A DNA stretch of 64,000 nucleotides, taken from Chlorobaculum tepidum TLS. Its GTDB lineage: Bacteria > Bacteroidota > Chlorobiia > Chlorobiales > Chlorobiaceae. Below, one piece after another: positions 1 through 64,000 of this stretch. Under the pieces are notes generated by a model, which was not told the DNA's origin, made no database searches, and worked only from the letters and a program-made list of their open reading frames with translations. The stretch lies in NCBI RefSeq assembly GCF_000006985.1, contig NC_002932.3, positions 457,501-521,500 of the forward strand. The letters run 5' to 3'. The position numbers and the translations under genes are program-made. Positions within the stretch are counted from its first letter, which is position 1. Each line of letters starts with the position of its first letter.

Positions 1-422
1 TTTTGCTTGCTCTCATTGACTGGGACACCACCCTGCTGCCGGACTGGATTGTTCTTCCGCTGGGGTTGGCGGGCCTCCTCAGCAGCTATGCTGGGTTTAC
101 CCGGCAAAGTCTGGCCGTCAGTGCGGCATCTGCTGTTGTAGTGCTGGTCCTGCTTGGCGGTTTTGCCTGGATATTCCATCGTATCAGGGGCGTTAGTGGT
201 ATCGGAGGTGGTGACCTCAAACTTCTGGCAGCGCTGGCCGCCTGGTGGGGTCCTGACGGTGTCCTTTACGTGGTGGCGTTGGGTAGTGTGGTTACCGTAG
301 TCTGGTATCTGGTGTGGCGACGCTTCAAAGGCCTGAGCCCCGAGGCAGAATGGCCATTTGGACCAGCTCTTGTGGTAGCTGCGCTGGCGTGGGGCTTGTG
401 GGCTGCTCATTACTCGATTTAG
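1..422 (+). CDS. Prepilin peptidase (A24 family, CpaA/TadV-like), 5' end outside window
   Basis: C-terminal 139 residues of an inner-membrane aspartyl prepilin peptidase; the gene starts before base 1. Both catalytic aspartates of the family appear: the first in LALIDWDTTLLPD near the left edge and the second in the GxGD motif (GIGGGDLKLL) about residue 67. The rest is hydrophobic helices. The enzyme cuts the leader from type IV prepilins on the cytoplasmic side of the membrane. A Flp-type pilin gene lies 200 bp downstream on the same strand, so that pilin is the likely substrate (inference from position). Ends in TAG at 420-422. Confidence 0.85.
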   Translation, partial: LLALIDWDTTLLPDWIVLPLGLAGLLSSYAGFTRQSLAVSAASAVVVLVLLGGFAWIFHRIRGVSGIGGGDLKLLAALAAWWGPDGVLYVVALGSVVTVVWYLVWRRFKGLSPEAEWPFGPALVVAALAWGLWAAHYSI

Positions 423-625
423 GTTGATTTGGCAACGGTTATCCGGTATTCACGCTCAACGCTATCTGTTTTTTCTCAGTGCCATTCTGTCTTGAATAAT
501 GTGCTATCACCCCTTTTAGTCTAAGGGCTGGCGGTTTGGGTATCGGGTTTTGTCCCTTCCTTTTCAGGAAGTGCATGATCAATTTCGGGAATCGACAGTC
601 TTCACTATTTTGATCAGGAGGTACT

Positions 626-793
626 ATGCTAAAAAGTATCAACTCACAAAAGGGCGTCACCATGATCGAGTACGCTTTGATTGCTGCTTTGATCTCTACG
701 GTTACGATTCTGGCTCTTTCGCAGGTCGGTCAAAATCTGGTAACTTTGCTTGTCAGCGTCGTAAACGCTTTTTCCAGTGCGCCGCCGAACTGA
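626..793 (+). CDS. Flp/Fap-type pilin, 55 residues
   Basis: A short gene starting ATG at 626 behind an AGGAGGT ribosome site (616-622) and ending TGA at 791-793. The protein begins MLKSINSQKG/VTMIEYALIA. Glycine 10 is at the predicted cleavage point, with Glu and Tyr at +5 and +6, the Flp-subfamily signature, followed by a single hydrophobic helix and a short tail ending SSAPPN. It is predicted to be processed by the prepilin peptidase just upstream and assembled into Flp (Tad-type) pili. Tad secretion genes are not in this window and would be expected to the left. Confidence 0.88.
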   Translation: MLKSINSQKGVTMIEYALIAALISTVTILALSQVGQNLVTLLVSVVNAFSSAPPN

Positions 794-848
794 CCACCGT
801 ACATATTGCTGCTGTCGGGTAATAAAACTTTATTTCCTAAGGGTAAAT

Positions 849-917
849 ACCCCGCCGTTTACGGCGTAAAGTATTCAAGTATTGCCTTCAAGATACCCCG
901 CTGCTTGCGGCGGGGTT
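849..917. repeat. Paired GC-rich hairpins, REP-like or terminator
   Basis: Two hairpins follow the pilin gene. The first is CGCCG-TTTA-CGGCG (853-866). The second is a GC-rich stem from CCCCGC at 896 to GCGGGG ending at 915, extended by a wobble pair, with a four-base loop and then TTCTT. The second could act as a terminator for the pilin operon. The pairing of two similar GC hairpins separated by an A/T-rich spacer also resembles REP or IS200/IS605-type end structures. No transposase is nearby. Confidence 0.5.
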
Positions 918-1086
918 CTTCATTACGGGACAACTCTGAAAATTGCGTTCATTAAACCCGCTACATGCGCAATATCCCGGTGATTCCTTTTTTGAAAATC
1001 AGATATTTGTAAAGAAATTGGCGCCTCTAAAACAGGGTGGGGACTCTTTTTTTCTCAGTAAATCAGAACCTGTAGAAACAGATACC

Positions 1087-2307
1087 ATGAAATCAGATAA
1101 GCACTGGCTGAACCGGGAGCGTCTTACTGTTTATCCCCGAATTTTTCTGGCTCTGTTCCTTATCCTTGGTCTGGTGTGGGTTCTGATGTCGAAAAATATG
1201 CTTGACATTAAAGGAAAGCCGCTTGGATACGATTTTATGACATTCTGGGCTGCATCGCATCTTGCCTTGACGGGACATGCTCAAGACGCCTACAAAATAC
1301 CCTTGCTTTTCAAGGCTCAGCAACTTGCCATATCGGCTTCAAAAGTTGCTTACGCATGGTTCTACCCGCCCACCTTCTATCTTGTTGTGCTGCCATTGGC
1401 GTTACTGCCTTACGTGACAGCATACTGGACCTTTATGCTCTCAACGCTGTGGGGTTATCTTCTGGTGTTTCGCCGCATCGTTCGTGGCAACATCGCGATG
1501 TGGTGTCTGGCGGCATTCTCCGGATTGTGGATAAACTTTTTCTGCGGCCAGAACGGATTCCTGACTGCATCACTTGCCGGCTTGGCACTGCTCACCGTTG
1601 AGCGACGTCCTGTTCTGGCAGGAGTGTTCATCGGGCTGCTTGCCATCAAACCGCATCTTGCGATGCTCTTTCCGGTGGCATTACTCGCTATTGGCGCGTG
1701 GCGAACGTTGGTAACCGCTGCCGTGACAGCGGTCACCTTTATGGCTATTGGTATGGCAACTTTCGGAATCGCCGTATTGAAGGGCTTCCTTGCGAGCATT
1801 GGCGATGCTCGTCTGTTTCTGGAAAACGGCATTCTTGAATGGATAAAAATGCCCTCCGTTTTTGTGTTCATGCGCTTGCTCGGAATGCCCGTCGCCGGGG
1901 CGTATATTGCCCATTGTGCCGTAGCCATAGCGGCAGTAATCGTCGTCTGGCGTGTGTGGCGTCGTTGCGAAGATCGAAACCTGCGCGGTGCAGCCCTGAT
2001 GACGGCAACGTTTCTGGTCAGCCCGTATGTGTTTGATTACGACCTTGCCTGGCTGGCCTTTCCGATCGCCTGGCTGTCATTGGATGGTTTGCGCAACGGC
2101 TGGTTGCGGGGCGAGCGTGAAGTGCTGGTCGCAGCCTGGTTGTTGCCGTTGCTGATGGCCGTGATAGCTGAAGCGGTGAAAGTGCAGATAGGGCCGCTGG
2201 TGCTTTGCAGCCTGTTGTGGGTGACGTATCGTCGTGCAACGGCCGCATCGATGGCTGGTGCCCTTGCAACCGACGCCTATGACGATCAGCTCGGAACGGT
2301 ACCGTAA
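1087..2307 (+). CDS. GT87 (DUF2029) membrane glycosyltransferase, tandem copy 1
   Basis: 406-residue polytopic membrane protein of the GT-C fold, family GT87, whose members use polyprenyl-phosphate-linked sugars on the outer face of the inner membrane. Family features are the first-loop acidic stretch DFMTFWAASHLALTGH (near residue 45), a conserved YPPTFYLVVLP block (near 95), and about ten hydrophobic helices. The ATG at 1087 is chosen because the protein then aligns from its first residue with the next copies (MKSDxHWLNxERL); an upstream in-frame ATG at 943 gives an unconserved extension. First of five tandem paralogues at about 1.3 kb spacing. The acceptor is unknown; a GT2 and a GT39-like gene lie nearby on the other strand. 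Confidence 0.8.
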   Translation: MKSDKHWLNRERLTVYPRIFLALFLILGLVWVLMSKNMLDIKGKPLGYDFMTFWAASHLALTGHAQDAYKIPLLFKAQQLAISASKVAYAWFYPPTFYLVVLPLALLPYVTAYWTFMLSTLWGYLLVFRRIVRGNIAMWCLAAFSGLWINFFCGQNGFLTASLAGLALLTVERRPVLAGVFIGLLAIKPHLAMLFPVALLAIGAWRTLVTAAVTAVTFMAIGMATFGIAVLKGFLASIGDARLFLENGILEWIKMPSVFVFMRLLGMPVAGAYIAHCAVAIAAVIVVWRVWRRCEDRNLRGAALMTATFLVSPYVFDYDLAWLAFPIAWLSLDGLRNGWLRGEREVLVAAWLLPLLMAVIAEAVKVQIGPLVLCSLLWVTYRRATAASMAGALATDAYDDQLGTVP

Positions 2308-2388
2308 GCGGAACTTTTTTCGCTTGATTCTGGAAAACACTTCGACGATGCCCAAAAAATCGCGGAATACGAAAGAGATAAAGAGGTC

Positions 2389-3609
2389 ATGAAATCGGAC
2401 GCGCATTGGCTGAACTGGGAGCGTCTTACCATATATCCCCGCATCTTTCTGGCTGGATTTTTTGTGTTTGGCTTAGGGTGTGTTTTTATTGCAAAAAAAA
2501 AGTTTGGCCTGAATGGGATACCGTTTGGTGCTGATTTTATAACATTCTGGGGGGCCTCGCATCTTGCCTTGACAGGGCATGCTCAGGACGCTTACAACAA
2601 TTCCCTGCTGTTAAAGGCTGAACAACTCGTAATACCGGTATTCAGGTTCACTTATATATGGGCCTACCCTCCGTCGTTCTATTTTGTTGTGCTTCCTCTG
2701 GCGTTACTGCCTTACGTGGCAGCATACTGGACCTTCATGCTCTCAACGCTGTGGGGTTATCTTCTGGTGTTTCGCCGCATCGTTCGTGGCAACATTGCGA
2801 TGTGGTGTCTGGCAGCGTTCTCCGGATTGTGGGTAAACCTCATTTGCGGCCAGAATGGATTCCTGACCGCAGCACTTGCCGGTGCGGCTCTCCTTGCCGT
2901 TGAGCGAAGGCCGGTTGTGGCCGGGCTGTTTATTGGCCTGCTTGCCATCAAACCGCATCTTGCGATGCTCTTTCCGGTGGCGTTACTCGCTATTGGGGCG
3001 TGGCGGACGTTGATAACCGCCGCCGTGACGGCAATCACGTTTATGGCCATTGGCACGGCGACCCTTGGTACTGCGGTGCTGAAGGGATTTTTCGCAAATC
3101 TGGGCTATGCTCGTCTGTTTCTGGAAAACGGAGGCCTTCCATGGAAGAAAATGCCCTCGATGTTTGTTTTTTTGCGTTTGCTCGGAACGCCCGTCACATG
3201 GGCGTATGCTATTCATTTCTTCGTTGCCGCGGGGGCGGTGATCGCTGTCTGGCGCGTCTGGCGTCATTGCCGGAACTGGGAGCTTCGAAACGCAGCCCTG
3301 ATGACGGCAACCTTTCTGGTCAGTCCATACGTGTATGATTATGACCTGGCCTGGCTGGCTTTTCCGATTGCATGGCTGGCAGTGGACGGGTTGCGCAACG
3401 GCTGGCTGCGTGGTGAACGCGAAGTGCTGGTGGCGGCCTGGTTGTTTCCGGTCCTCATGATACCAATAGCTGAAGCGGTGAAAGTGCAGATAGGGCCGAT
3501 AGTGCTTTGCAGCCTGCTGTGGATGACGTATCGTCGTGCAACGAAAACATCGATGACGGGGGCTACGGCAATCGATGACCATGCAGCGCAGTTCGAGACT
3601 GTACCATAG
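2389..3609 (+). CDS. GT87 (DUF2029) membrane glycosyltransferase, tandem copy 2
   Basis: 406 residues, same length and layout as copy 1. The N-terminal third has diverged (AKKKFGLNGIPFGADF), while the middle, from the YWTFMLSTLWGYLLVF block onward, is nearly the same as copy 1, including a run of more than 50 identical bases around 2740-2790. AGAGG lies 5 bp before the ATG. The 80 bp intergenic spacer resembles those between the other copies, so spacer and gene were duplicated together. Probably in one transcript with copies 1 and 3. Sugar donor and acceptor cannot be told from the sequence. Confidence 0.8.
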   Translation: MKSDAHWLNWERLTIYPRIFLAGFFVFGLGCVFIAKKKFGLNGIPFGADFITFWGASHLALTGHAQDAYNNSLLLKAEQLVIPVFRFTYIWAYPPSFYFVVLPLALLPYVAAYWTFMLSTLWGYLLVFRRIVRGNIAMWCLAAFSGLWVNLICGQNGFLTAALAGAALLAVERRPVVAGLFIGLLAIKPHLAMLFPVALLAIGAWRTLITAAVTAITFMAIGTATLGTAVLKGFFANLGYARLFLENGGLPWKKMPSMFVFLRLLGTPVTWAYAIHFFVAAGAVIAVWRVWRHCRNWELRNAALMTATFLVSPYVYDYDLAWLAFPIAWLAVDGLRNGWLRGEREVLVAAWLFPVLMIPIAEAVKVQIGPIVLCSLLWMTYRRATKTSMTGATAIDDHAAQFETVP

Positions 3610-3646
3610 GAACTCGCCTTGCCTGATTCCGCAAAACACTTCAACG

Positions 3647-4905
3647 ATGCCGAAAAAATTCGAATATGTAACAGATAGAGAGACCACGAAGGCCGAAGCG
3701 CATTGGCTGAATCGGGAGCGCCTCACACTTTATTCCGGCATCTTCCTGGCCGGATATCTTGTTTCTTGCATTGGTGCAGCTATCTTGAAAAACATGTATG
3801 ACCTGCAAGGGATACCGTTTGGCGCTGACTTTATACAATTCTGGGCGGCATCGCATCTTGCCTTGACGGGACATGCTCAGGACGCCTACAACAGTTCCTT
3901 GCTGTTAAAGACTGAACAACTTGTTACACCGGCATTCAAGGGCCGTTATATATGGCTCTACCCTCCGTCGTTTTACCTCGTTGTACTGCCGCTGGCGTTA
4001 CTGCCGTATCTGGTGGCATACTGGACCTTCATGTTGTCAACTCTGGCGGCTATCTTCTGGTGTTGCGTCGTCTCGTCCGTGGCAAGACGGCGATGTGGTG
4101 TCTTGCCGGTTTCTCCGGATTGTGGGGAAACCTCTATTGCGGCCAGAACGGCTTTCTGACCGCGGCCATCGCCGGGATAGCACTGCTCAGCCTTGAGCGT
4201 CGGCCTGTTCTGGCGGGAGTGTTTATCGGTCTGCTTGCCATCAAACCGCATCTTGCGGTGCTTTTTCCGGTGGCGCTACTCGCCATTGGGGCGTGGCGGA
4301 CGTTGATAACCGCCGCCGTGACGGCAATTACGTTTATGGCTATTGGTACGCTAACCCTTGGAACCGCTGTCCTGAAGGCGTTTTTCGCGAGTCTGGGCGA
4401 TGCCCGGCATTTATGTCTTGAAAACGGATCTCTTCTCTGGAAGAAAATGCCTTCGGTGTTTGCGTTTCTGCGCCTGCTCGGCACGCCCGTCACCTGGGCG
4501 TATGTTGTTCATTGTATCGTTGCAGCGGTGGCGGTGATCGCTGTCTGGCAGGTCTGGCGTCATTGTCAGAACTGGAACCTGCGCGGAGCAGCCCTGATGA
4601 CGGCAACCTTTCTGGTCAGCCCGTACGCGTATGATTACGATCTGGCATGGCTGGCCTTTCCGATTGCATGGCTGGCAGTGGACGGGTTGCGCAACGGCTG
4701 GCTGCGTGGAGAGCGTGAAGCGCTTGTGGCGGCATGGTTGATGCCGTTGCTGATGAGTCCAATAGCCGGGGCTCTAAAATTTCAGATAGGGCCGCTGGTG
4801 CTTTGCAGTCTGTTGTGGATTACGGTGCGTCGGGCCAATGCGGCATCGATGATGGGTGGTATGGCAACCGACGCTTATGCTGATCAGTTTGAGCCGCTAC
4901 CGTAA
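3647..4905 (+). pseudogene. GT87 (DUF2029) glycosyltransferase, tandem copy 3, frameshifted
   Basis: The N-terminal part reads in one frame from ATG 3647 to about 4043 (MPKKFEYVTDRETTKAEAHW...). The remainder, from GGYLLVLRRLV to the stop at 4905, is in the frame reached by restoring one base. Comparison with copy 4 shows a G missing from a GGG run at 4043-4047. At the position where the other copies start (ATGAAA/ATGAAC) this copy has ACG at 3686, so the upstream ATG at 3647, conserved as spacer sequence in other copies, would have to serve. With the base restored the protein is full length. It may be a true pseudogene or a sequencing error in a functional gene. Confidence 0.75.
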
Positions 4906-4985
4906 AGAGAACTTGCTATGCCTGGCTTTGTAAGGCACTCCAACGATGCTGGAAAATATCCAAACACACAATGGCAGGAAATGCT

Positions 4986-7475
4986 ATGAAAACACAAGCG
5001 CACTGGCTGAACTGGAAGCACCTCAAAGTTTATTCCAGCCTGCTTCTTGCTCTATTCCTTATCTACGGTATAGGGGGTGTTTATTTTTCAAAAAATATGG
5101 TTGACGCAGGAGGGCACCCTCTCGGTTTAGATTTTATTGCATTTTGGGGTGCATCGTATCTTGCTCTGGCAGGGCATGCTCAAGACGCCTACAACATTCC
5201 TTTGCTTTTCAAGGCTCAGCAAATTGGTGTGCCGGCTGCAAAAGTTTCTTACCCATGGTTTTATCCGCCTTCGTACTTCCTTGTTATTTTGCCGTTGGCG
5301 TTACTGCCGTACCTGGCAGCATACGGGACTTTCATGTTGTCAACGCTGGGCGGCTATCTTTTGGTGTTTCGCCGCATCATTCGCGGCAAGACGGCGATGT
5401 GGTGCCTGGCCGGTTTCTCCGGATTGTGGATGAACTTTTTTGATGGCCAGAACGGATTTCTGACCGCCGCACTTGCCGGCGCGGCATTGCTCAATTTTGA
5501 GCGACGTCCTGTTCTGGCGGGAGTGTTCATCGGCCTGCTTGCCATCAAACCGCATCTTGCGATGCTCTTTCCGGTGGCGCTACTCGCCATTGGGGCGTGG
5601 CGGACGTTGATAACCGCTGCCGTGACGGCGATTACCTTTATGGCTGCTGGAACGGCAATTCTGGGAACCGCTGTGCTGAAAGCGTTTCTTGCGAGTCTGG
5701 GCGATGCGCGTCTGTTTATGGAAAACACCCATCTTCTCTGGAATAAAGTCCCCTCGGTGTTTGCGTTTCTGCGCCTGCTAGGAACGTCCGCCACATGGGC
5801 ATATGCTGTCCAGTTTGCCGTCGCTGTGGTGGCCGTGATCATCGTCTGGCGCGTCTGGCGCCATTGCCGGAACCGGAACCTTCGTAACGCAGTTCTGATG
5901 ACGGCAACGTTTCTGGTCAGCCCATACGCATTTTATTACGATCTGGCATGGCTGGCCTTTCCCATCGCCTGGCTGGCATTGGATGGTCTGCGCAACGGCT
6001 GGCTGCGCGGAGAGCGCGAAGTGCTTGTGGCGGCGTGGTTGCTGCCGCTGATGATGGTTCTGATAGCTGCAATGCTGAAAGTGCAGGTAGGTCCACTGGT
6101 ACTTGGCAGTTTGTTGTGGATGACGTATCGTCGTGCAACGACAGCATCGATGACAGGCGCTCCGGCCAGTGCCGCGCCTGCGAAGATCAGTTCGAGACTG
6201 TACAGTAAGCGATGTTATTCTCTGGCGAACACTTCGACAATGGCAAAAAAATCCGAACACGCAGCAGAGAGAAAGACCATGAACGCAGACGCGCACTGGC
6301 TGAACCGGGAGCGCCTCATATTTTATTCCCGCATCTTTCTGGCGCTCTTCTTCGGAATTGGCGTAGGGTTGGTGGTAACGTCAAAACATATGGTTACCGG
6401 CGACTTTGTCCTGGCCTGGGCTGCATCGCATCTTGCCTTGACAGGACATGCACTGGATGCCTACAGCATACCTTCACTCATCAAGGCTCAGCAAATTGCA
6501 GAACCCGGCCCGCAGGATGTTTATGGATGGTTCTATCCGCCCTCATACTACCTTCTTATTCTGCCCCTGGCGTTACTGCCGTACGCGGCAGCATACTGGA
6601 GCTTCATGTTGTCAACGCTGGGCGGCTATCTTTTGGTGTTTCGCCGCATCATTCGCGATAAGACGGCGATGTGGTGCCTGGCCGGTTTCTCCGGATTGTG
6701 GATGAACTTTTTTGATGGCCAGAACGGATTTCTGACCGCCGCACTTGCCGGCGCGGCATTGCTCAATCTTGAGCGACGTCCTGTTCTGGCGGGAGTGTTC
6801 ATCGGCCTGCTTGCCATCAAACCGCATCTTGCGATGCTCTTTCCGGTGGCGCTACTCGCCATTGGGGCGTGGCGGACGTTGATAACCGCTGCCGTGACGG
6901 CGATTACCTTTATGGCGGTTGGAACGGCAATTCTGGGAACCGCTGTGCTGAAAGCGTTTCTTGCGAGTCTGGGCGATGCCCGGCATTTATGTCTTGAAAA
7001 CGGATCTCTTCTCTGGAGTAAAATGCCCTCAGTATTTGCGTTCATGCGTCTGCTCGGCACGCCCGTCACCTGGGCGTATGTCGCTCATTTCATCGTTGCT
7101 GTGGTGGCCGTGATCGCCGTCTGGCGCGTCTGGCGCAATTGTCAGAACCGGAACCTTCGTGGAGCATCCCTGATGACGGCAACGTTTCTGGTTAGCCCGT
7201 ATGTATTGTTTTACGACCTGGCGTGGCTGGCCTTTCCGATCGCCTGGCTGGCATTGGACGGGTTGCGCTACGGCTGGCAGCGTGGCGAGCGCGCAGTGCT
7301 CGCGGCGGCGTGGTTGCTGCCGCTGCTGATGATGGTACAGATCATTGCGCATCTGAACGTGCAGGTGGGGCCGCTGGTGCTTTGCAGTCTGTTGTGGATG
7401 ACGTATCGTCGTGCAACGACAGCATCGATGACAGGCGCTCCGGCCAGTGCCGCGCCTGCGAAGATCAGTTTGTGA
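4986..7475 (+). CDS. Fused double GT87 (DUF2029) glycosyltransferase, tandem copies 4 and 5
   Basis: One uninterrupted 829-codon frame containing two complete GT87 units. Unit 4 covers about residues 1-405. A roughly 30-residue linker, which is the translated former intergenic spacer, leads to unit 5, whose own ATG is at 6279 (MNADAHWLNRERL). In copies 1-3 the gene ends with a QFETVP-like tail and a stop. Copy 4 carries a net 2-base gain in its 3' end, so the tail reads AKISSRLYSK and the old stop is bypassed. Copy 5 has the same shifted tail but meets TGA at once. Start 4986 (AGGAA at 4976) is preferred over ATG 4971. Unit 5 could also be translated alone from 6279. A 377 bp block is almost identical in both units. 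Confidence 0.75.
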   Translation: MKTQAHWLNWKHLKVYSSLLLALFLIYGIGGVYFSKNMVDAGGHPLGLDFIAFWGASYLALAGHAQDAYNIPLLFKAQQIGVPAAKVSYPWFYPPSYFLVILPLALLPYLAAYGTFMLSTLGGYLLVFRRIIRGKTAMWCLAGFSGLWMNFFDGQNGFLTAALAGAALLNFERRPVLAGVFIGLLAIKPHLAMLFPVALLAIGAWRTLITAAVTAITFMAAGTAILGTAVLKAFLASLGDARLFMENTHLLWNKVPSVFAFLRLLGTSATWAYAVQFAVAVVAVIIVWRVWRHCRNRNLRNAVLMTATFLVSPYAFYYDLAWLAFPIAWLALDGLRNGWLRGEREVLVAAWLLPLMMVLIAAMLKVQVGPLVLGSLLWMTYRRATTASMTGAPASAAPAKISSRLYSKRCYSLANTSTMAKKSEHAAERKTMNADAHWLNRERLIFYSRIFLALFFGIGVGLVVTSKHMVTGDFVLAWAASHLALTGHALDAYSIPSLIKAQQIAEPGPQDVYGWFYPPSYYLLILPLALLPYAAAYWSFMLSTLGGYLLVFRRIIRDKTAMWCLAGFSGLWMNFFDGQNGFLTAALAGAALLNLERRPVLAGVFIGLLAIKPHLAMLFPVALLAIGAWRTLITAAVTAITFMAVGTAILGTAVLKAFLASLGDARHLCLENGSLLWSKMPSVFAFMRLLGTPVTWAYVAHFIVAVVAVIAVWRVWRNCQNRNLRGASLMTATFLVSPYVLFYDLAWLAFPIAWLALDGLRYGWQRGERAVLAAAWLLPLLMMVQIIAHLNVQVGPLVLCSLLWMTYRRATTASMTGAPASAAPAKISL

Positions 7476-7644
7476 GTGTGCCGTAAGTTGTGTCGCCAAA
7501 GTGCCGTGAACGCTAACCAAAAACTGTTGGCAGGCATACCAGCATCATAAATCACAAAATGCCGGTAATCACTCAAGAGTCATTATCTGTTGCAGCTTGA
7601 AGGCTGTAAAAGGCGTATTATTCAGGGTTCGCGTCCCCAATGGC

Positions 7645-8487
7645 TCAAATGCGGTTGCCGCTTGGACTTTTTATGGATAGTTTTGCCTCAGGATAACCGT
7701 TACTATTATGCGGATGAATAACTTCGTATTTGCATTCGTGAAAAAGACCAAGGCGCTGCATACGTGCTTTCGTTGTGGTAATGACTACATCTAAAGCGTA
7801 TTTGAGACCATTCACATAACAGATTTCATCACCATAATAGGTTGGAATCGGGCGTTCTGCGATACGGAAGCCCCAAAGAATCAGCTGGATTATTATTTCA
7901 GTATCGAAATGGAAATCGGGCGTATTTAAATGAAACGGGATTTGCTTCAATGCTTTTACGGAGTATGCTCTGTAGCCTGAGTGAAATTCGCTTAAAGAGG
8001 TTTTTAACATGATATTCTGAAACAAAGTCAGAATTTTGTTGCCTACAAACTTGTAGGCGGGCATCCCTCCTTTTAGTGCGCCAAAAGGTGTCATCATTCT
8101 CGAACCAAATACTGCCTCGGCCTCTCCCTTTGTAACCGGTGTTATGAGATCTCTCAAGTATTCCGGAGCATATTGCCCATCGCCATGGAGTAGTGCTACA
8201 CAGTCGAAATCATGCTCAATAGCGTATTGGTAGCCTACCTTCTGATTTCCGCCATATCCCTGGTTTTCGGGGTTTACCAGAACATTGGTCTTGAATCTGA
8301 TTTTCCCGCTTTGTATTGTCTCAGCGCAGCGTAATACAGTATCATCAGAAGATTGGTCATCTATAACGAGCACTTCGGCATCAAAATCATCGAGCAGGTC
8401 AGCAGGAATGCGCATCAGGACGTTCTCAATCGTACTCTCCGCATTGTAAGCAACTATAAAAATTAAAATGCTCGGTTTCTTATCCAT
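7645..8487 (-). CDS. Family 2 glycosyltransferase, polyprenyl-phosphate sugar synthase type
   Basis: 280 residues beginning MDKKPSILIFIVAYNAESTI, a GT-A fold enzyme like dolichyl-phosphate mannose synthase. Visible motifs are VLVIDDQSSDDT (about residue 35) and the metal-binding ALLHGDGQYAPEYL (about residue 90), with the conserved SEFHSGYRAYS region further on. No strong C-terminal membrane helices. The predicted role is transfer of a sugar from a nucleotide donor to a polyprenyl phosphate, which would supply the GT87 and GT39-like enzymes next door (inference from families). The start at 8487 gives the canonical N-terminus; an upstream in-frame ATG at 8583 adds 32 residues that overlap the tail of the broken GT39 gene. 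Confidence 0.8.
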   Translation of the reverse strand: MDKKPSILIFIVAYNAESTIENVLMRIPADLLDDFDAEVLVIDDQSSDDTVLRCAETIQSGKIRFKTNVLVNPENQGYGGNQKVGYQYAIEHDFDCVALLHGDGQYAPEYLRDLITPVTKGEAEAVFGSRMMTPFGALKGGMPAYKFVGNKILTLFQNIMLKTSLSEFHSGYRAYSVKALKQIPFHLNTPDFHFDTEIIIQLILWGFRIAERPIPTYYGDEICYVNGLKYALDVVITTTKARMQRLGLFHECKYEVIHPHNSNGYPEAKLSIKSPSGNRI

Positions 8488-8626
8488 TGCTTTTCTTCTT
8501 TTTAAAGAGCTGTATCTGCGTGAGTCTATAAATTTGACCTCGATAGCGCCTTTTGAGTAAGACCCTTCCCAATTATAGGGCACCTGTTGTACAAGAGCAA
8601 ATTGTTTTTACTTATTCCCTTAGCTG

Positions 8627-9941
8627 AGCCTGTTCAGCTAAGTGTGTAAACGGTCGTTTTCATAGAGGCACCCTTCCCTCGAATTTAATGGAAAACTGAT
8701 TGATGACCGCCCCCCAGTTTTTGATTGGCATCGTCCATTTTTTGGCAATATTCTGCATGGCAAGATAGATCAGCTTGATAATCGATTCGTCAGTCGGAAA
8801 CGAGCCTTTGGTTTTCAGCACTTTGCGCAGCGAGCGGTTCAGCGACTCGATGGCGTTGGTCGTGTAAATGACCTTCCGGATTTCTGGCAGATAATCGAAA
8901 AACGGGATGATGTGCTCCCAATGCCGCTGCCAGAGCTTGCTGACCGAGGGATATTTGCCGTCCCATTTGTCGGCGAAGAGGTGCAATGCCACTTCGGCGG
9001 CCTCGGCGGTTGGTGAGCCGTAAATCGTTTTCAGATCGGCACAGAACTCTTTGCGATCTTTCCACGATACGTATTTGACGGAGTTGCGCACCATGTGCAC
9101 CATGCACAGCTGCACCTCGGTTTTCGGAAACACCGCGGCGATGGCGTCCGGAAAGCCGACCAGCCCGTCAACGGCAGCAATCAGGATGTCCTCGACGCCC
9201 CGGTTTTTGAGTTCGGTCATGACGCTAAGCCAGAATTTGGCCCCTTCGTTCTGCGAAATCCACAGTCCCAGCAGCTCCTTGTGGCCATCCATGGTGATGG
9301 CTAAGGCCAGATAAACAGCTTTGTTACAGGCCCGTCCGTCTTGACGGCCCTTGACGACAATGCAGTCGAAAGAGACGATGGGATAGAGCGCCTCGAGCGG
9401 GCGGTTCTGCCAGGCGCGTACGTCGTCGAGCACCGCGTCGGTCACGCTGCTGATGAGCGCTTCGGAGACTTCGACCTGGTAGAGTTCCAGCAACATGGCC
9501 TGCATGTCGCGGACGCTCATGCCGCGGGCGTCCATGGCCAGGATTTTGTCGTCGAAGCCCTTGAAGCGCGTCTGGCGCTTCGGGATCAGTTGCGGCTCGA
9601 AGCTGCCGTTGCGGTCGCGCGGGGGGTGGATGGTGAACTGATCGTTTTACTGCCGTAACCGTTACGGCTGTTCCTGCTATTCGGGACGATCGGGGTGTGC
9701 TTGGGATAGCCGAGGTGTTCATCCAGTTCACCTTCGAGTGCCTTTTCGATTAAGCGCTTTTTGAACTGGTCGAACAGGCCACCTTTGTCAAAAAGGGCTT
9801 GGGGGCTGCCGCTTTCTCGCAGAAGCTGCCCGATCAGCTCGCCCTGAATGTCCGGGGTCTTGTTTTTCTTTCTGGTCATAGTTTTGCTCCTTTTTCAATG
9901 ATAGGAAACTACGACCGTTTACACACTTTATCTTACAGACC
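8627..9941 (-). mobile_element. IS256-family insertion sequence, about 1315 bp
   Basis: Bounded by imperfect terminal repeats: the inner 17 bp AGTGTGTAAACGGTCGT (8641-8657, and inverted ending near 9927) are identical and the outer part matches GnCTGT. It is flanked by a direct repeat CCCTTAGCTG at 8617-8626 and 9942-9951; 8-9 bp is usual for this family, and one base may be shared with the element end. The element has inserted into the 3' end of the GT39-like gene in the same orientation. Its transposase is frameshifted, so it is probably immobile unless helped in trans. Confidence 0.85.
8660..9879 (-). pseudogene. IS256-family (Mutator-type) transposase, one frameshift
   Basis: The N-terminus MTRKKNKTPDIQGELIGQLL and a DEHLGYPKHTP segment read in one frame from 9879 to about 9641. 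The rest (FEPQLIPKRQ..., then MDARGMSVRDMQAMLLELYQ...) is in the frame obtained by adding one base (AACGATC in place of AACGGATC). Restored, the protein is 406 residues, typical for the family. The DDE residues are visible: Asp in VSFDCIVVKG, Asp in AAVDGLVGFPDAI and Glu in TTNAIESLNRSLRK. The C-terminal 291 residues remain open from 9535. Confidence 0.88.
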
Positions 9942-10723
9942 CCCTTAGCTGGAAAGGTCGAGTGAGAGTTTTCCGGCTTATTGCGCGTATTCACTCGACT
10001 TTCAACTGAATTTGCCGAGGCTTTTCGTTTTAGGACTTCTATCCACCATTTCGAGCGCGGTGCGCCAAGCGCCTCTGCGCCCCATCGATAGCGGGACTTG
10101 TCTCTGAATATTTCGATCAGTCCTGCACGTGTGTAATATTGAGCCTTGTACTGTTTGAACCATTTGAAAAGTTGCCAATGAGAATCTTTACTTGGCGACC
10201 ATGAGGCAGGAATAGACGCAGGATCAATGTAAACGATATATGCTGGTTGAGCATTCTCTATCTCGCGGGCCATCTGTTCCTGCATTTCCAGGGAAAAGTC
10301 ATGACCTTCCATCATGGCATAGGTGTAAATATAGCCTGTGGAGGCACGCCGCCTGGAGTAAAAGTAAATCTGGGGTTCGGATCCGATGACGGCAACGTAT
10401 TCATTTTTCCCGGTATGGGATCTGATGTAATCGGCAATTTCAAGGGACTCTGGAAAGGGATTCAGGCCGTAGGTAAAGCGGCTGGCAGCGTAAGGGCTCA
10501 TCCAAAAGAGAAATGCACGCTGTTGGAACAGGGTGAAAGCCATGACAAGTCCGGCAATGAGCACCCCGATGCTGAACCTGCTCAAGTTCGACACGCGGCT
10601 TTGCAGGATAGCTGTCAAAGAATTCACGCCCAAACCAGCCCATATTGAAACAACTGGTAACAGGAGTACAAAGTAGTGAGGTCGAAAGAAGAGCCCGGGA
10701 CAAATAGCGAGAAATGAAAATAG
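9942..10723 (-). pseudogene. Middle fragment of the disrupted GT39-like gene
   Basis: Continues the GT39-like protein after the ISL3 element (FLAICPGLFFRPHYFVLLLP...), then GVNSLTAILQ and a soluble C-terminal domain containing EIADYIRSHTGKNEYVAVIGSEPQIYFYSRR, the usual extracytoplasmic tail of these enzymes. In-frame ATGs occur inside (for example 10633) but no start is expected. At the left end it runs into the IS256 terminal repeat and would pick up foreign residues until a stop at 9788. Confidence 0.8.
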
Positions 10724-12086
10724 GGTTCTTCGCAGAATATCGTGGGTAAAGGAGCGCTGGGTTACGTCATGATCCGATAGCCATGTTGAGTTTTCCGCAG
10801 TAAAACAAAATCCGGATTCGGTAACTCTCGAACCGGTGAAACCCTCTTGCAGAGGCCTTGACGATCTGAATCTTGCTGTTCAAGCCTTCGGAAACTGCGT
10901 TGGTGATCGGGTGTTTGAACCAGGTCAAGACGTTGCCGAAATGGCGCTGAAGCAGCTCTTTGACCTTCGTCAACGGAACCAGACCAACCTCATCGATCCG
11001 CTTCGACCAGTACTCGAAAAAAAACGTCCCGGCATCAGCGCAACCAAGCTGCCAGAAGGCTCGAAACATATTTTTCAACGACCACGCCTTCCCGGTTCTG
11101 AACTCCGCGTCCATCAGCTTGCCCAGCTCGGCCTGTTGCTGCTCACCCATGTTTTCCGGATTACGCAGCCAGACATATGTTGAGCCGATCAGGCGTTTGT
11201 CTCCGGCCTTGTCGAGTTGGCGACACTCCTTGCGACGCACCAGATCGACAGCCTCATTGAGATACTTGCTGATATGAAAGCGATCATGCACCAGATCGGC
11301 CTTCGGCAACAGCTCTTGAACGGCATGGATAAAGGGTTTCCACATATCGACCGAGACCGCCTTGACCCCTGCTTGCTGGCTGTCGTTCAGCGATGCAAGC
11401 AGCTCTTTGGTCGCCTCGGTCGTGCGATGCTCGACCACCTCAAGCACGCGCCTTTCGCCGAGATCAGTCAGCGTTGTGACGTCATGCTGGCCCGCCTTGA
11501 AGCTTTTTTCATCGATGCCCAGATACTCGACGGTTTCGGTTTTCCGGCGAACCAATCCTCGCTGAACGGCGCGTCGCATGATTTGATTGACGGTATGCCA
11601 GTTCAAGCGCAACAGGCGCGACGCCGCCTTGATATTGGCACAGTGCAACAACAGCTCGACGGCGAAGCTCTCGAACAGCAACGTGAAACGAGAATGCCGT
11701 GCCGCCCATGGCGCCTGAACGGTTTTGACTCCATGCTCCTTGCATTGGCAACGAGGCAAACGGGCCACCAGGATCGTCTCGAACTGCATCGTATCAAGAT
11801 GACGCCACCGCTGCTCAGCGGCATGGTCATAGATGAGGCATGATTGGCCGCAGATTGGACACTCGCCCTGCTTGCCGGTAAAGGCCAGTCTGATCTCCAC
11901 TTGCCGGCTACTCATCGACAAGTTGACGTTCTCGACTTCCCAGTTTGAGGGAAGACCTAACAGTTGGTGGTAATGGCTTGACAGGCTCTGCATGGGCGGA
12001 TCAATGTGGTTAGCTTGCTTGAATTGCACGACTACGCCAAGTTACCCATTACAGCCACATCTTTCCACGATATTCTGCGAAGAGCC
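10724..12086 (-). mobile_element. ISL3-family insertion sequence, 1363 bp
   Basis: Terminal inverted repeats GG(T/C)TCTTCGCAGAATATCGTGG sit at 10724 and, inverted, end at 12086. The flanks carry a perfect 8-bp target duplication GAAAATAG (10716-10723 and 12087-12094), the expected length for ISL3. The element contains one intact transposase gene and interrupts the GT39-like gene. A 225-bp derivative with the same ends is at 21611-21835. Intact ends and an open transposase suggest it is potentially active. Confidence 0.93.
10767..12029 (-). CDS. ISL3-family transposase
   Basis: 420 residues, full length for the family. An N-terminal zinc-binding segment has CPICGQSC near residue 57, followed by a helix-turn-helix region (LLRLNWHTVNQIMRRAV) and the DDE core: Asp in EYLGIDEKSF, Asp in AVSVDMWKPF, and Glu in AVSEGLNSKIQ near the C-terminus. 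The second methionine at 11993 (MQSLSSHYHQLL) may be the true start, because the residues before it lie close to the terminal repeat. Catalyses cut-and-paste transposition of its own element and could act in trans on the small element at 21.6 kb. Confidence 0.92.
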   Translation of the reverse strand: MQFKQANHIDPPMQSLSSHYHQLLGLPSNWEVENVNLSMSSRQVEIRLAFTGKQGECPICGQSCLIYDHAAEQRWRHLDTMQFETILVARLPRCQCKEHGVKTVQAPWAARHSRFTLLFESFAVELLLHCANIKAASRLLRLNWHTVNQIMRRAVQRGLVRRKTETVEYLGIDEKSFKAGQHDVTTLTDLGERRVLEVVEHRTTEATKELLASLNDSQQAGVKAVSVDMWKPFIHAVQELLPKADLVHDRFHISKYLNEAVDLVRRKECRQLDKAGDKRLIGSTYVWLRNPENMGEQQQAELGKLMDAEFRTGKAWSLKNMFRAFWQLGCADAGTFFFEYWSKRIDEVGLVPLTKVKELLQRHFGNVLTWFKHPITNAVSEGLNSKIQIVKASARGFHRFESYRIRILFYCGKLNMAIGS

Positions 12087-13069
12087 GAAAATAGCGATAA
12101 GATCAGGAGGAGTGTCCGAGACTTCCGCTCATCTTTGTTCCAGATGGGAGGCCGCAAGCCGATGTATGCCAAGAACCATAATGGCCAACTGTCTCTCAGT
12201 ATCAGACCAAAGTTGTTCAGGAAGTTGTATAATCCGTCTTTAAAAGATAGTTCGCTGATGTATGCTCTCGGATATTTGAAGGTCCAAAACCAGAATTGAG
12301 CAAATGAGCCGGAGGCCAGAAAGATTATGCAGACCACGGCGTAAGGTAGCAGTATGCCACTGCACAAGGCAAGCGCGTGCCAGCCAAGAGGCTTCCAGGA
12401 GAACGGCCGTCCGCCTGGGTATTGAGTGAAAAATATCACGATGCCAGCCAGGATAAAGGCGAACCCGTGCTGTTTAATGACAAAGCCCAGTCCAAGAAGA
12501 AGGCCCGCTGCGAAGAACAGCCACCATCGCCTTTTTTCGAGTGCGATAAGGAGTATCAGGAAGCCCGCCACTGCGGGCACAATGACGAAATGCTCCGCGT
12601 TTGCGAAAACGCCTTGAACCGACGGGCTTACTGACAGTACGGCAAAGCTTCCCGCCGCAGCAAGGCCGGTCAGGGGGTTGATCAGGCGGCGCGCAAGCAG
12701 AAAGATGAGAATGGAAGTTATGGCGTTTATGAGCAACAGACCTGCATGTACGCCGGTGTGTGTTTGTCCGAAGATCGAGAGCACCAAAGCGTACGCCCCA
12801 TAGATGCCGGGCAGCTTCATGCTGTAGAGGTGCTCGTAGGGAAGTAGTCCTTGGAGCATCAGCTGTGCGCCATAGGCGTACTCACCCTCATCACGCTCCA
12901 TTGGGACGTTGAGCAAATGGTACCGGATGCCAGCCACTAACAGAAGCACCGCCAGCAGGAACAACCATGCGCCATGTTCTGCGTGCCTCTTCTGCAAACG
13001 AAGCTCCTCTTCCTGCGGCTGCTCAATCTGCCGATCCCACTGTTTACTATCGCGGTTTTTTCCCGGCAT
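12087..13069 (-). pseudogene. 5' fragment of the disrupted GT39-like gene
   Basis: Encodes the first 327 residues of the GT39-like membrane glycosyltransferase, with a cytoplasmic N-terminus rich in charged residues, the DEGEYAYG first-loop motif near residue 60, and about eight hydrophobic helices. Reading on into the ISL3 end adds LRRISWKDVAVMGNLA before a stop at 12032. The last eight bases (12087-12094, GAAAATAG on the plus strand) are the target duplication. Membrane insertion of this fragment is conceivable but it lacks the C-terminal third. Confidence 0.8.
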
Positions 13070-13084
13070 GGGGTTCCATGGTTT

Positions 13085-13315
13085 GTTCCATCAGCCTGTG
13101 AGCAATTGCTGTGATGAGTGCGTTTGAGGCAAGCTTCCTTGTAGCCGTTGAACTACTGCTTCAAACCTCTGTAGCGTTCGAGGCCATCGTCAGTTGCATT
13201 CAGGGAAAGGTACTCAATATTTGGCGCGCTGCCATAACCGTTCGATGAAAACACGCTGTTGCGTACTCGTCCTTTGCCGTCCTGTAAAGCTGACTTGGTT
13301 TACTGTATGACGGCC
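13085..13315 (-). pseudogene. IS3-family transposase (OrfB) C-terminal relic
   Basis: The minus strand holds scattered pieces of the IS3 integrase core in shifting frames: DGKGRVRNSVF, then VFIERLWQRAKY, then EYLSLNATDDGLERYRGLKQ after a one-base shift, and a degraded C-terminus containing FNGYKEACLKRTHHS. At least two frameshifts and a stop are present and neither end of an element was found. It lies directly upstream of the GT39-like start at 13069, so it may have disturbed that promoter. It is a dead fragment. Confidence 0.65.
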
Positions 13316-13441
13316 CTGTTCTGGTGCCCGAACGGTATCGGAAATCTGGCGGGCACGGTGCTCTGGATGCCGAAACCGTCTGGTCTTTGCCGTGGTGGGA
13401 ACGCGCGGGGCGTGAGGGTTACACGGGGGAGGCACGGATGG

Positions 13442-14497
13442 TCAGCTCACTCTCCGAAACGCCGAGGCTTTGATTGCGGCGAAGAGCATCGTGCCGGGCG
13501 CGATGCCGAGTTCTTCGGCGGCAGAGCGGACGATTTCTGCGACAAGCGTTTTACCGCCCGATTCGAGCACCACGCCTTTTCGCCCGTCCGAGTCGAAGAG
13601 TTCGGCGACACGGCATTCGAGCAGGTTGCGGGCGCTGATGGCTTCGGGGTGCTGCTTGAAGAGGATGATGTCGCGCGAGGAGAGTTCAAACAGCGACTCC
13701 TCGCCGGTGCGACCTTCCGAAATGATAAGGTGGCCGTTGCCCCACGGGTAGTGGAAGAGGCCGTCTTTCTGTGTCGCGCCGTCGAGGCGGAGCAGGTTGA
13801 GGTAGCCGCGCGGGTTGGTGGCCATGCCGGTTCGGGCCAGCTCGTCGGGGGTCGAGATGCCCGCCAGCCGCCCGTCGCGGACGACCAGCACCCGTTCGGT
13901 CATGAGCTGCATTTCGGTCAGCGAGTGCGAAATGAAGAGGCACGGAATGCCGAACTCCGCGCTGACGCTGCGCAGGTAGGGGATGATCTGGTAGCGGAGC
14001 GAGTCGTCGAGCGCCGAGAGCGGCTCATCCATCACGAGCAGGCGCGGGTTTGCGAGCACGGCGCGGCCCAATGCTACGCGCTGTTTTTCGCCGCCGGAGA
14101 GCTTGCCCACGCCGCGACCGACCAGATGCCCCAGATTGAGCACCTCGATGATCGCCTCTGGCCTGATACGCCGTTCCGAAGGGCGGCAGCGCTTGTAGCC
14201 GTAGAGCAGGTTCGACTTGACGCCGAGGTGCGGAAAGAGCGTCGCTTGCTGGAACACGATTGAGATACGCCGCTTTTCGGGTGAGAGATCGATCTTTTTC
14301 CGGCTGCTGAACAGGCACGTATCGTCGAGGTAAATCTCTCCTGCATAAGGTTTTATCAATCCCGCAATCAGATGCACGAGCGTCGATTTGCCGCTGCCTG
14401 ATGCGCCGAAGATGCCGACCCGCTCGCCCGAAATTTCGGTTTTTAGCTTCAGGGAAAAGTCGCCCAGCCTCTTTTCGATGTCGATGCAGAGCTTCAC
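13442..14497 (-). CDS. modC: Molybdate ABC transporter ATP-binding protein ModC
   Basis: 351 residues. The ATPase domain has Walker A GASGSGKST (about residue 30), signature LSGGEKQRVALGRA (about 133) and Walker B LLVMDEPLSALD, followed by a C-terminal TOBE (molybdate-binding) domain of about 110 residues, the arrangement specific to ModC. Its start overlaps the modB stop by 4 bp (ATGA), implying translational coupling. It powers import of molybdate through ModB, feeding cofactor synthesis for enzymes such as the PsrA-type oxidoreductase at 50-53 kb. Confidence 0.92.
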   Translation of the reverse strand: MKLCIDIEKRLGDFSLKLKTEISGERVGIFGASGSGKSTLVHLIAGLIKPYAGEIYLDDTCLFSSRKKIDLSPEKRRISIVFQQATLFPHLGVKSNLLYGYKRCRPSERRIRPEAIIEVLNLGHLVGRGVGKLSGGEKQRVALGRAVLANPRLLVMDEPLSALDDSLRYQIIPYLRSVSAEFGIPCLFISHSLTEMQLMTERVLVVRDGRLAGISTPDELARTGMATNPRGYLNLLRLDGATQKDGLFHYPWGNGHLIISEGRTGEESLFELSSRDIILFKQHPEAISARNLLECRVAELFDSDGRKGVVLESGGKTLVAEIVRSAAEELGIAPGTMLFAAIKASAFRRVS

Positions 14498-15180
14498 GCT
14501 TTTCCTCCGTGTTCAAGTTTTTTGCCGATCAGTTCGTGCAAAAAGAGCACGGAGACCGAGAGCGCGATGGAGACCAGGCAGAGCGAGAGGGCCATCGAGG
14601 TGCCCGCCGGGGAGCTGGCGTAGTCGTAGATGGCGAGCGGAATGGTTTGCGTGAGGCCGGGAATGTTGCCCGCCACGATGATCGTCGCGCCGAATTCGCC
14701 GAGGCTGCGGGCGAACATGAGCGATGATCCGGCCACCATGCCCCGGAACGAGAGCGGCAAAATGACTGTTGCGAGCGTGTCGTACCACGGCGCGCCGAGG
14801 CTGCGCGAGGCGTCGATGAGCTGCTGGTCAATCGACTCCATGCCGAGCCGGATCGAGCGCACCAGCAGCGGAAAGCCGACCGTGGCCGAGGCGAGCACGG
14901 CGGCTTTCCAGGTGAAGACCAGCTCGATGCCGACAGACGAAAGCGCCTGACCGATCCAGCCGTTGCGCCCCAGCATGAGCAAGAGGAAGTAGCCGATCAC
15001 CACCGGTGGCAGGGTGAGTGGCAGGTTGACCAGCACTTCGAGCAGCACCTTGCCGCGAAAGCGCTTGAAGACCATCACCCACGCCGTCGCGAAGCCGAAC
15101 GGCAGCGAGAGCGCCGTGGCGGTGACAGCGACCTTCATCGAGAGCGCAATGGCCGAGAAATCTTCGGGCGTCAGGTGCAT
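14494..15180 (-). CDS. modB: Molybdate ABC transporter permease ModB
   Basis: 228-residue inner-membrane permease with about five helices and the EAA-type loop DASRSLGAPWYDTLATVILP that docks with the ATPase. Starts MHLTPEDFSAIALSMKVAV and overlaps modC at its 3' end. Lies 19 bp after modA in the order modD-modA-modB-modC on the minus strand. Length and sequence are normal. Confidence 0.92.
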   Translation of the reverse strand: MHLTPEDFSAIALSMKVAVTATALSLPFGFATAWVMVFKRFRGKVLLEVLVNLPLTLPPVVIGYFLLLMLGRNGWIGQALSSVGIELVFTWKAAVLASATVGFPLLVRSIRLGMESIDQQLIDASRSLGAPWYDTLATVILPLSFRGMVAGSSLMFARSLGEFGATIIVAGNIPGLTQTIPLAIYDYASSPAGTSMALSLCLVSIALSVSVLFLHELIGKKLEHGGKA

Positions 15181-15199
15181 GGTTTGTCGCTGAGGCTTT

Positions 15200-15962
15200 T
15201 TACTTCACGGTGAAGCCATATTTCTTCAGAATCGCCGTGGCCTCTTTGCCCTTCAGCCAGGCATAGAAGCTTTTGGCGTCGGCGTTTTTCGCGCCAGCGA
15301 CGGTCAGCGCAACCGGATAGACGACTTCGGGATAAAGGTTTGCGGGCACGGTGAAAAGTATCCGGGCTTTCTTCGCCATGAGCGCGTCGGTGCGATAGAC
15401 GAAGGAGCCGTCAACCTCGCCAAGCTCGGCGTACATCAGGCTTTCGCGCACACCCTTGGCTATGATGAGCTTGCCCGCGAGCGTCTGTTTGAGTCCGGCT
15501 TTCACGATAGCCTGATCGCGTACTTTCCGGCGGGCACGCTTTTTGGGCTGCCGATGCCGATTTTGCCGAGCCTGGTCAGGTCGCTCATGCTCTTGATTTT
15601 CTGCGTGGTCGCGCCCGCGAACACCAGGTCGTTGAAGGCGAAGGTGCGGATGCTCGCTGCATCGACGAGGTTCTTCTCTTTCAGGTAGTTCATCCACTTG
15701 ACGTTTGCCGAAATGAAAAGGTCCGCCGGAGCGCCCTGTTCGATCTGCTTGGCGAGCGCCCCCGCAGGAGCATAGTTTTTCTGGAAGGTCGTGCCCGGAT
15801 GAGATTTCGTGTACACGTCGGTCATCTCGTTGATGGCGTCTTTGAGGCTCGTCGCCACGGAGAGGTTGGGTTGATCTGTCCGGCAAGCGCCGGTATGCTC
15901 GTCAGTATGACGACGTTGAGCGCGATGCCGATGGCGCGGATGAAGTGCTTCAAGGTTTGCAT
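15200..15962 (-). pseudogene. modA: Molybdate-binding periplasmic protein ModA, two apparent frameshifts
   Basis: Starts ATG 15962 with a signal peptide (MQTLKHFIRAIGIALNVVIL...ALAG). The mature protein begins in a second frame (NLSVATSLKDAINEMTDVYT, about 15870 to 15535) and ends in a third (DQAIVKAGLKQTLAGKLIIA... to KKYGFTVK). Each change is explained by one missing base, near 15865 and near 15533. Adding both bases gives exactly 255 codons, normal for ModA. All expected segments are present, including GAPADLFISANVKWM and PAGKYA. Its partners modB, modC and modD are intact, so either modA is newly inactivated or two bases are sequencing errors. Confidence 0.85.
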
Positions 15963-15974
15963 GATTCGGGTTTG

Positions 15975-16832
15975 TCAGTTGGATTTTACTGGCAAGATCG
16001 AGGTCGAAATGTCGGCAGGTTTGCCGAAGTAAACCGAGGAGAGCACGATGATGTCGATGCCGGTGGCGGCGTACGCGGCGGCGTTTTCGCCGTTGATGCC
16101 GCCGGCCGCCGAGACTGCCACGCCGGGAAAGCGGCTGCGGATTTCCGAGACCAGCGCCGCGAGTTCGGCGACCGGCATCTTGTCCACCTGCACCACGTCC
16201 GCGCCCGCCGCCGCGATGCGGAGCGCCTCGACGGCGCTGTCCGCCTCGACGAGAATTTTCTGTTCCGGCGCGAGCTTTTTCAGATCGGAGAGCTTGTCGA
16301 GGAACGGATCGAGTCCGCCAAGAAAGACGGTGTGCTGGCTGAAGACAAGGATCGATTCGGAGAGGCCGAGGCGGTGGGGAAACGCGCCGCCTGCCATGAT
16401 CGCCTTCATGGCGATCTTTTTGGTGCCGGGAAAGGATTTGCGCGTCGTGACGACGTTGATGCCGGGGTTGGCGGCGCGGGCGCGTTCGACGATGGTCGCG
16501 GTGCGCGTCGAGATGCCGGAGGCGTATTCGAGCAGGTTCATCGCCACCTTCCAGCCCGCGTGCAGCGCCGCCGCCGGGCCGGAAGCTCTCAGAATCTCCG
16601 TGCCCGGCGCAGCAATCGTGCCGGACGGAAGCATCGAGAGCACCTCGGCACCGCACTTCGCGAGCACCCGCCCGGCCTCCTCGGTGCAACAGAGCACCGT
16701 CCGGTCGCGCGTGGTGAAGGTTATCTCGCCCGGTTCATCGCCGATGCCGAGCAGGGTGGTGGTCAAGTCGCCATAAGGCACGTCTTCTTCGATATATCGC
16801 TCGATTTCGCTGTCGGGGGTGAGGCTGTACAT
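15975..16832 (-). CDS. modD: ModD, molybdenum-locus homologue of nicotinate-nucleotide pyrophosphorylase
   Basis: 285 residues of the QPRTase fold. TTRKSFPGTKKIAMKAIMAGG replaces the TRKTxPG segment of NadC, followed by HRLGLSESILVF, a pattern typical of ModD. The C-terminal barrel motifs VQVDKMPVAEL and VSAAGGINGENAAAYAATG are present. ModD proteins are found in molybdate operons, but their reaction is not firmly established. First gene of modDABC, ending 12 bp before modA. The upstream region holds a candidate operator (16954-16979). Confidence 0.88.
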   Translation of the reverse strand: MYSLTPDSEIERYIEEDVPYGDLTTTLLGIGDEPGEITFTTRDRTVLCCTEEAGRVLAKCGAEVLSMLPSGTIAAPGTEILRASGPAAALHAGWKVAMNLLEYASGISTRTATIVERARAANPGINVVTTRKSFPGTKKIAMKAIMAGGAFPHRLGLSESILVFSQHTVFLGGLDPFLDKLSDLKKLAPEQKILVEADSAVEALRIAAAGADVVQVDKMPVAELAALVSEIRSRFPGVAVSAAGGINGENAAAYAATGIDIIVLSSVYFGKPADISTSILPVKSN

Positions 16833-16953
16833 TCGTGAATATTTTAGAACGTTATGTGATTTCTGTTATAGCGTAAAGCGCAGGTTCTGGAATTTCTGTG
16901 TCGTCCGCGTAATTGTTCTGTTTTCGTTGTTTTGGTCAATAATCCTGATAAAT

Positions 16954-16979
16954 TTAGGGATTAATGCGATTAATCCTAA
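16954..16979. promoter_or_regulatory. Inverted repeat upstream of modD, candidate operator
   Basis: TTAGGGATTAA-TGCGA-TTAATCCTAA: two half-sites related as TTAGGATTAA inverted, with one extra G in the left arm. A further AATCCT half-site is at 16941-16946. It lies about 120 bp before the modD start and 300 bp before lolD, in a 445-bp region with no convincing gene. It does not match the E. coli ModE box. A regulator of the mod operon is the simplest reading, but this is inference. Confidence 0.4.
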
Positions 16980-17277
16980 GAATATTTGTGTTGCGCGTCG
17001 CTATGGCTTTGAAAAACTTACGGATATGTTGTCGCGCCTGTTTTCGGTATGTTTTACGGGAAATAACGAATTCTTCCTGACATTGGCAAAAGTGTCCCGG
17101 CGCGATGGATTGTCGGGTGGAATGGAGGCTCCTGATCTGACTTCTTGTTCAGCGCAGTTGTTGCCGGGTAATAAACGGCGCTTTTTTCTTATACTTCAGA
17201 GCGCCCGGGGAAGAGGAGTCTGATTTCGATTTCGATGGAGGGGGCGTGATCCGTAACGATGAACCAGACCCAACTCG

Positions 17278-17991
17278 ATGGCTGAAACGATTCTCAGGCT
17301 TAAAGGAATCCGCAAGGAACTCGAACTGTCGAGGGATGTGCGCCAGACGATCCTTCCCAACCTTTCGCTGGAGATTTTCGAAGGTGAATTTGTGGCCATT
17401 ACCGGGCCGTCCGGATCGGGCAAATCGACGCTGCTCTACATCATGGGCGGCCTCGACAAGCCGACTTTTGGCAAGGTGTGGCTCGACGGTCAGGAGATTA
17501 CCGGCCTCGACGAGGCGGAGATGACCGTCATCCGCAACCGGAAGATCGGCTTTATCTACCAGTTCCACTTTCTTTTACCGGAGTTCAGCGCGGTCGATAA
17601 CGTCATGATGCCAATGCTGATTCGCCGCAAGTATGGCAAGAAGGAGATTCGCGAGCGGGCGATGAAGCTGCTCGACATGGTTGGCCTCGAAGACAAATAC
17701 ACCAACAAGCCCAACCAGCTCTCCGGCGGACAGCAGCAGCGCGTGGCGATTGCCAGGGCGCTGGCCAACGAACCGAAGGTGCTGCTCGGCGACGAGCCGA
17801 CCGGCAACCTCGATTCGCGCTCGGCCAATAACGTGTATGAACTTTTCGCCCGCCTGAATTGCGAACTGAACCAAACCGTGATTGTCGTCACCCACGACGA
17901 AGATTTCGCCAATCGTGCGGGTCGCCGCATTCACCTCGTTGACGGCAAGATCGAGAGCGATTCGCGCACACCCCGGCAAGCAACCGCCTGA
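17278..17991 (+). CDS. lolD: Lipoprotein-releasing ABC transporter ATPase LolD
   Basis: 237 residues of the MacB/LolD ATPase class: Walker [10 protein letters not shown] (about residue 43), the characteristic Q-loop [19 protein letters not shown] (about 88), signature [15 protein letters not shown] and Walker [13 protein letters not shown]. It drives release of lipoproteins from the inner membrane by LolCE, which is not encoded here. An 8-codon frame (MNQTQLDG, from 17250) overlaps the start and could couple translation, a weak point. Followed by cruA after 19 bp. Confidence 0.88.
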
Positions 17992-18010
17992 AACCACGGA
18001 GAACCGATCC

Positions 18011-21579
<3,569 letters not shown>

Positions 21580-21610
21580 GGGTGGATGTACGGTTATAAA
21601 ATCAGAATCA

Positions 21611-21835
21611 GGTTCTTCGCAGAATATCGTGGGTAAATGGTGAATATGGGTCAATCGACTGAGGCACGGCCAAAACGAATGCGCTCTGCAAAGAGTGTCC
21701 GGTCAAAGGATAAATCACCTTAACGCTTTATCATATGATGAGTTATAAATGTCTTTGACCGAACTGTTAAACTTGTTCATCAGGGATGGTCATGTGAGCA
21801 TCCTTCATGCCACCCACGAAATTCTGCGAAGAACC
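21611..21835. mobile_element. Non-autonomous ISL3-related element (MITE-like), 225 bp
   Basis: Bounded by GGTTCTTCGCAGAATATCGTGGG (written here as GGTTCTTCGCAG followed by AATATCGTGGG) at 21611 and its inverse ending at 21835, with one mismatch over 23 bp. The left end matches the ISL3 element at 10724, including the following bases GTAAA. No transposase remains inside. The flanking 8 bp do not match, so no clear target duplication is seen. The element ends 24 bp before the LOG-family gene and may influence its promoter. Confidence 0.7.
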
Positions 21836-21858
21836 ACCATCAACCTCAATCAAAATTC

Positions 21859-22488
21859 ATGGAACCGCATTATCGTGTAACTATTTTCGGGTCGGCCCGG
21901 ATCAGTGAGGGGGACGAGGCTTACCGGGATGTTTATGACATCGCTCGCGGGCTGGCGGCCGAGGGGTTTGACATCGTGACCGGCGGTGGGCCGGGGTTGA
22001 TGCGGGCGGCCAATTCCGGATCGAAAAGCGTCTCCAACGGAGGGCAGTCGATCGGGCTGAATATCAAGCTGCCGCATGAGCAGTGCCCGAATCCGTATCT
22101 CGACATCAAGGAGGAGTTTGACCGGTTCAGCGGGCGGCTCGACGCCTTCATGGCCATGTCCGACGCGGTGGTGGTTGCGCCCGGCGGCATCGGCACCATG
22201 CTCGAACTCTTTTACTCCTGGCAGCTTGTGCAGGTGCAGCACCTCTGCGAAACGCCAATTATCCTTTTCGGCGAAATCTGGACCAGCCTGCTCCTTTGGC
22301 TTGAAACCGAAGTACTGCCGCGCCATCTGTTCGAGCGCAAGGATATGCATTCAATATTTCACGTCATGGAAGCCTCAGAGGTGGTTGATCTGATCATCAA
22401 AATCCACAAAGCCCGGCCAGAGACGGAGCACGTCTGCCGGAATTTCAACAAGTATCGCCTCGACATCGAACAGGCAGGAAAAAAGTGA
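21859..22488 (+). CDS. LOG-family protein (TIGR00730-like, Rossmann fold)
   Basis: 209 residues with the family motifs [13 protein letters not shown] (about residue 10), [13 protein letters not shown] (about 40) and [15 protein letters not shown] (about 110). Plant LOG homologues release cytokinin bases from their nucleotides; bacterial members are often nucleotide 5'-monophosphate phosphoribohydrolases, and the old annotation as lysine decarboxylase is unsupported. Cytoplasmic. Coupled to the next gene with a 3-bp gap. The start ATG follows the MITE-like element closely. Confidence 0.8.
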
Positions 22489-22491
22489 ATC

Positions 22492-22929
22492 GTGGAACGG
22501 AAACTTCAAGAAATTCTCGATAGCGCGATTCCCCTGACGCAGGCCATGGGGATTGTCGTCGAGCGGTACACCGGGCGCGAACTGACCATTATTGCGCCGC
22601 TGGCCAACAATTTCAACCATCTCGGCACGGCCTTCGGCGGCAGCCTCTACATTGCCTGCGTGCTCTCCGCGTGGGGGCTGCTCTACCTCCGGCTCCGCGA
22701 AGCCGGAATCAAAGGCAGCATTGTGATCCGCAAAGGGAACGCCGAGTATCTCCGACCCGTCACGGGCGACATTGTAGCCACCGGCACCCTGCCGACAGAA
22801 GAGGAATTTGCCGCGCTTATCGAGAGCTTCGACCGAAAAGGAAAAGCGAAGATGACGATCTGCGCGGTCATCGAGGTTGAGGGCAAGGTTGCGGTGAAAT
22901 TCGAGGGGGAGTTTGCGGTGGTGAGGTGA
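22492..22929 (+). CDS. Putative thioesterase, YiiD C-terminal type (hotdog fold)
   Basis: 145 residues starting at GTG 22492, 3 bp after the LOG gene. The core NFNHLGTAFGGSLYIACVLSAWGLLYLRL and the later KGNAEYLRPVTGDIVATG fit the thioesterase domain found at the C-terminus of YiiD. Substrate unknown. No acetyltransferase domain is attached, unlike E. coli YiiD. Confidence 0.7.
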   Translation: MERKLQEILDSAIPLTQAMGIVVERYTGRELTIIAPLANNFNHLGTAFGGSLYIACVLSAWGLLYLRLREAGIKGSIVIRKGNAEYLRPVTGDIVATGTLPTEEEFAALIESFDRKGKAKMTICAVIEVEGKVAVKFEGEFAVVR

Positions 22930-22973
22930 GGGGGAAAATTTGTTTTGTCTATACAAAATATGTAGAATTCTGA

Positions 22974-23222
22974 ATGTTTGAATGGGACGAAAACAAGCGG
23001 TTGAGTAATCTTGAAAAGCACAACCTTGATTTTGTGGATTCCCGACTGCTTTTTGACGGAAAACCAGCGATTACGGTAACGTCAGCTGTTTCCAGCGAAA
23101 CGAGGTATCTGACAACGGCTGAAATCAGCGGCAAGTTTTACAGCGTTGTCTGGACATGGCGGGGAGATGTCCGCAGAATTATATCATTCAGGAGAGCAAG
23201 AGATGAAGAAGAAAGAGCATAG
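22974..23222 (+). CDS. brnT: BrnT-type toxin
   Basis: 82 residues: MFEWDENKRLSNLEKHNLDFVDSRLLFD at the start and WRGDVRRIISFRRARDEEE at the end, the two conserved ends of BrnT ribonuclease toxins (RelE-like fold). Its 3' end overlaps the antitoxin gene by 20 bp, and the order toxin then antitoxin is usual for brnTA. Predicted to cleave RNA when unpaired with BrnA. Confidence 0.85.
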   Translation: MFEWDENKRLSNLEKHNLDFVDSRLLFDGKPAITVTSAVSSETRYLTTAEISGKFYSVVWTWRGDVRRIISFRRARDEEERA

Positions 23223-23541
23223 CGTCAGGTATACGGATGAAGAGTTGCGCGCCATGCAGGAGCGTGGCGAGAGCGAGAGTGATTGGAAGACGGCTGCGGC
23301 TATGACGGATGAAGAGATCGAGGCAGCTATTTCCAGCGATGAAGATGAAGCGGGCACGGTTCTTGACTGGTCGACGATAATGGTGACCCCGCCTCAGCCT
23401 AAAGTAGTGCTCAACATGCGCGTCGATTACGAGGTGATGGAGTTTTTTCGAGGCCAGGGGAAAGGGTACCAGAAAAAAATCAATGCCGTGTTGCGTTCCT
23501 ATGTGGAGCATCAGCGTAAGTCTGGCGGTGTAAAGGCTTAG
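23203..23541 (+). CDS. brnA: BrnA-type antitoxin
   Basis: 112 residues. An acidic, toxin-binding N-terminal half (EEIEAAISSDEDEAG) leads to a C-terminal ribbon-helix-helix-like segment (KVVLNMRVDYEVMEFFRGQGKGYQKKINAVLRSYV). ATG 23203 has AGGAGAG 8 bp upstream and lies inside the toxin gene. BrnA neutralises BrnT and normally represses the operon, so autoregulation at the promoter near 22940-22970 is expected. Confidence 0.85.
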   Translation: MKKKEHSVRYTDEELRAMQERGESESDWKTAAAMTDEEIEAAISSDEDEAGTVLDWSTIMVTPPQPKVVLNMRVDYEVMEFFRGQGKGYQKKINAVLRSYVEHQRKSGGVKA

Positions 23542-23592
23542 AGTTTTTTTAGGTCACAATAAAATTTCCGGAGGTCCTGTTCCGGTAAAATG

Positions 23593-23624
23593 AAAAAGGT
23601 GAAGTTTTTATGCTTCACCTTTTT
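23593..23624. terminator. Bidirectional terminator between brnA and menG/ubiE
   Basis: AAAAAGGTGAAG, an eight-base loop, then CTTCACCTTTTT: a perfect 12-bp stem with A/T runs on both sides, able to stop transcription from brnA on the plus strand and from menG/ubiE on the minus strand. Confidence 0.88.
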
Positions 23625-23651
23625 GCTTTGACGTCATATCAAACTCTTGCC

Positions 23652-24380
23652 TCACTTCATGGCCACGTACAAAATAGAGGTCTCGAAGGTCATCGGGAAG
23701 TACTCGGCCTTTTTGAATCCCGCGTTTTTCAGAATTTTCGTGAACGCTTCGGCTTGGGGGAACTGTTCCACCGAATTGGGGAGGTAGTCGTAAGCAAAGG
23801 TCGATTTGCTGAACATTCCGGCGATTTTCGGTAGGACGTTCTTGAAGTAGATCAGGTAGAGCTTTTTCATCACCGCGTTGCGCGGAATCATCGGCTCGAT
23901 GATGTAAGCGCAGCCGCCGGGCTTGAGCACGCGGTGGAACTCTTTCATACCCTGCGCGAGGTCTTCGAAGTTCCGGACGCCGAAGCCTGCGCTGACGACG
24001 TGGAAGCTCCGGTCGTCAAAAGGCATCTTTTCAGCGAAGCCTTCCAGGAACTCGATGTTCGGGTACTTCTTGCGCGCGATGGCGAGCATCTCGGGAGAGA
24101 GGTCGTAGCCGGTCACCTTTGCACCGGGGATCTTTGCCATTGATGCGGCCAGGTCGCCCGTGCCGGTGGCCACGTCGAGAATTTTCGGCTCGCGTTCGCC
24201 TTCCAGCTGCTTGCGGGCCTTTTTGGCGGCTACGACACGCCAGTAGTTGTCGATGCCGAGGCTCAGCAGGTGGTTGAGGAAGTCATAGGTCGGCGCGACC
24301 TCGTCGAACATGTTGCGGATCGAGGAGCGTGACTTGGTTTGTATGAGGGACTTTGCGGTCTCTTTGGAACTACTCATCAA
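23652..24380 (-). CDS. ubiE: Demethylmenaquinone methyltransferase (MenG/UbiE)
   Basis: 242 residues of the class I SAM-dependent methyltransferase fold: [18 protein letters not shown] near residue 25, SAM-binding [17 protein letters not shown] (about 68), AFGVRN-equivalent [11 protein letters not shown] and FHRVLKPGG (about 150), all UbiE/MenG signatures. Green sulfur bacteria use menaquinone-type quinones, so the MenG role (last step of menaquinone synthesis) is likely. Sits 3 bp downstream of hisI. Confidence 0.92.
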
Positions 24381-24383
24381 GGG

Positions 24384-24797
24384 TCAGCTTTGTTTGCCGT
24401 AAACCTCTTCGGGATCGAACATCAGCGTGTCGCAGATCTCCATCGACTCGCCGTCCACCGTTCTCCGGTAGAAGCAGGAGTGGTAGCCGACATGGCACGC
24501 GCCGCCTTTCTGCGAGACCTTGAGCAAGAGCGTGTCGCCATCGCAGTCGATGAGTATGTCGTGCACCTCCTGCATGTTTCCCGACGATTCGCCTTTGAGC
24601 CAGAGCTTGTTGCGGCTGCGGCTCCAGTAGCAGGCCTTTTTCTTTTCGAGGGTCATTTTGAGGCTTTCGAGATTCATCCAGGCCATCATCAGCACCTTGC
24701 CGGTTTCGTGATCCTGCACGATGGCGGGCACCAGCCCGTTGCTGTCGAATTTGACCGTTTCGAGAAAGCTCTTCTGCGTCTCTTGATTCTCGCCCAT
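24384..24797 (-). CDS. hisI: Phosphoribosyl-AMP cyclohydrolase HisI
   Basis: 137 residues with [28 protein letters not shown], the metal-binding [11 protein letters not shown] and [12 protein letters not shown], all canonical. Third step of histidine synthesis, opening the purine ring of PR-AMP. The fused HisE domain found in some species is absent. hisH and hisA are in a separate cluster at 34.4-35.8 kb. Probably cotranscribed with menG/ubiE. Confidence 0.96.
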
Positions 24798-25036
24798 TGA
24801 AGCTGTAGATTAGAATTTTTTCCGTAATGCCTGCGTTTAATGCCTGCGTTCAATTCAGCCGAAAGAGCCATCAGAAAACGCCCGGCAGGAAGATTTGCAA
24901 GATTGTTAAAAATATTGAAAAACCAAGGGTGTAATCGGGAAAAAATCACCGGTTTTCCGGCTCGCTCTTTTTGAAAAACTGTTTGGCCTCGTCCGCCGGG
25001 GCGATGTGTAACCGTTAATTCCCATTCCCTGACGAT

Positions 25037-26128
25037 ATGCAGAATTTGCAGAAGATGCTTCCGAAGTTCTCGATAGCCCTGGCCGTGGTGTTCGCCGCGA
25101 CCATCGGCTACTTGCTGACCCGGGGCAATACCGTCGATGTCGAGGCGCGCAAAATTTCGAGATCGGAACTGGTCGAGGCGATCTATGCAACTGGCTACGT
25201 CGAGGCGGAGAACATCGCCAACCTGAGGGCCGAGTTCTCCGGGACGGTTCGCTCCATCGGCGCGCTCGAAGGGCAACGGGTCTCGAAAGGGCAGGCGATC
25301 ATCGTGTTCGACAGCGTGCAGCCGCGCCTGGCCGTCAATGAGGCGCGCGCTGCCGTGGCTGAAGAGATGGCCGCCGTTCACGATAACGACCTCCGGCTAC
25401 AGCGGAACCGTACGCTGTTTCAGGCTGGCGCGATTTCCCGTCAGGATTTCGAGGCGGCGGAACGCAACAGCACGGCGTCCCGCGAAGCGCTCCGGCAGCG
25501 CCAGATGCAGCTCAAGAGCCGCGAGGACGATCTGAAAAAGCTGGAGGTTGTTGCACCGTTCAGCGGAATTCTGACACTTCAGAATGTCAAGGAGGGCGAT
25601 TACGTCCAGTCCGGCACGCTTGTGGCGACCGTGACCGATTCATCCCGCTACCTCGTGGTGGTTGAAGTTGACGAACTCGATGTGCCGCGTCTGCGCACCG
25701 GTCTCAAGGCGGTGATCGCTTTCGACTCGATGCCCGAGAAGCGTTTCGATGCCACCGTCGTGCGCATTGTGCCGCAGACTGACCGGGTAACGAAAACTTC
25801 GCGCGTCTATCTGAAACTCGATGATTCGGTGGCGGCGATCCAGGGCGGCATGACCGCAACGGCCAACATCATTTACAATACGAAGAAGGGAACGCTGCTG
25901 GTCAGCAAAAGCTCCGTGTTCGAGGAGGAGCACCAGAGCTACGTCTGGAAAATTGTCAAGGGCAAGCTGAAAAAGCAGCCGATTCGCACCGGCGACAGCG
26001 ATCTTGTGTTCATCGAGGTGGTCAAGGGGCTCAATGCCGGGGATGTGGTTGTCACTTCACCGCAGGAAAACTACCGCGACGGCATGGAGGCGCGGATTGT
26101 CAGGGAGTCTCCGAAAAAGCAGTCGTAA
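25037..26128 (+). CDS. Periplasmic adaptor (HlyD/RND membrane-fusion family)
   Basis: 363 residues: one N-terminal membrane anchor (FSIALAVVFAATIGYLL), a lipoyl half-motif (LRAEFSGTVRSIGALEGQRV), an alpha-helical hairpin of about 90 residues, the second lipoyl half (VVAPFSGILTLQNVKEGDYV) and beta-barrel domains. It links an inner-membrane pump or ABC exporter to the outer membrane. No pump gene follows in this window, so the partner is unknown. Confidence 0.85.
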   Translation: MQNLQKMLPKFSIALAVVFAATIGYLLTRGNTVDVEARKISRSELVEAIYATGYVEAENIANLRAEFSGTVRSIGALEGQRVSKGQAIIVFDSVQPRLAVNEARAAVAEEMAAVHDNDLRLQRNRTLFQAGAISRQDFEAAERNSTASREALRQRQMQLKSREDDLKKLEVVAPFSGILTLQNVKEGDYVQSGTLVATVTDSSRYLVVVEVDELDVPRLRTGLKAVIAFDSMPEKRFDATVVRIVPQTDRVTKTSRVYLKLDDSVAAIQGGMTATANIIYNTKKGTLLVSKSSVFEEEHQSYVWKIVKGKLKKQPIRTGDSDLVFIEVVKGLNAGDVVVTSPQENYRDGMEARIVRESPKKQS

Positions 26129-26137
26129 GCGTCATCC

Positions 26138-26789
26138 GTGAGCGCGAAGCGAATGTCCGTGATGCTGGCAGCCCATGCCGAGGCTGAAACCACCGGTTTC
26201 TTTGAGAACTACCAGGTGAGCCTGCATACCCTCCTCAGGCGTGCGTCGGAGATCATTCCTGTCCCCTTGCCGCTGCGGTATTTCATATCGTTCAGCTCCT
26301 CGGTCAGAAAAAAGATCGCAGGCAAGCGGGCCGGCTCGCCCCAGAATCCGCTGACGAGGCTTCAGTCGTGCGCGCTGCAGACGCATCTCGACGCGATCTC
26401 TCCCGGCGTGGAGTTCGGGGTGACGGCGACGCCTCACGGCGCTTATCGAGTTCGATCCACGAATGCCGTGGGGCACGGTCACGAGCGCATTTCTAAACCA
26501 TGATGTGGGCGGCAAGTGGAGCACGCCCTCTTTCGATGAGGCTGCTCGGCTGGTGCTTGGCAGGGGGTTCCATCATGTGTCGCTGTGTGCCGCCGGTTAT
26601 TTTTCCGACGGCAACGAGACGATCCATCGTGAATCGGTGCTCTCTGCCATTGACCCATCCGTCCGGGTCGAAACGATTCCTTGCCTGAACGATTCGCCTC
26701 ACCTGATCGCATGCCTTGCCGGAAGAGTTGTCGCCGCATCCCGGCAGATTCTGGCTTTTTCCGGTGATTTGAAGGGCCGGAGCGTATGA
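26138..26789 (+). pseudogene. Ferrochelatase-like gene, frameshifted
   Basis: The first frame begins at GTG 26138 or ATG 26153 and reads MLAAHAEAETTGFFENYQVS and GSPQNPLTRLQSCALQTHL, resembling the N-terminal part of ferrochelatases. After about 26430 a second frame carries TALIEFDPRMPWGTVTSAFL and CAAGYFSDGNETIHRE, the latter like the ferrochelatase metal-site region. The frame change is not explained by one lost base, and the joined product (about 215 residues) is shorter than the usual 300 or more, so an internal deletion is likely. Family call is moderate. Confidence 0.5.
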
Positions 26790-26985
26790 ATCGAACGTAA
26801 CAGGCTTATATTATATAATGTGAAACATTTCGCTGATCGTGCATTGACATCCGTTTCTATGGAAAACGCGTCGGCGTCACACCCAATTGTCCGCTTCTCC
26901 AGTGTATGAGGAGATGCCGGTTTTTCAACTACTTCTTTCCGTTTCCTGACGAGGAGCGGGCAAGACCAACGACAAGGACACCACT

Positions 26986-28266
26986 ATGGAGCACAGCCGT
27001 GAAACGATTGCGATGCTTATCGATGCCGACAATTCGCCGAGCGACAAGATCGATTTCATCCTGGCCGAAATGGCCAAATATGGCGTGGTCAACATCCGCA
27101 GGGCCTACGGCAACTGGAAGAGCCACTCGCTGAAAGGGTGGGAGGACAAGCTGCATGATTACGCCATCCGTCCGATCCAGCAGTTCGATTACACCAAAGG
27201 CAAGAACGCGACCGACATGGCGATGACCATCGACGGCATGGATCTGCTCTTCAGCAAAAAGCTCGACGCCTTCTGCATTGTGTCGAGTGACAGCGATTTT
27301 ACGCCGCTCGTGATGCGTATTCTGTCGGAAGGGTTGAACGTTTACGGATTTGGCCAGAAATCGACCCCGTTGCCATTCGTGAATGCCTGTTCCACCTTTC
27401 TTTATCTCGATTCGTTTGCCGGTGAGAAGGAGCAGACCAAGAGCGACAGCTGCCGGCGCAAGAGCAGCCACGAGCTGAGGAGCGATGGCAAGCTTCGGAC
27501 GCTGCTTCTCAACGCTGTTGACAGCGCGCAGGAGGAGGATGGCTGGTCGAACCTTGCCAAGATCGGCAAGAACATCGCCAACCAGGCGTCGTTCGATCCG
27601 AGGAACTACGGCTTTAAGCGCCTGTCTGATCTGGTTCGTGCTATTGATATGTTTGATATCGAGTTCCGGAACAACAACTCCGAACTCTACATTCGCGACA
27701 AACGCAAGGGACGCAAGTACGAAACCCTGCCCGTCGATGCTCCGGCGACGGCTCCTGTTTCGGTTGTGCCCGAACCGGTAGCAGTAAAGCCGGTCGAACC
27801 GCAAGCGGAAGAGTCGCAACAGCCTGCGTCAGAACCTGCACTGAAGAGCACTTCCGAGCCGCAAGTGGTGCAGCTTTCTTCACCCGGACCTGAATCGGTT
27901 GCGCCTGAAGTGCCTGCATTGAAGCCTGTCGAACCGGAAACCCCCATGCCTGTGACTGAGACGGCGGAGTCTGCTGCCGAGTTGCCAGTTTCGACCGAAG
28001 CCAAGCCGAAGAGAACGGCGAGGTCAAGGATAACCAAGCCGCGCTCGACCTCCTCGAGAAAAACAAAAGTTGCCGCAGAGCCGACGAGCGAAACCGCAAA
28101 GTCAACGGGAGACTCCGCCGTTGTGGCACCTGCGCCGGCGAAAACTGAAGTTGTTCAGGCGACGGTGGAAACTCCGGAGCCGGAGAAGAAAACCCGGCGT
28201 CCCGCTCGACGCCGCACGACTCGTAAAAAGAGCGAGGGGGAGAGTGACGCTGTACCGGCAGAGTAG
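26986..28266 (+). CDS. NYN-domain (LabA/DUF88) ribonuclease-like protein with OST-HTH domain
   Basis: 426 residues in three parts. The NYN/PIN-like domain (1-150) shows AMLIDADNSPSDKI, KGKNATDMAMTIDGMDLL and FCIVSSDSDFTPLVMRI, giving the acidic metal site. An OST-HTH/LOTUS domain (about 165-240) includes LRTLLLNAVDSAQEEDGW and FDPRNYGFKRLSDLVRA. The tail (about 250-426) is low-complexity, rich in Pro, Glu, Lys and Ala, ending in a basic ARRRTTRKKS. The fold suggests RNA binding and cleavage in the cytoplasm; the target is unknown. Start ATG 26986; an in-frame ATG further upstream (26906) would add an unconserved stretch. Confidence 0.82.
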   Translation: MEHSRETIAMLIDADNSPSDKIDFILAEMAKYGVVNIRRAYGNWKSHSLKGWEDKLHDYAIRPIQQFDYTKGKNATDMAMTIDGMDLLFSKKLDAFCIVSSDSDFTPLVMRILSEGLNVYGFGQKSTPLPFVNACSTFLYLDSFAGEKEQTKSDSCRRKSSHELRSDGKLRTLLLNAVDSAQEEDGWSNLAKIGKNIANQASFDPRNYGFKRLSDLVRAIDMFDIEFRNNNSELYIRDKRKGRKYETLPVDAPATAPVSVVPEPVAVKPVEPQAEESQQPASEPALKSTSEPQVVQLSSPGPESVAPEVPALKPVEPETPMPVTETAESAAELPVSTEAKPKRTARSRITKPRSTSSRKTKVAAEPTSETAKSTGDSAVVAPAPAKTEVVQATVETPEPEKKTRRPARRRTTRKKSEGESDAVPAE

Positions 28267-28354
28267 TCGTCGCTTTCCGTGATTCCCGGAATGGGACGGA
28301 TGGGACTTCTGAAATGGCAGAGATGAAGACGATTCTACAGGTTTTTTAGTTGTC

Positions 28355-28379
28355 AGGGCGGTTTGCGAACCGCCCTTTT
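28355..28379 (+). terminator. Rho-independent terminator after the NYN gene
   Basis: AGGGCGGTT-TGCG-AACCGCCCT followed by TTTT: a perfect 9-bp stem with a four-base loop and a T-run, 90 bp after the NYN stop and just before the AEC permease gene. Confidence 0.88.
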
Positions 28380-28406
28380 GGTTGTAGGCAAAACGGCATT
28401 GAATCA

Positions 28407-29312
28407 ATGGACAATCTCATTCTTATTGCAGTATCGTTTACTGCGGGGTTGCTGATGCGCCGGTTCAGTCGGATGCCGGAGCAGACTCCGGTTGCCCTGA
28501 ATATGTTCATCATTTACGTTTCATTACCGGCTATGGTGCTGAATTATCTTCATGGCCTCGATTTCAGACCATCGATGTTCCTGCCCGCTTCGATGCCGTG
28601 GCTTACCTTCGGTGTATCGGCGCTGTTTTTCGTTGTCGCAGGCAAGCTTCTGAAGCTTCCAAGAGCGACGGTCGGCTCGCTGATTCTTTGCGGTGGGCTG
28701 GGCAATACCTCGTTTTTCGGTTTTCCGATGATCGAGGCGTTTTACGGAAAGCAAGGGATCGTGCACGGCATCATCATCGACCAGCTCGGCAGCTTTATGG
28801 TAGTTTCGATTCTCGGCGTCACCGTGGCCGGTATCTATTCACACGGAAGCACTGATGTTCGCAGCATTGTCAAGCGGGTGCTGCTGTTTCCCTCGTTTAT
28901 CGCCCTGATTGCGGCCGTGCTGCTCAATGATGTGATATACTCCGCATCGTTTGCGAATCTGGTCAAACGGCTGAGCGACATGCTTGCGCCGCTGGCGCTC
29001 TTTTCGGTAGGCTTTCAGTTCAATCCGGGCCATATCGGTAAAAGCCGGAACACGCTTGCGCTAGGGCTTGCGTTCAAACTCGCCGTGGTACCTGCGGTGA
29101 TGTTCGTGATCTATGTGATGGTTGCAGGGATGCAGGGGCTACCCGCGCGCATCACCATTTTCGAGGCGGCCATGCCGACCATGATCACCGGCGGTATCAT
29201 CGCCGCCGAACACCAGCTCGACCCGCCGCTGGCCAACCTCATGGTGTCTTTTGGCCTGCTGGTTTCGTTTGTGACGCTTGCTTTGTGGACGGTAGTGCTG
29301 CGCGGGGTTTGA
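28407..29312 (+). CDS. AEC-family transporter (auxin efflux carrier-like permease)
   Basis: 301-residue membrane protein with ten predicted helices arranged as two halves. Family features are MFIIYVSLPAMVLNYL (about residue 35), CGGLGNTSFFGFPMIEAFYG (about 95) and a second-half FEAAMPTMITGGIIAAEHQLD (about 250). Bacterial members carry small organic acids or similar solutes; the substrate is not predictable here. ATG 28407 gives the usual short N-terminus. Confidence 0.85.
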   Translation: MDNLILIAVSFTAGLLMRRFSRMPEQTPVALNMFIIYVSLPAMVLNYLHGLDFRPSMFLPASMPWLTFGVSALFFVVAGKLLKLPRATVGSLILCGGLGNTSFFGFPMIEAFYGKQGIVHGIIIDQLGSFMVVSILGVTVAGIYSHGSTDVRSIVKRVLLFPSFIALIAAVLLNDVIYSASFANLVKRLSDMLAPLALFSVGFQFNPGHIGKSRNTLALGLAFKLAVVPAVMFVIYVMVAGMQGLPARITIFEAAMPTMITGGIIAAEHQLDPPLANLMVSFGLLVSFVTLALWTVVLRGV

Positions 29313-29342
29313 GGCGAGGAGCGCAGTTTCCGGTTTGGGGAC

Positions 29343-30064
29343 TTATGAGCCCTGTAACCTCAGCGGGAGTTCGAGGCCGTTCGCTTCGAGCAGCTCGCGG
29401 TTTGAGAGGATTTCTTTTGCCGGGCCGTCGGCGACGATTTTTCCACTGTTCATAATGCAGACCCGCTCGCAGGTTTCCCAGATGAAGTCGAGGTCGTGGG
29501 AGACGGTGAGTTTCGTTGTCGCCAGGTTGTTGAGCAGGCCGATGAGCATCCGGCGGTTGCGGGGGTCGAGGTCGGAGGTGGGTTCATCCATCACGAGCAG
29601 CTTCGGCTGCATGACGAGCACCGCTGCCAGTGCGGCGAAGCGTTTCTGGCCTTGCGACAGGTGCGCGGGCGCTTTGTCGCGCAGCTCCCAGAGGCCAAAC
29701 AGCCGCAGCAAACGCTCGGCTTCGGCGTGGCTCGCGGCCTCCTCCATGCCGAGATTCGACGGGCCGAACAGCATGTCGTCATAGACTCTTGCCATGAAGA
29801 GCTGGTCGTCCGGGTTCTGGAACACCAGCCCGACCATTTTCCGGATCTGCTCGATTGCTTTTTTGTCCACCTTCAGCTTCCCGATTCTTACCGACCCCGA
29901 CTGCGGCAGGTGCCAGCCGTTGAGGTGATTGACGAGGGTCGATTTGCCCGCCCGTTCGATCCGGCGATGCCGAGCGATTCGCCCTTGCCGACGTAGAGGT
30001 CGATGCCGTCGAGCGCTTTGGTGCCGTCGGGGTAGGTGAAGGCGAGCTGTTCGATGTCGATCAA
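29343..30064 (-). pseudogene. cbiO: Cobalt/nickel ECF transporter ATPase CbiO, frameshifted in Walker A
   Basis: From a TTG at 30064 (AGGAGA upstream) the frame reads IDIEQLAFTYPDGTKALDGI...GIAGSNG and is lost within the Walker A motif at about 29950. The next frame continues AGKSTLVNHLNGW, MVGLVFQNPDDQLF, LSQGQKRFAALAAVL, LLVMDEPTSDLD and SHDLDFIWETC. One base added to a C/G run restores GSNGAGKST and makes 241 codons exactly. It would energise the CbiMQ transporter next to it. Either inactive or a sequencing error; its partner gene is independently damaged. Confidence 0.85.
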
Positions 30065-30090
30065 ACCGGAATCTCCTGCGGGAAAATTGT

Positions 30091-30414
30091 TCAGAAAAGG
30101 TGGCGGACAAGGGCGAAGAGCGCCGCTGCGCCTGCGATGGCGAACAGATCGCCGGGCATCAGTGCGATGGGCGGGTGCGAGTCGAGAGCTGAGCGGAAGC
30201 CGCGCGCGCTCATCGCCATGTAGCCTGTGCCGGGGATCGTGAAGTTTATCATCTGTGCTGCGAAAACGAACGCGCCCATGACCCCCATGAGCACGGTTTT
30301 CGAACCGTCGGATTCCGAGGGGATTTTTCTTGCCGACAGGCCGATCATTCCTGCGCTGACCGCCCAGAACGCACCGCCAACAACTGGCGAAAGCAGAGCA
30401 TCTGACATGTGCAT
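30091..30414 (-). pseudogene. CbiM-CbiQ deletion fusion, remnant of a nickel/cobalt ECF transporter
   Basis: 107 residues in one frame. Residues 1-63 (MHMSDALLSPVVGGAFWAVS ... AAQMINFTIPGTG) are the N-terminus of CbiM, including the metal-binding His-2 region. Residues 64-107 (YMAMSARGFRSALDSH ... FALVRHLF) match the C-terminus of the CbiQ permease, with its ARGFR coupling motif. The remaining two thirds of CbiM, any CbiN, and the front of CbiQ are missing, as if removed by one in-frame deletion. The product cannot form a normal transporter. The CbiQ match is by motif and is less certain than the CbiM match. Confidence 0.65.
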
Positions 30415-30436
30415 AATTCGTACTCCCGTGATTTGG

Positions 30437-31231
30437 TTAGAATCGCATGGTCACGCCTGCGAGCAGCGTGGTGTCGGTTTCGGCGTCATTCAGGCCGCCT
30501 TTGATGCCGATGTCGAGATCGGTATTGTCGTTGACGGCGTAGATCAGGCCGCCGAGAATCCAGGCCGGATCGGTATCGGAATCCTTGTCGGAATTGGTTT
30601 CGATGCCGATGTCGCCCACGGCCCGGAGCTTGTCGGTCACGTTCAGCTCGGTGGCCATCGAGGCGTGCCAGATGTTTTTTCTCGATGATTCACTGATTTC
30701 GTCGAGCTTGTAGGCGTTACGGCTGTAACCGAGGTTGACGTGGAAGGTGGCCAGTTTGGCTTCGCGCGTGGCGATGAGCGTGACGTCGCCCGAAACCTTG
30801 CCGGTGCCGAAGCCTTTGTTTTCATCACCCGTCGGGATGGTGAGACCGGGTTTGATGGCGAGGTTGAAGCCGCTGTCCGGGAGTTCGTAAAAGCGCCATT
30901 TGATTTGCAGGGCGAGGTCACCAATGCCGTTTTCATCAGCCACCTTCAAGCCATTCTCTTTTACCGTGTCCCACTCCCAGGGCAGGCCAACGACCAGATC
31001 AATGTTGTCTGTCAGGCCGTAGCTGAAGGTGGCCGAAATAGCACCGCCGGTCTCCTTGCACGATACTCCCGCTTCGGTTTCCTTGTCGCTGGTGGATTCA
31101 AAGCCGATTTCGATCTGGCCGTGGCCTGCGCCCTGGGTGCCGGTGTCGTCGGTTACGAGCGGCATGGCGGCGAAGAGCGGCGTCGAAGAGAGCATGAGCG
31201 CCGAGACGAGAAGGGTGGCTTTTTTCTGCAT
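30437..31231 (-). CDS. Outer-membrane protein, phenol-degradation MetA-like (PF13557) family
   Basis: 264 residues with a signal peptide (MQKKATLLVSALMLSSTPLFA), then alternating beta strands ending in the aromatic DTTLLAGVTMRF, as expected of an outer-membrane barrel. ATG 31231 is chosen because it gives the signal peptide; upstream in-frame codons run through the operator. It lies between the cbi genes and nikR and directly behind a strong dyad, so a role in nickel or cobalt passage across the outer membrane is inferred from context only. Confidence 0.75.
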   Translation of the reverse strand: MQKKATLLVSALMLSSTPLFAAMPLVTDDTGTQGAGHGQIEIGFESTSDKETEAGVSCKETGGAISATFSYGLTDNIDLVVGLPWEWDTVKENGLKVADENGIGDLALQIKWRFYELPDSGFNLAIKPGLTIPTGDENKGFGTGKVSGDVTLIATREAKLATFHVNLGYSRNAYKLDEISESSRKNIWHASMATELNVTDKLRAVGDIGIETNSDKDSDTDPAWILGGLIYAVNDNTDLDIGIKGGLNDAETDTTLLAGVTMRF

Positions 31232-31250
31232 GTCGAAGGTGCTTGTGGTT

Positions 31251-31285
31251 GGTGATAGCATGAAAATAAAATTAGTGCTATCGCC
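31251..31285. promoter_or_regulatory. Candidate NikR operator upstream of the metal-locus outer-membrane gene
   Basis: GGTGATAGCA (31251-31260), 15 bp, TGCTATCGCC (31276-31285). The arms are inverted repeats with one mismatch (GGTGATAGCA versus GGCGATAGCA). Arm size and spacing resemble the E. coli NikR site GTATGA-N16-TCATAC, with a different arm sequence. It lies 20 bp before the start codon of the outer-membrane gene and 56 bp from the end of nikR. Regulation by the adjacent NikR is inference. Confidence 0.6.
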
Positions 31286-31341
31286 GGGCAACAGGTAACG
31301 GTGTTGAATCGTTCTGCAGAGAACTTTTCAACGCTGCCTTG

Positions 31342-31746
31342 TCAATCAGCGGAGGAGAGGGAGAGGTCGAGATGCTTCACGCCGACCAGCACCTTGAGGG
31401 CGCTGGAGAGCTTTTCGATCTCCGGGGCGTTGCCCTTGACGGCGATCACTTCGAGGCAGTTCTCGTGGTCGAGGTGCACGTGCTGGGTCGAGATGATGAG
31501 GTCGTGGAAGTCGTGCTGGATGTCGATCAGGCGGTTGACCAGATCGCGCTTGTGGTGGTCATAGGTCATCACGATGGCCCCGGCCACCAACCCGCCTTCG
31601 GCGGTGGTTTTGCGGAGCAGCTCCTCGCGGATGAGGTCGCGGAGCGCCTCCGACCGGCTCTGGTAGCCCTGGGCCTTGATGTGCCGGTCGAAAGACTCGA
31701 TCAGTTTCCTTTCAAGCGAAATGCCGAAACGGTAGAGGTCGCTCAC
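31342..31746 (-). CDS. nikR: Nickel-responsive transcriptional regulator NikR
   Basis: 134 residues. An N-terminal ribbon-helix-helix DNA-binding domain (RFGISLERKLIESFDRHIKA, SRSEALRDLIREEL) is followed by an ACT-like metal-binding domain with the nickel ligands in HDFHDLIISTQHVHLDHENC (His, His-x-His, Cys). Tetrameric repressor that binds DNA when nickel is present. Ends upstream of the candidate operator and starts 4 bp after nfnB ends, so it may share a transcript with nfnAB. Confidence 0.93.
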   Translation of the reverse strand: MSDLYRFGISLERKLIESFDRHIKAQGYQSRSEALRDLIREELLRKTTAEGGLVAGAIVMTYDHHKRDLVNRLIDIQHDFHDLIISTQHVHLDHENCLEVIAVKGNAPEIEKLSSALKVLVGVKHLDLSLSSAD

Positions 31747-31750
31747 GTGC

Positions 31751-33202
31751 TTACCACTCGTTGAAGTTCTTGGCCGTGCCGCCGAGCTTTTCGTTGATGG
31801 CAGCCGCCGCTTTGCGTCCCGCGCCCATCGCGAGAATCACGGTCGCGCCGCCCGTGACGATGTCGCCACCGGCGTAAACGTTCTCCTTGGAGGTCTGCAT
31901 GGTGTTGACGTCAACGACGATGGTCTCGCGTTTGCTGACCTCGATGTCGGGTGTCGTCTGGTGGATGAGCGGGTTGGGGCCGTTGCCGATGGAGATGATC
32001 GCCATGTCGATGGGCAGGATGTACTCCGAGCCTTCGACTGGTACCGGGCGGCGGCGTCCCGAATCGTCGGGTTCACCCAGCTCCATTTTCTGGCACTTCG
32101 CGCCGGTGAGCCACGCCTTTTCATCGCCGACGAATTCAAGCGGTGTGGTGAGCAGCAGGAACTCGATGCCCTCCTCCTTGGCGTTGTGAATCTCCTCCTC
32201 GCGGGCGGGCATCTCTTTTTCGGAGCGGCGATAGACGATGTAGGCGTGCTCCGCTCCGAGCCGTTTGGCCGTGCGTACGGCGTCCATCGCGGTGTTGCCG
32301 CCGCCGAAGACCGCGACGTTTTTACCCTTGCAGTCGAACACCGGCGTGTCGCTGCTCTTCAGGAAGTCGTAGGCCTTCATGAGGTTCACCCTGGTGAGGA
32401 ACTCGTTGGCCGCGAGTACGCCGACGAGGTTCTCGCCCGGAATGCCCATGAACCAGGGCAGACCCGCGCCCACGCCGATGAAAACCGCGTCGAAACCTTC
32501 CTCTTCCATCAGCTCGTCGATGGTGATCGTGCGTCCGACCACCACGTCGGTGCGGAACTCGATGCCCATGCGGCGCAGGCCGTCAAGCTCTTCGCGGACG
32601 ATCTCCTTCGGCAGACGGAATTCCGGAATGCCGTACATCAAAACACCGCCGAGTTCGTGCAGCGCCTCGAACACCACCACCTTGTGGCCGTACTGGGCCA
32701 GGTCATTGGCGCAGCTCAGGCCGGCCGGACCACTGCCGACAACGGCAACCTTTTTGCCGGTCGGAGGCGCGATTTTCGGATCGATCTTCTGGCCGCTGGT
32801 GCGTTCGTAATCGCCCACGAAGCGTTCGAGGTTACCGATGGCCACCGGCTCGTGCTTCTTGCCGATGACGCACACCTTCTCGCACTGGTCTTCCTGCGGG
32901 CAGACGCGGCCGCAAATTGACGGCAGTACGTTGTCCTCCTTGATCTTTCTGACCGCGCCCATGAAGTCACCCTCGGCGATCAGTTTGATGAACTGGTCGA
33001 TCTTGATGTTGACCGGACACCCTGCGATGCAGACCGGGTCCTTGCACTGGATACAGCGCAGGGCTTCCTGCTGTGCCTGTTCCGGGGTTAGGCCAAGGTT
33101 GACCTCCTTGAAGTTACCGACGCGCTCCACTGGATCCTGAGCGGGCATCTTCTGACGGGGAATGGCCATACGTTCCTTGGTGGTGATAGTACGAGCGTCC
33201 AT
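31751..33202 (-). CDS. nfnB: NfnB/GltA-type NADPH-dependent flavoprotein with Fe-S clusters
   Basis: 483 residues. The N-terminal Fe-S region has CIQCKDPVCIAGCPVNI (about residue 50) and CGRVCPQEDQCEKVC (about 97). The first FAD motif is GSGPAGLSCANDLAQYG (about 157), the NAD(P) motif FGGGNTAMDAVRTAKRLGA (about 300), and the C-terminal FAD motif YAGGDIVTGGATVILAMG. It forms a complex with the product of the next upstream gene, either as NfnAB transhydrogenase (linking NADH, NADPH and ferredoxin by bifurcation) or as the related sulfide dehydrogenase SudAB. A glutamate synthase small-subunit annotation is also possible, but no large subunit is present. Confidence 0.82.
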   Translation of the reverse strand: MDARTITTKERMAIPRQKMPAQDPVERVGNFKEVNLGLTPEQAQQEALRCIQCKDPVCIAGCPVNIKIDQFIKLIAEGDFMGAVRKIKEDNVLPSICGRVCPQEDQCEKVCVIGKKHEPVAIGNLERFVGDYERTSGQKIDPKIAPPTGKKVAVVGSGPAGLSCANDLAQYGHKVVVFEALHELGGVLMYGIPEFRLPKEIVREELDGLRRMGIEFRTDVVVGRTITIDELMEEEGFDAVFIGVGAGLPWFMGIPGENLVGVLAANEFLTRVNLMKAYDFLKSSDTPVFDCKGKNVAVFGGGNTAMDAVRTAKRLGAEHAYIVYRRSEKEMPAREEEIHNAKEEGIEFLLLTTPLEFVGDEKAWLTGAKCQKMELGEPDDSGRRRPVPVEGSEYILPIDMAIISIGNGPNPLIHQTTPDIEVSKRETIVVDVNTMQTSKENVYAGGDIVTGGATVILAMGAGRKAAAAINEKLGGTAKNFNEW

Positions 33203-33323
33203 GATTACGATTGCTGGTTTAGCGGTGAAACGGATTTTCGTGACAGTCCTGCCCGCCGGAGGTCGCTCGAAACGGCTCCGGAAGGTAGACAGCTTCTATG
33301 AAAAATGTTAGGTTGTGCAGGAA

Positions 33324-34169
33324 TCAAGCTTGCCTGGTCAGATTGCATTCGTGAGCGAAGGTATCGTTAGCCTCCTTCTCTTCGTGCTGGTAAATCCTGT
33401 TCCTGTCGGCAAGGTTCTTGAAATCGACCTGGTGCGCATCGAACTCCGGGCCGTCGATGCAGCCGAACTTGATCTCGCCGCCGACCGTGACGCGGCAGCC
33501 GCCGCACATCCCGGTGCCGTCAATCATGATGGGATTGAGGCTGACCACGGTCTTGATGCCGTACGGACGGGTGACGTCAGCCACAGCCTTCATCATCGGA
33601 ATCGGGCCGATGGCGAGTACAAAGTCGATCTTTTTGCCCGAGTCGATCAGCTCCTGGAGCTTCTGCGTCACGAAGCCGTGGAAGCCGTACGAGCCATCGT
33701 CAGTGGTGATGTAGGCTTCATCGCTGACCGCCTTCATCTCATCTTCGAGGATCACGAGATCCTTCGAACGCGCGCCGTTGATGGTGATGACGTAGTTGCC
33801 TGCTTCTTTCAGTGCTGCCGCCGTCGGGTAGGCGATAGCGGTGCCCACGCCGCCGCCGATACTGATTGCCGTACCGAAATTCTCAATGTGCGAGGGCGTT
33901 CCCAGCGGGCCGACCACATCGGCGATCGAGTCGCCTGCCTCCTTGCAGTTCAACTCACGTGTCGATTTGCCCACACCCTGCGCGATGATGGTGATGGTGC
34001 CCTTTTCGGGATCCGAATCAGCGATGGTCAGAGGAATGCGCTCGCCGTTTTGGTCGATCCTGATGATGACGAACTGGCCGGCTTTTCGCTTTTTTGCGAT
34101 CATCGGAGCCTCGATTTCGAATTTTTTAATATTTTCGGCTAAAAAAATAGCGGAAACAATCCTGTACAT
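33324..34169 (-). CDS. nfnA: NfnA/SudB-type ferredoxin-NADP reductase subunit
   Basis: 281 residues of the ferredoxin-NADP reductase fold: N-terminal MYRIVSAIFLAENI, FAD-domain KAGQFVIIRIDQNGERIPLT, NAD-domain ISIGGGVGTAIAYP, and a C-terminal 2Fe-2S site GTGMCGGCRVTVGGEIKFGC. This is the small subunit of NfnAB/SudBA complexes. Start 34169 gives the conserved N-terminus; upstream in-frame residues are unconserved. Gene order nfnA-nfnB with a 121-bp gap. Ferredoxin from the photosystem would be the natural low-potential partner (inference). Confidence 0.82.
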   Translation of the reverse strand: MYRIVSAIFLAENIKKFEIEAPMIAKKRKAGQFVIIRIDQNGERIPLTIADSDPEKGTITIIAQGVGKSTRELNCKEAGDSIADVVGPLGTPSHIENFGTAISIGGGVGTAIAYPTAAALKEAGNYVITINGARSKDLVILEDEMKAVSDEAYITTDDGSYGFHGFVTQKLQELIDSGKKIDFVLAIGPIPMMKAVADVTRPYGIKTVVSLNPIMIDGTGMCGGCRVTVGGEIKFGCIDGPEFDAHQVDFKNLADRNRIYQHEEKEANDTFAHECNLTRQA

Positions 34170-34365
34170 TGTTCTTGCGATTACTCGTGATATGTGGATT
34201 GGAATGACTTTCAGCAGGGAAGCAAGGAACAAAAGTGAAAGCCACAGAAGAGGGTATAATACGGCGAGAACTTCTTAAAAAAAAGACGTGTTGCCCCTTT
34301 TTCGAGGTTTGAACCGCTTTTTTCTCCATCCGGAGGCCATCAGCAACGTTTTAATCTTTAAGTTC

Positions 34366-34971
34366 ATGGTATTTATTGCCGACTATGGCGCCGGAAACCT
34401 CAGGTCGGTGCACAAGGCTTTCGATTATCTCGGTATCGAGGCAGTCGTCAGCGACAAGGCATCCGAGATGAGCCGTTACGATAAAGTGCTTATTCCCGGT
34501 GTCGGCGCGTTTGGCCCGGCGATGGAAGCGCTGAACCGCCAGGGATTCGACGAGGCGATCCGGGAGCATATCGACAAAGGCCGCAGTGTGCTCGGTATCT
34601 GCCTTGGCATGCAGCTCTTTCTTTCAGAAAGCGAGGAGATGGGAGCGTATAAGGGCCTTGACATCGTGCCTGGCAAGGTGCTCCGTTTTACCAGCAGTAC
34701 CGACAAGATTCCGCAGATTGGCTGGAACTCTGTTGATTATTGCAAGGACTCGGTCCTTTTCCGCAATGTTCCAGATCAGTCGTATTTCTACTTCGTGCAC
34801 TCTTACTATTGTGCTCCCGACGAGCCGGAAAGCGTGGCCGCGACCACCTTTTTCGCCGGGAAAAAATTTTGTTCGGCCATTGAGAAAAATGGTATTTTCG
34901 CGGTACAGTTTCACCCTGAAAAAAGCTCCGAAGCAGGTTTGCAGGTGCTGAAAAATTTTGCAGAATTTTAA
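34366..34971 (+). CDS. hisH: Imidazole glycerol phosphate synthase glutaminase subunit HisH
   Basis: 201 residues of the class I glutamine amidotransferase fold: MVFIADYGAGNLRSVHKAF, PGVGAFGPAM, nucleophile Cys in SVLGICLGMQLF (about residue 80), and the His-Glu pair in VQFHPEKSS. Supplies ammonia to HisF, which is not in this window. Followed by hisA after 21 bp. ATG 34366 gives the canonical start. Confidence 0.96.
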   Translation: MVFIADYGAGNLRSVHKAFDYLGIEAVVSDKASEMSRYDKVLIPGVGAFGPAMEALNRQGFDEAIREHIDKGRSVLGICLGMQLFLSESEEMGAYKGLDIVPGKVLRFTSSTDKIPQIGWNSVDYCKDSVLFRNVPDQSYFYFVHSYYCAPDEPESVAATTFFAGKKFCSAIEKNGIFAVQFHPEKSSEAGLQVLKNFAEF

Positions 34972-34992
34972 GTCCTTGAGGTTATAAACGTT

Positions 34993-35775
34993 ATGCTGAT
35001 TATACCGGCTATAGATATTAAAGAAGGAAAGTGCGTCAGGCTGACCCGCGGGGACTTCGCTCAGAAGAAAATCTATCTTGACAATCCGTGCGACATGGCG
35101 GTCATCTGGCGGAAGCAGAACGCCAAGATGATCCATGTGGTCGATCTCGACGCAGCCCTGACTGGTGAGACGGTCAACTTCGAGAGGATTCGCGAGATCG
35201 TCAATGTGCTCGATATTCCGATCCAGGTCGGCGGTGGCATCCGCTCTGTCGAGGCGGTTGAAAAGTACCTTGACATTGGCGTCAGCCGTGTGGTTATTGG
35301 CTCTGCGGCGGTTACCAATCCCGGCCTCATCGCCGATCTCCTGAAGAAATATCGTCCTTCGCAGATCGTCGTCGGCATCGATGCCGAGCACGGCGTGCCC
35401 AAAATCAAGGGGTGGACCGAGAGCAGCAATATGCAGGATTACGAGCTTGCTGGCGAAATGAAGAAGCTCGGCGTCGAGCGCATCATTTACACCGACATCA
35501 CCCGTGACGGCATGTTGCAGGGGGTCGGCTACGAAACCACCAAACGCTTTGCCGAGAAGGCGGGCATGAAGGTGACCGCGTCTGGTGGCGCGACCACTTC
35601 CGATGACCTGCACAAGCTCCGCTCGCTCGAAAAGTACGGCGTCGATTCGGTCATTATCGGCAAGGCGCTTTACGAGTGCAATTTTCCGTGCCAGGAGCTG
35701 TGGTACGCCTACGAGCAGGGGCTTGGCATCGACGGCGAATTTTCCACGGCCCGCAAGAAGGAGTGCTGCTCCTGA
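34993..35775 (+). CDS. hisA: ProFAR isomerase HisA
   Basis: 260-residue TIM barrel. Catalytic Asp in LIIPAIDIKEGKCVRL (residue 8), VGGGIRSVEAVEKYLDIG, and the second Asp in IIYTDITRDGML (about 173). Performs the Amadori rearrangement of ProFAR in histidine synthesis. Its 3' end lies close to scpB, and the four genes hisH-hisA-scpB-rluB probably form one operon. Confidence 0.96.
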   Translation: MLIIPAIDIKEGKCVRLTRGDFAQKKIYLDNPCDMAVIWRKQNAKMIHVVDLDAALTGETVNFERIREIVNVLDIPIQVGGGIRSVEAVEKYLDIGVSRVVIGSAAVTNPGLIADLLKKYRPSQIVVGIDAEHGVPKIKGWTESSNMQDYELAGEMKKLGVERIIYTDITRDGMLQGVGYETTKRFAEKAGMKVTASGGATTSDDLHKLRSLEKYGVDSVIIGKALYECNFPCQELWYAYEQGLGIDGEFSTARKKECCS

Positions 35776-35813
35776 CGGCGGCCGCATCGCGCTTGCAACC
35801 ATCGACAGTCACC

Positions 35814-36443
35814 GTGCAGGAACAACGCCAACAACTTCTCCGGTCGCTTGAAGCCCTGATCTTCTCCTCGGAAGAGCCGGTCAACCTTCAGACGCTCAGT
35901 CAGATTACCGCCCATAAGTTCACACCGAGCGAACTCCAGGAGGCGGTCGATGAACTCAACCGCGATTACGAGGCGACCGGCAGAACCTTTCGCATTCACG
36001 CCATCGCTGGCGGTTACCGTTTTCTCACCGAACCGGAATTCGCCGACCTCGTCCGCCAGCTGCTCGCGCCGGTGATCCAGCGGCGTCTTTCCCGATCCAT
36101 GCTCGAAGTGCTCGCCGTGGTGGCCTGGCACCAGCCCGTCACCAAGGGCGAAATCCAGCAGATCAGGGGTGCGAGTCCCGACTACTCCATCGATCGTCTG
36201 CTTGCGCGCGGGCTCATTGAGGTGCGTGGCAGGGCCGATTCTCCCGGCAGGCCGTTGCAGTACGGTACGACAGAAGTATTTCTCGACCTGTTTCATCTGC
36301 CGAGTCTGAAAGACCTGCCCAAGTTGCGAGAAATCAAGGAGATTCTGCAGGAGCACGAGGAGCAGCAATACCTGGCTGCTGACGGCGATTTGCCGGTGGC
36401 CGCCGATGAAGATGAAAAACCACGAATGGAGAGGATTGAATGA
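35814..36443 (+). CDS. scpB: Segregation and condensation protein ScpB
   Basis: About 209 residues of two winged-helix domains: LLRSLEALIFSSEEPVN, YEATGRTFRIHAIAGGYRF, RLSRSMLEVLAVVAWHQPVTKGEI and GRADSPGRPLQYGTT are all ScpB hallmarks. Partner of SMC and ScpA (neither encoded here) in chromosome segregation. No ATG is available; GTG 35814 is the best start, with TTG 35794 possible. Overlaps rluB by 4 bp. Confidence 0.9.
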   Translation: MQEQRQQLLRSLEALIFSSEEPVNLQTLSQITAHKFTPSELQEAVDELNRDYEATGRTFRIHAIAGGYRFLTEPEFADLVRQLLAPVIQRRLSRSMLEVLAVVAWHQPVTKGEIQQIRGASPDYSIDRLLARGLIEVRGRADSPGRPLQYGTTEVFLDLFHLPSLKDLPKLREIKEILQEHEEQQYLAADGDLPVAADEDEKPRMERIE

Positions 36444-37183
36444 AGAAACAGGTGCAGGAAGAGAAGGTCAGGATCAATAAATATCTCGCCATGTGCGGCG
36501 TGGCATCGCGCAGGGCCGCCGACCAGCTTGTGCTCGAAGGCAAGGTGAGCGTCAACGGCCATATCGCCGACGAACCGGGGTTCAAGGTCGATCCTCGCAA
36601 TGACGAGGTGATCGTCGATGGGCGACTCATGGCAACACCCGAGGCCAGAAAGGTTTACATTCTGTTCAACAAGCCCCGGAACGTCATTACCACCAACCAC
36701 GACGAGCGCGATCGCCAGCAGATTCTCGATTTCATCGATGTTCCCGAGCGGGTATTCCCGGTCGGACGCCTCGACCGGAAGAGCACCGGTTTGCTGCTGC
36801 TGACTAACGACGGCACACTGGCCCACCGCCTGATGCACCCGTCGTCACAGGTGCAGAAAGAGTACCTCGCTGCGCTCGACGCGAAGTTTCCGCCTGCGAT
36901 GCTCCAGAAGCTGACCGGTGGCATGAGGCTCAAGGACACCGGCGAGAAGGTGAGTCCCTGCAGAGCCAAAATCCTCGATGATGGCATGAGCGTGCTCGTG
37001 AGCATTCACGAGGGCAAGAACCACCAGGTGCGGCGCATGTTCAGCACGCTCGGCTTCGAGGTCAAGCGCCTCGATCGCGTGGCCTACGCGGGCCTGACCC
37101 TCGGAGAACTCCGGCGCGGCGAGTGGCGCTTTCTCTCTCGCAATGAGGTGGAAAAACTCTATCGTTTGTGTGGCGGTCACTGA
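36440..37183 (+). CDS. rluB: Ribosomal large-subunit pseudouridine synthase, RluB/RsuA family
   Basis: 247 residues: S4 RNA-binding domain (RINKYLAMCGVASRRAADQL), catalytic aspartate in PVGRLDRKSTGLLLLTNDG (about residue 111), and EGKNHQVRRMFSTLGFEV. The length and the linkage scpB-rluB are typical of RluB, which modifies 23S rRNA. ATGA overlap with scpB. Confidence 0.92.
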   Translation: MKKQVQEEKVRINKYLAMCGVASRRAADQLVLEGKVSVNGHIADEPGFKVDPRNDEVIVDGRLMATPEARKVYILFNKPRNVITTNHDERDRQQILDFIDVPERVFPVGRLDRKSTGLLLLTNDGTLAHRLMHPSSQVQKEYLAALDAKFPPAMLQKLTGGMRLKDTGEKVSPCRAKILDDGMSVLVSIHEGKNHQVRRMFSTLGFEVKRLDRVAYAGLTLGELRRGEWRFLSRNEVEKLYRLCGGH

Positions 37184-37258
37184 TTATATTTAACAAGTCC
37201 CGTTCGACGTAACGGGCTTATCGCTTTTTTTCTCTCCAATTTTCATCGACCCCTTGCG

Positions 37259-39262
37259 ATGAAACCGACATACACTACCTGGCTGCGCCGCATGACGGCG
37301 TCGGCTATGCTTTTGGCATCTGTGGCCTCACCGGTTCCGGCGCTGGCTTTCGACTCTTTCGAAGAGCTTCTCGACCGTTCCGATTCGATGGGAAATGCCG
37401 ATGAGCTGTTCAGCGACCTCGAAGAGTTGCGCCGGAACAAAATCCCGGTCAATCGCGCCACCGAAGAGCAACTGCTCAAACTGCCGCTGCTGAGTGCCGC
37501 CGATGCTGCGAAAATCATCGAGTGGCGGGAGCAGCGCGGACCAATCGGTTCCGTCGCCGAACTCGAAGCGGTGATCGGCAAGGACACTGCCCGCCGTTTC
37601 GCCGCATACCTTTCATTCGAATTGCCCCCTGAGGTGAAGAAAAAAGCGCTGCCCGAAAGAGTCAAGGGCAGCGTGATCGGGCGGGTGTTCTGGGAGGATC
37701 CGCCACGTGCAGGGGTCACAAACGGCAAGTATGCCGGAGGCAACCGGCATGTCTACAGCCGCTTCCAGGCAGCTACGCCGCACTACGGCGTGCATCTCCT
37801 GTCAGACAGCGATGTCGGCGAGCCGGATATCGATGATTTTCTCTCGTTCAACGTTCATGCTGAAGGCATCGGCATGCTGACGCAGGCGGTTATCGGAAAT
37901 TACCGGCTGAGTTTCGGGCAGGGGTTGGTTTTCGGCCAGGGGCGCTACTTTTTTAAAGGCTCGGACGCCGTCGATGGCGTACTGCTCTTCGCGCCGGCGC
38001 TTCGTCCCTACATCTCGGCGGGCGAGGACAACTTCTTGCAAGGCGTGGCCGCGACGCTTGCGCCGGGGCCGTTCGAGTTGACGGCGTTCACTTCAAGCAA
38101 CAAGGTCGATGCGACCATCAAGAACGATGTGGTCACGAGTATTGCAACCACTGGCTATCATCGCACGGCCACAGAGCTTAACAAAAAGGACAACCTCACT
38201 CAGGAGGTCAAGGGCGTGAATCTCCGGTACCGCTATCGCGCCGGAGAGTTGAGCACCGCCATTGGCGCGACGTGGGCGAAATACAGATACGGACTTCCGC
38301 TCTCATGGCTCGATGACGGCAAAAATGGCGGCCAGCTCGGATCGGTCGAAGCGAGCGCCGTGTATCGAAACACACAGGTTTTCGGCGAGGCTGCATACGC
38401 AACCGAGCCCGGCGCCCTGTCATGGATATGCGGCGTTCAGTCCGATCTGGCAAAGGGAATTACCGGTGTTGTCTCGATGCGTGACTATGCTTTCGAATAC
38501 TACTCTCCGTTTGCCGGAGCATTCGCCGAGCGGGGCGACAACGCATCGAACGAGTCGGGCCTTTATCTGGGCCTGAAGGCAAAAGTGCGTGATAACCTGA
38601 CCCTTGCCGGTTTGTACGACAGGTTCAGATTTCCGGTGCTCGACAAGCGATATTACGTCTACCCGTCATCCGGCTACGAGGCGCGGTTCTACGCGACCTG
38701 GAAGCAGAACCGCTGGATGACCTGGGACGCTATGTATCAGCACAAGGAGAAGGAGGAGGCCAAAAAGCAGTTCGATAGCAACATCGGAACATCGCGTTAC
38801 ATACCGGTGCCCAAAATTACCAACCGGGTGCAGCTCGGTCTGGTAGTCGAATGCTCTCCAGGCATCACGCTGAAATCGCGAGCCGCATTCAAGAGTCTCC
38901 GGAGCCACTTTGTCACCGGAGCCGAGAGCGAAGAGGGGTGGCTGTTGTACCAGCAAATCAATCTGAAGCGAGGCCCCTTTACCCTCAAGACCCGCCTTGC
39001 CCGTTTCGATACCGACAGTTACGATGTTGCCCTCTACGCCTACGAAGACGACTTGCCGCTGGTTTATATGCTCAACGCTTACTATGGCCGGGGCAAAGCG
39101 TGGTTTATTGTGCTCGATTTCGAGCCGGTGAAAAACTTCAATCTGACCGCCAAATACGAAACGACATGGTACGACGACCGCGACGTTTACAGCAGCGGCA
39201 ACGACCTGCGCAATACCTCGTCACCGGGTTCGTACCACGTGGGGTGTATGCTGAAGTTTTGA
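37259..39262 (+). CDS. Secreted helix-hairpin-helix protein with beta-barrel-like C-terminus
   Basis: 667 residues. A signal peptide (MKPTYTTWLRRMTASAML...ALA) precedes a ComEA-like helix-hairpin-helix pair (IPVNRATEEQLLKLPLLSAADAAKIIEWRE, about residues 60-110, shown here only as the motif NRATEEQLLKLP). About 500 residues of alternating strands with many aromatics follow, ending YHVGCMLKF, as expected for an outer-membrane barrel. Similar proteins occur in Chlorobi and Bacteroidota, usually without a known function; DNA binding or uptake at the surface is a possibility from the HhH part. A single gene, with no obvious partner. Confidence 0.72.
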   Translation: MKPTYTTWLRRMTASAMLLASVASPVPALAFDSFEELLDRSDSMGNADELFSDLEELRRNKIPVNRATEEQLLKLPLLSAADAAKIIEWREQRGPIGSVAELEAVIGKDTARRFAAYLSFELPPEVKKKALPERVKGSVIGRVFWEDPPRAGVTNGKYAGGNRHVYSRFQAATPHYGVHLLSDSDVGEPDIDDFLSFNVHAEGIGMLTQAVIGNYRLSFGQGLVFGQGRYFFKGSDAVDGVLLFAPALRPYISAGEDNFLQGVAATLAPGPFELTAFTSSNKVDATIKNDVVTSIATTGYHRTATELNKKDNLTQEVKGVNLRYRYRAGELSTAIGATWAKYRYGLPLSWLDDGKNGGQLGSVEASAVYRNTQVFGEAAYATEPGALSWICGVQSDLAKGITGVVSMRDYAFEYYSPFAGAFAERGDNASNESGLYLGLKAKVRDNLTLAGLYDRFRFPVLDKRYYVYPSSGYEARFYATWKQNRWMTWDAMYQHKEKEEAKKQFDSNIGTSRYIPVPKITNRVQLGLVVECSPGITLKSRAAFKSLRSHFVTGAESEEGWLLYQQINLKRGPFTLKTRLARFDTDSYDVALYAYEDDLPLVYMLNAYYGRGKAWFIVLDFEPVKNFNLTAKYETTWYDDRDVYSSGNDLRNTSSPGSYHVGCMLKF

Positions 39263-39461
39263 GAGGCGGAGATTGACAGAATTGTTGGGTCGAGGGGGTT
39301 GGATGGAAGGATTCTGCCGGGCTATTGTCATTCTGAAGCGATGGCGGAATGCTTACATTGTCGGGAAAGCATGGGTTGAATGATAATGGGGAAAGCTCAT
39401 TTCTTTTTTTGTAGAACGTTTTGGGATTTTTCCTGTTAACCCGGCAAGAACGGAGTAGAGA

Positions 39462-40103
39462 ATGGCAAATTTGTGGATTCACGCACTTACGGTGTTCATG
39501 GGGTTTTTCGCGATTATGAACCCCATCGCCAACGTGCCGATTTTTCTGAGTCTGACGGAGGGCGACGATAAAAAGACGACGGCGATGGTAGCATCCCGAG
39601 CGCTGCTGCTGGCGTTTCTGATCGTGACGATCTTTTCGGTGGCCGGAAAACTTATCTTCGATCTGTTCGGCATCACGTTGCCCGCGTTTCAGATCACGGG
39701 CGGCCTGCTGGTTTTTCTGATCGGCTTTCACATGCTGCAAGGCGACCAGTCAAGCGTGCAGCACCCGAGTGAAACGGGCAAGAAAAAATCGCCCGAAGCG
39801 GCCCTCAGCGTAACGGTCTCCCCGCTGGCGATGCCGATCCTCGCCGGGCCGGGCACCATCGCCACGGCAATGAACTTCTCGACGGGCGAGAATTTTATGG
39901 AGATGGCCGTGACCATCGTAGTGTTCGGCGTGCTGTGTCTCATCACCTACGTGCTGTTCGTTTCGGGCGAAAAGTTCGTCACCTACATTGGAGCCAGCGC
40001 GTTGGGAGTCATTACCCGAATGATGGGCCTGATCCTCGCCGTCATCGGAGCGCAGATGGTGATTGCCGGAATCCACGGAGCGTTCGGGCTGGGTGCTGGG
40101 TGA
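39462..40103 (+). CDS. MarC/UPF0056 family membrane protein
   Basis: 213 residues, six hydrophobic helices. Family features: FFAIMNPIANVPIFLSLT (about residue 17), FQITGGLLVFLIGFHML (about 75) and SPLAMPILAGPGTIATAM (about 122), with the repeated NP/GP motifs in the membrane. Function unproven; the link to multiple antibiotic resistance in E. coli has been withdrawn for MarC itself. The IS481-like relic starts 80 bp downstream. Confidence 0.85.
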   Translation: MANLWIHALTVFMGFFAIMNPIANVPIFLSLTEGDDKKTTAMVASRALLLAFLIVTIFSVAGKLIFDLFGITLPAFQITGGLLVFLIGFHMLQGDQSSVQHPSETGKKKSPEAALSVTVSPLAMPILAGPGTIATAMNFSTGENFMEMAVTIVVFGVLCLITYVLFVSGEKFVTYIGASALGVITRMMGLILAVIGAQMVIAGIHGAFGLGAG

Positions 40104-40182
40104 GTTTGTTGGCAGCGGTTATCTTTAGCAATGTTTTAACAGCATTTTCATTGATTGGTTCGTTCAAACATATGACGATATG

Positions 40183-40659
40183 TGTTGGCTCCCGGAAGAA
40201 TATATCTCTGTGAGAAGGGATGCTTGTTTTCAAGCAGACAGCTTCATAAAGGCAAACGGGAACCCCTGTGTACGGCCAATCGGTCATGCTGGTTAAACTT
40301 CACCAGAACGGGCGGGCAACACCGGCGATCCGTTGGGCAATTCAGAGCTCCAGCCTGTCAGCAAGTCAGCTGGCGGCCAGGCATGGCTGCTCTTGGCTCT
40401 CGATGAGCTTCTGGCCATCGTTCGCGAATGCATCAACCCAAAGGTCTCGCGTTCCGGACTCGACCGCTGTCTGCGCCGGCATGGTCGAGCGCTTTAACGG
40501 CCGGAGAGAGGAGATTCCCAGCGCCAACGAGCTTGCCACAATGATCGGGCACTGTGCAAAGCTCTCTGACGCCGGACTCCGCAGACCATGTCAGGCCATC
40601 GTATACCGCGGGATACCTTGCAAGCATGGCGTAAAGAGCGTCCGGATTTGTTTGTTAAC
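40183..40659 (+). mobile_element. Internally deleted IS481-family element, copy A
   Basis: Begins at a presumed left end TGTTGGCTCCCGGAAG. Inside are the transposase start MLVKLHQNGRATPAIRWAIQ, a piece in another frame reading LLALDELLAIVRECINPKVS and RSGLDRCLRRHG, then a direct join to the C-terminal ERFNGR segment and LRAWRKERPDLFVKN-like residues. The central catalytic region is missing. Copy B at 46.4-46.9 kb has the same deletion joins, so this deleted form was itself copied. Copy A lacks a further 18 bp near 40515. No right end is recognisable. Confidence 0.72.
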
Positions 40660-40900
40660 AATAAACATAATCTGGCGGGACCTGATAGCTACCGGTGAAG
40701 GGTGGGATGGTAAGGCGTTGAGATTGACGAAGGTTCTGCCCTCAAAGACGTATTGAGTTTTTCGTGACGCATCAGTTTCGTCCACCTGCTCTTCACCATT
40801 CCGCTCCTGAGATTGGCATTCCCCATTCTGCGCCCCTCGCCTGAATTGCGTATATTGCCCGTCGAAAAAGCGTTATCCATCAACCTTATCCGAGCAATCA

Positions 40901-41779
40901 ATGAAGAAAGTGCTTGTGGCCGGAGCGACCGGTTACCTTGGCCGGTATGCGGTGCAGGAGTTCAAGAATCGCGGGTACTGGGTGCGCGCGCTGGTGCGCA
41001 ATCCCGAGAAGTTCAAAAAGCCGGGGCCGTTTTTCGCGCCAGAGATCGACACGCTCGTTGACGATGTGGTGTTCGGCGACGCTACCAAGCCGGAAACCAT
41101 CGCCGGGCTGTGCGACGGCATCGACGTGGTTTTTTCGTCGCTCGGCATGATCAAGCCCGACTTCGAGCACGACAACTTCGACGTGGATTATCAGGGCAAC
41201 ATGAACATTCTCGCCGAGGCGCTGAAGGCCGGGGTGAAGAAGTTCGTGTACGTTTCGGTCTTCGACGCGCATCGCATGATGAACATCCCGAACGTGCAGG
41301 CGCACGAAAAGTTCGTCCGCGAGTTGCAGGCCGCGAAGATTGAGAGCACAATCATCCGTCCGAACGGCTTCTTTTCGGAAATCGGCCAGTTCGTGGCCCG
41401 TGCTCGCCGCGGCTTCATGCTGTGGATTGGCGACGGCTACAACCGTCAGAACCCCATCCACGGCGCCGACCTGGCCAAAGTGTGCGCCGATGCGGTGGAC
41501 AGCAGCGAAAAAGAGATCGAAGTCGGCGGCCCGGAGGTGTTCACTTACCGTGAAATGGTCGATCTGGCTATCGAAATCGCCGGAACGCAGCCCGTACAGG
41601 TTTCACTGCCCTTCTGGCTGGCTGACGGCATCGTCGGCGTGCTGGGCCTCTTCAATCGCGATGTGCACGATGTCGCACTGTTTGCCACCACGCTCAGCAA
41701 GATGGATTTCGTTTCGCCGAAGTACGGCACCCACCGTCTGCGCGACTTCTTCAACGAGTGCAAATTGCTACCGCTGTAA
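40901..41779 (+). CDS. NAD(P)-binding atypical SDR (NmrA-like) protein
   Basis: 292 residues with nucleotide-binding MKKVLVAGATGYLGRYAVQEF, DVVFGDATKPETIAGLCDGIDVV, and VKKFVYVSVFDAHRM in place of the classical YxxxK active site, typical of atypical SDRs. Related green sulfur bacterial and plant proteins act in pigment or photosystem biogenesis, but nothing here fixes the substrate. Preceded by about 240 bp without a gene after the IS relic. Confidence 0.75.
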   Translation: MKKVLVAGATGYLGRYAVQEFKNRGYWVRALVRNPEKFKKPGPFFAPEIDTLVDDVVFGDATKPETIAGLCDGIDVVFSSLGMIKPDFEHDNFDVDYQGNMNILAEALKAGVKKFVYVSVFDAHRMMNIPNVQAHEKFVRELQAAKIESTIIRPNGFFSEIGQFVARARRGFMLWIGDGYNRQNPIHGADLAKVCADAVDSSEKEIEVGGPEVFTYREMVDLAIEIAGTQPVQVSLPFWLADGIVGVLGLFNRDVHDVALFATTLSKMDFVSPKYGTHRLRDFFNECKLLPL

Positions 41780-41981
41780 GGCACCGGTTGTTATACGCGA
41801 GTGAAGCCGGATAGCCGCCGGCTTCATTTATCCGCCTTTCAACTCTTTTCAATTTGAGTCGCAAGATGCGGCAGCAGTTGACGTTAAGAGGAACCTCTTG
41901 TCATAAAACGAGGTTGCTCTGAGCAGAACGTTGATTCGTCTAATAGAAGTTGATGGCCTGCAACCGGGCCTTCGACATTTG

Positions 41982-43391
41982 ATGAGGACCCCGCCTTTGC
42001 TTGCCCTGATCATCACCGGCTTTGCCGTTTCGGCAGCTGCTCCATATCTCTATCGTTTGCTGAAGGCCCGTTTTGTCTGGTTCGGAGTTGCCTTTCCGCT
42101 AGCTCTGTTCGCGAGCTTCATGCTCCGCTATCCGCAGGCGGCCTCCGGCGTGCCGGTGCGCGAGCGCTGGAGCTGGGTGCCGTCGCTCGGTCTTGACCTG
42201 AGCTTCGTGCTCGACGGGCTGAGCCTGACCTTCGTGATGCTGGTGACGCTTATCGGTGCGGCGGTGTTTCTGTACGCTTCGGTCTACCTGCGCCACCATG
42301 AAGAGGCCGACCGCTTTTTTGGCTTCATTGGCATGTTCATGACCTGGATGCTCGGCGTGGTACTGGCCGATAACATGCTGCTGCTGTTTCTCTTCTGGGA
42401 GCTGACCAGCATCAGCTCGTTCCTCCTGATCGGCTTCAACCACCATGCGGCTTCGTCGCGCGCTTCAGCGCTGAAGGCGCTGCTCGTGACCGGGGCGGGC
42501 GGCCTCCTGGCGCTGTTGGCCGGAATGCTGCTGTTGGGGAACGTGACCGGCAGCTTCGAGATTTCCTCGTTCTACGCGATGAACGATCTCATCACCTCGC
42601 ATCGCCTCTATCCGGCCATTGTCGCGCTGATTCTTGTCGGCGCGTTCACCCAATCGGTGCAGTTTCCGTTCCACTTCTGGCTTCCCGACGCCATGGCCGC
42701 GCCTTCGCCGGTGAGCGCCTACCTGCACTCGGCCACGATGGTCAAGGCGGGCATCTATCTCATCGCGCGGTTCAACCACGAAATCGGCAGCACCGCGCTC
42801 TGGCAGGATACGATCCTCTTTACCGGCGCAGCCACCATGATTTTCGCAGGCTTGCTCTTCTACCGCCAGAGCGACCTGAAAAGGTTGCTGCCACTTCATC
42901 TGCCTGGTCTCGTCAAGCCATCGATCTGGTACGAAGAGGCGCTGTCGGGGATGCTGCGGTTTGCCGCCTGGCTCACCTCGGTGTTGCAGAACGGCGATTT
43001 GCGACGCTATCTCGCGGTCATCATCTTCTCGGCGCTCATTCCGGTTTCACTGATGCTTTTCAGCTCTGGCGGTTTTTCGGTAACGCTGCCCGCCGATCTT
43101 TCGGTCGCGTCGTATGAGGTCGCGCTTGCCCTGATTATAGTGCTGGCGACCGCCCTCTTGCTAACGAGCGATTCGCGCCTGAAGGCGATTGTGTCGATGG
43201 GCGTGCTCGGCTTTGGTGTTGGTATGATCTTCATCATCTACGGCGCGCCCGACGTGGCGCTGACCACTTTTGTTGCCATCGAGACGCTGAACGTCATTCT
43301 CTTTGTGCTGGTGCTGGCCCATCTGCCGAAGTTCACCTCTCGTTCGCGCACCACCGGGCGGATTCGCGCTGCTCAAACTCAGAACCGGTAA
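41982..43391 (+). pseudogene. MrpA/MnhA-type Na+/H+ antiporter subunit with large in-frame deletion
   Basis: The first 310 residues match the N-terminal MrpA/NuoL-like domain (FLFWELTSISSFLLIGFNHH; QFPFHFWLPDAMAAPSPVSAYLHSATMVKAG split across about residues 225-255; FYRQSDLKRLL). The sequence then jumps to PLHLPGLVKPSIWYEEALSG and the C-terminal region normally near residue 560 onward, ending in GAPDVALTTFVAIETLNVILF. The remaining antiporter helices are missing, leaving 469 residues against the usual 750 or more. The frame stays open across the join. No mrpB-G genes follow. Probably a non-functional remnant; starts are possible at TTG 41931 or ATG 41982. Confidence 0.7.
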
Positions 43392-43435
43392 AACGGATTG
43401 TTAGGCGGACAATCACAAATCATAAGGAGATAAAC

Positions 43436-43627
43436 ATGAAAGAGTACAAAGTTCTCACACAGAAGGACCGCTTCTTCGGCGGCACGTTCGATCCCGAAAA
43501 ACTCGAAAAGGCAATTAATTCGTACGCAACCGAGGGATGGGTTGTCGTCTCTGTTGCTACAGCCAGCATCCCGTCTCTAACAGGCGCACGCGAAGAAATG
43601 ATTGTCGTGATGGAGAGAGAGAAGTAA
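43436..43627 (+). CDS. DUF4177 small protein
   Basis: 63 residues, MKEYKVLTQKDRFFGGTFDPEKLEKAINSYATEGWVVVSV in outline (compact beta-beta-alpha domain with the conserved LN/INxYAxEGW core), ending VVMEREK. A strong AAGGAG ribosome site lies 8 bp before the ATG. Function unknown for the family. Only 2 bp separate it from the ablB relic. Confidence 0.75.
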   Translation: MKEYKVLTQKDRFFGGTFDPEKLEKAINSYATEGWVVVSVATASIPSLTGAREEMIVVMEREK

Positions 43628-43629
43628 CC

Positions 43630-44108
43630 ATGGAGAACCGCTTTGGAGTGAAGGGTAGCTTGTGTAATAGCCGCCGAGTCTCTCTCATGAAGATCGGCGA
43701 GGCCGATCCGAAGATGTTGACAGGCTAGCTCGAGCTGCTCGCCCGCGAAAGGGGTTACACCAAGGTTTTTGCAAAGTTGCTGAAAGGCCCGGAAAGGGAG
43801 TTTGTCGCGAATGGCTGCCGCGCCGCATCGCCGGACGCCGCCGAGATCGCTCGCATCGCCAAGCATGCGTCCGGCAAGCCAGCTTCTGCGCCGCCGCCGC
43901 TTCCGGCGGAGTTTATGCTTCGCGTCTGCACGCGCGACGACGTTGAGGCGATGGCTGGAATCTATCGCGAAGTGTTTTCCACCTATCCCTTTCCGATCCA
44001 CGATTCTGTCTGGCTGCTCGAAACGATGCAGAGAGCCATATCGACTACTTCGGCCTCGAGCACGAAGGTCGTCTCGTCGCGCTGGCCTCCTCGGAGATGG
44101 AAGCATGA
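43630..44108 (+). pseudogene. ablB: Beta-lysine N-acetyltransferase AblB relic
   Basis: The start MENRFGVKGSLCNSRRVSLMKI is followed by a TAG codon near 43725, then LARERGYTKVFAKLLKG, a shortened linker, and the GNAT-domain piece RVCTRDDVEAMAGIYREVFSTYPFPIHDS. A lost base near 44037 shifts the frame into HIDYFGLEHEGRLVALASSE before a stop. AblB acetylates beta-lysine to the osmolyte N-epsilon-acetyl-beta-lysine, known from methanogens and some green sulfur bacteria. The partner ablA (lysine 2,3-aminomutase) is not here. Stop codon, internal loss and frameshift together indicate a dead gene. Confidence 0.7.
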
Positions 44109-44398
44109 ACGTTTGGCACAAGCGTCTGGGGTGAAAGCCGGCCTGTTCAGCGTTGCTGATTCTGTGCCGTTCTGATTCGAACCGGAATGGCTGGCGTTTC
44201 GTGCAAAGATTCCTGATGTTGTCTAATCCTGGGTGACAAATTCCAGAGCCTTGACCGGAAGTCAGCGTTGCCAACTCATATCCTGAATCGAACACAAGCT
44301 TGTTATATTCCGGTTACGGCTGTTTTTTAGCCGACTATCACGTATGTTCCCATTACGACAAATGGTGAAGTACTGAAAATGAAACTATCCATAGTAGC

Positions 44399-44785
44399 AT
44401 GAAAAGCTTTATAGCCGCCATTCGTAACGGAGAAACGGGATTTGTCGTTCACAACTCCGTGTTTCTTCCTTTTCACTGCGAAATAATCAGAATCTGGATC
44501 GGCAAGGAGATGTCGCTTCTTTCGGTGCCTGACGAGATCACCGATCTTGGTGATGCCGACGTCATTTTCATCAGAGAGGGGGAGTCCTATACCAATCTTG
44601 TGTTCAGGAAATGGGGCGATCTGTCGAGGGAACTCGGCAATCACAAGGGGCACATCATCCTTCGCGCAGCCGAGAAGGGTGATGATATCTTCAAAAGCGA
44701 AAACCTCCATTACATAAAAATCGGTTTTCATGACCATCGAAAGGAGCTCTCTTTCGAGATTATCAACAATCCGTTCGATTTGTAG
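44399..44785 (+). CDS. Hypothetical protein, 128 residues
   Basis: No family recognised. The protein starts MKSFIAAIRNGETGFVVHNS, has no signal peptide or membrane helix, and contains the tract SLLSVPDEITDLGDADVIFI and a C-terminal KELSFEIINNPFDL. Reading frame and codon use look genuine. It lies alone between the ablB relic and the DUF389 gene. Confidence 0.5.
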   Translation: MKSFIAAIRNGETGFVVHNSVFLPFHCEIIRIWIGKEMSLLSVPDEITDLGDADVIFIREGESYTNLVFRKWGDLSRELGNHKGHIILRAAEKGDDIFKSENLHYIKIGFHDHRKELSFEIINNPFDL

Positions 44786-44879
44786 GAGGCTTCACGGAAG
44801 TTTTCCGGCACTTTCCCTGGTTTGTTTTGATTTCGGGATGCCGTGCCAGCCGCCGGTTTGATCAACTATCCTGTTAGCC

Positions 44880-46205
44880 ATGCTTAAATCTTTGCTGCGT
44901 ATTCTCAGCCTGCGTCAGGATGCGGAGGCATTCGATGCCATCCACAACGCGGTCGAGGCTGATATCATGTTCAGCGGGGCGCGCATCTGGGTGCTGATTT
45001 CTGCCATTATCCTCGCCTCGGTCGGCCTCAACATGAACTCCAGCGCGGTTATCATTGGCGCCATGCTGATTTCGCCGCTCATGGGCCCGATCAACGGCAT
45101 GGGCTACAGCATCGCGACCTATGATTTCCCGTTGCTCCGGAAGTCTTTCAAGAACTTCTCTTTTGCGGTGATTTCGAGTCTGGTCGCTTCAACCCTCTAT
45201 TTTGCCATCACTCCGGTATCCAGCGCTCATTCGGAGTTGCTTGCCCGCACGAGTCCCACCATCTATGATGTACTGGTCGCGCTGTTTGGCGGCTTGGCCG
45301 GGGCGATCTCCCTGACCACGAAACTCAAGGGCAACGTGGTACCGGGTGTGGCGATTGCCACGGCGCTCATGCCACCGCTCTGCACGGCGGGCTATGGCTT
45401 GGCGACCGGCCACTTCACCTTCTTTTTTGGTGCGCTCTACCTTTTTACAATCAATAGCGTTTTCATCGGACTTGCCAATGTCGGTTTCGCGCGAGTGATG
45501 CGGATTCCGCTACGAAGCTCTCTTCCGGAAGAGAAAAGAACCGGTATCAACCGTATCATCACGGCGGTCATTCTGGTTACACTGATCCCGAGCGTCTATT
45601 TCGGCTATGTGCTTGTCAAGAAGGAGCATTTTATTGAAACCGCCACAAGGTTTGTTCAAACGGTCAGCCTTTTCAAAGGGAATTTTCTGCTTCGCTATGA
45701 CATTGATGGCGATAGCCGCACGATTTCAATGATTTATGCCGGCGAACCGCTGACCAGTGACGACAAGGTGGAATTGGGCAGGCGAGCGGAAAAATTCGGC
45801 CTCGAGCAGGTCACCCTGAAGTTCGAACAGGGGCTGGTAATCAGTAAAGACAAGGAATTTCAGGATAAGCTGAGTCAAATGGTAGAGACGGATCGTCAGA
45901 AAATTGAAATCGCTCGTCTCAATGCGGCGTTGCAAGCCAATCAAAGGCAGCAAGATAGTCTCCGTCAGGTCAAATACACCGGCCTGAAACTTCTCAATGA
46001 ACTCAAGCCGTTGTTTCCGCAGATTACGAGCTGCCTTTATGCTGAGTCCTATCTTTTTTCAGACAGCACGGGCAAGAAACCTCTGCACAGAAGTTACGTT
46101 CTCCTTTCGGCGGCAAAACCCATCAGCCGGGTTGACCGCACGAAAATGGAGAACTGGCTCAAAGCCCGGTTGCAGAACGACAGCCTGCGGGTGGTGTTCG
46201 AGTGA
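44880..46205 (+). CDS. DUF389 (TIGR00341-like) membrane protein
   Basis: 441 residues. The N-terminal 250 residues form the DUF389 membrane domain, with LASVGLNMNSSAVIIGAMLISPLMGPINGMG in outline (key motif SAVIIGAMLISPLMGP near residue 55) and GVAIATALMPPLCTAGYGL (about 160). The C-terminal 190 residues are a soluble domain with a coiled-coil stretch (IARLNAALQANQRQQDSLRQ, about 345). Function unknown; several bacteria keep it as a single gene. Confidence 0.82.
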   Translation: MLKSLLRILSLRQDAEAFDAIHNAVEADIMFSGARIWVLISAIILASVGLNMNSSAVIIGAMLISPLMGPINGMGYSIATYDFPLLRKSFKNFSFAVISSLVASTLYFAITPVSSAHSELLARTSPTIYDVLVALFGGLAGAISLTTKLKGNVVPGVAIATALMPPLCTAGYGLATGHFTFFFGALYLFTINSVFIGLANVGFARVMRIPLRSSLPEEKRTGINRIITAVILVTLIPSVYFGYVLVKKEHFIETATRFVQTVSLFKGNFLLRYDIDGDSRTISMIYAGEPLTSDDKVELGRRAEKFGLEQVTLKFEQGLVISKDKEFQDKLSQMVETDRQKIEIARLNAALQANQRQQDSLRQVKYTGLKLLNELKPLFPQITSCLYAESYLFSDSTGKKPLHRSYVLLSAAKPISRVDRTKMENWLKARLQNDSLRVVFE

Positions 46206-46374
46206 ATGTCAGCGCTTGATGGCCGCCTGGCTCTTTTTATCCGCGCTGTTTTCTTGATTGATGGAGCTGTGGGGAGGATTAACCGCAGTATTCTTTCTTC
46301 TCTTGTTATGGTTTTTTTTAGAAGAGTTTTAACAATAGTTAATATCTTGCTTAAGACTTGTCGGCTATTATTTG

Positions 46375-46938
46375 AATAGAGCAGAGCAGTTAACGTCAGG
46401 ATGGCCCGCTGAAGCGGATGGTGGAAACGCTGGCCTGTTTTTGACAAACAAATCCGGACGCTCTTTACGCCATGCCCGCAAGGTATCCAGCAGTGTACGA
46501 TGGCCTGACAAGGTCTGCGAGTCCGGGCGTCAGCGAGCTTTGCACAGTGCCCGATCGTTGTGGCAAGCTCGTTGGCGCCGGCAAATCTGGTCTGCCTGAG
46601 CATCTCCTCTATCCGACCGTTAAAGCGCTCGACCATGCCGGCGCAGACAGCGGTCGAGTCCGGAACGCGAGACCTTTGGGTTGATGCATTCGCGAACGAT
46701 GGCCAGAAGCTCATCGAGAGCCAAGAGCAGCCATGCCTGGCCGCCAGCTGACTTGCCGACAGGCTGGAGCTCTGAATTGCCCAACGGATCGCCGGTGTTG
46801 CCCGCCCGTTCTGGTGAAGTTTAACCAGCATGACCGATTGGCCGTACACAGGGAGGGGTTCCGGTTCGCCTTCATGAAGCTGTCTGCTTGAAAACAAGCA
46901 TCCCTTTTCACAGGTATATATTCTTCCGGGAGCCAACA
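46375..46938 (-). mobile_element. Internally deleted IS481-family element, copy B
   Basis: Same structure as copy A, on the opposite strand: left end TGTTGGCTCCCGGAAG (complement ending 46938), MLVKLHQNGRATPAIRWAIQ, the LLALDELL/SRSGLDRCLRRHG piece, then a join to VERFNGRIEEMLRQTRFAGA and TLRAWRKERPDLFVKN in another frame. The shared region runs to about 46443; beyond it the C-terminus differs from the usual family ending. Its left end abuts the truncated TrlF-like gene, so insertion here probably cut that gene. Together with copy A it makes a 0.45-kb inverted repeat around 6.3 kb. Confidence 0.72.
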
Positions 46939-47802
46939 TTTAGGTAAAAAAAGTTCGTCGAATTTGTGGGCATCTGATCCATGTAAACAGGGCTTTTTCG
47001 TCTTAAACTTCTCTAAGTATTTGTCTTCTGAGTTGTGAAAATTGCCCAGCGCAAACTTTCTCGTATTGTCATTTGAACTGAATAGGAAATGAGAACCCTG
47101 ATAAAAGAGCTTTCGCGTCTGATGGTCTTGGTCGTTCCAGTTGACAGCTGAAAGGTCCTCGTCAAAAGGTATTTGCCACGAAACTTTGACGGTTTTCCCT
47201 CAAGTACTTGTATTGCAGCGTTGTAGTCTACAACGGCATTCATCATCCCAATAAAGATGTCAGAGTGTTTTTGAAATCTTACGTGCTGCTCTTTGAGTTT
47301 ATTGCCAAGTGCTTCCAAGTTGCGGCGAGTGACTGGCCATTTTTCATCTGGAGTGGCAGGGGCACCATCGGCTGAGAACTTTAGCTCTCGAAGAAAATCC
47401 TCTTCAATCGTTTCCGTCGGAACTGAGTCGGAGAAAAGGATGTGAAAATTGGCTCTCTTGTCGCGGTTTTTCCCTCAATATCAACATGCCGTACAATCGT
47501 AGAGGAGCGAAATTCTATGTTCGGCAAGACGAGTAGCTGTTTGGCGTAGTCGGCATATGGTGGATTGAGGAGAGCGTTCAGCCTTGAATCGTCGTTGATC
47601 AGCTCAATCAATCGTTTGTAACTGTTGATGAGAAAATAATCCGTGATTCCGACACAAGCGATGCCATAATCTTTCGCCTTGACGAGCAATTCCTCTTTGT
47701 GTAGGTGTCAAAGACTGAACCAAATCCATTGTTGAGTTCAGAGTATGGAGAGTGCACATGGAGGTCCCAGCGCCTCCAATAAGAACCTCTTGGATCATTC
47801 AT
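46939..47802 (-). pseudogene. TrlF-like PHP-domain defence ATPase, truncated and frameshifted
   Basis: From ATG 47802 the frame reads MNDPRGSYWRRWDLHVHSPY, a PHP phosphoesterase start with DLHVHS. After a lost base (near 47699) it continues ELLVKAKDYGIACVGITDYF and LPNIEFRSSTIV. Two more single-base losses (A-run near 47468 and T-run near 47165) lead through NLEALGNKLKEQHVRFQKHS to CLHGSDAHKFDELFLPK, the PHP closing motif. The sequence then stops at the IS481-like end. The large AAA/SMC-like ATPase part of such proteins is missing. TrlF-type proteins are linked to anti-phage defence; the family call is by motif and layout. Confidence 0.65.
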
Positions 47803-48057
47803 GGTTGCTGTCTTACCAGTTTTAGAAAATGAACTGCGAGCTTAAGCTCCATAGCATTCGAGTGAATGACCATTTCCTTTTGCTCGATCAAATAGCGTTT
47901 AGGTCAAGGAACCCTTTCAGTCGAGCGGCACTGATATTGCTCTGCCTGTCTGCACGTGTAGCTGTTGATTACGCAAATACTCAATAATGTCAATGATTAC
48001 ATGCTTTTTTCGGCGTTTCTGCGCACAAAATCACGACGAGATGGCAATTGGGTGGGG

Positions 48058-48090
48058 TAAAGGGGATGGGAGTAAAAACCCATCCCTTTT
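48058..48090 (-). terminator. Terminator after the psr operon
   Basis: GGGATGGG (48062-48069), an eight-base loop, CCCATCCC (48078-48085), with T/A runs on both sides. It lies 9 bp past the torD-like stop and can end the minus-strand psrABC-torD transcript. Confidence 0.8.
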
Positions 48091-48098
48091 TGTCTTTC

Positions 48099-48662
48099 TC
48101 AGGATTTGGGGGACAGGGGGGCGAGCGTCTTCTCCATCACCTCCCCCAGCATCCGGTAGCAATCCATCGTCGCCCCAGCTTTCAAATCTTCAATAAACTG
48201 CGGCACCCAGCGGGTCACGTGCTGCTGCATAAATGCTTTCGAGGCTTTGCTGGCGTTCTCGCTTACAGTGTTGTCCAGCGATTCTGCCGATGCGAGGAAG
48301 GCGAGGAATTCGAGTTCGGTGGCGAGGTGGTCGATGAGGCCTGGTTCGACCGATATCTCCCATTCGGTGTAAGCGGCGGCGACGGACACGGCGGCGTCAC
48401 CGTGCATCCGCTTTTCGAGATAGACTGACTCATACGGCGGGCAGATGGTGTGCGGGTAGCCGTTGAGGAAAAGGCGGGTGTACTCGGCCTGTAGCGGTTC
48501 TGTCTCCTCCCGTTCGAATGCGGCGACGAGCGTTTGCCGCGGGTCGCGGTCGGCGTCGATCTTCTCCAGCACTTCGTTGAGAGCTGGGATGAACGCCTCG
48601 TTCGGATAAGCTAGGCACTGGCTCAGGAATTTGTAGCGGTAGGCTTTCTGGAGCGGCGTCAT
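48099..48662 (-). CDS. TorD/NarJ-like chaperone for the molybdoenzyme
   Basis: 187 residues, all-helical. The family pattern is YRYKFLSQCLAYPNEAF at the start, EPLQAEYTRLFLNGYPHTICPPYESVYLE (key motif EYTRLFLNG...PPYES near residue 60-80) and FLAFLASAES. Such proteins bind the twin-arginine leader of a molybdopterin enzyme and help insert the cofactor before export. Last gene of the psrABC operon, so PsrA is the expected client. Confidence 0.85.
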   Translation of the reverse strand: MTPLQKAYRYKFLSQCLAYPNEAFIPALNEVLEKIDADRDPRQTLVAAFEREETEPLQAEYTRLFLNGYPHTICPPYESVYLEKRMHGDAAVSVAAAYTEWEISVEPGLIDHLATELEFLAFLASAESLDNTVSENASKASKAFMQQHVTRWVPQFIEDLKAGATMDCYRMLGEVMEKTLAPLSPKS

Positions 48663-48733
48663 GATTGGTCGAACGATGGACGCCCGGTGATCCGTTTGAA
48701 GGCCGGGCGTCGGGGTTGTCGGTTCTGGCTCGC

Positions 48734-49654
48734 TTACCAGGGGTACTGGAACATGCCGGCTTTGAGTACGTAGATACGCAGGAGGTAGCCGCCGACAAGC
48801 ACCAGAGCGCTGGCGAGCAGCATCGTCAGCTTCGGTTTGTCCTTCTCCGAATGGCCGCCGAAGAAGATGCCCCAGCTTTCAATGGCGAGCGGCACCAAAA
48901 GACCAGCCACGAAGAAGCCGACGATGAAGACCGGGCTGTGGAACAGGAACTCCGCCGAGGCGCGCGCGCTGGTGGGCAGGAACATGGCGAAGTTGAAGTA
49001 TGCACCGAGAATAATAAGTTCTGTGACGATCAGTATGGCGTCGAGCTGTTCGAGCTTGGCGCTGATAGCCTGTGCGCCGGGGTTGCTGGAGAGCATCGAG
49101 AGCAGGAGCAGCCAGGCCGCGCCGGTCGAGAAGCCGGAGATCACGAAGAGCAGCGGCAATGCCGGGGTGTTCCAGAAGTTGATCGCTGGAGCGGCCGAGA
49201 TCAACAGGCCGGTGTAGATCGCCACGAGGAATCCGGCTGCCGAGCCGCCGAGGGCGACCAGCTTGTTGAAGCGTTCGAGCAGGCCGAGGATCGGCGCGGG
49301 GATTTTCTGTATGATTGGCTGTAGCATCGGCCACTCTTCGAGCAGCGGAATCACATAGGCGATGGCTGCGACGAAGTAGGCGTTGATGAAGACCACACCC
49401 CAGAAAATCCACGAGCGCGGATTGGTCAGGGCATAGATTGCTTTCAGCGGCTGAAGCATGTCGGCGAGCAGGAACACAGTGCCGATGACCAGAAACGCTA
49501 TCGACGACATGACGGCCACGGAAAGCATTTTGCGGTCGCACCCCTCGAAGAGGTGAAGCACCGCGCTGATGGCGAACGTCGCGCCGCCCAGACCGCCCAG
49601 AAACAGGTAGGTTGCGATCTGCCAGTGCCATACTTCCTGATGTACAAAGGTCAT
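48734..49654 (-). CDS. psrC: NrfD/PsrC-type quinone-interacting membrane subunit
   Basis: 306 residues with eight or more predicted helices. Starts VHQEVWHWQIATYLFLGGLGGATFAI, the usual PsrC beginning, and contains RSWIFWGVVFINAYFV and ISGFSTGAAWLLL. It anchors PsrAB in the inner membrane and exchanges electrons with menaquinone. The start lies 15 bp after psrB. Confidence 0.88.
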   Translation of the reverse strand: MTFVHQEVWHWQIATYLFLGGLGGATFAISAVLHLFEGCDRKMLSVAVMSSIAFLVIGTVFLLADMLQPLKAIYALTNPRSWIFWGVVFINAYFVAAIAYVIPLLEEWPMLQPIIQKIPAPILGLLERFNKLVALGGSAAGFLVAIYTGLLISAAPAINFWNTPALPLLFVISGFSTGAAWLLLLSMLSSNPGAQAISAKLEQLDAILIVTELIILGAYFNFAMFLPTSARASAEFLFHSPVFIVGFFVAGLLVPLAIESWGIFFGGHSEKDKPKLTMLLASALVLVGGYLLRIYVLKAGMFQYPW

Positions 49655-49669
49655 AATGAGTGCCCTCCT

Positions 49670-50269
49670 TTATGATGGGATGTAGAATACTTTCGGCGAG
49701 GTGCCGAGGCCCTGGTTGAGCGCCTGCGCCTTGCCGCTCGCGGCGAGCTTGTGCACCTCGCTCTTGCGGTCATCGAGGTCGCCGAAGATGCGCGTGTGGG
49801 TCGGGCAGGTGGCGACGCAGGCCGGTTCGAGTTTTTCCGACAGGCGCTGCACGCAGAAGGTGCATTTGTCCACATGTGGCACGTCGTGCGTGACCAGTTT
49901 GCCGTACAGTTCGCGCTCCTTCTGGACATCCTCGCTGTCGTAGGCGTAGCGGGCGTCGTACGGGCAGGCGATGCAGCAGGCGTAGCAGCCGATGCAACGG
50001 TCATAGTTGACCAGCACGATGCCGTCCTTGTTCATATGGGTCGCCCCGGTCGGGCAGGCCGACAGGCAGGGGGTGTTTTCGCAGTGCATGCAGAGGCGCG
50101 GAAGCTGCACCCGGCGTACATCGGGGAAGGCTCCTGTCTCCTTGTCCTCCACATGCGTCCGAAACTTCTCGCTCCAGAACGGGGTCTGGTTTTCGGTCGA
50201 ACACGCCGCCATGCAGGCCTGACAGCCGACGCAGGTACGCATATCCATTACCATTCCATAACGGGCCAT
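49670..50269 (-). CDS. psrB: PsrB-type ferredoxin subunit with four 4Fe-4S clusters
   Basis: 199 residues with four cysteine groups: CVGCQACMAACSTEN (about residue 15), CMHCENTPCLSACPTGATH (about 60), CIGCYACCIACPYDARYAY (about 93) and CTFCVQRLSEKLEPACVATC (about 135). It passes electrons between PsrC and the molybdenum subunit. It has no signal peptide of its own and is exported with PsrA, as in this enzyme family. Separated from psrA by 18 bp. Confidence 0.9.
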   Translation of the reverse strand: MARYGMVMDMRTCVGCQACMAACSTENQTPFWSEKFRTHVEDKETGAFPDVRRVQLPRLCMHCENTPCLSACPTGATHMNKDGIVLVNYDRCIGCYACCIACPYDARYAYDSEDVQKERELYGKLVTHDVPHVDKCTFCVQRLSEKLEPACVATCPTHTRIFGDLDDRKSEVHKLAASGKAQALNQGLGTSPKVFYIPS

Positions 50270-50287
50270 AGATACTTACTCCTCCAG

Positions 50288-53077
50288 TTAACTGTTTACA
50301 GGCTTGACGCTTACGGTGAACTCCTGCGACATGAACGACGCTGCGATCGGCTCGATGCTGTACGGCATCAGTTCGTTCAGGGCGGTGCCCTTGCCTCCGG
50401 CGATGCTGAGTTTTTTGTTCTTGCTGCCGTAAGCTGAGGGCAGGAACACCGTGTCGGGCCGGATCATTTCGGTGGTGAAGAGCGTCGCTTTCACCTTCGG
50501 ACCGTAGCGCAGGTTGGTCACTTCGACCTCCTGGCCGTTCGAGAGGCCGAGCGTTTTCGCTTTCGCAGCGTTCATCCACAGACCCATGAACTGTCCTTTT
50601 TTCGGTTCAGTGACTGCGGCGAGCAGCGCGTTATTGCTGTTGGTCGAGGCGTGCGACACCACCGGCACCTTGCCGTAAGTGAAGTAGAACTCGTCCGCGC
50701 TGAGGTCGTTCTTGTCGCCCTGATTCGTGAGGACGCGCGGCACGTAGCCGAGCACCGGATTGAAGAGCGGCTGCTGGCCAGCCTGCTGTGCGAACGATTC
50801 GAGAATCGGGCTGAACAGCTCCAGACGTCCAGACATGGTCGGCACGGGAAGCTTGCGCGGCAGGTTCATCTCCTTAACCACCTCGTCGGCGTTTTTGAGC
50901 AGGAGCAGCCCTTTGTCCCTTATGGTCGCCTCGACCTGCGCGCCGGTCATCTCCTTGCCGGTGAGCTTGCCGGAGAATTTACCTATCGCCACGTAAGCGG
51001 TTTTGAGGAACGCCTCGTTGAGCGGCTTTTTCGCCCGTTGAGCGGCGGCCACTTCGTTCCGCAACAATTGCGGATCGAGGCCCGCGTACTCGGCGATGCC
51101 ATCGAGGTACGGCTCCAGCCTGCCCATGCGGCGGGCGATTTCGCAGAGGATGTCGGTGGTGTCGCGCGTGTCGTAGAGCGGCTCGATGGCCCGCAGGCGC
51201 GTCGTGTAGCCGATACCCGTTTCGGGGCCGAGCGGGTAGAGCAGTGGCTCGTTGCGTTCGAGATAGGTGTGGTTTGGCAGAATCACATCGGCGTAGAGCG
51301 TCGTGTCCGAAGGCAGTACGTCGATGGCCACGACCAGGTCGAGATTGTCGTTGGTGAGAATCTCCTCCCACCGTTTGGCCGGGAAGTAGTGGCGCATCGG
51401 GTTGGCCGCGTTCATGATGAGCGCCTTCATTCGGTAGGGTTCGCCATTGAAAGTCAGCTCGCCCTTGACCGCTTCCAGCAGGCCGGTGTCGGCCATTGCG
51501 GGCAGGAAGGCCGAGGGCTTGCCCTGCTTCTGCTGCTCCATCGCCCAGGCGAACGACAGAGCCGGTTTGCCATGTTCCCACGCCTTCGGGTTGGCGAAGA
51601 TGTCGAGCAGGGCGTGTGCGAAGCCCATGCCGGGGCGCTCGACCGGCGGCTCGTGGCTGCTGTCGATGCCGTGCTGCATGTTGTGCCATGCCTTTTCGGA
51701 GCGGTGGTGGTACTCGCCGCTCATCATCCAGCCGCCCGGCTTGTCGATGCCGCCGACGAGCGTCTGGATGATCGCCTGCAAGCGGCGCTGGCCGATGAGG
51801 TGGTGGTAACGTGCGCCCATCCAGCCTGGATCGACCATTGCGGGCCGTGCCTGGCCGAACTCGATGGCGATACGCCGGATCGTTTCAGCAGGCACGTCGG
51901 TGATGGCTGCGGCCCATTCGGGGGTAAAGGGTTCGGACTCCTCGATGAACATGTCGAACACCGTCTTGACCGCGTGGCCTTTCCATGTCAGCCCCGCCGG
52001 AGCGTTGAGCGCGGGCTGGATGCGTCCGCCGCCCGCTGCTTTCTCGTTGGTGTTGATGTAGCCCGGAACCGCGCGGACTCCTCCGCTGATCGAATCGAGC
52101 ACGTAATATGATGATGGCTTGCCCCCGCTCATATCGGCGGCCAGATGTACCGCGCCATTTTTGTCCTTGTACGCCAGAAACGGCGCGTTGGTGTGCTTCG
52201 AGACGAAATCGGCGTCGTAGAGCTTTTCGCGAAGCAGCGTGTGCAGCATTGCGAGGAAGAAGGCGTGGTCGGTGCCGGGCTTGACCGGAATCCACTCGTC
52301 TGCCTTCGAGGCCAGCTCGCCCATGCGCGGGTCGAGGCAGACAACCTTCGCGCCGTTTTTCTTCGCCTGGCCGAAACGTACGGCGCGGGCGGTCGAAATC
52401 GCAGCCACCGAGGCATTGTTCAGACTGAAGAGAATGTATCGTGCGTTCTCGAAATCGGCGAGGATTTCGTCGTGCACGTTGAAATTGCCAGTCACGAGGT
52501 CGGTGCCGAGGTGTCCCGCTGTCACGCAGTGCTGGAGCGGCGAGGCGACGATGTTGGGAATCTGCATGGTCTGGCAGAAGGGGAGGCTGAAGTGCATGTA
52601 CGATACACAGGCCGTCCAGCCGCCGATGAGGCTCGCTTCCCACGGGTTGATCTTCTGGAGACGGCTGACGATGTAGCTGTACGCCTCGTCCCATGTGGCC
52701 GCGCGGAAGTTCCACTCACCGCGCTTGCTGCCCGCGACTCGGATCAGCGGCTGCTTGAGTCGGTCAGGATCGTAGGTCTGGCGCAGCCCCGCCTGGCCGC
52801 GAGCGCAGATGCGTCCGCGATTCAGCGGGCTTTCGGTGTTGCCGTCGATTTTGACGATCCGGCGCACGCCATCGCTCTCTCTGGTCTGCACCTTGATGTC
52901 GCAGAACGAAGAGCAGAAGTTGCAGATGCTTGGCACCCAGGTGGTCGCGCCGCCTGCCGCCGTGCTTTCCGAAGTCGAGGCTGTCGCCAGACCCCAGATT
53001 GGCCGCAACAGCGACATACCGCCGAGTACACCAGCCGCCGCGAGAAACTGACGGCGTGAAATGATTTTTTTATGCAT
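50288..53077 (-). CDS. psrA: Polysulfide/thiosulfate reductase-like molybdopterin subunit PsrA
   Basis: 929-residue Mo-bis(MGD) oxidoreductase. Twin-arginine leader MHKKIISRRQFLAAAGVLGG, then a 4Fe-4S motif CNFCSSFCDIKV with the fourth Cys in NRGRICARGQAG. Later landmarks are AVRFGQAKKNGAKVVCLDPR, PGWMGARYHHLIGQRR and the C-terminal dinucleotide-binding LSNGQEVEVTNLRYGP. It acts in the periplasm with PsrB and PsrC. In green sulfur bacteria related complexes are thought to oxidise or reduce sulfur compounds; the direction and substrate cannot be read from the sequence. Needs the molybdenum supply from modABC. Confidence 0.88.
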   Translation of the reverse strand: MHKKIISRRQFLAAAGVLGGMSLLRPIWGLATASTSESTAAGGATTWVPSICNFCSSFCDIKVQTRESDGVRRIVKIDGNTESPLNRGRICARGQAGLRQTYDPDRLKQPLIRVAGSKRGEWNFRAATWDEAYSYIVSRLQKINPWEASLIGGWTACVSYMHFSLPFCQTMQIPNIVASPLQHCVTAGHLGTDLVTGNFNVHDEILADFENARYILFSLNNASVAAISTARAVRFGQAKKNGAKVVCLDPRMGELASKADEWIPVKPGTDHAFFLAMLHTLLREKLYDADFVSKHTNAPFLAYKDKNGAVHLAADMSGGKPSSYYVLDSISGGVRAVPGYINTNEKAAGGGRIQPALNAPAGLTWKGHAVKTVFDMFIEESEPFTPEWAAAITDVPAETIRRIAIEFGQARPAMVDPGWMGARYHHLIGQRRLQAIIQTLVGGIDKPGGWMMSGEYHHRSEKAWHNMQHGIDSSHEPPVERPGMGFAHALLDIFANPKAWEHGKPALSFAWAMEQQKQGKPSAFLPAMADTGLLEAVKGELTFNGEPYRMKALIMNAANPMRHYFPAKRWEEILTNDNLDLVVAIDVLPSDTTLYADVILPNHTYLERNEPLLYPLGPETGIGYTTRLRAIEPLYDTRDTTDILCEIARRMGRLEPYLDGIAEYAGLDPQLLRNEVAAAQRAKKPLNEAFLKTAYVAIGKFSGKLTGKEMTGAQVEATIRDKGLLLLKNADEVVKEMNLPRKLPVPTMSGRLELFSPILESFAQQAGQQPLFNPVLGYVPRVLTNQGDKNDLSADEFYFTYGKVPVVSHASTNSNNALLAAVTEPKKGQFMGLWMNAAKAKTLGLSNGQEVEVTNLRYGPKVKATLFTTEMIRPDTVFLPSAYGSKNKKLSIAGGKGTALNELMPYSIEPIAASFMSQEFTVSVKPVNS

Positions 53078-53297
53078 AAAACGTCCCTTCAGACAGATGG
53101 TTAATGCCGTAATTCCCTCACGGGAAACAAGAAGATAGCTGGATAGGGATGGTATATCCGCCGGGTATACTCCAAAGCAGACGAGTACTTAATATAGCGT
53201 CAGGTGGAAAAGGTTACAAAATTTATTTTCCCGTTAACTGTTTTTATAACAATTGTTTATTGGTTTTTTGTGTCGGTATTGAAGTGTGCCGTGCGGT

Positions 53298-53316
53298 GAT
53301 TGTTAAGTCAACAATC
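53298..53316. promoter_or_regulatory. Perfect dyad upstream of psrA, candidate operator
   Basis: GATTGTT-AAGTC-AACAATC, seven-base arms with a five-base spacer, 221 bp before the psrA start in an A/T-rich region. A shorter palindrome AACAATTGTT is at 53249-53258. No T-run follows, so a terminator is unlikely. The regulator is unknown. Confidence 0.4.
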
Positions 53317-53479
53317 GTTATAGTTCTGGTAGCAAAACCGGCATGATCGCTATATCTTTTTATGTATAACGGTGGCTGCTATTTCTAAAAATGAAAACAG
53401 CATAGACGAAACGATTTTCATGCGCTTATGGTGATGCCAATACGGTGATTTCTGGTTTGAAACGAGCGGCTGAAACAAA

Positions 53480-53505
53480 GACGCCGCCCGGTAAAAGGCG
53501 GCGTC
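53480..53505 (-). terminator. Terminator of amtB
   Basis: GACGCCGCC, eight-base loop, GGCGGCGTC; on the minus strand the stem is followed by TTTGTTTC. Located 26 bp past the amtB stop. The rest of the 453-bp gap to psrA holds only the dyad described separately. Confidence 0.85.
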
Positions 53506-53530
53506 GTGATGAACATGTTGTATGGAAGGA

Positions 53531-55081
53531 TTATTTCGAAAGCGGAGTCTCGGAATTTTTGTCGAGCCTGATGCCGCAGTAGCCCTCGACACCCATTTCA
53601 GGAATGTCGAGACCGTCGAGTTCATCATCCGGGTTGACGCGGTTGCCGATGGTGACGTCGATCAGCTTGAAGACTACCCAGCCGATAGCTCCGACGTAGA
53701 TGATGTTGGCGAGCACGCCGATCACTTCCGCATAGAACTGTCCGGGGTTGCCGTAGAACAGGCCGGTGACCGGACCGGCAACGCCGTTCCATCCGTCGCC
53801 GTAGGTGCCGTCAGCGAACAGACCGAGCGCCAGACAGCCCCACGCGCCGTTCACGCCGTGCACGGCGACCGCGCCGACCGGGTCGTCAATCTTGAGCACC
53901 TTCTCGATGAAGAAGGCCGCTTCGATCACCAGCACGCCGGAGATCAGGCCGATGAGCGCCGCCGCCTGCACGTTGACGAAAGCCGATGGAGCGGTGATCG
54001 CCACCAGACCGGCGAGCAAGCCGTTGATCATCATGGTCGGGTCGGGCTTTTTCGTTTTGAAAAGCCACATGTAGAGCATCGAGGCCGCCGCGCCGGTCGC
54101 CGAGGCGATCATGGTGTTGACCGCCACCACGCTGATGCGCAGGTCAGTGCCCGCGAGCGTCGAGCCAGGGTTGAAGCCGAACCAGCCGAAAGCGAGAATG
54201 AACGCGCCGACGATGGCCATCGGAATGTTGTGGCCGGGAATCGCGTTGGGCGAGCCGTCCTTGTTGTACTTGCCGATGCGGGGGCCGATGATGATCGCGC
54301 CGACCAGAGCCAGCACGCCGCCAGTCATGTGCACCACCGAGGAGCCTGCAAAGTCAACGTGGCCGTGACCAAGGCCGAAATTCGAGCCGAGCGTGGCCAG
54401 CCAGCCGCCGCCCCAAACCCAGTTGCCGTAAAGCGGATAGATGATGGTGCCAACGAAAATGCCGTAGATCGCGAAGGCCGAGAACTTCCAGCGCTCAGCC
54501 ATCGAGCCGGTCGGGATGGTGGCGGTGGTGTCCATGAAGACCATCTGGAAGAGGAAGAGCGCGAACACGCCGACATCATACACATTGTTCAGAAAGAAAC
54601 CTTTCATGCCGAACAGGCCGATGGTGTGCCCGAACAGGTTGATGGCGAACTCCTGATTGAGTCCCTCATAACCGCCCAGCGTTCCGAGCGTTCCGAGGCC
54701 GCCGAACATGATGGCGAAACCGCTCACGAAAAAGCCGAGCATACCGATTGGATAGATCATCATGTTCATCGACATGGTGTGCGCGGCGTTCTTGGCCCTG
54801 GTCAGGCCCGCCTCTACCATCGCGAATCCGGCCTGCATGAACATGACGAGGAAGCCGGTGATGAGCACCCACACCATGTTGATCGAGACCTTGTTCTTGC
54901 CGATCTGGTCGGTGATTTCTGCGGCGGTTGGCTTTCCCGGATTTGCCGCCGAGATGTCGGCGGTCACGCCGACCTTGGCTCCCGACGGATCGGGCTGCGT
55001 GTAGGCATGGAGATCACCCCCCATCGCAATGCCCAGCATCAGGAGGACTCCGGTCAATATGAAAATCAGTTTTTGTACCAT
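53531..55081 (-). CDS. amtB: Ammonium transporter AmtB
   Basis: 516 residues with a probable signal peptide (MVQKLIFILTGVLLMLGIAM), an extended periplasmic N-terminus of about 50 residues, and eleven helices. Conserved pieces: FMQAGFAMVEAGLTRAKNA, the pore His region DFAGSSVVHMTGG, and the twin-His partner VGAVAVHGVNGAWG. Moves ammonium into the cell and is normally blocked by its PII partner, which is encoded just upstream (50-bp gap). Probably induced under nitrogen limitation, as elsewhere. Confidence 0.93.
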   Translation of the reverse strand: MVQKLIFILTGVLLMLGIAMGGDLHAYTQPDPSGAKVGVTADISAANPGKPTAAEITDQIGKNKVSINMVWVLITGFLVMFMQAGFAMVEAGLTRAKNAAHTMSMNMMIYPIGMLGFFVSGFAIMFGGLGTLGTLGGYEGLNQEFAINLFGHTIGLFGMKGFFLNNVYDVGVFALFLFQMVFMDTTATIPTGSMAERWKFSAFAIYGIFVGTIIYPLYGNWVWGGGWLATLGSNFGLGHGHVDFAGSSVVHMTGGVLALVGAIIIGPRIGKYNKDGSPNAIPGHNIPMAIVGAFILAFGWFGFNPGSTLAGTDLRISVVAVNTMIASATGAAASMLYMWLFKTKKPDPTMMINGLLAGLVAITAPSAFVNVQAAALIGLISGVLVIEAAFFIEKVLKIDDPVGAVAVHGVNGAWGCLALGLFADGTYGDGWNGVAGPVTGLFYGNPGQFYAEVIGVLANIIYVGAIGWVVFKLIDVTIGNRVNPDDELDGLDIPEMGVEGYCGIRLDKNSETPLSK

Positions 55082-55131
55082 GGTGGTTGTTGACTTACAT
55101 GAATTGGTGATAATTTTTTTGTGTTTTAATC

Positions 55132-55485
55132 CTAGTCCTTGTTGTACAGCGATTCGTCGCCGCTCTCTCCCGTTCGGATCCGGTAGGACTGCTCGATGTC
55201 CGAAACGAAAATTTTTCCGTCTCCCACCTCACCCGTCCGGGCGTTTTTGATCAGGCAATCGACCGTTTTCTGGAGATTGACGTCGCGAACGACAATCGAC
55301 AGGTAGCGGCGCGAGATGTACGAGGTGTCCCTGACGGTGCCCCGGTAGATCTCGGTGCGGTGCTTCTTGTCGTTGCCCTGCCCAGTCACGTCCCACCAGG
55401 TGAAGAAATCGATGTCGATCTCATGCAGGGCTTTTTTGACCGCTTCGTACTGGCTTGTGCGAATGATGGCTTCTATTTTTTTCAT
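55132..55485 (-). CDS. PII nitrogen regulatory protein (GlnK/GlnB family) with divergent T-loop
   Basis: 117 residues from ATG 55485 (MKKIEAIIRTSQYEAVKKAL). The C-terminal signature GEVGDGKIFVSDIEQSYRIRTGE is canonical. The T-loop differs from enterobacterial PII: DVTGQGNDKKHRTEIYRGT VRDTSYISRRY (space added) replaces [24 protein letters not shown], so the uridylylated tyrosine of RGAEY is not at its usual place. Upstream in-frame codons to 55587 give no homology. Expected to gate the adjacent AmtB in response to nitrogen status and ADP/ATP; the modification state is uncertain. Confidence 0.85.
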   Translation of the reverse strand: MKKIEAIIRTSQYEAVKKALHEIDIDFFTWWDVTGQGNDKKHRTEIYRGTVRDTSYISRRYLSIVVRDVNLQKTVDCLIKNARTGEVGDGKIFVSDIEQSYRIRTGESGDESLYNKD

Positions 55486-55527
55486 GGGTTTAAAGACTGC
55501 GTTAATTGTTTGATAGTAGAACGAAAT

Positions 55528-55543
55528 GGCTCGGTAGCGAGCC
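55528..55543. promoter_or_regulatory. Hairpin in the leader of the PII-amtB operon
   Basis: GGCTCG-GTAG-CGAGCC, a perfect 6-bp stem with a four-base loop, 43 bp upstream of the PII start codon. It may be part of the mRNA leader or an operator. The region beyond it (55600-55700) is very A/T-rich and likely holds divergent promoters. Confidence 0.35.
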
Positions 55544-55855
55544 GCGTTGGCAAGGTTGTTCAATCGTACTTCATAGGTCTCCTCCACATTGAGTGTTAAG
55601 TTGCTGTCTGATTTTAATATTTAAGGTATAATTCAAATTTAATCAGAATAATTTAGGTATAAAAATTAAATTTCAGTAAAAAATAAATTTTTGATATAAG
55701 TGTTTTTGCTGAATAACCAGAGTATTGCCAGTGTGTCGCAGGGTAAATCATGGAAATATTGTACCGGGGACGAACGAGGCTTCTGCGCGCAAGGTGTTCA
55801 GCGCATTTTTTCTGCGAAAGATCCGTTTTTGACCGACGTGATTTGGCGGATCGAA

Positions 55856-56449
55856 ATGCGTAAAAAGGTGATTAGATTGTCTCTGAATTCATCTGCCTCG
55901 AACGCTCGAAAAACGGTAAGGCCGGTGAATTGTTATAACCATTCGGTACAGAAAATCAGGGGACCATTGATTCACAACTTCAAGGGCGGCCTCAGAGCCG
56001 TGTCGATATTCGAGGCCGGAAAGGGGATTCTGGTTTTGTCGCTGGCGCTGCTGCTGTCTACTTTCGTTTCCCGCGATCTTCCCGGTATTATTGCCGAGAT
56101 CAAAACGCGATGGAATGTCGATCCGTCAAGTCACATGCCGCATTTGGCCAAGATGCTCATGCAGGACTTGACCGGAGCGCGGCTTCACTTTCTGATAATG
56201 CTGGCCGCCATCTATGCGCTCATGCGCTTTATCGAGGCGTATGGACTCTGGTTCGCGAGACGTTGGGCCGAGTGGTTCGCGCTGGTGAGCGGCGGGGTCT
56301 ATCTGCCGATTGAGCTCTATGAGCTTGCCAAAGGCTTCAGCTGGTTGAAAATGGGGATTCTGACCATCAACCTCATTATCGTTGCCTACATGGCTTGGCT
56401 GCTGATTCGCGGCAAGAGCGTGCTGAAGAGCGATGAGGGCGACGCGTGA
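55856..56449 (+). CDS. DUF2127 membrane protein
   Basis: About 197 residues. The DUF2127 core starts at FKGGLRAVSIFEAGKGILVL and continues through LIMLAAIYALMRFIEAYGLW and AEWFALVSGGVYLPIELYEL, with four to five helices, conserved RxxEAxGLWxxRxWAEW, and a polar tail. Function unknown. The start is uncertain: ATG 55856 is used, and a frame continuing upstream to 55700 seems unconserved. Confidence 0.7.
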   Translation: MRKKVIRLSLNSSASNARKTVRPVNCYNHSVQKIRGPLIHNFKGGLRAVSIFEAGKGILVLSLALLLSTFVSRDLPGIIAEIKTRWNVDPSSHMPHLAKMLMQDLTGARLHFLIMLAAIYALMRFIEAYGLWFARRWAEWFALVSGGVYLPIELYELAKGFSWLKMGILTINLIIVAYMAWLLIRGKSVLKSDEGDA

Positions 56450-56519
56450 CCCCGGTTGACCTGTATTGAAAAGATGGTGTGCCCGGAAGGTTCGGTTTTT
56501 AAGAAATGTTCAATGCAAA

Positions 56520-57098
56520 ATGGCAGGTTTTTCAGTCAATAGTCCCAAAGCGAGAAAGAGCGACCAGGAACTGGTAGCCGGAGTGCTTGAAGACAAAAAG
56601 CAGTTCGCTGCAATTGTGCAGCGCTACGAGGAGCCGCTGTTCCGCTATATCGTCCGCCAGGGAGCCCGTGACAGGGAACTGGCCAGGGATATCCTGCAGG
56701 AGGTGTTCATCAAGGTTTACCTTCACCTCAATGATTACGATGCTTCTTTGCCCTTTTCCTCATGGATATACAGGATCGCTCACAACGAAACCATCACCCA
56801 TTTCAGAAAGGAAAAGAATCGCCCGCTCGTATTGGATAAAGGGGACGATGACGAGTTTTTCGGAAAAATCGTTGACGATCTCGAACTCTCCCGGGCCGAC
56901 GGTCAATATGATGTCTCCGACATTCAGACCGTCCTGGAAAGACTCGAGCCACGCTATCGGGATATTCTTGTCTTGAAGTTTTTTGAGGACAAGTCCTACG
57001 AGGAGATATCCGACATTCTCCAGATGCCTCAAGGTACGGTGGCAACGCTCATCAATCGGGCAAAAAAGAAAGTAAAGGCCTCTCTCGAAAAGAATTAG
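56520..57098 (+). CDS. ECF-type sigma-70 factor (RpoE-like)
   Basis: 192 residues. Region 2 (FAAIVQRYEEPLFRYIVRQG, ARDILQEVFIKVYLHLNDY, PFSSWIYRIAHNETITHFRK) and region 4 (VLERLEPRYRDILVLKFFED, SYEEISDILQMPQGTVATLI) are both complete. ATG 56520 is the likely start; an ATG at 56466 would extend it. Directs RNA polymerase to stress or envelope promoters. A membrane protein gene starts 12 bp downstream and is probably its partner. Confidence 0.9.
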   Translation: MAGFSVNSPKARKSDQELVAGVLEDKKQFAAIVQRYEEPLFRYIVRQGARDRELARDILQEVFIKVYLHLNDYDASLPFSSWIYRIAHNETITHFRKEKNRPLVLDKGDDDEFFGKIVDDLELSRADGQYDVSDIQTVLERLEPRYRDILVLKFFEDKSYEEISDILQMPQGTVATLINRAKKKVKASLEKN

Positions 57099-57110
57099 TT
57101 CTGAACAGTC

Positions 57111-57932
57111 ATGCCGAATATCAGTTCTGACAAGATCATCGATGAAATCGAAAAAAGGAAGCTCGTTCCGATTCCGCGCTGGCATTTCATCCTGAAACGC
57201 TCCGTTTTCTGGGCCTTGGCCCTGATTTCGGTCATCACAGGGGCCGTGTCGATGGCTACGGCCATCTATGTGTTTTTCGATAACGATTACATTACCGATC
57301 GCGCCGGTATCCAGAAACTCTTCGAGCAGCGTCCGCTTGTTGAGGTGATCGTGCAGAGCATTCCCTACGTCTGGCTGTTTGCGCTCTTCTTGTTTATCGT
57401 GGCCGCTTTTTACGGATTTCGCCACACCCGCAAAGGGTACCGTTACCCGATGTTCCGCGTTATCGGCGGTTCGCTTCTGGTCAGTTTCCTGCTGTGCGGT
57501 TTGCTCAATGTTTTCGATATCGGAAAGTACGTGCACCGCTATCTTATTGATAACGTAGAGGGTTACGGTAGTCTGGTCTATACCAATGACGTGCTCTGGG
57601 CGCAGCAGGAGAAAGGGTTGCTTGGCGGCAAGGTGGTGCGCTACACGCCTGGCGACAGCACGCTGGTCATCAGGGACTACCGGCACCATTTCTGGACGGT
57701 CGATCTTTCTCGCGCCAGGGCGCGTCCCGGCACGAAGATAGTGACCGGTAAATATCTGAAAATCACCGGCCTCAAAACCGGCCAGAGCACATTCAAGGCC
57801 CTAACGATCCGACCCTGGGTCAAAAAGAGCCACCATCGTCATCCGAAAGCTCCGAAGCCGACACCCGTGAAAAAGAGTTCGGCAAGCGGCAAGCCCGCGT
57901 CACCGCTATCTCCCGCTCAGCAACTGAAGTGA
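57111..57932 (+). CDS. Membrane protein downstream of ECF sigma factor, possible anti-sigma
   Basis: 273 residues: a short cytoplasmic N-terminus (IIDEIEKRKLVPIPRWHFIL), three helices (about 30-55, 82-102, 118-138), a soluble C-terminal domain of about 100 residues containing KVVRYTPGDSTLVIRDYRHH, and a Lys/Pro/Ser-rich tail. The fixed pairing with a sigma gene and the PRWxF start are seen in several bacteria. An anti-sigma role is inferred from position; no known anti-sigma domain is visible. Confidence 0.6.
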   Translation: MPNISSDKIIDEIEKRKLVPIPRWHFILKRSVFWALALISVITGAVSMATAIYVFFDNDYITDRAGIQKLFEQRPLVEVIVQSIPYVWLFALFLFIVAAFYGFRHTRKGYRYPMFRVIGGSLLVSFLLCGLLNVFDIGKYVHRYLIDNVEGYGSLVYTNDVLWAQQEKGLLGGKVVRYTPGDSTLVIRDYRHHFWTVDLSRARARPGTKIVTGKYLKITGLKTGQSTFKALTIRPWVKKSHHRHPKAPKPTPVKKSSASGKPASPLSPAQQLK

Positions 57933-57969
57933 AACGGCGGCAAGGAGCGTCGTCGTGACTGGCGTGCGT

Positions 57970-58022
57970 TATTCCTGACACCCCATCGGGGTCGCCCACC
58001 TGAATGTTCCTTCCATTCGGGC
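57970..58022. other. Two adjacent inverted repeats in the 57.9-58.2 kb gap
   Basis: CCCC-AT-CGGGG-type pairing near 57981-57991 and CCTGAATG-ttccttc-CATTCGGG at 57999-58021 lie after the membrane-protein gene. No T-run follows. They may form an RNA structure or processing site. Nothing else is seen in the 303-bp gap except an A-rich leader before the next gene. Confidence 0.3.
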
Positions 58023-58235
58023 AGAGCGAAGTCTTTATCTCATTCAAATTCAATTGTTTAATGGATTTTTTCCCTGTGCGCGTCTTTGCTTTCGTGTGCT
58101 GTTTCAAAACAATTTTTGCGTCGGGAGAAAAATTTTGAAAGAAAACTTTCAGGCCCGCGTATCAACAAACAGGAAGGCAACAAAGAGGCTTCCGAAAAAC
58201 GCAATAAAAAAACAAAATCCAAATAAGGAAAAACA

Positions 58236-58472
58236 ATGAAAAAGCATTTCATCATCAGCATGATCGTCGCTCTTGGCATGGCTGGTTTCACCGGTGTCAC
58301 CTTCGCTGCTGACGCACCTGCTGCAAAGCCTGCTGCTACCGCACCTGCTGGCGAAAAGAAAGCCGAGGCTCCGAAGGCCGAAGCCAAAAAGAAGGCTGTG
58401 AAGAAAAAGAAAGCCGCCAAGAAAAAGGTTGCCAAGAAGGCTGAGGAAAAGAAAGCTGAAGAGGCAAAGTAA
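58236..58472 (+). CDS. Small exported Ala/Lys-rich protein
   Basis: 78 residues: a signal peptide (MKKHFIISMIVALGMAGFTG, cut after TFAA or nearby) and then about 55 residues of almost only Ala, Lys, Pro and Glu (KAEAPKAEAKKKAVKKKK). AAGGAA lies close before the ATG. The mature part is strongly basic and probably disordered. Similar short Lys/Ala-rich periplasmic proteins exist in many bacteria; function unknown. Possibly binds nucleic acid or anionic polymers. Confidence 0.65.
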   Translation: MKKHFIISMIVALGMAGFTGVTFAADAPAAKPAATAPAGEKKAEAPKAEAKKKAVKKKKAAKKKVAKKAEEKKAEEAK

Positions 58473-58572
58473 CCTTGACGCTTCAGCCGCTGATAGACCG
58501 GATGCAGTGATGAAAAGTGTTGTATGGTTATGGTTATGAGCATCCGGGTTTTTTGGACTGCGGCAAATTGAA

Positions 58573-58603
58573 GGAGAGGCCCCTGAGTATGAGGGGCCTC
58601 TCC
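58573..58603 (+). terminator. Strong terminator after the small Ala/Lys-rich gene
   Basis: GGAGAGGCCCCT, seven-base loop, AGGGGCCTCTCC followed by TTTTATATTT: a perfect 12-bp stem with a T-rich tail, 100 bp past the stop codon. Confidence 0.9.
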
Positions 58604-58814
58604 TTTTATATTTAATAGTGATGCAAGCTTCTTTTCGGGAAGGTCGCTTTTTGTTACAGACGCAAGGCGCTGGGCAATCGATGTTATGATGCCTGACACC
58701 TTTCAGTAAAGGATCAATAAGCGAAAGCATCGGGTTGTTAAGGGATTTTTTGGCAAACTGAGTGTTTGCATCTTTTCGCATGCCAAACGGTAGAATGGTA
58801 TGGAAAGGAGCAAA

Positions 58815-58978
58815 CATATCGCGCTGATTCCGCTCGGACTAGGCACCTTCGAGCTTACCTGGTCAGTATGGGGACGAAGGTCGAAACCGCCTTGATGGCG
58901 ACGCTGCTCTTGCGAGGTGTTACCGTCTGGATTCCTGTGATCCCGGGCCTGCTCCTGACCAGAAGGGCGTTGCGATGA
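58815..58978 (+). pseudogene. C-terminal fragment of a UPF0104/lysylphosphatidylglycerol-synthase-type membrane protein
   Basis: ALIPLGLGTFELT reads in one frame to about 58860. After a frame change the sequence gives YLVSMGTKVETALMATLLLR and GVTVWIPVIPGLLLTRRALR up to TGA at 58976. This GLGxFE...ATLLxR...WxPxxxG pattern is the end of the flippase-like UPF0104 family. The rest of the gene is absent. The following 344 bp to rnr (58979-59322) contain nothing recognisable. Confidence 0.55.
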
Positions 58979-59322
58979 TAGCTGTTTTTGTTATTAAAAC
59001 AACCCGGCGAGAACAGGTCGGTCAGTGAACGGGCGTCGTCGAAAATATTATGGGTAACTCGCGTTTCGCAAGGTGTAACAATTAAATATGCTGGAAAAGG
59101 TTGTCATTTTGTTAAATTCAAAGCCTGTTTTTCACTCCCGTTCCTGTATGGCCGGACCAAAGGCCGAGACTGCCAGGTAACAATACCGGGCAATATTCGT
59201 AAATTGCATCCATGTCAACAGTACCGGCGCGATGGCGTTTTGCGTTCTGGATTGTGACGAGCAGAGGAGTTATTCCCGTAACATCGTGAATAGATTTGTA
59301 CCAATCTTTCAATTGTAATTGA

Positions 59323-61704
59323 GTGGCAAGACAACGTAAGACTACCAAAACACGTCCCGAGAAGAAAAAGAAAAACAGACCGGCCCGGCAGGATGGCACG
59401 GAAAAGGTGCGGGCGAACGATCATATTCTGATCAACGAATTTCTTTTCAGGCGCGGTGAAACTTCGCTTGGCGCCGAGATCATTTCATTTCTGACTGACC
59501 ACGAAGGCGAGCGTTTCCGCTCGGTGGAGCTTGCCCGCAAAATGGGCTACGGCGAGTCTCGCCAGCTTCCCGGCTTCTGGTATGTCCTGCACAAGTTGCA
59601 GGAAGAAGGCGTCATCGACAAGGACAGCGACCGCTGCTACGGTTGGGCTGGTTTCGAGGCCGATACCTATGAGGAGCACCTCATCGAGGGGCCTCACTTT
59701 CCGCAACCCGGCAAGGAGCGCTACAAGGTCGGTCAGATATACACCGGCAAGCTGACGACCCATCCGAACGGCTACGGCTTTGTGGATGTCGATGGTTTTG
59801 ACGACGATATTTTCATCAGTGCCGACATGCTTGGCCAGTCGCTGCATCTCGACCAGGTCGAGGTGCAGGTCACCAAAGTACCCGAATCCTATGCTTCGCG
59901 CCAGTCGCCGCACCAGCGCTGCGAAGGCCTCGTCGTCAACGTGATCGAACGCAGGCTTGTGACCGTGGTCGGCACGCTGCACCGCGAGAATCGCCGTTTC
60001 CTGCTCAAGCCCGATCAGCGCAAGATTCTGCCCGAGATTCATATTCCCCTCAAGGCGGCCAAAAAGGCCAAGGCCGGTGACAAGGTGCTTGCCGGAGAGC
60101 TGGAGTTCCTCAAGAGTGGCACTATTCAGGCCAGGGTGATCGAGATTCTTGGCACGGCGGGCGAATCACAGGTCGAGGTGAGCGCTATCGCTCGCGGTCT
60201 CGGTATCGACGAAACCTTCGAGCCGGAGCTCTTGACCTTCGCCGAAAAGGTTCGCGAAGCAATTACCGATGAGGATCTGAAGGAGCGACTCGACATCCGC
60301 GACAAGGATGTTTTTACCATCGATCCGGTCGATGCGAAGGATTTCGACGACGCGCTCTCCATCGAGACGCTTGGCAATGGCGGCGGCTACAAGGTCGGCG
60401 TGCACATCGCCGACGTGTCGCACTATGTGCCGGAGAATTCGGCACTCGACAAGGAGGCCCGCAAGCGCGCGACCTCGGTCTATCTGGTTGATCGCGTGAT
60501 TCCGATGCTGCCCTCCCGCCTCTCCGAAAAGGTGTGCAGCCTTAATCCGGGGGTGGATCGCCTGGCTTTCTCGGTCTTTTTCAACATCACCAAAAAGGGT
60601 GAGGTCACGAAGTTTGAGTTTCACAAGACGGTCATCCATTCGAAACGCCGCTTCACCTATGAGGATGTTCAGCAGATTCTCGATGCGGGCAAGGGCGATT
60701 ACTTCAGGGAGTTGCAGGCGCTCGACCAGCTCAGCAAGAAGATCCGTGCCCAGCGCATGGAGTCGGGCGGGCTTGAATTCGAGACCGAGGAGGTGCGCTT
60801 CAAACTTGGCAGCAATGGCGAGCCTGTCGAGGTGATCAAGAAGGAACGGCTCGACAGCCACCGCCTGATCGAGGAGTTCATGCTGCTGGCCAACCGCACG
60901 GTGGCTGCTTACCTGACTGCCCGTTATGCCGAGAACGAAAAGAATCCCCATCCGGTGATCTACCGCGTGCACGGCGCGCCGCAGATGGAGAAGGTGCAGG
61001 TGCTGGCCAGCTTCGTGCGCAAGATTGGCTTTGACCTCAAGCTCGACCGCAAGGGCAAAGACAGCGCCACGGTGTCGTCCAAAGCGCTGCGCGAGCTGTT
61101 GCAAAAGGTGCGCGGCACCAACGTCGAGTTCCTGGTCAACGAGCTGGTGCTGCGCTCCATGTCGAAGGCGGTTTATTCGCCGTTGAACGACGGCCACTTC
61201 GGCCTCGGTTTCGAGCACTACACGCACTTTACCTCGCCCATCAGGCGCTACCCTGACCTGATCGTGCACCGCATTTTGTTCGAGTACGAAACGACGCGCA
61301 AAAAGCGCCGCAAGGTCACGCCCGAAAGGATCAGCCAGATCACCGCGACTATCACCGAGGTGTGCCAGATCACTAACGAGCGCGAGAAGATCGCTACCGA
61401 AGCGGAGCGCGAGTCGATCAAGCTCAAGCAGGTTGAGTACATGTCGGCGCATCTCGGCAACACCTACGACGGCGTCATCACCGGTGCCACCGAATACGGC
61501 ATCTACGTGCGCATGACCGACTTTGCCATCGAAGGCTTGGTGCATATGCGCAACCTCAAGGACGACTACTATGAGTACGACGAGGCTACCTACTCACTTG
61601 TCGGCAGACGCAAACACCGCCGCTTGCAAATCGGCCAGCGGTTGAAGGTAAAGGTGCACGAAGTCGATCTGACAAGAAGAACAATCGATCTCACGCTGGC
61701 GTGA
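59323..61704 (+). CDS. rnr: Ribonuclease R
   Basis: 793 residues beginning at GTG 59323. A basic N-terminus ([18 protein letters not shown]) precedes a winged-helix domain, cold-shock domains ([19 protein letters not shown]), the RNB nuclease core with [15 protein letters not shown] (about residue 330) and [16 protein letters not shown], and a C-terminal S1 domain ([18 protein letters not shown]). Degrades structured RNA 3' to 5'. Single gene; the next gene converges on it from the other strand. Confidence 0.95.
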
Positions 61705-62308
61705 GGTAGGGTTGGATGGGCCACTTGAACACCCTGGGAACTGCCATCCCATTGCTGTAACTGTACTAATAACCATTGCTGCAAGCTCGCTAGTGTGTCT
61801 TTGGAGCTGATCAAGAAATTCGCAATCAATTGGAGTATCAAAAACCTCTTTTTTCGCGATTTATGAAAAATGGAATTGATGCTCCGTTTTGATTTTGATT
61901 TGGTGGAGGCTATGAACCATGGCAGATGATATTGCGTATTTTAGCGGCTTCTCGAAGACTAGATATGAAGTCATCAAAGTCTTCGATATTTGAATCAGGG
62001 TGATTCTTGACTGAATCAGGATGATCCTTGATAGCCTTTTCATACGAATCTATTAGCGAGCCGAACTGATCAGTCAACGTCTTTTCCAAAAAAGGAATCC
62101 ACTGATCATATGCATCTTGTATCTCGGATTCTGAATAGTCTCGTGTCGCGGTTAACGCAAACACAGCTTTCGTGAGTATCTCTTCGAGAAATCCGAACGT
62201 AGCAACCACCCGCCCAAGGCTCTCCCAGAAGCGCGACGTATGAGTGTGAGTCGGAAACTTGATAGGAAGTTCGTCAATAGCTACAAAATATCTCTTCAAT
62301 TCAGTCAC
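61700..62308 (-). pseudogene. Hypothetical protein gene with stop codon and frameshift
   Basis: Starts MTELKRYFVAIDELPIKFPT and is open for 132 residues to IRNIICHGS, where TAG stands at 61918-61920. Reading on gives PPPNQNQNGASIPFFINREK, then, after removing one base from an A-run near 61863, FDTPIDCEFLDQLQRHTSEL and VISTVTAMGWQFPGCSSGP. The continuation looks like genuine coding sequence, so TAG probably replaced TGG (Trp). Family not named; the 132-residue N-terminal part might still be made. The 3' end runs into the end of rnr. Confidence 0.6.
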
Positions 62309-62481
62309 TTAACCTCCGAAGCGAATCCTCTTATTTAGAGCGTTGCTTCTATGGTTTTCATCTAAAACTCTGATGGTAGGAAACGGCTTACAAGCGATTT
62401 TTTCTCTTTCCAGTTGTGGCTTTTATAGTTTCTAAGTAAAAATAGCGGAAAATATTCGATACCGCCAATTGTCCTCTTCTC

Positions 62482-63861
62482 TCAGAACAGTGTAGCCTGC
62501 GACTTGCCGGTCATTTCGGCGATATATCGGGGGACGTCGAATTTTCGTTTGCAGCCGTTTGAGTTCATGTAGCGGATGGTGCCATAGACCGGACGCTCGG
62601 TCCATGGGCGGTCGTGGAGGCCGCCGATTGACCAGGCGACGCCGACGTAGCCGTTGGGGTCGCGCCCGTCAAGGGCGTAGCGGTCGTTGAGCATGAGCGC
62701 GATATCGAAGGCTGCCGCCGGGGTTGCGCTCCATTCGAGAATCTTTTTTGCCCAGTACATGCGCATATATCCGTGGATGATGCCGGTTTCGAGCAACTGG
62801 GTCTGGGCGGCGTTCCAGAGCGGATCGTGCGTTTGCGCCCGCTCGAACTGCTCCGGCGTGTAGATGGCGTCGCGGTGGTCGCCAGCGTGCTCCATCAGCG
62901 TCTTTTTTGCCCACTCCGGAATGCCGTCGAACGAGTCGTAGCGCTCGTTGTAGTAGCAGTAGTTCTCCGACAGCTCCCGGCGGATGAACAGCTCTTCGAC
63001 GAAGGCCTCGCGGTTGACCTCTGAAGCTTTGCTCCGGGCGGCCTCGAAGGTGGCGTGCTGGGCGCTGAGCTGGCCGAAGTGCAGGTAGGGCGAGAGGCCC
63101 GAGACTGCGCCGGAGTTGGGATCGTTGCGCTCGTCGGCGTAGCGGCTCAGGCGGCCAGTGACGAAGCTGCGCAGACGCGCTTCCGCTGCCGTTTCGCCCG
63201 GTTCCAGACCGGGTACTGCCTTGATTGAACGGTCAACCTTGAGTAGCGTTTCCATCGCATTCCACTGCACCGGGGGTGGCAATGTGTCGGGCTGATGCCG
63301 GAGTTCCGGTTCGGGGAAGCCGGTCAGGAACTCACCTTGCAGGGCATTGAGCTTCGGCCTGATCGTGCGCGCGGCGTACTCCTGCTTGGGCGAAGCCAGC
63401 CAGCATGGCACGATGTTGTGCGCATCGACTTCATAAAATGCGCACGAAAGCTGCTGTGCAACAGCCAGCTTCCAGCCGCGCACCAGCTTTAGCGGCGAGA
63501 AGTCCGCCACCACCACCCCGGCGTTTCGCTTTTCAGTATACTTCGGCAGTGTTTCGCCCGGTTCGCCGTAGAGTACAGTGAACGGTACGCCCAGCTCACG
63601 CAGTCTCGTTTCCACCTCGCGAAGTCCCCGGAACATGAAGTCGTAGTGGCGCATCGGCGCACCGAGAAAGCTGGGTGAAAGGGTGAATACCACTTCGAGC
63701 GGCTGGCCGAGCTGGTTCGCCTTCTGGCAGGCAAAAAGCAGCGCCCAGTTGTGGCGCACGCGCTGGTCGCGCGACATCCAATAGATTACCGGGCCTTGTC
63801 GATCCTCGCGCTGGTTCAGGCGGAGTATCCGGCGCTCGTCGATTGTTATTGCTTTGGCCAT
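62482..63861 (-). CDS. phr: Deoxyribodipyrimidine photolyase, class II type
   Basis: 459 residues. The N-terminal photolyase domain has VIYWMSRDQRVRHNWALLFA (class II start) and the C-terminal FAD domain has LSPYLHFGQLSAQHA, FIRRELSENYCYYN, LETGIIHGYMRMYWAKKILEW and GGLHDRPWTERPVYGTIRYM, all class II features. Uses light to reverse cyclobutane pyrimidine dimers. ATG 63861. Class II enzymes are found in green sulfur bacteria. Confidence 0.93.
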   Translation of the reverse strand: MAKAITIDERRILRLNQREDRQGPVIYWMSRDQRVRHNWALLFACQKANQLGQPLEVVFTLSPSFLGAPMRHYDFMFRGLREVETRLRELGVPFTVLYGEPGETLPKYTEKRNAGVVVADFSPLKLVRGWKLAVAQQLSCAFYEVDAHNIVPCWLASPKQEYAARTIRPKLNALQGEFLTGFPEPELRHQPDTLPPPVQWNAMETLLKVDRSIKAVPGLEPGETAAEARLRSFVTGRLSRYADERNDPNSGAVSGLSPYLHFGQLSAQHATFEAARSKASEVNREAFVEELFIRRELSENYCYYNERYDSFDGIPEWAKKTLMEHAGDHRDAIYTPEQFERAQTHDPLWNAAQTQLLETGIIHGYMRMYWAKKILEWSATPAAAFDIALMLNDRYALDGRDPNGYVGVAWSIGGLHDRPWTERPVYGTIRYMNSNGCKRKFDVPRYIAEMTGKSQATLF

Positions 63862-63880
63862 TAAAATGCTTAAACAATTG

Positions 63881-63900
63881 CCCCGGACTTTAGCCCGGGG
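63881..63900. repeat. GC-rich hairpin upstream of phr
   Basis: CCCCGG, eight-base loop, CCGGGG, 20 bp upstream of the phr start. Form resembles the hairpins at 853-915 but with a different sequence. Could be part of the phr leader or a REP-like unit. The remaining bases to 64000 show no gene. Confidence 0.35.
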
Positions 63901-64000
63901 TATACGGATAAAACAATATAAAATAAAGGTTTTAGCCCAATCTCTTTTTTTGACGTCGATTGGTGTTATGGCCGCATTAATACGTTCATCGCGTCAGCAC

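Follow-up and report, generated by a model that had tools for sequence, protein, structure and literature searches.

On the minus strand of the 64,000-nucleotide stretch of Chlorobaculum tepidum TLS DNA analysed here (the window), nikR (31342..31746) encodes a 134-aa protein with a ribbon-helix-helix domain (PF01402) and a NikR_C domain (PF08753, 1.4e-31). The product scores above the cut-off of the NCBIfam NikR equivalog, and its His/His/His/Cys metal-ligand stretch aligns with solved NikR proteins. Directly upstream lies a conserved neighbour, an nfnB-like gene (31751..33202). On the downstream side are a gene for a 264-aa outer-membrane barrel of the PF13557/COG4313 type (30437..31231, ATG at 31231; Pfam 3.2e-28), a nikM'-'nikQ remnant (30091..30414) that matches only CbiM positions 1–61 of 205, and nikO (29343..30064), whose reading frame, by tblastn, shifts at the Walker A codons (~29951). 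Between nikR and the barrel gene lies a predicted NikR-type operator (31251..31285), where the minus strand reads GGC GATAGCAC-N13-ATGCTATC ACC. The conserved gene order is nfnB-nikR-site-barrel-nikM-nikQ-nikO, with NikM comprising CbiM and PDGLE domains.

Comparison of NikR loci taken from 80 contigs revealed variation on this arrangement. Some Chlorobiaceae loci carry nikM and the site with no adjacent barrel, so the unit does not invariably include one; at loci lacking the barrel, the site precedes nikM (L033 and L037 by position; L025 and L030 with weaker sites). Several nikR loci devoid of importer genes have no site nearby, and L015–L017 possess an importer of another CbiM type yet keep both site and barrel. 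An Elusimicrobia contig (L053:5568-6287) displays the same succession of nikR, a short barrel-like protein (beginning AHPLTTDDIGT) and nikMQO; the barrel-like protein gave no Pfam match.

The dyad, GGTGATAGCA-N15-TGCTATCGCC, was found at 31251-31285 in the intergenic region separating nikR from the barrel gene, with the arms and spacing given in the original prediction. Its 7-bp arms are perfect, 10-bp arms contain one mismatch, and 19 bp separate its end from the barrel ATG (31231). The core, TAGCAC-N13-ATGCTA inside 27–29 bp, has the form of NikR operators, which are inverted repeats of ~27–28 bp with an N13/14 spacer. A search of the whole genome (one contig, 2,154,946 bp) for GATAGCA-N13..17-TGCTATC returned this single occurrence. 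The prediction had also called the dyad strong; it is real, but its strength is unremarkable in the window, which holds 6 dyads with 10-bp arms, at most one mismatch and N15, against 2.4 ± 1.5 in shuffles. Bare dyad quality is not clearly above chance, and with 6 equal dyads in the window, strength by itself was rejected as evidence. The five further dyads of equal quality are at window positions 21180, 41804, 48678, 58571 and 61952. The dyad at 31251-31285 stands above chance because it is conserved: a cross-clade matrix trained on 18 sites, all outside the Chlorobaculum-like clade, scored the window site at 31.5, the next-best window locus at 6.1 and shuffled sequence (640 kb) at 15.0 at most.

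A sequence model built from a 27-site alignment that left out the window site was then run over 41 genomes. The motif is present in all NikR-carrying Chlorobiaceae genomes searched (22/22, E ≤ 1.2e-4) and usually occupies the gap that separates nikR from the barrel gene. In a 23rd genome (G014), the contig breaks off 139 bp from the site and nikR is missing, while two genomes without NikR (G010, only 77% complete, and G024) have no site below E 0.09. Chlorobaculum-like loci share GATAGCAC-N13-ATGCTATC between nikR and the barrel gene; across 11 of them the arms are 99% conserved and the flanks 58–67%. In Chlorobium loci the motif becomes GTRRCAC-N13-GTGYYAC (e.g., GTAACACAAATATTATTTTTGTGTTAC in L015), and in more distant Chlorobiaceae relatives it reads GTAACAC-N13-GTGTTAC. 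Similar sites adjoin nikR in other phyla, on a Chitinivibrionales contig (L048, before cbiM) and a Bacteroidetes contig (L072, at nikR). Within the C. tepidum genome, the sequence model yielded no further NikR site at E ≤ 1 among the 150 of 283 candidates scored. Tandem arrangements occur at two loci: at L009 a separate NikR-type site (5468 and 6441) accompanies each of two tandem barrels, and at L010 a single barrel is preceded by two tandem sites (5460 and 5504). A good NikR-like site (22 bits) at L142:2786-2811 sits between convergent genes, remote from nickel genes, on a contig that is possibly foreign or misbinned. Weak extra matches in relatives, at G008:C123:7785 (between convergent genes) and G011:C1:867712 (16.7 bits), were left out of the regulon.

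These sites resemble published NikR signals. The deltaproteobacterial NikR regulon uses GTGTTAC-N13/14-GTAACAC, plus a reversed form, GTAACAC-N13-GTGTTAC, reported for the nik genes of Desulfotalea psychrophila (PMC545781). That regulon shares the length and spacing of the Chlorobiaceae sites, likewise precedes nikMQO genes, and its reversed signal is identical to the distant Chlorobiaceae sites; it differs in that the Chlorobaculum arms read GATAGCAC/ATGCTATC, that the barrel is the first gene here, and that the operator embeds a fixed −35/−10 promoter. The arm sequence, thought to be new, is therefore better described as a diverged variant, since distant relatives carry the reversed signal already published. 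The predicted NikR site on the barrel promoter has strong support: it is conserved, its geometry fits, it is linked to both nikR and nikM, and its relatives are identical to a published NikR signal. The dyad is very likely a NikR operator, and from its sequence and setting we infer with considerable confidence that NikR binds it and, when loaded with nickel, represses the barrel promoter.

NikR control of outer-membrane genes has precedents. According to titles cited in PMC11247825, Helicobacter NikR represses the outer-membrane protein genes FrpB4 and FecA3; the likeness to the repression predicted here lies in the NikR-controlled outer-membrane gene, and the difference in the products, which are large TonB-dependent receptors as opposed to a 264-aa COG4313-type barrel. 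In Caldithrix, a NikR-like motif was proposed ahead of TonB receptors and nikMNQO (PMC5317091), which likewise places an outer-membrane protein and a Nik importer under predicted NikR control outside epsilonproteobacteria; unlike in Chlorobiaceae, it concerns a TonB receptor and a single genome. The view that such control is rarely described outside epsilonproteobacteria is fair, with Caldithrix as a precedent. Chlorobi NikR sites may also have been mentioned earlier, in the 2006 nickel/cobalt transporter paper by Rodionov and colleagues or in RegPrecise.

The operator overlaps a promoter. A −35-like TTGCCC (31286..31291, minus strand) stands 17 bp before a −10-like TATTTT (31263..31268, minus strand) located within the operator spacer, where TTATTTT hardly varies among 27 sites. 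A TTG precedes the spacer TATTTT, or a sequence close to it, at a distance of exactly 17 bp in 39 of 43 distinct sites. Both hexamers are weak by consensus and fall below the threshold of a generic promoter scanner; their fixed position speaks for a promoter inside the operator and hence for repression by occlusion. The predicted start site is at ~31256, ~25 nt upstream of the ATG at 31231. A barrel start at the TTG at 31291 would fall upstream of the promoter. Autoregulation of nikR via the dyad is unsupported, the site being downstream of nikR and serving the barrel promoter. In the proposed mechanism, the NikR operator would straddle the TTGCCC-N17-TATTTT promoter of an operon that in relatives comprises barrel-nikM-nikQ-nikO. 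With sufficient nickel, Ni-NikR would bind both half-sites of the 27–29 bp site and block RNA polymerase, whereas under scarce nickel the barrel operon would be expressed. Repression of the barrel promoter by Ni-NikR is likely on these sequence features; with a conserved palindrome on the barrel promoter beside nikR, channel and importer in green sulfur bacteria are very probably off when nickel is plentiful.

The importer itself is broken in C. tepidum. Relative to intact operons, a ~1.45 kb deletion fused nikM codons 1–64 in frame to the nikQ C-terminus, with the junction at ~30219-30223 and ~5 bp of microhomology, and tblastn finds nikO residues 1–38 and 39–240 in different frames. A sequencing error could account for the frameshift, but hardly for the deletion. 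M, Q and O of the NikMQO importer are not intact in C. tepidum and are intact in relatives. In addition, comparison with the close relative G002 shows a deletion of ~1.4 kb (G000:C1:750671-752071; L160) that has removed hupS together with the 5' portion of hupL. No NiCoT or HupE importer was found in the C. tepidum genome, and the one CbiQ it encodes belongs to the cobalt locus. It is doubtful that this strain retains full nickel uptake. With importer and uptake hydrogenase both broken, there is a sizeable chance, somewhat short of even, that the site is a relic in C. tepidum and that NikR–barrel control no longer serves nickel supply; the nikM-nikQ deletion, the nikO frameshift, the hydrogenase deletion and the lack of a detected substitute all point that way. 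Set against it are a second, intact NiFe hydrogenase-like gene at 1793340, a cobalt importer that could pass nickel, and a barrel dN/dS against relatives of 0.20–0.23, close to the 0.16–0.19 between relatives with intact operons. The corresponding value for NikR is 0.08–0.17. Since NikR and the barrel still look constrained, either decay set in recently or these components remain useful. Deletion and frameshift have destroyed the importer, leaving NikR, operator and barrel.

The barrel gene product matches PF13557 at 99.8 bits (cut-off 22). A structure model made from a 25-sequence alignment has a mean pLDDT of 84, with residues 1–22, where the lumen-occluding N-terminal segment of COG4313/PF13557 channels would be expected, below 50, and contains 13 DSSP strand segments, two of which read as one kinked strand, consistent with a 12-stranded fold. 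Its fold matches are FapF (5o65) and the COG4313 channel 4rl8 (TM 0.66–0.72); a PDB sequence search returned nothing credible. A TonB-dependent receptor, with plug and 22-strand barrel, was ruled out by the length of 264 aa and by PF13557 being the only family above cut-off. The substrates of COG4313 channels are believed to be hydrophobic, and hydrophilic molecules were considered an improbable cargo for Pput2725 (PMC4493636). Pput2725 (4rl8), SphA and TcpY share Pfam family and 12-stranded barrel fold with the present protein; they are linked to hydrophobic substrates (PMC4493636), and the Chlorobiaceae barrels to nickel/cobalt importers. Our literature search found no paper linking nickel or cobalt to COG4313 or Phenol_MetA_deg.

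The C. tepidum genome encodes three PF13557 barrels. One paralogue (G000:C1:408457-409023; L102, L150) lies between a cobalamin riboswitch and cbiM-cbiN-cbiQ, and such a riboswitch is upstream in 10/10 cobalt loci examined, C. tepidum's included. In the family genomes searched, every CbiM-family gene follows a PF13557 barrel (33/33), whereas two CbiM genes found in other families have no preceding PF13557 barrel. Phylogenetically, the cobalt barrels group as a single clade nested among the nickel-linked ones. The third barrel (L147:2323-3126), 61% identical to the nickel-linked one, has no metal importer beside it; a peroxiredoxin gene is adjacent on the opposite strand.

Gene context is good evidence for a metal role of the barrel. 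Nickel entry through the outer membrane, as originally proposed, is plausible on this context and no more than that, because the barrel is a COG4313 channel, and the member of that family examined so far is believed to transport hydrophobic compounds. The barrel is an outer-membrane channel that most likely lets in nickel, free or in a small complex, to supply NikMQO in the inner membrane; the odds for nickel as the substrate are even or slightly better. A minority possibility, still to be taken seriously, is that the operator is NikR's and the barrel a COG4313 channel, either of general use or for hydrophobic molecules, that happened to end up in the operon. The structural relatives 4rl8 and FapF, the hydrophobic substrates assigned to the family in the literature and the paralogue beside a peroxiredoxin gene fit that account, but it sits poorly with a barrel before all 33 CbiM-family genes of the family genomes searched, with control by NikR in one case and by the cobalamin riboswitch in the other, both metal-linked but unrelated, and with retention of the barrel when the importer type changes. 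Far less probable is that the dyad is an RNA hairpin or the operator of another regulator: NikR binding is predicted from sequence and a weak terminator-like stem overlaps the dyad edge, but the dyad accompanies nikR and nikM in different genomes and phyla, related sites agree with a published NikR signal, the promoter inside it leaves most of it untranscribed, and no Rfam family matched there.

Taken as a whole, the original prediction of a NikR-controlled barrel proved largely right; it overlooked that the importer is broken and that cobalt offers a parallel. More broadly, there is a close to even chance that the small COG4313 barrels of green sulfur bacteria are dedicated non-TonB entry channels for nickel and cobalt, one copy controlled by NikR and one by a cobalamin riboswitch, each with its own ECF-type importer. 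Little is known about how nickel and cobalt get through the outer membrane when no TonB receptor is involved. In the present case, one bacterial family holds two paralogous barrels tied to two metals by unrelated controls, a repressor site and a riboswitch. This provides a directly testable case of metal-linked outer-membrane channels, which would extend COG4313 to a new class of substrates, and in C. tepidum a metal regulon caught mid-decay, in which operator, sensor and channel outlast a damaged importer and uptake hydrogenase.
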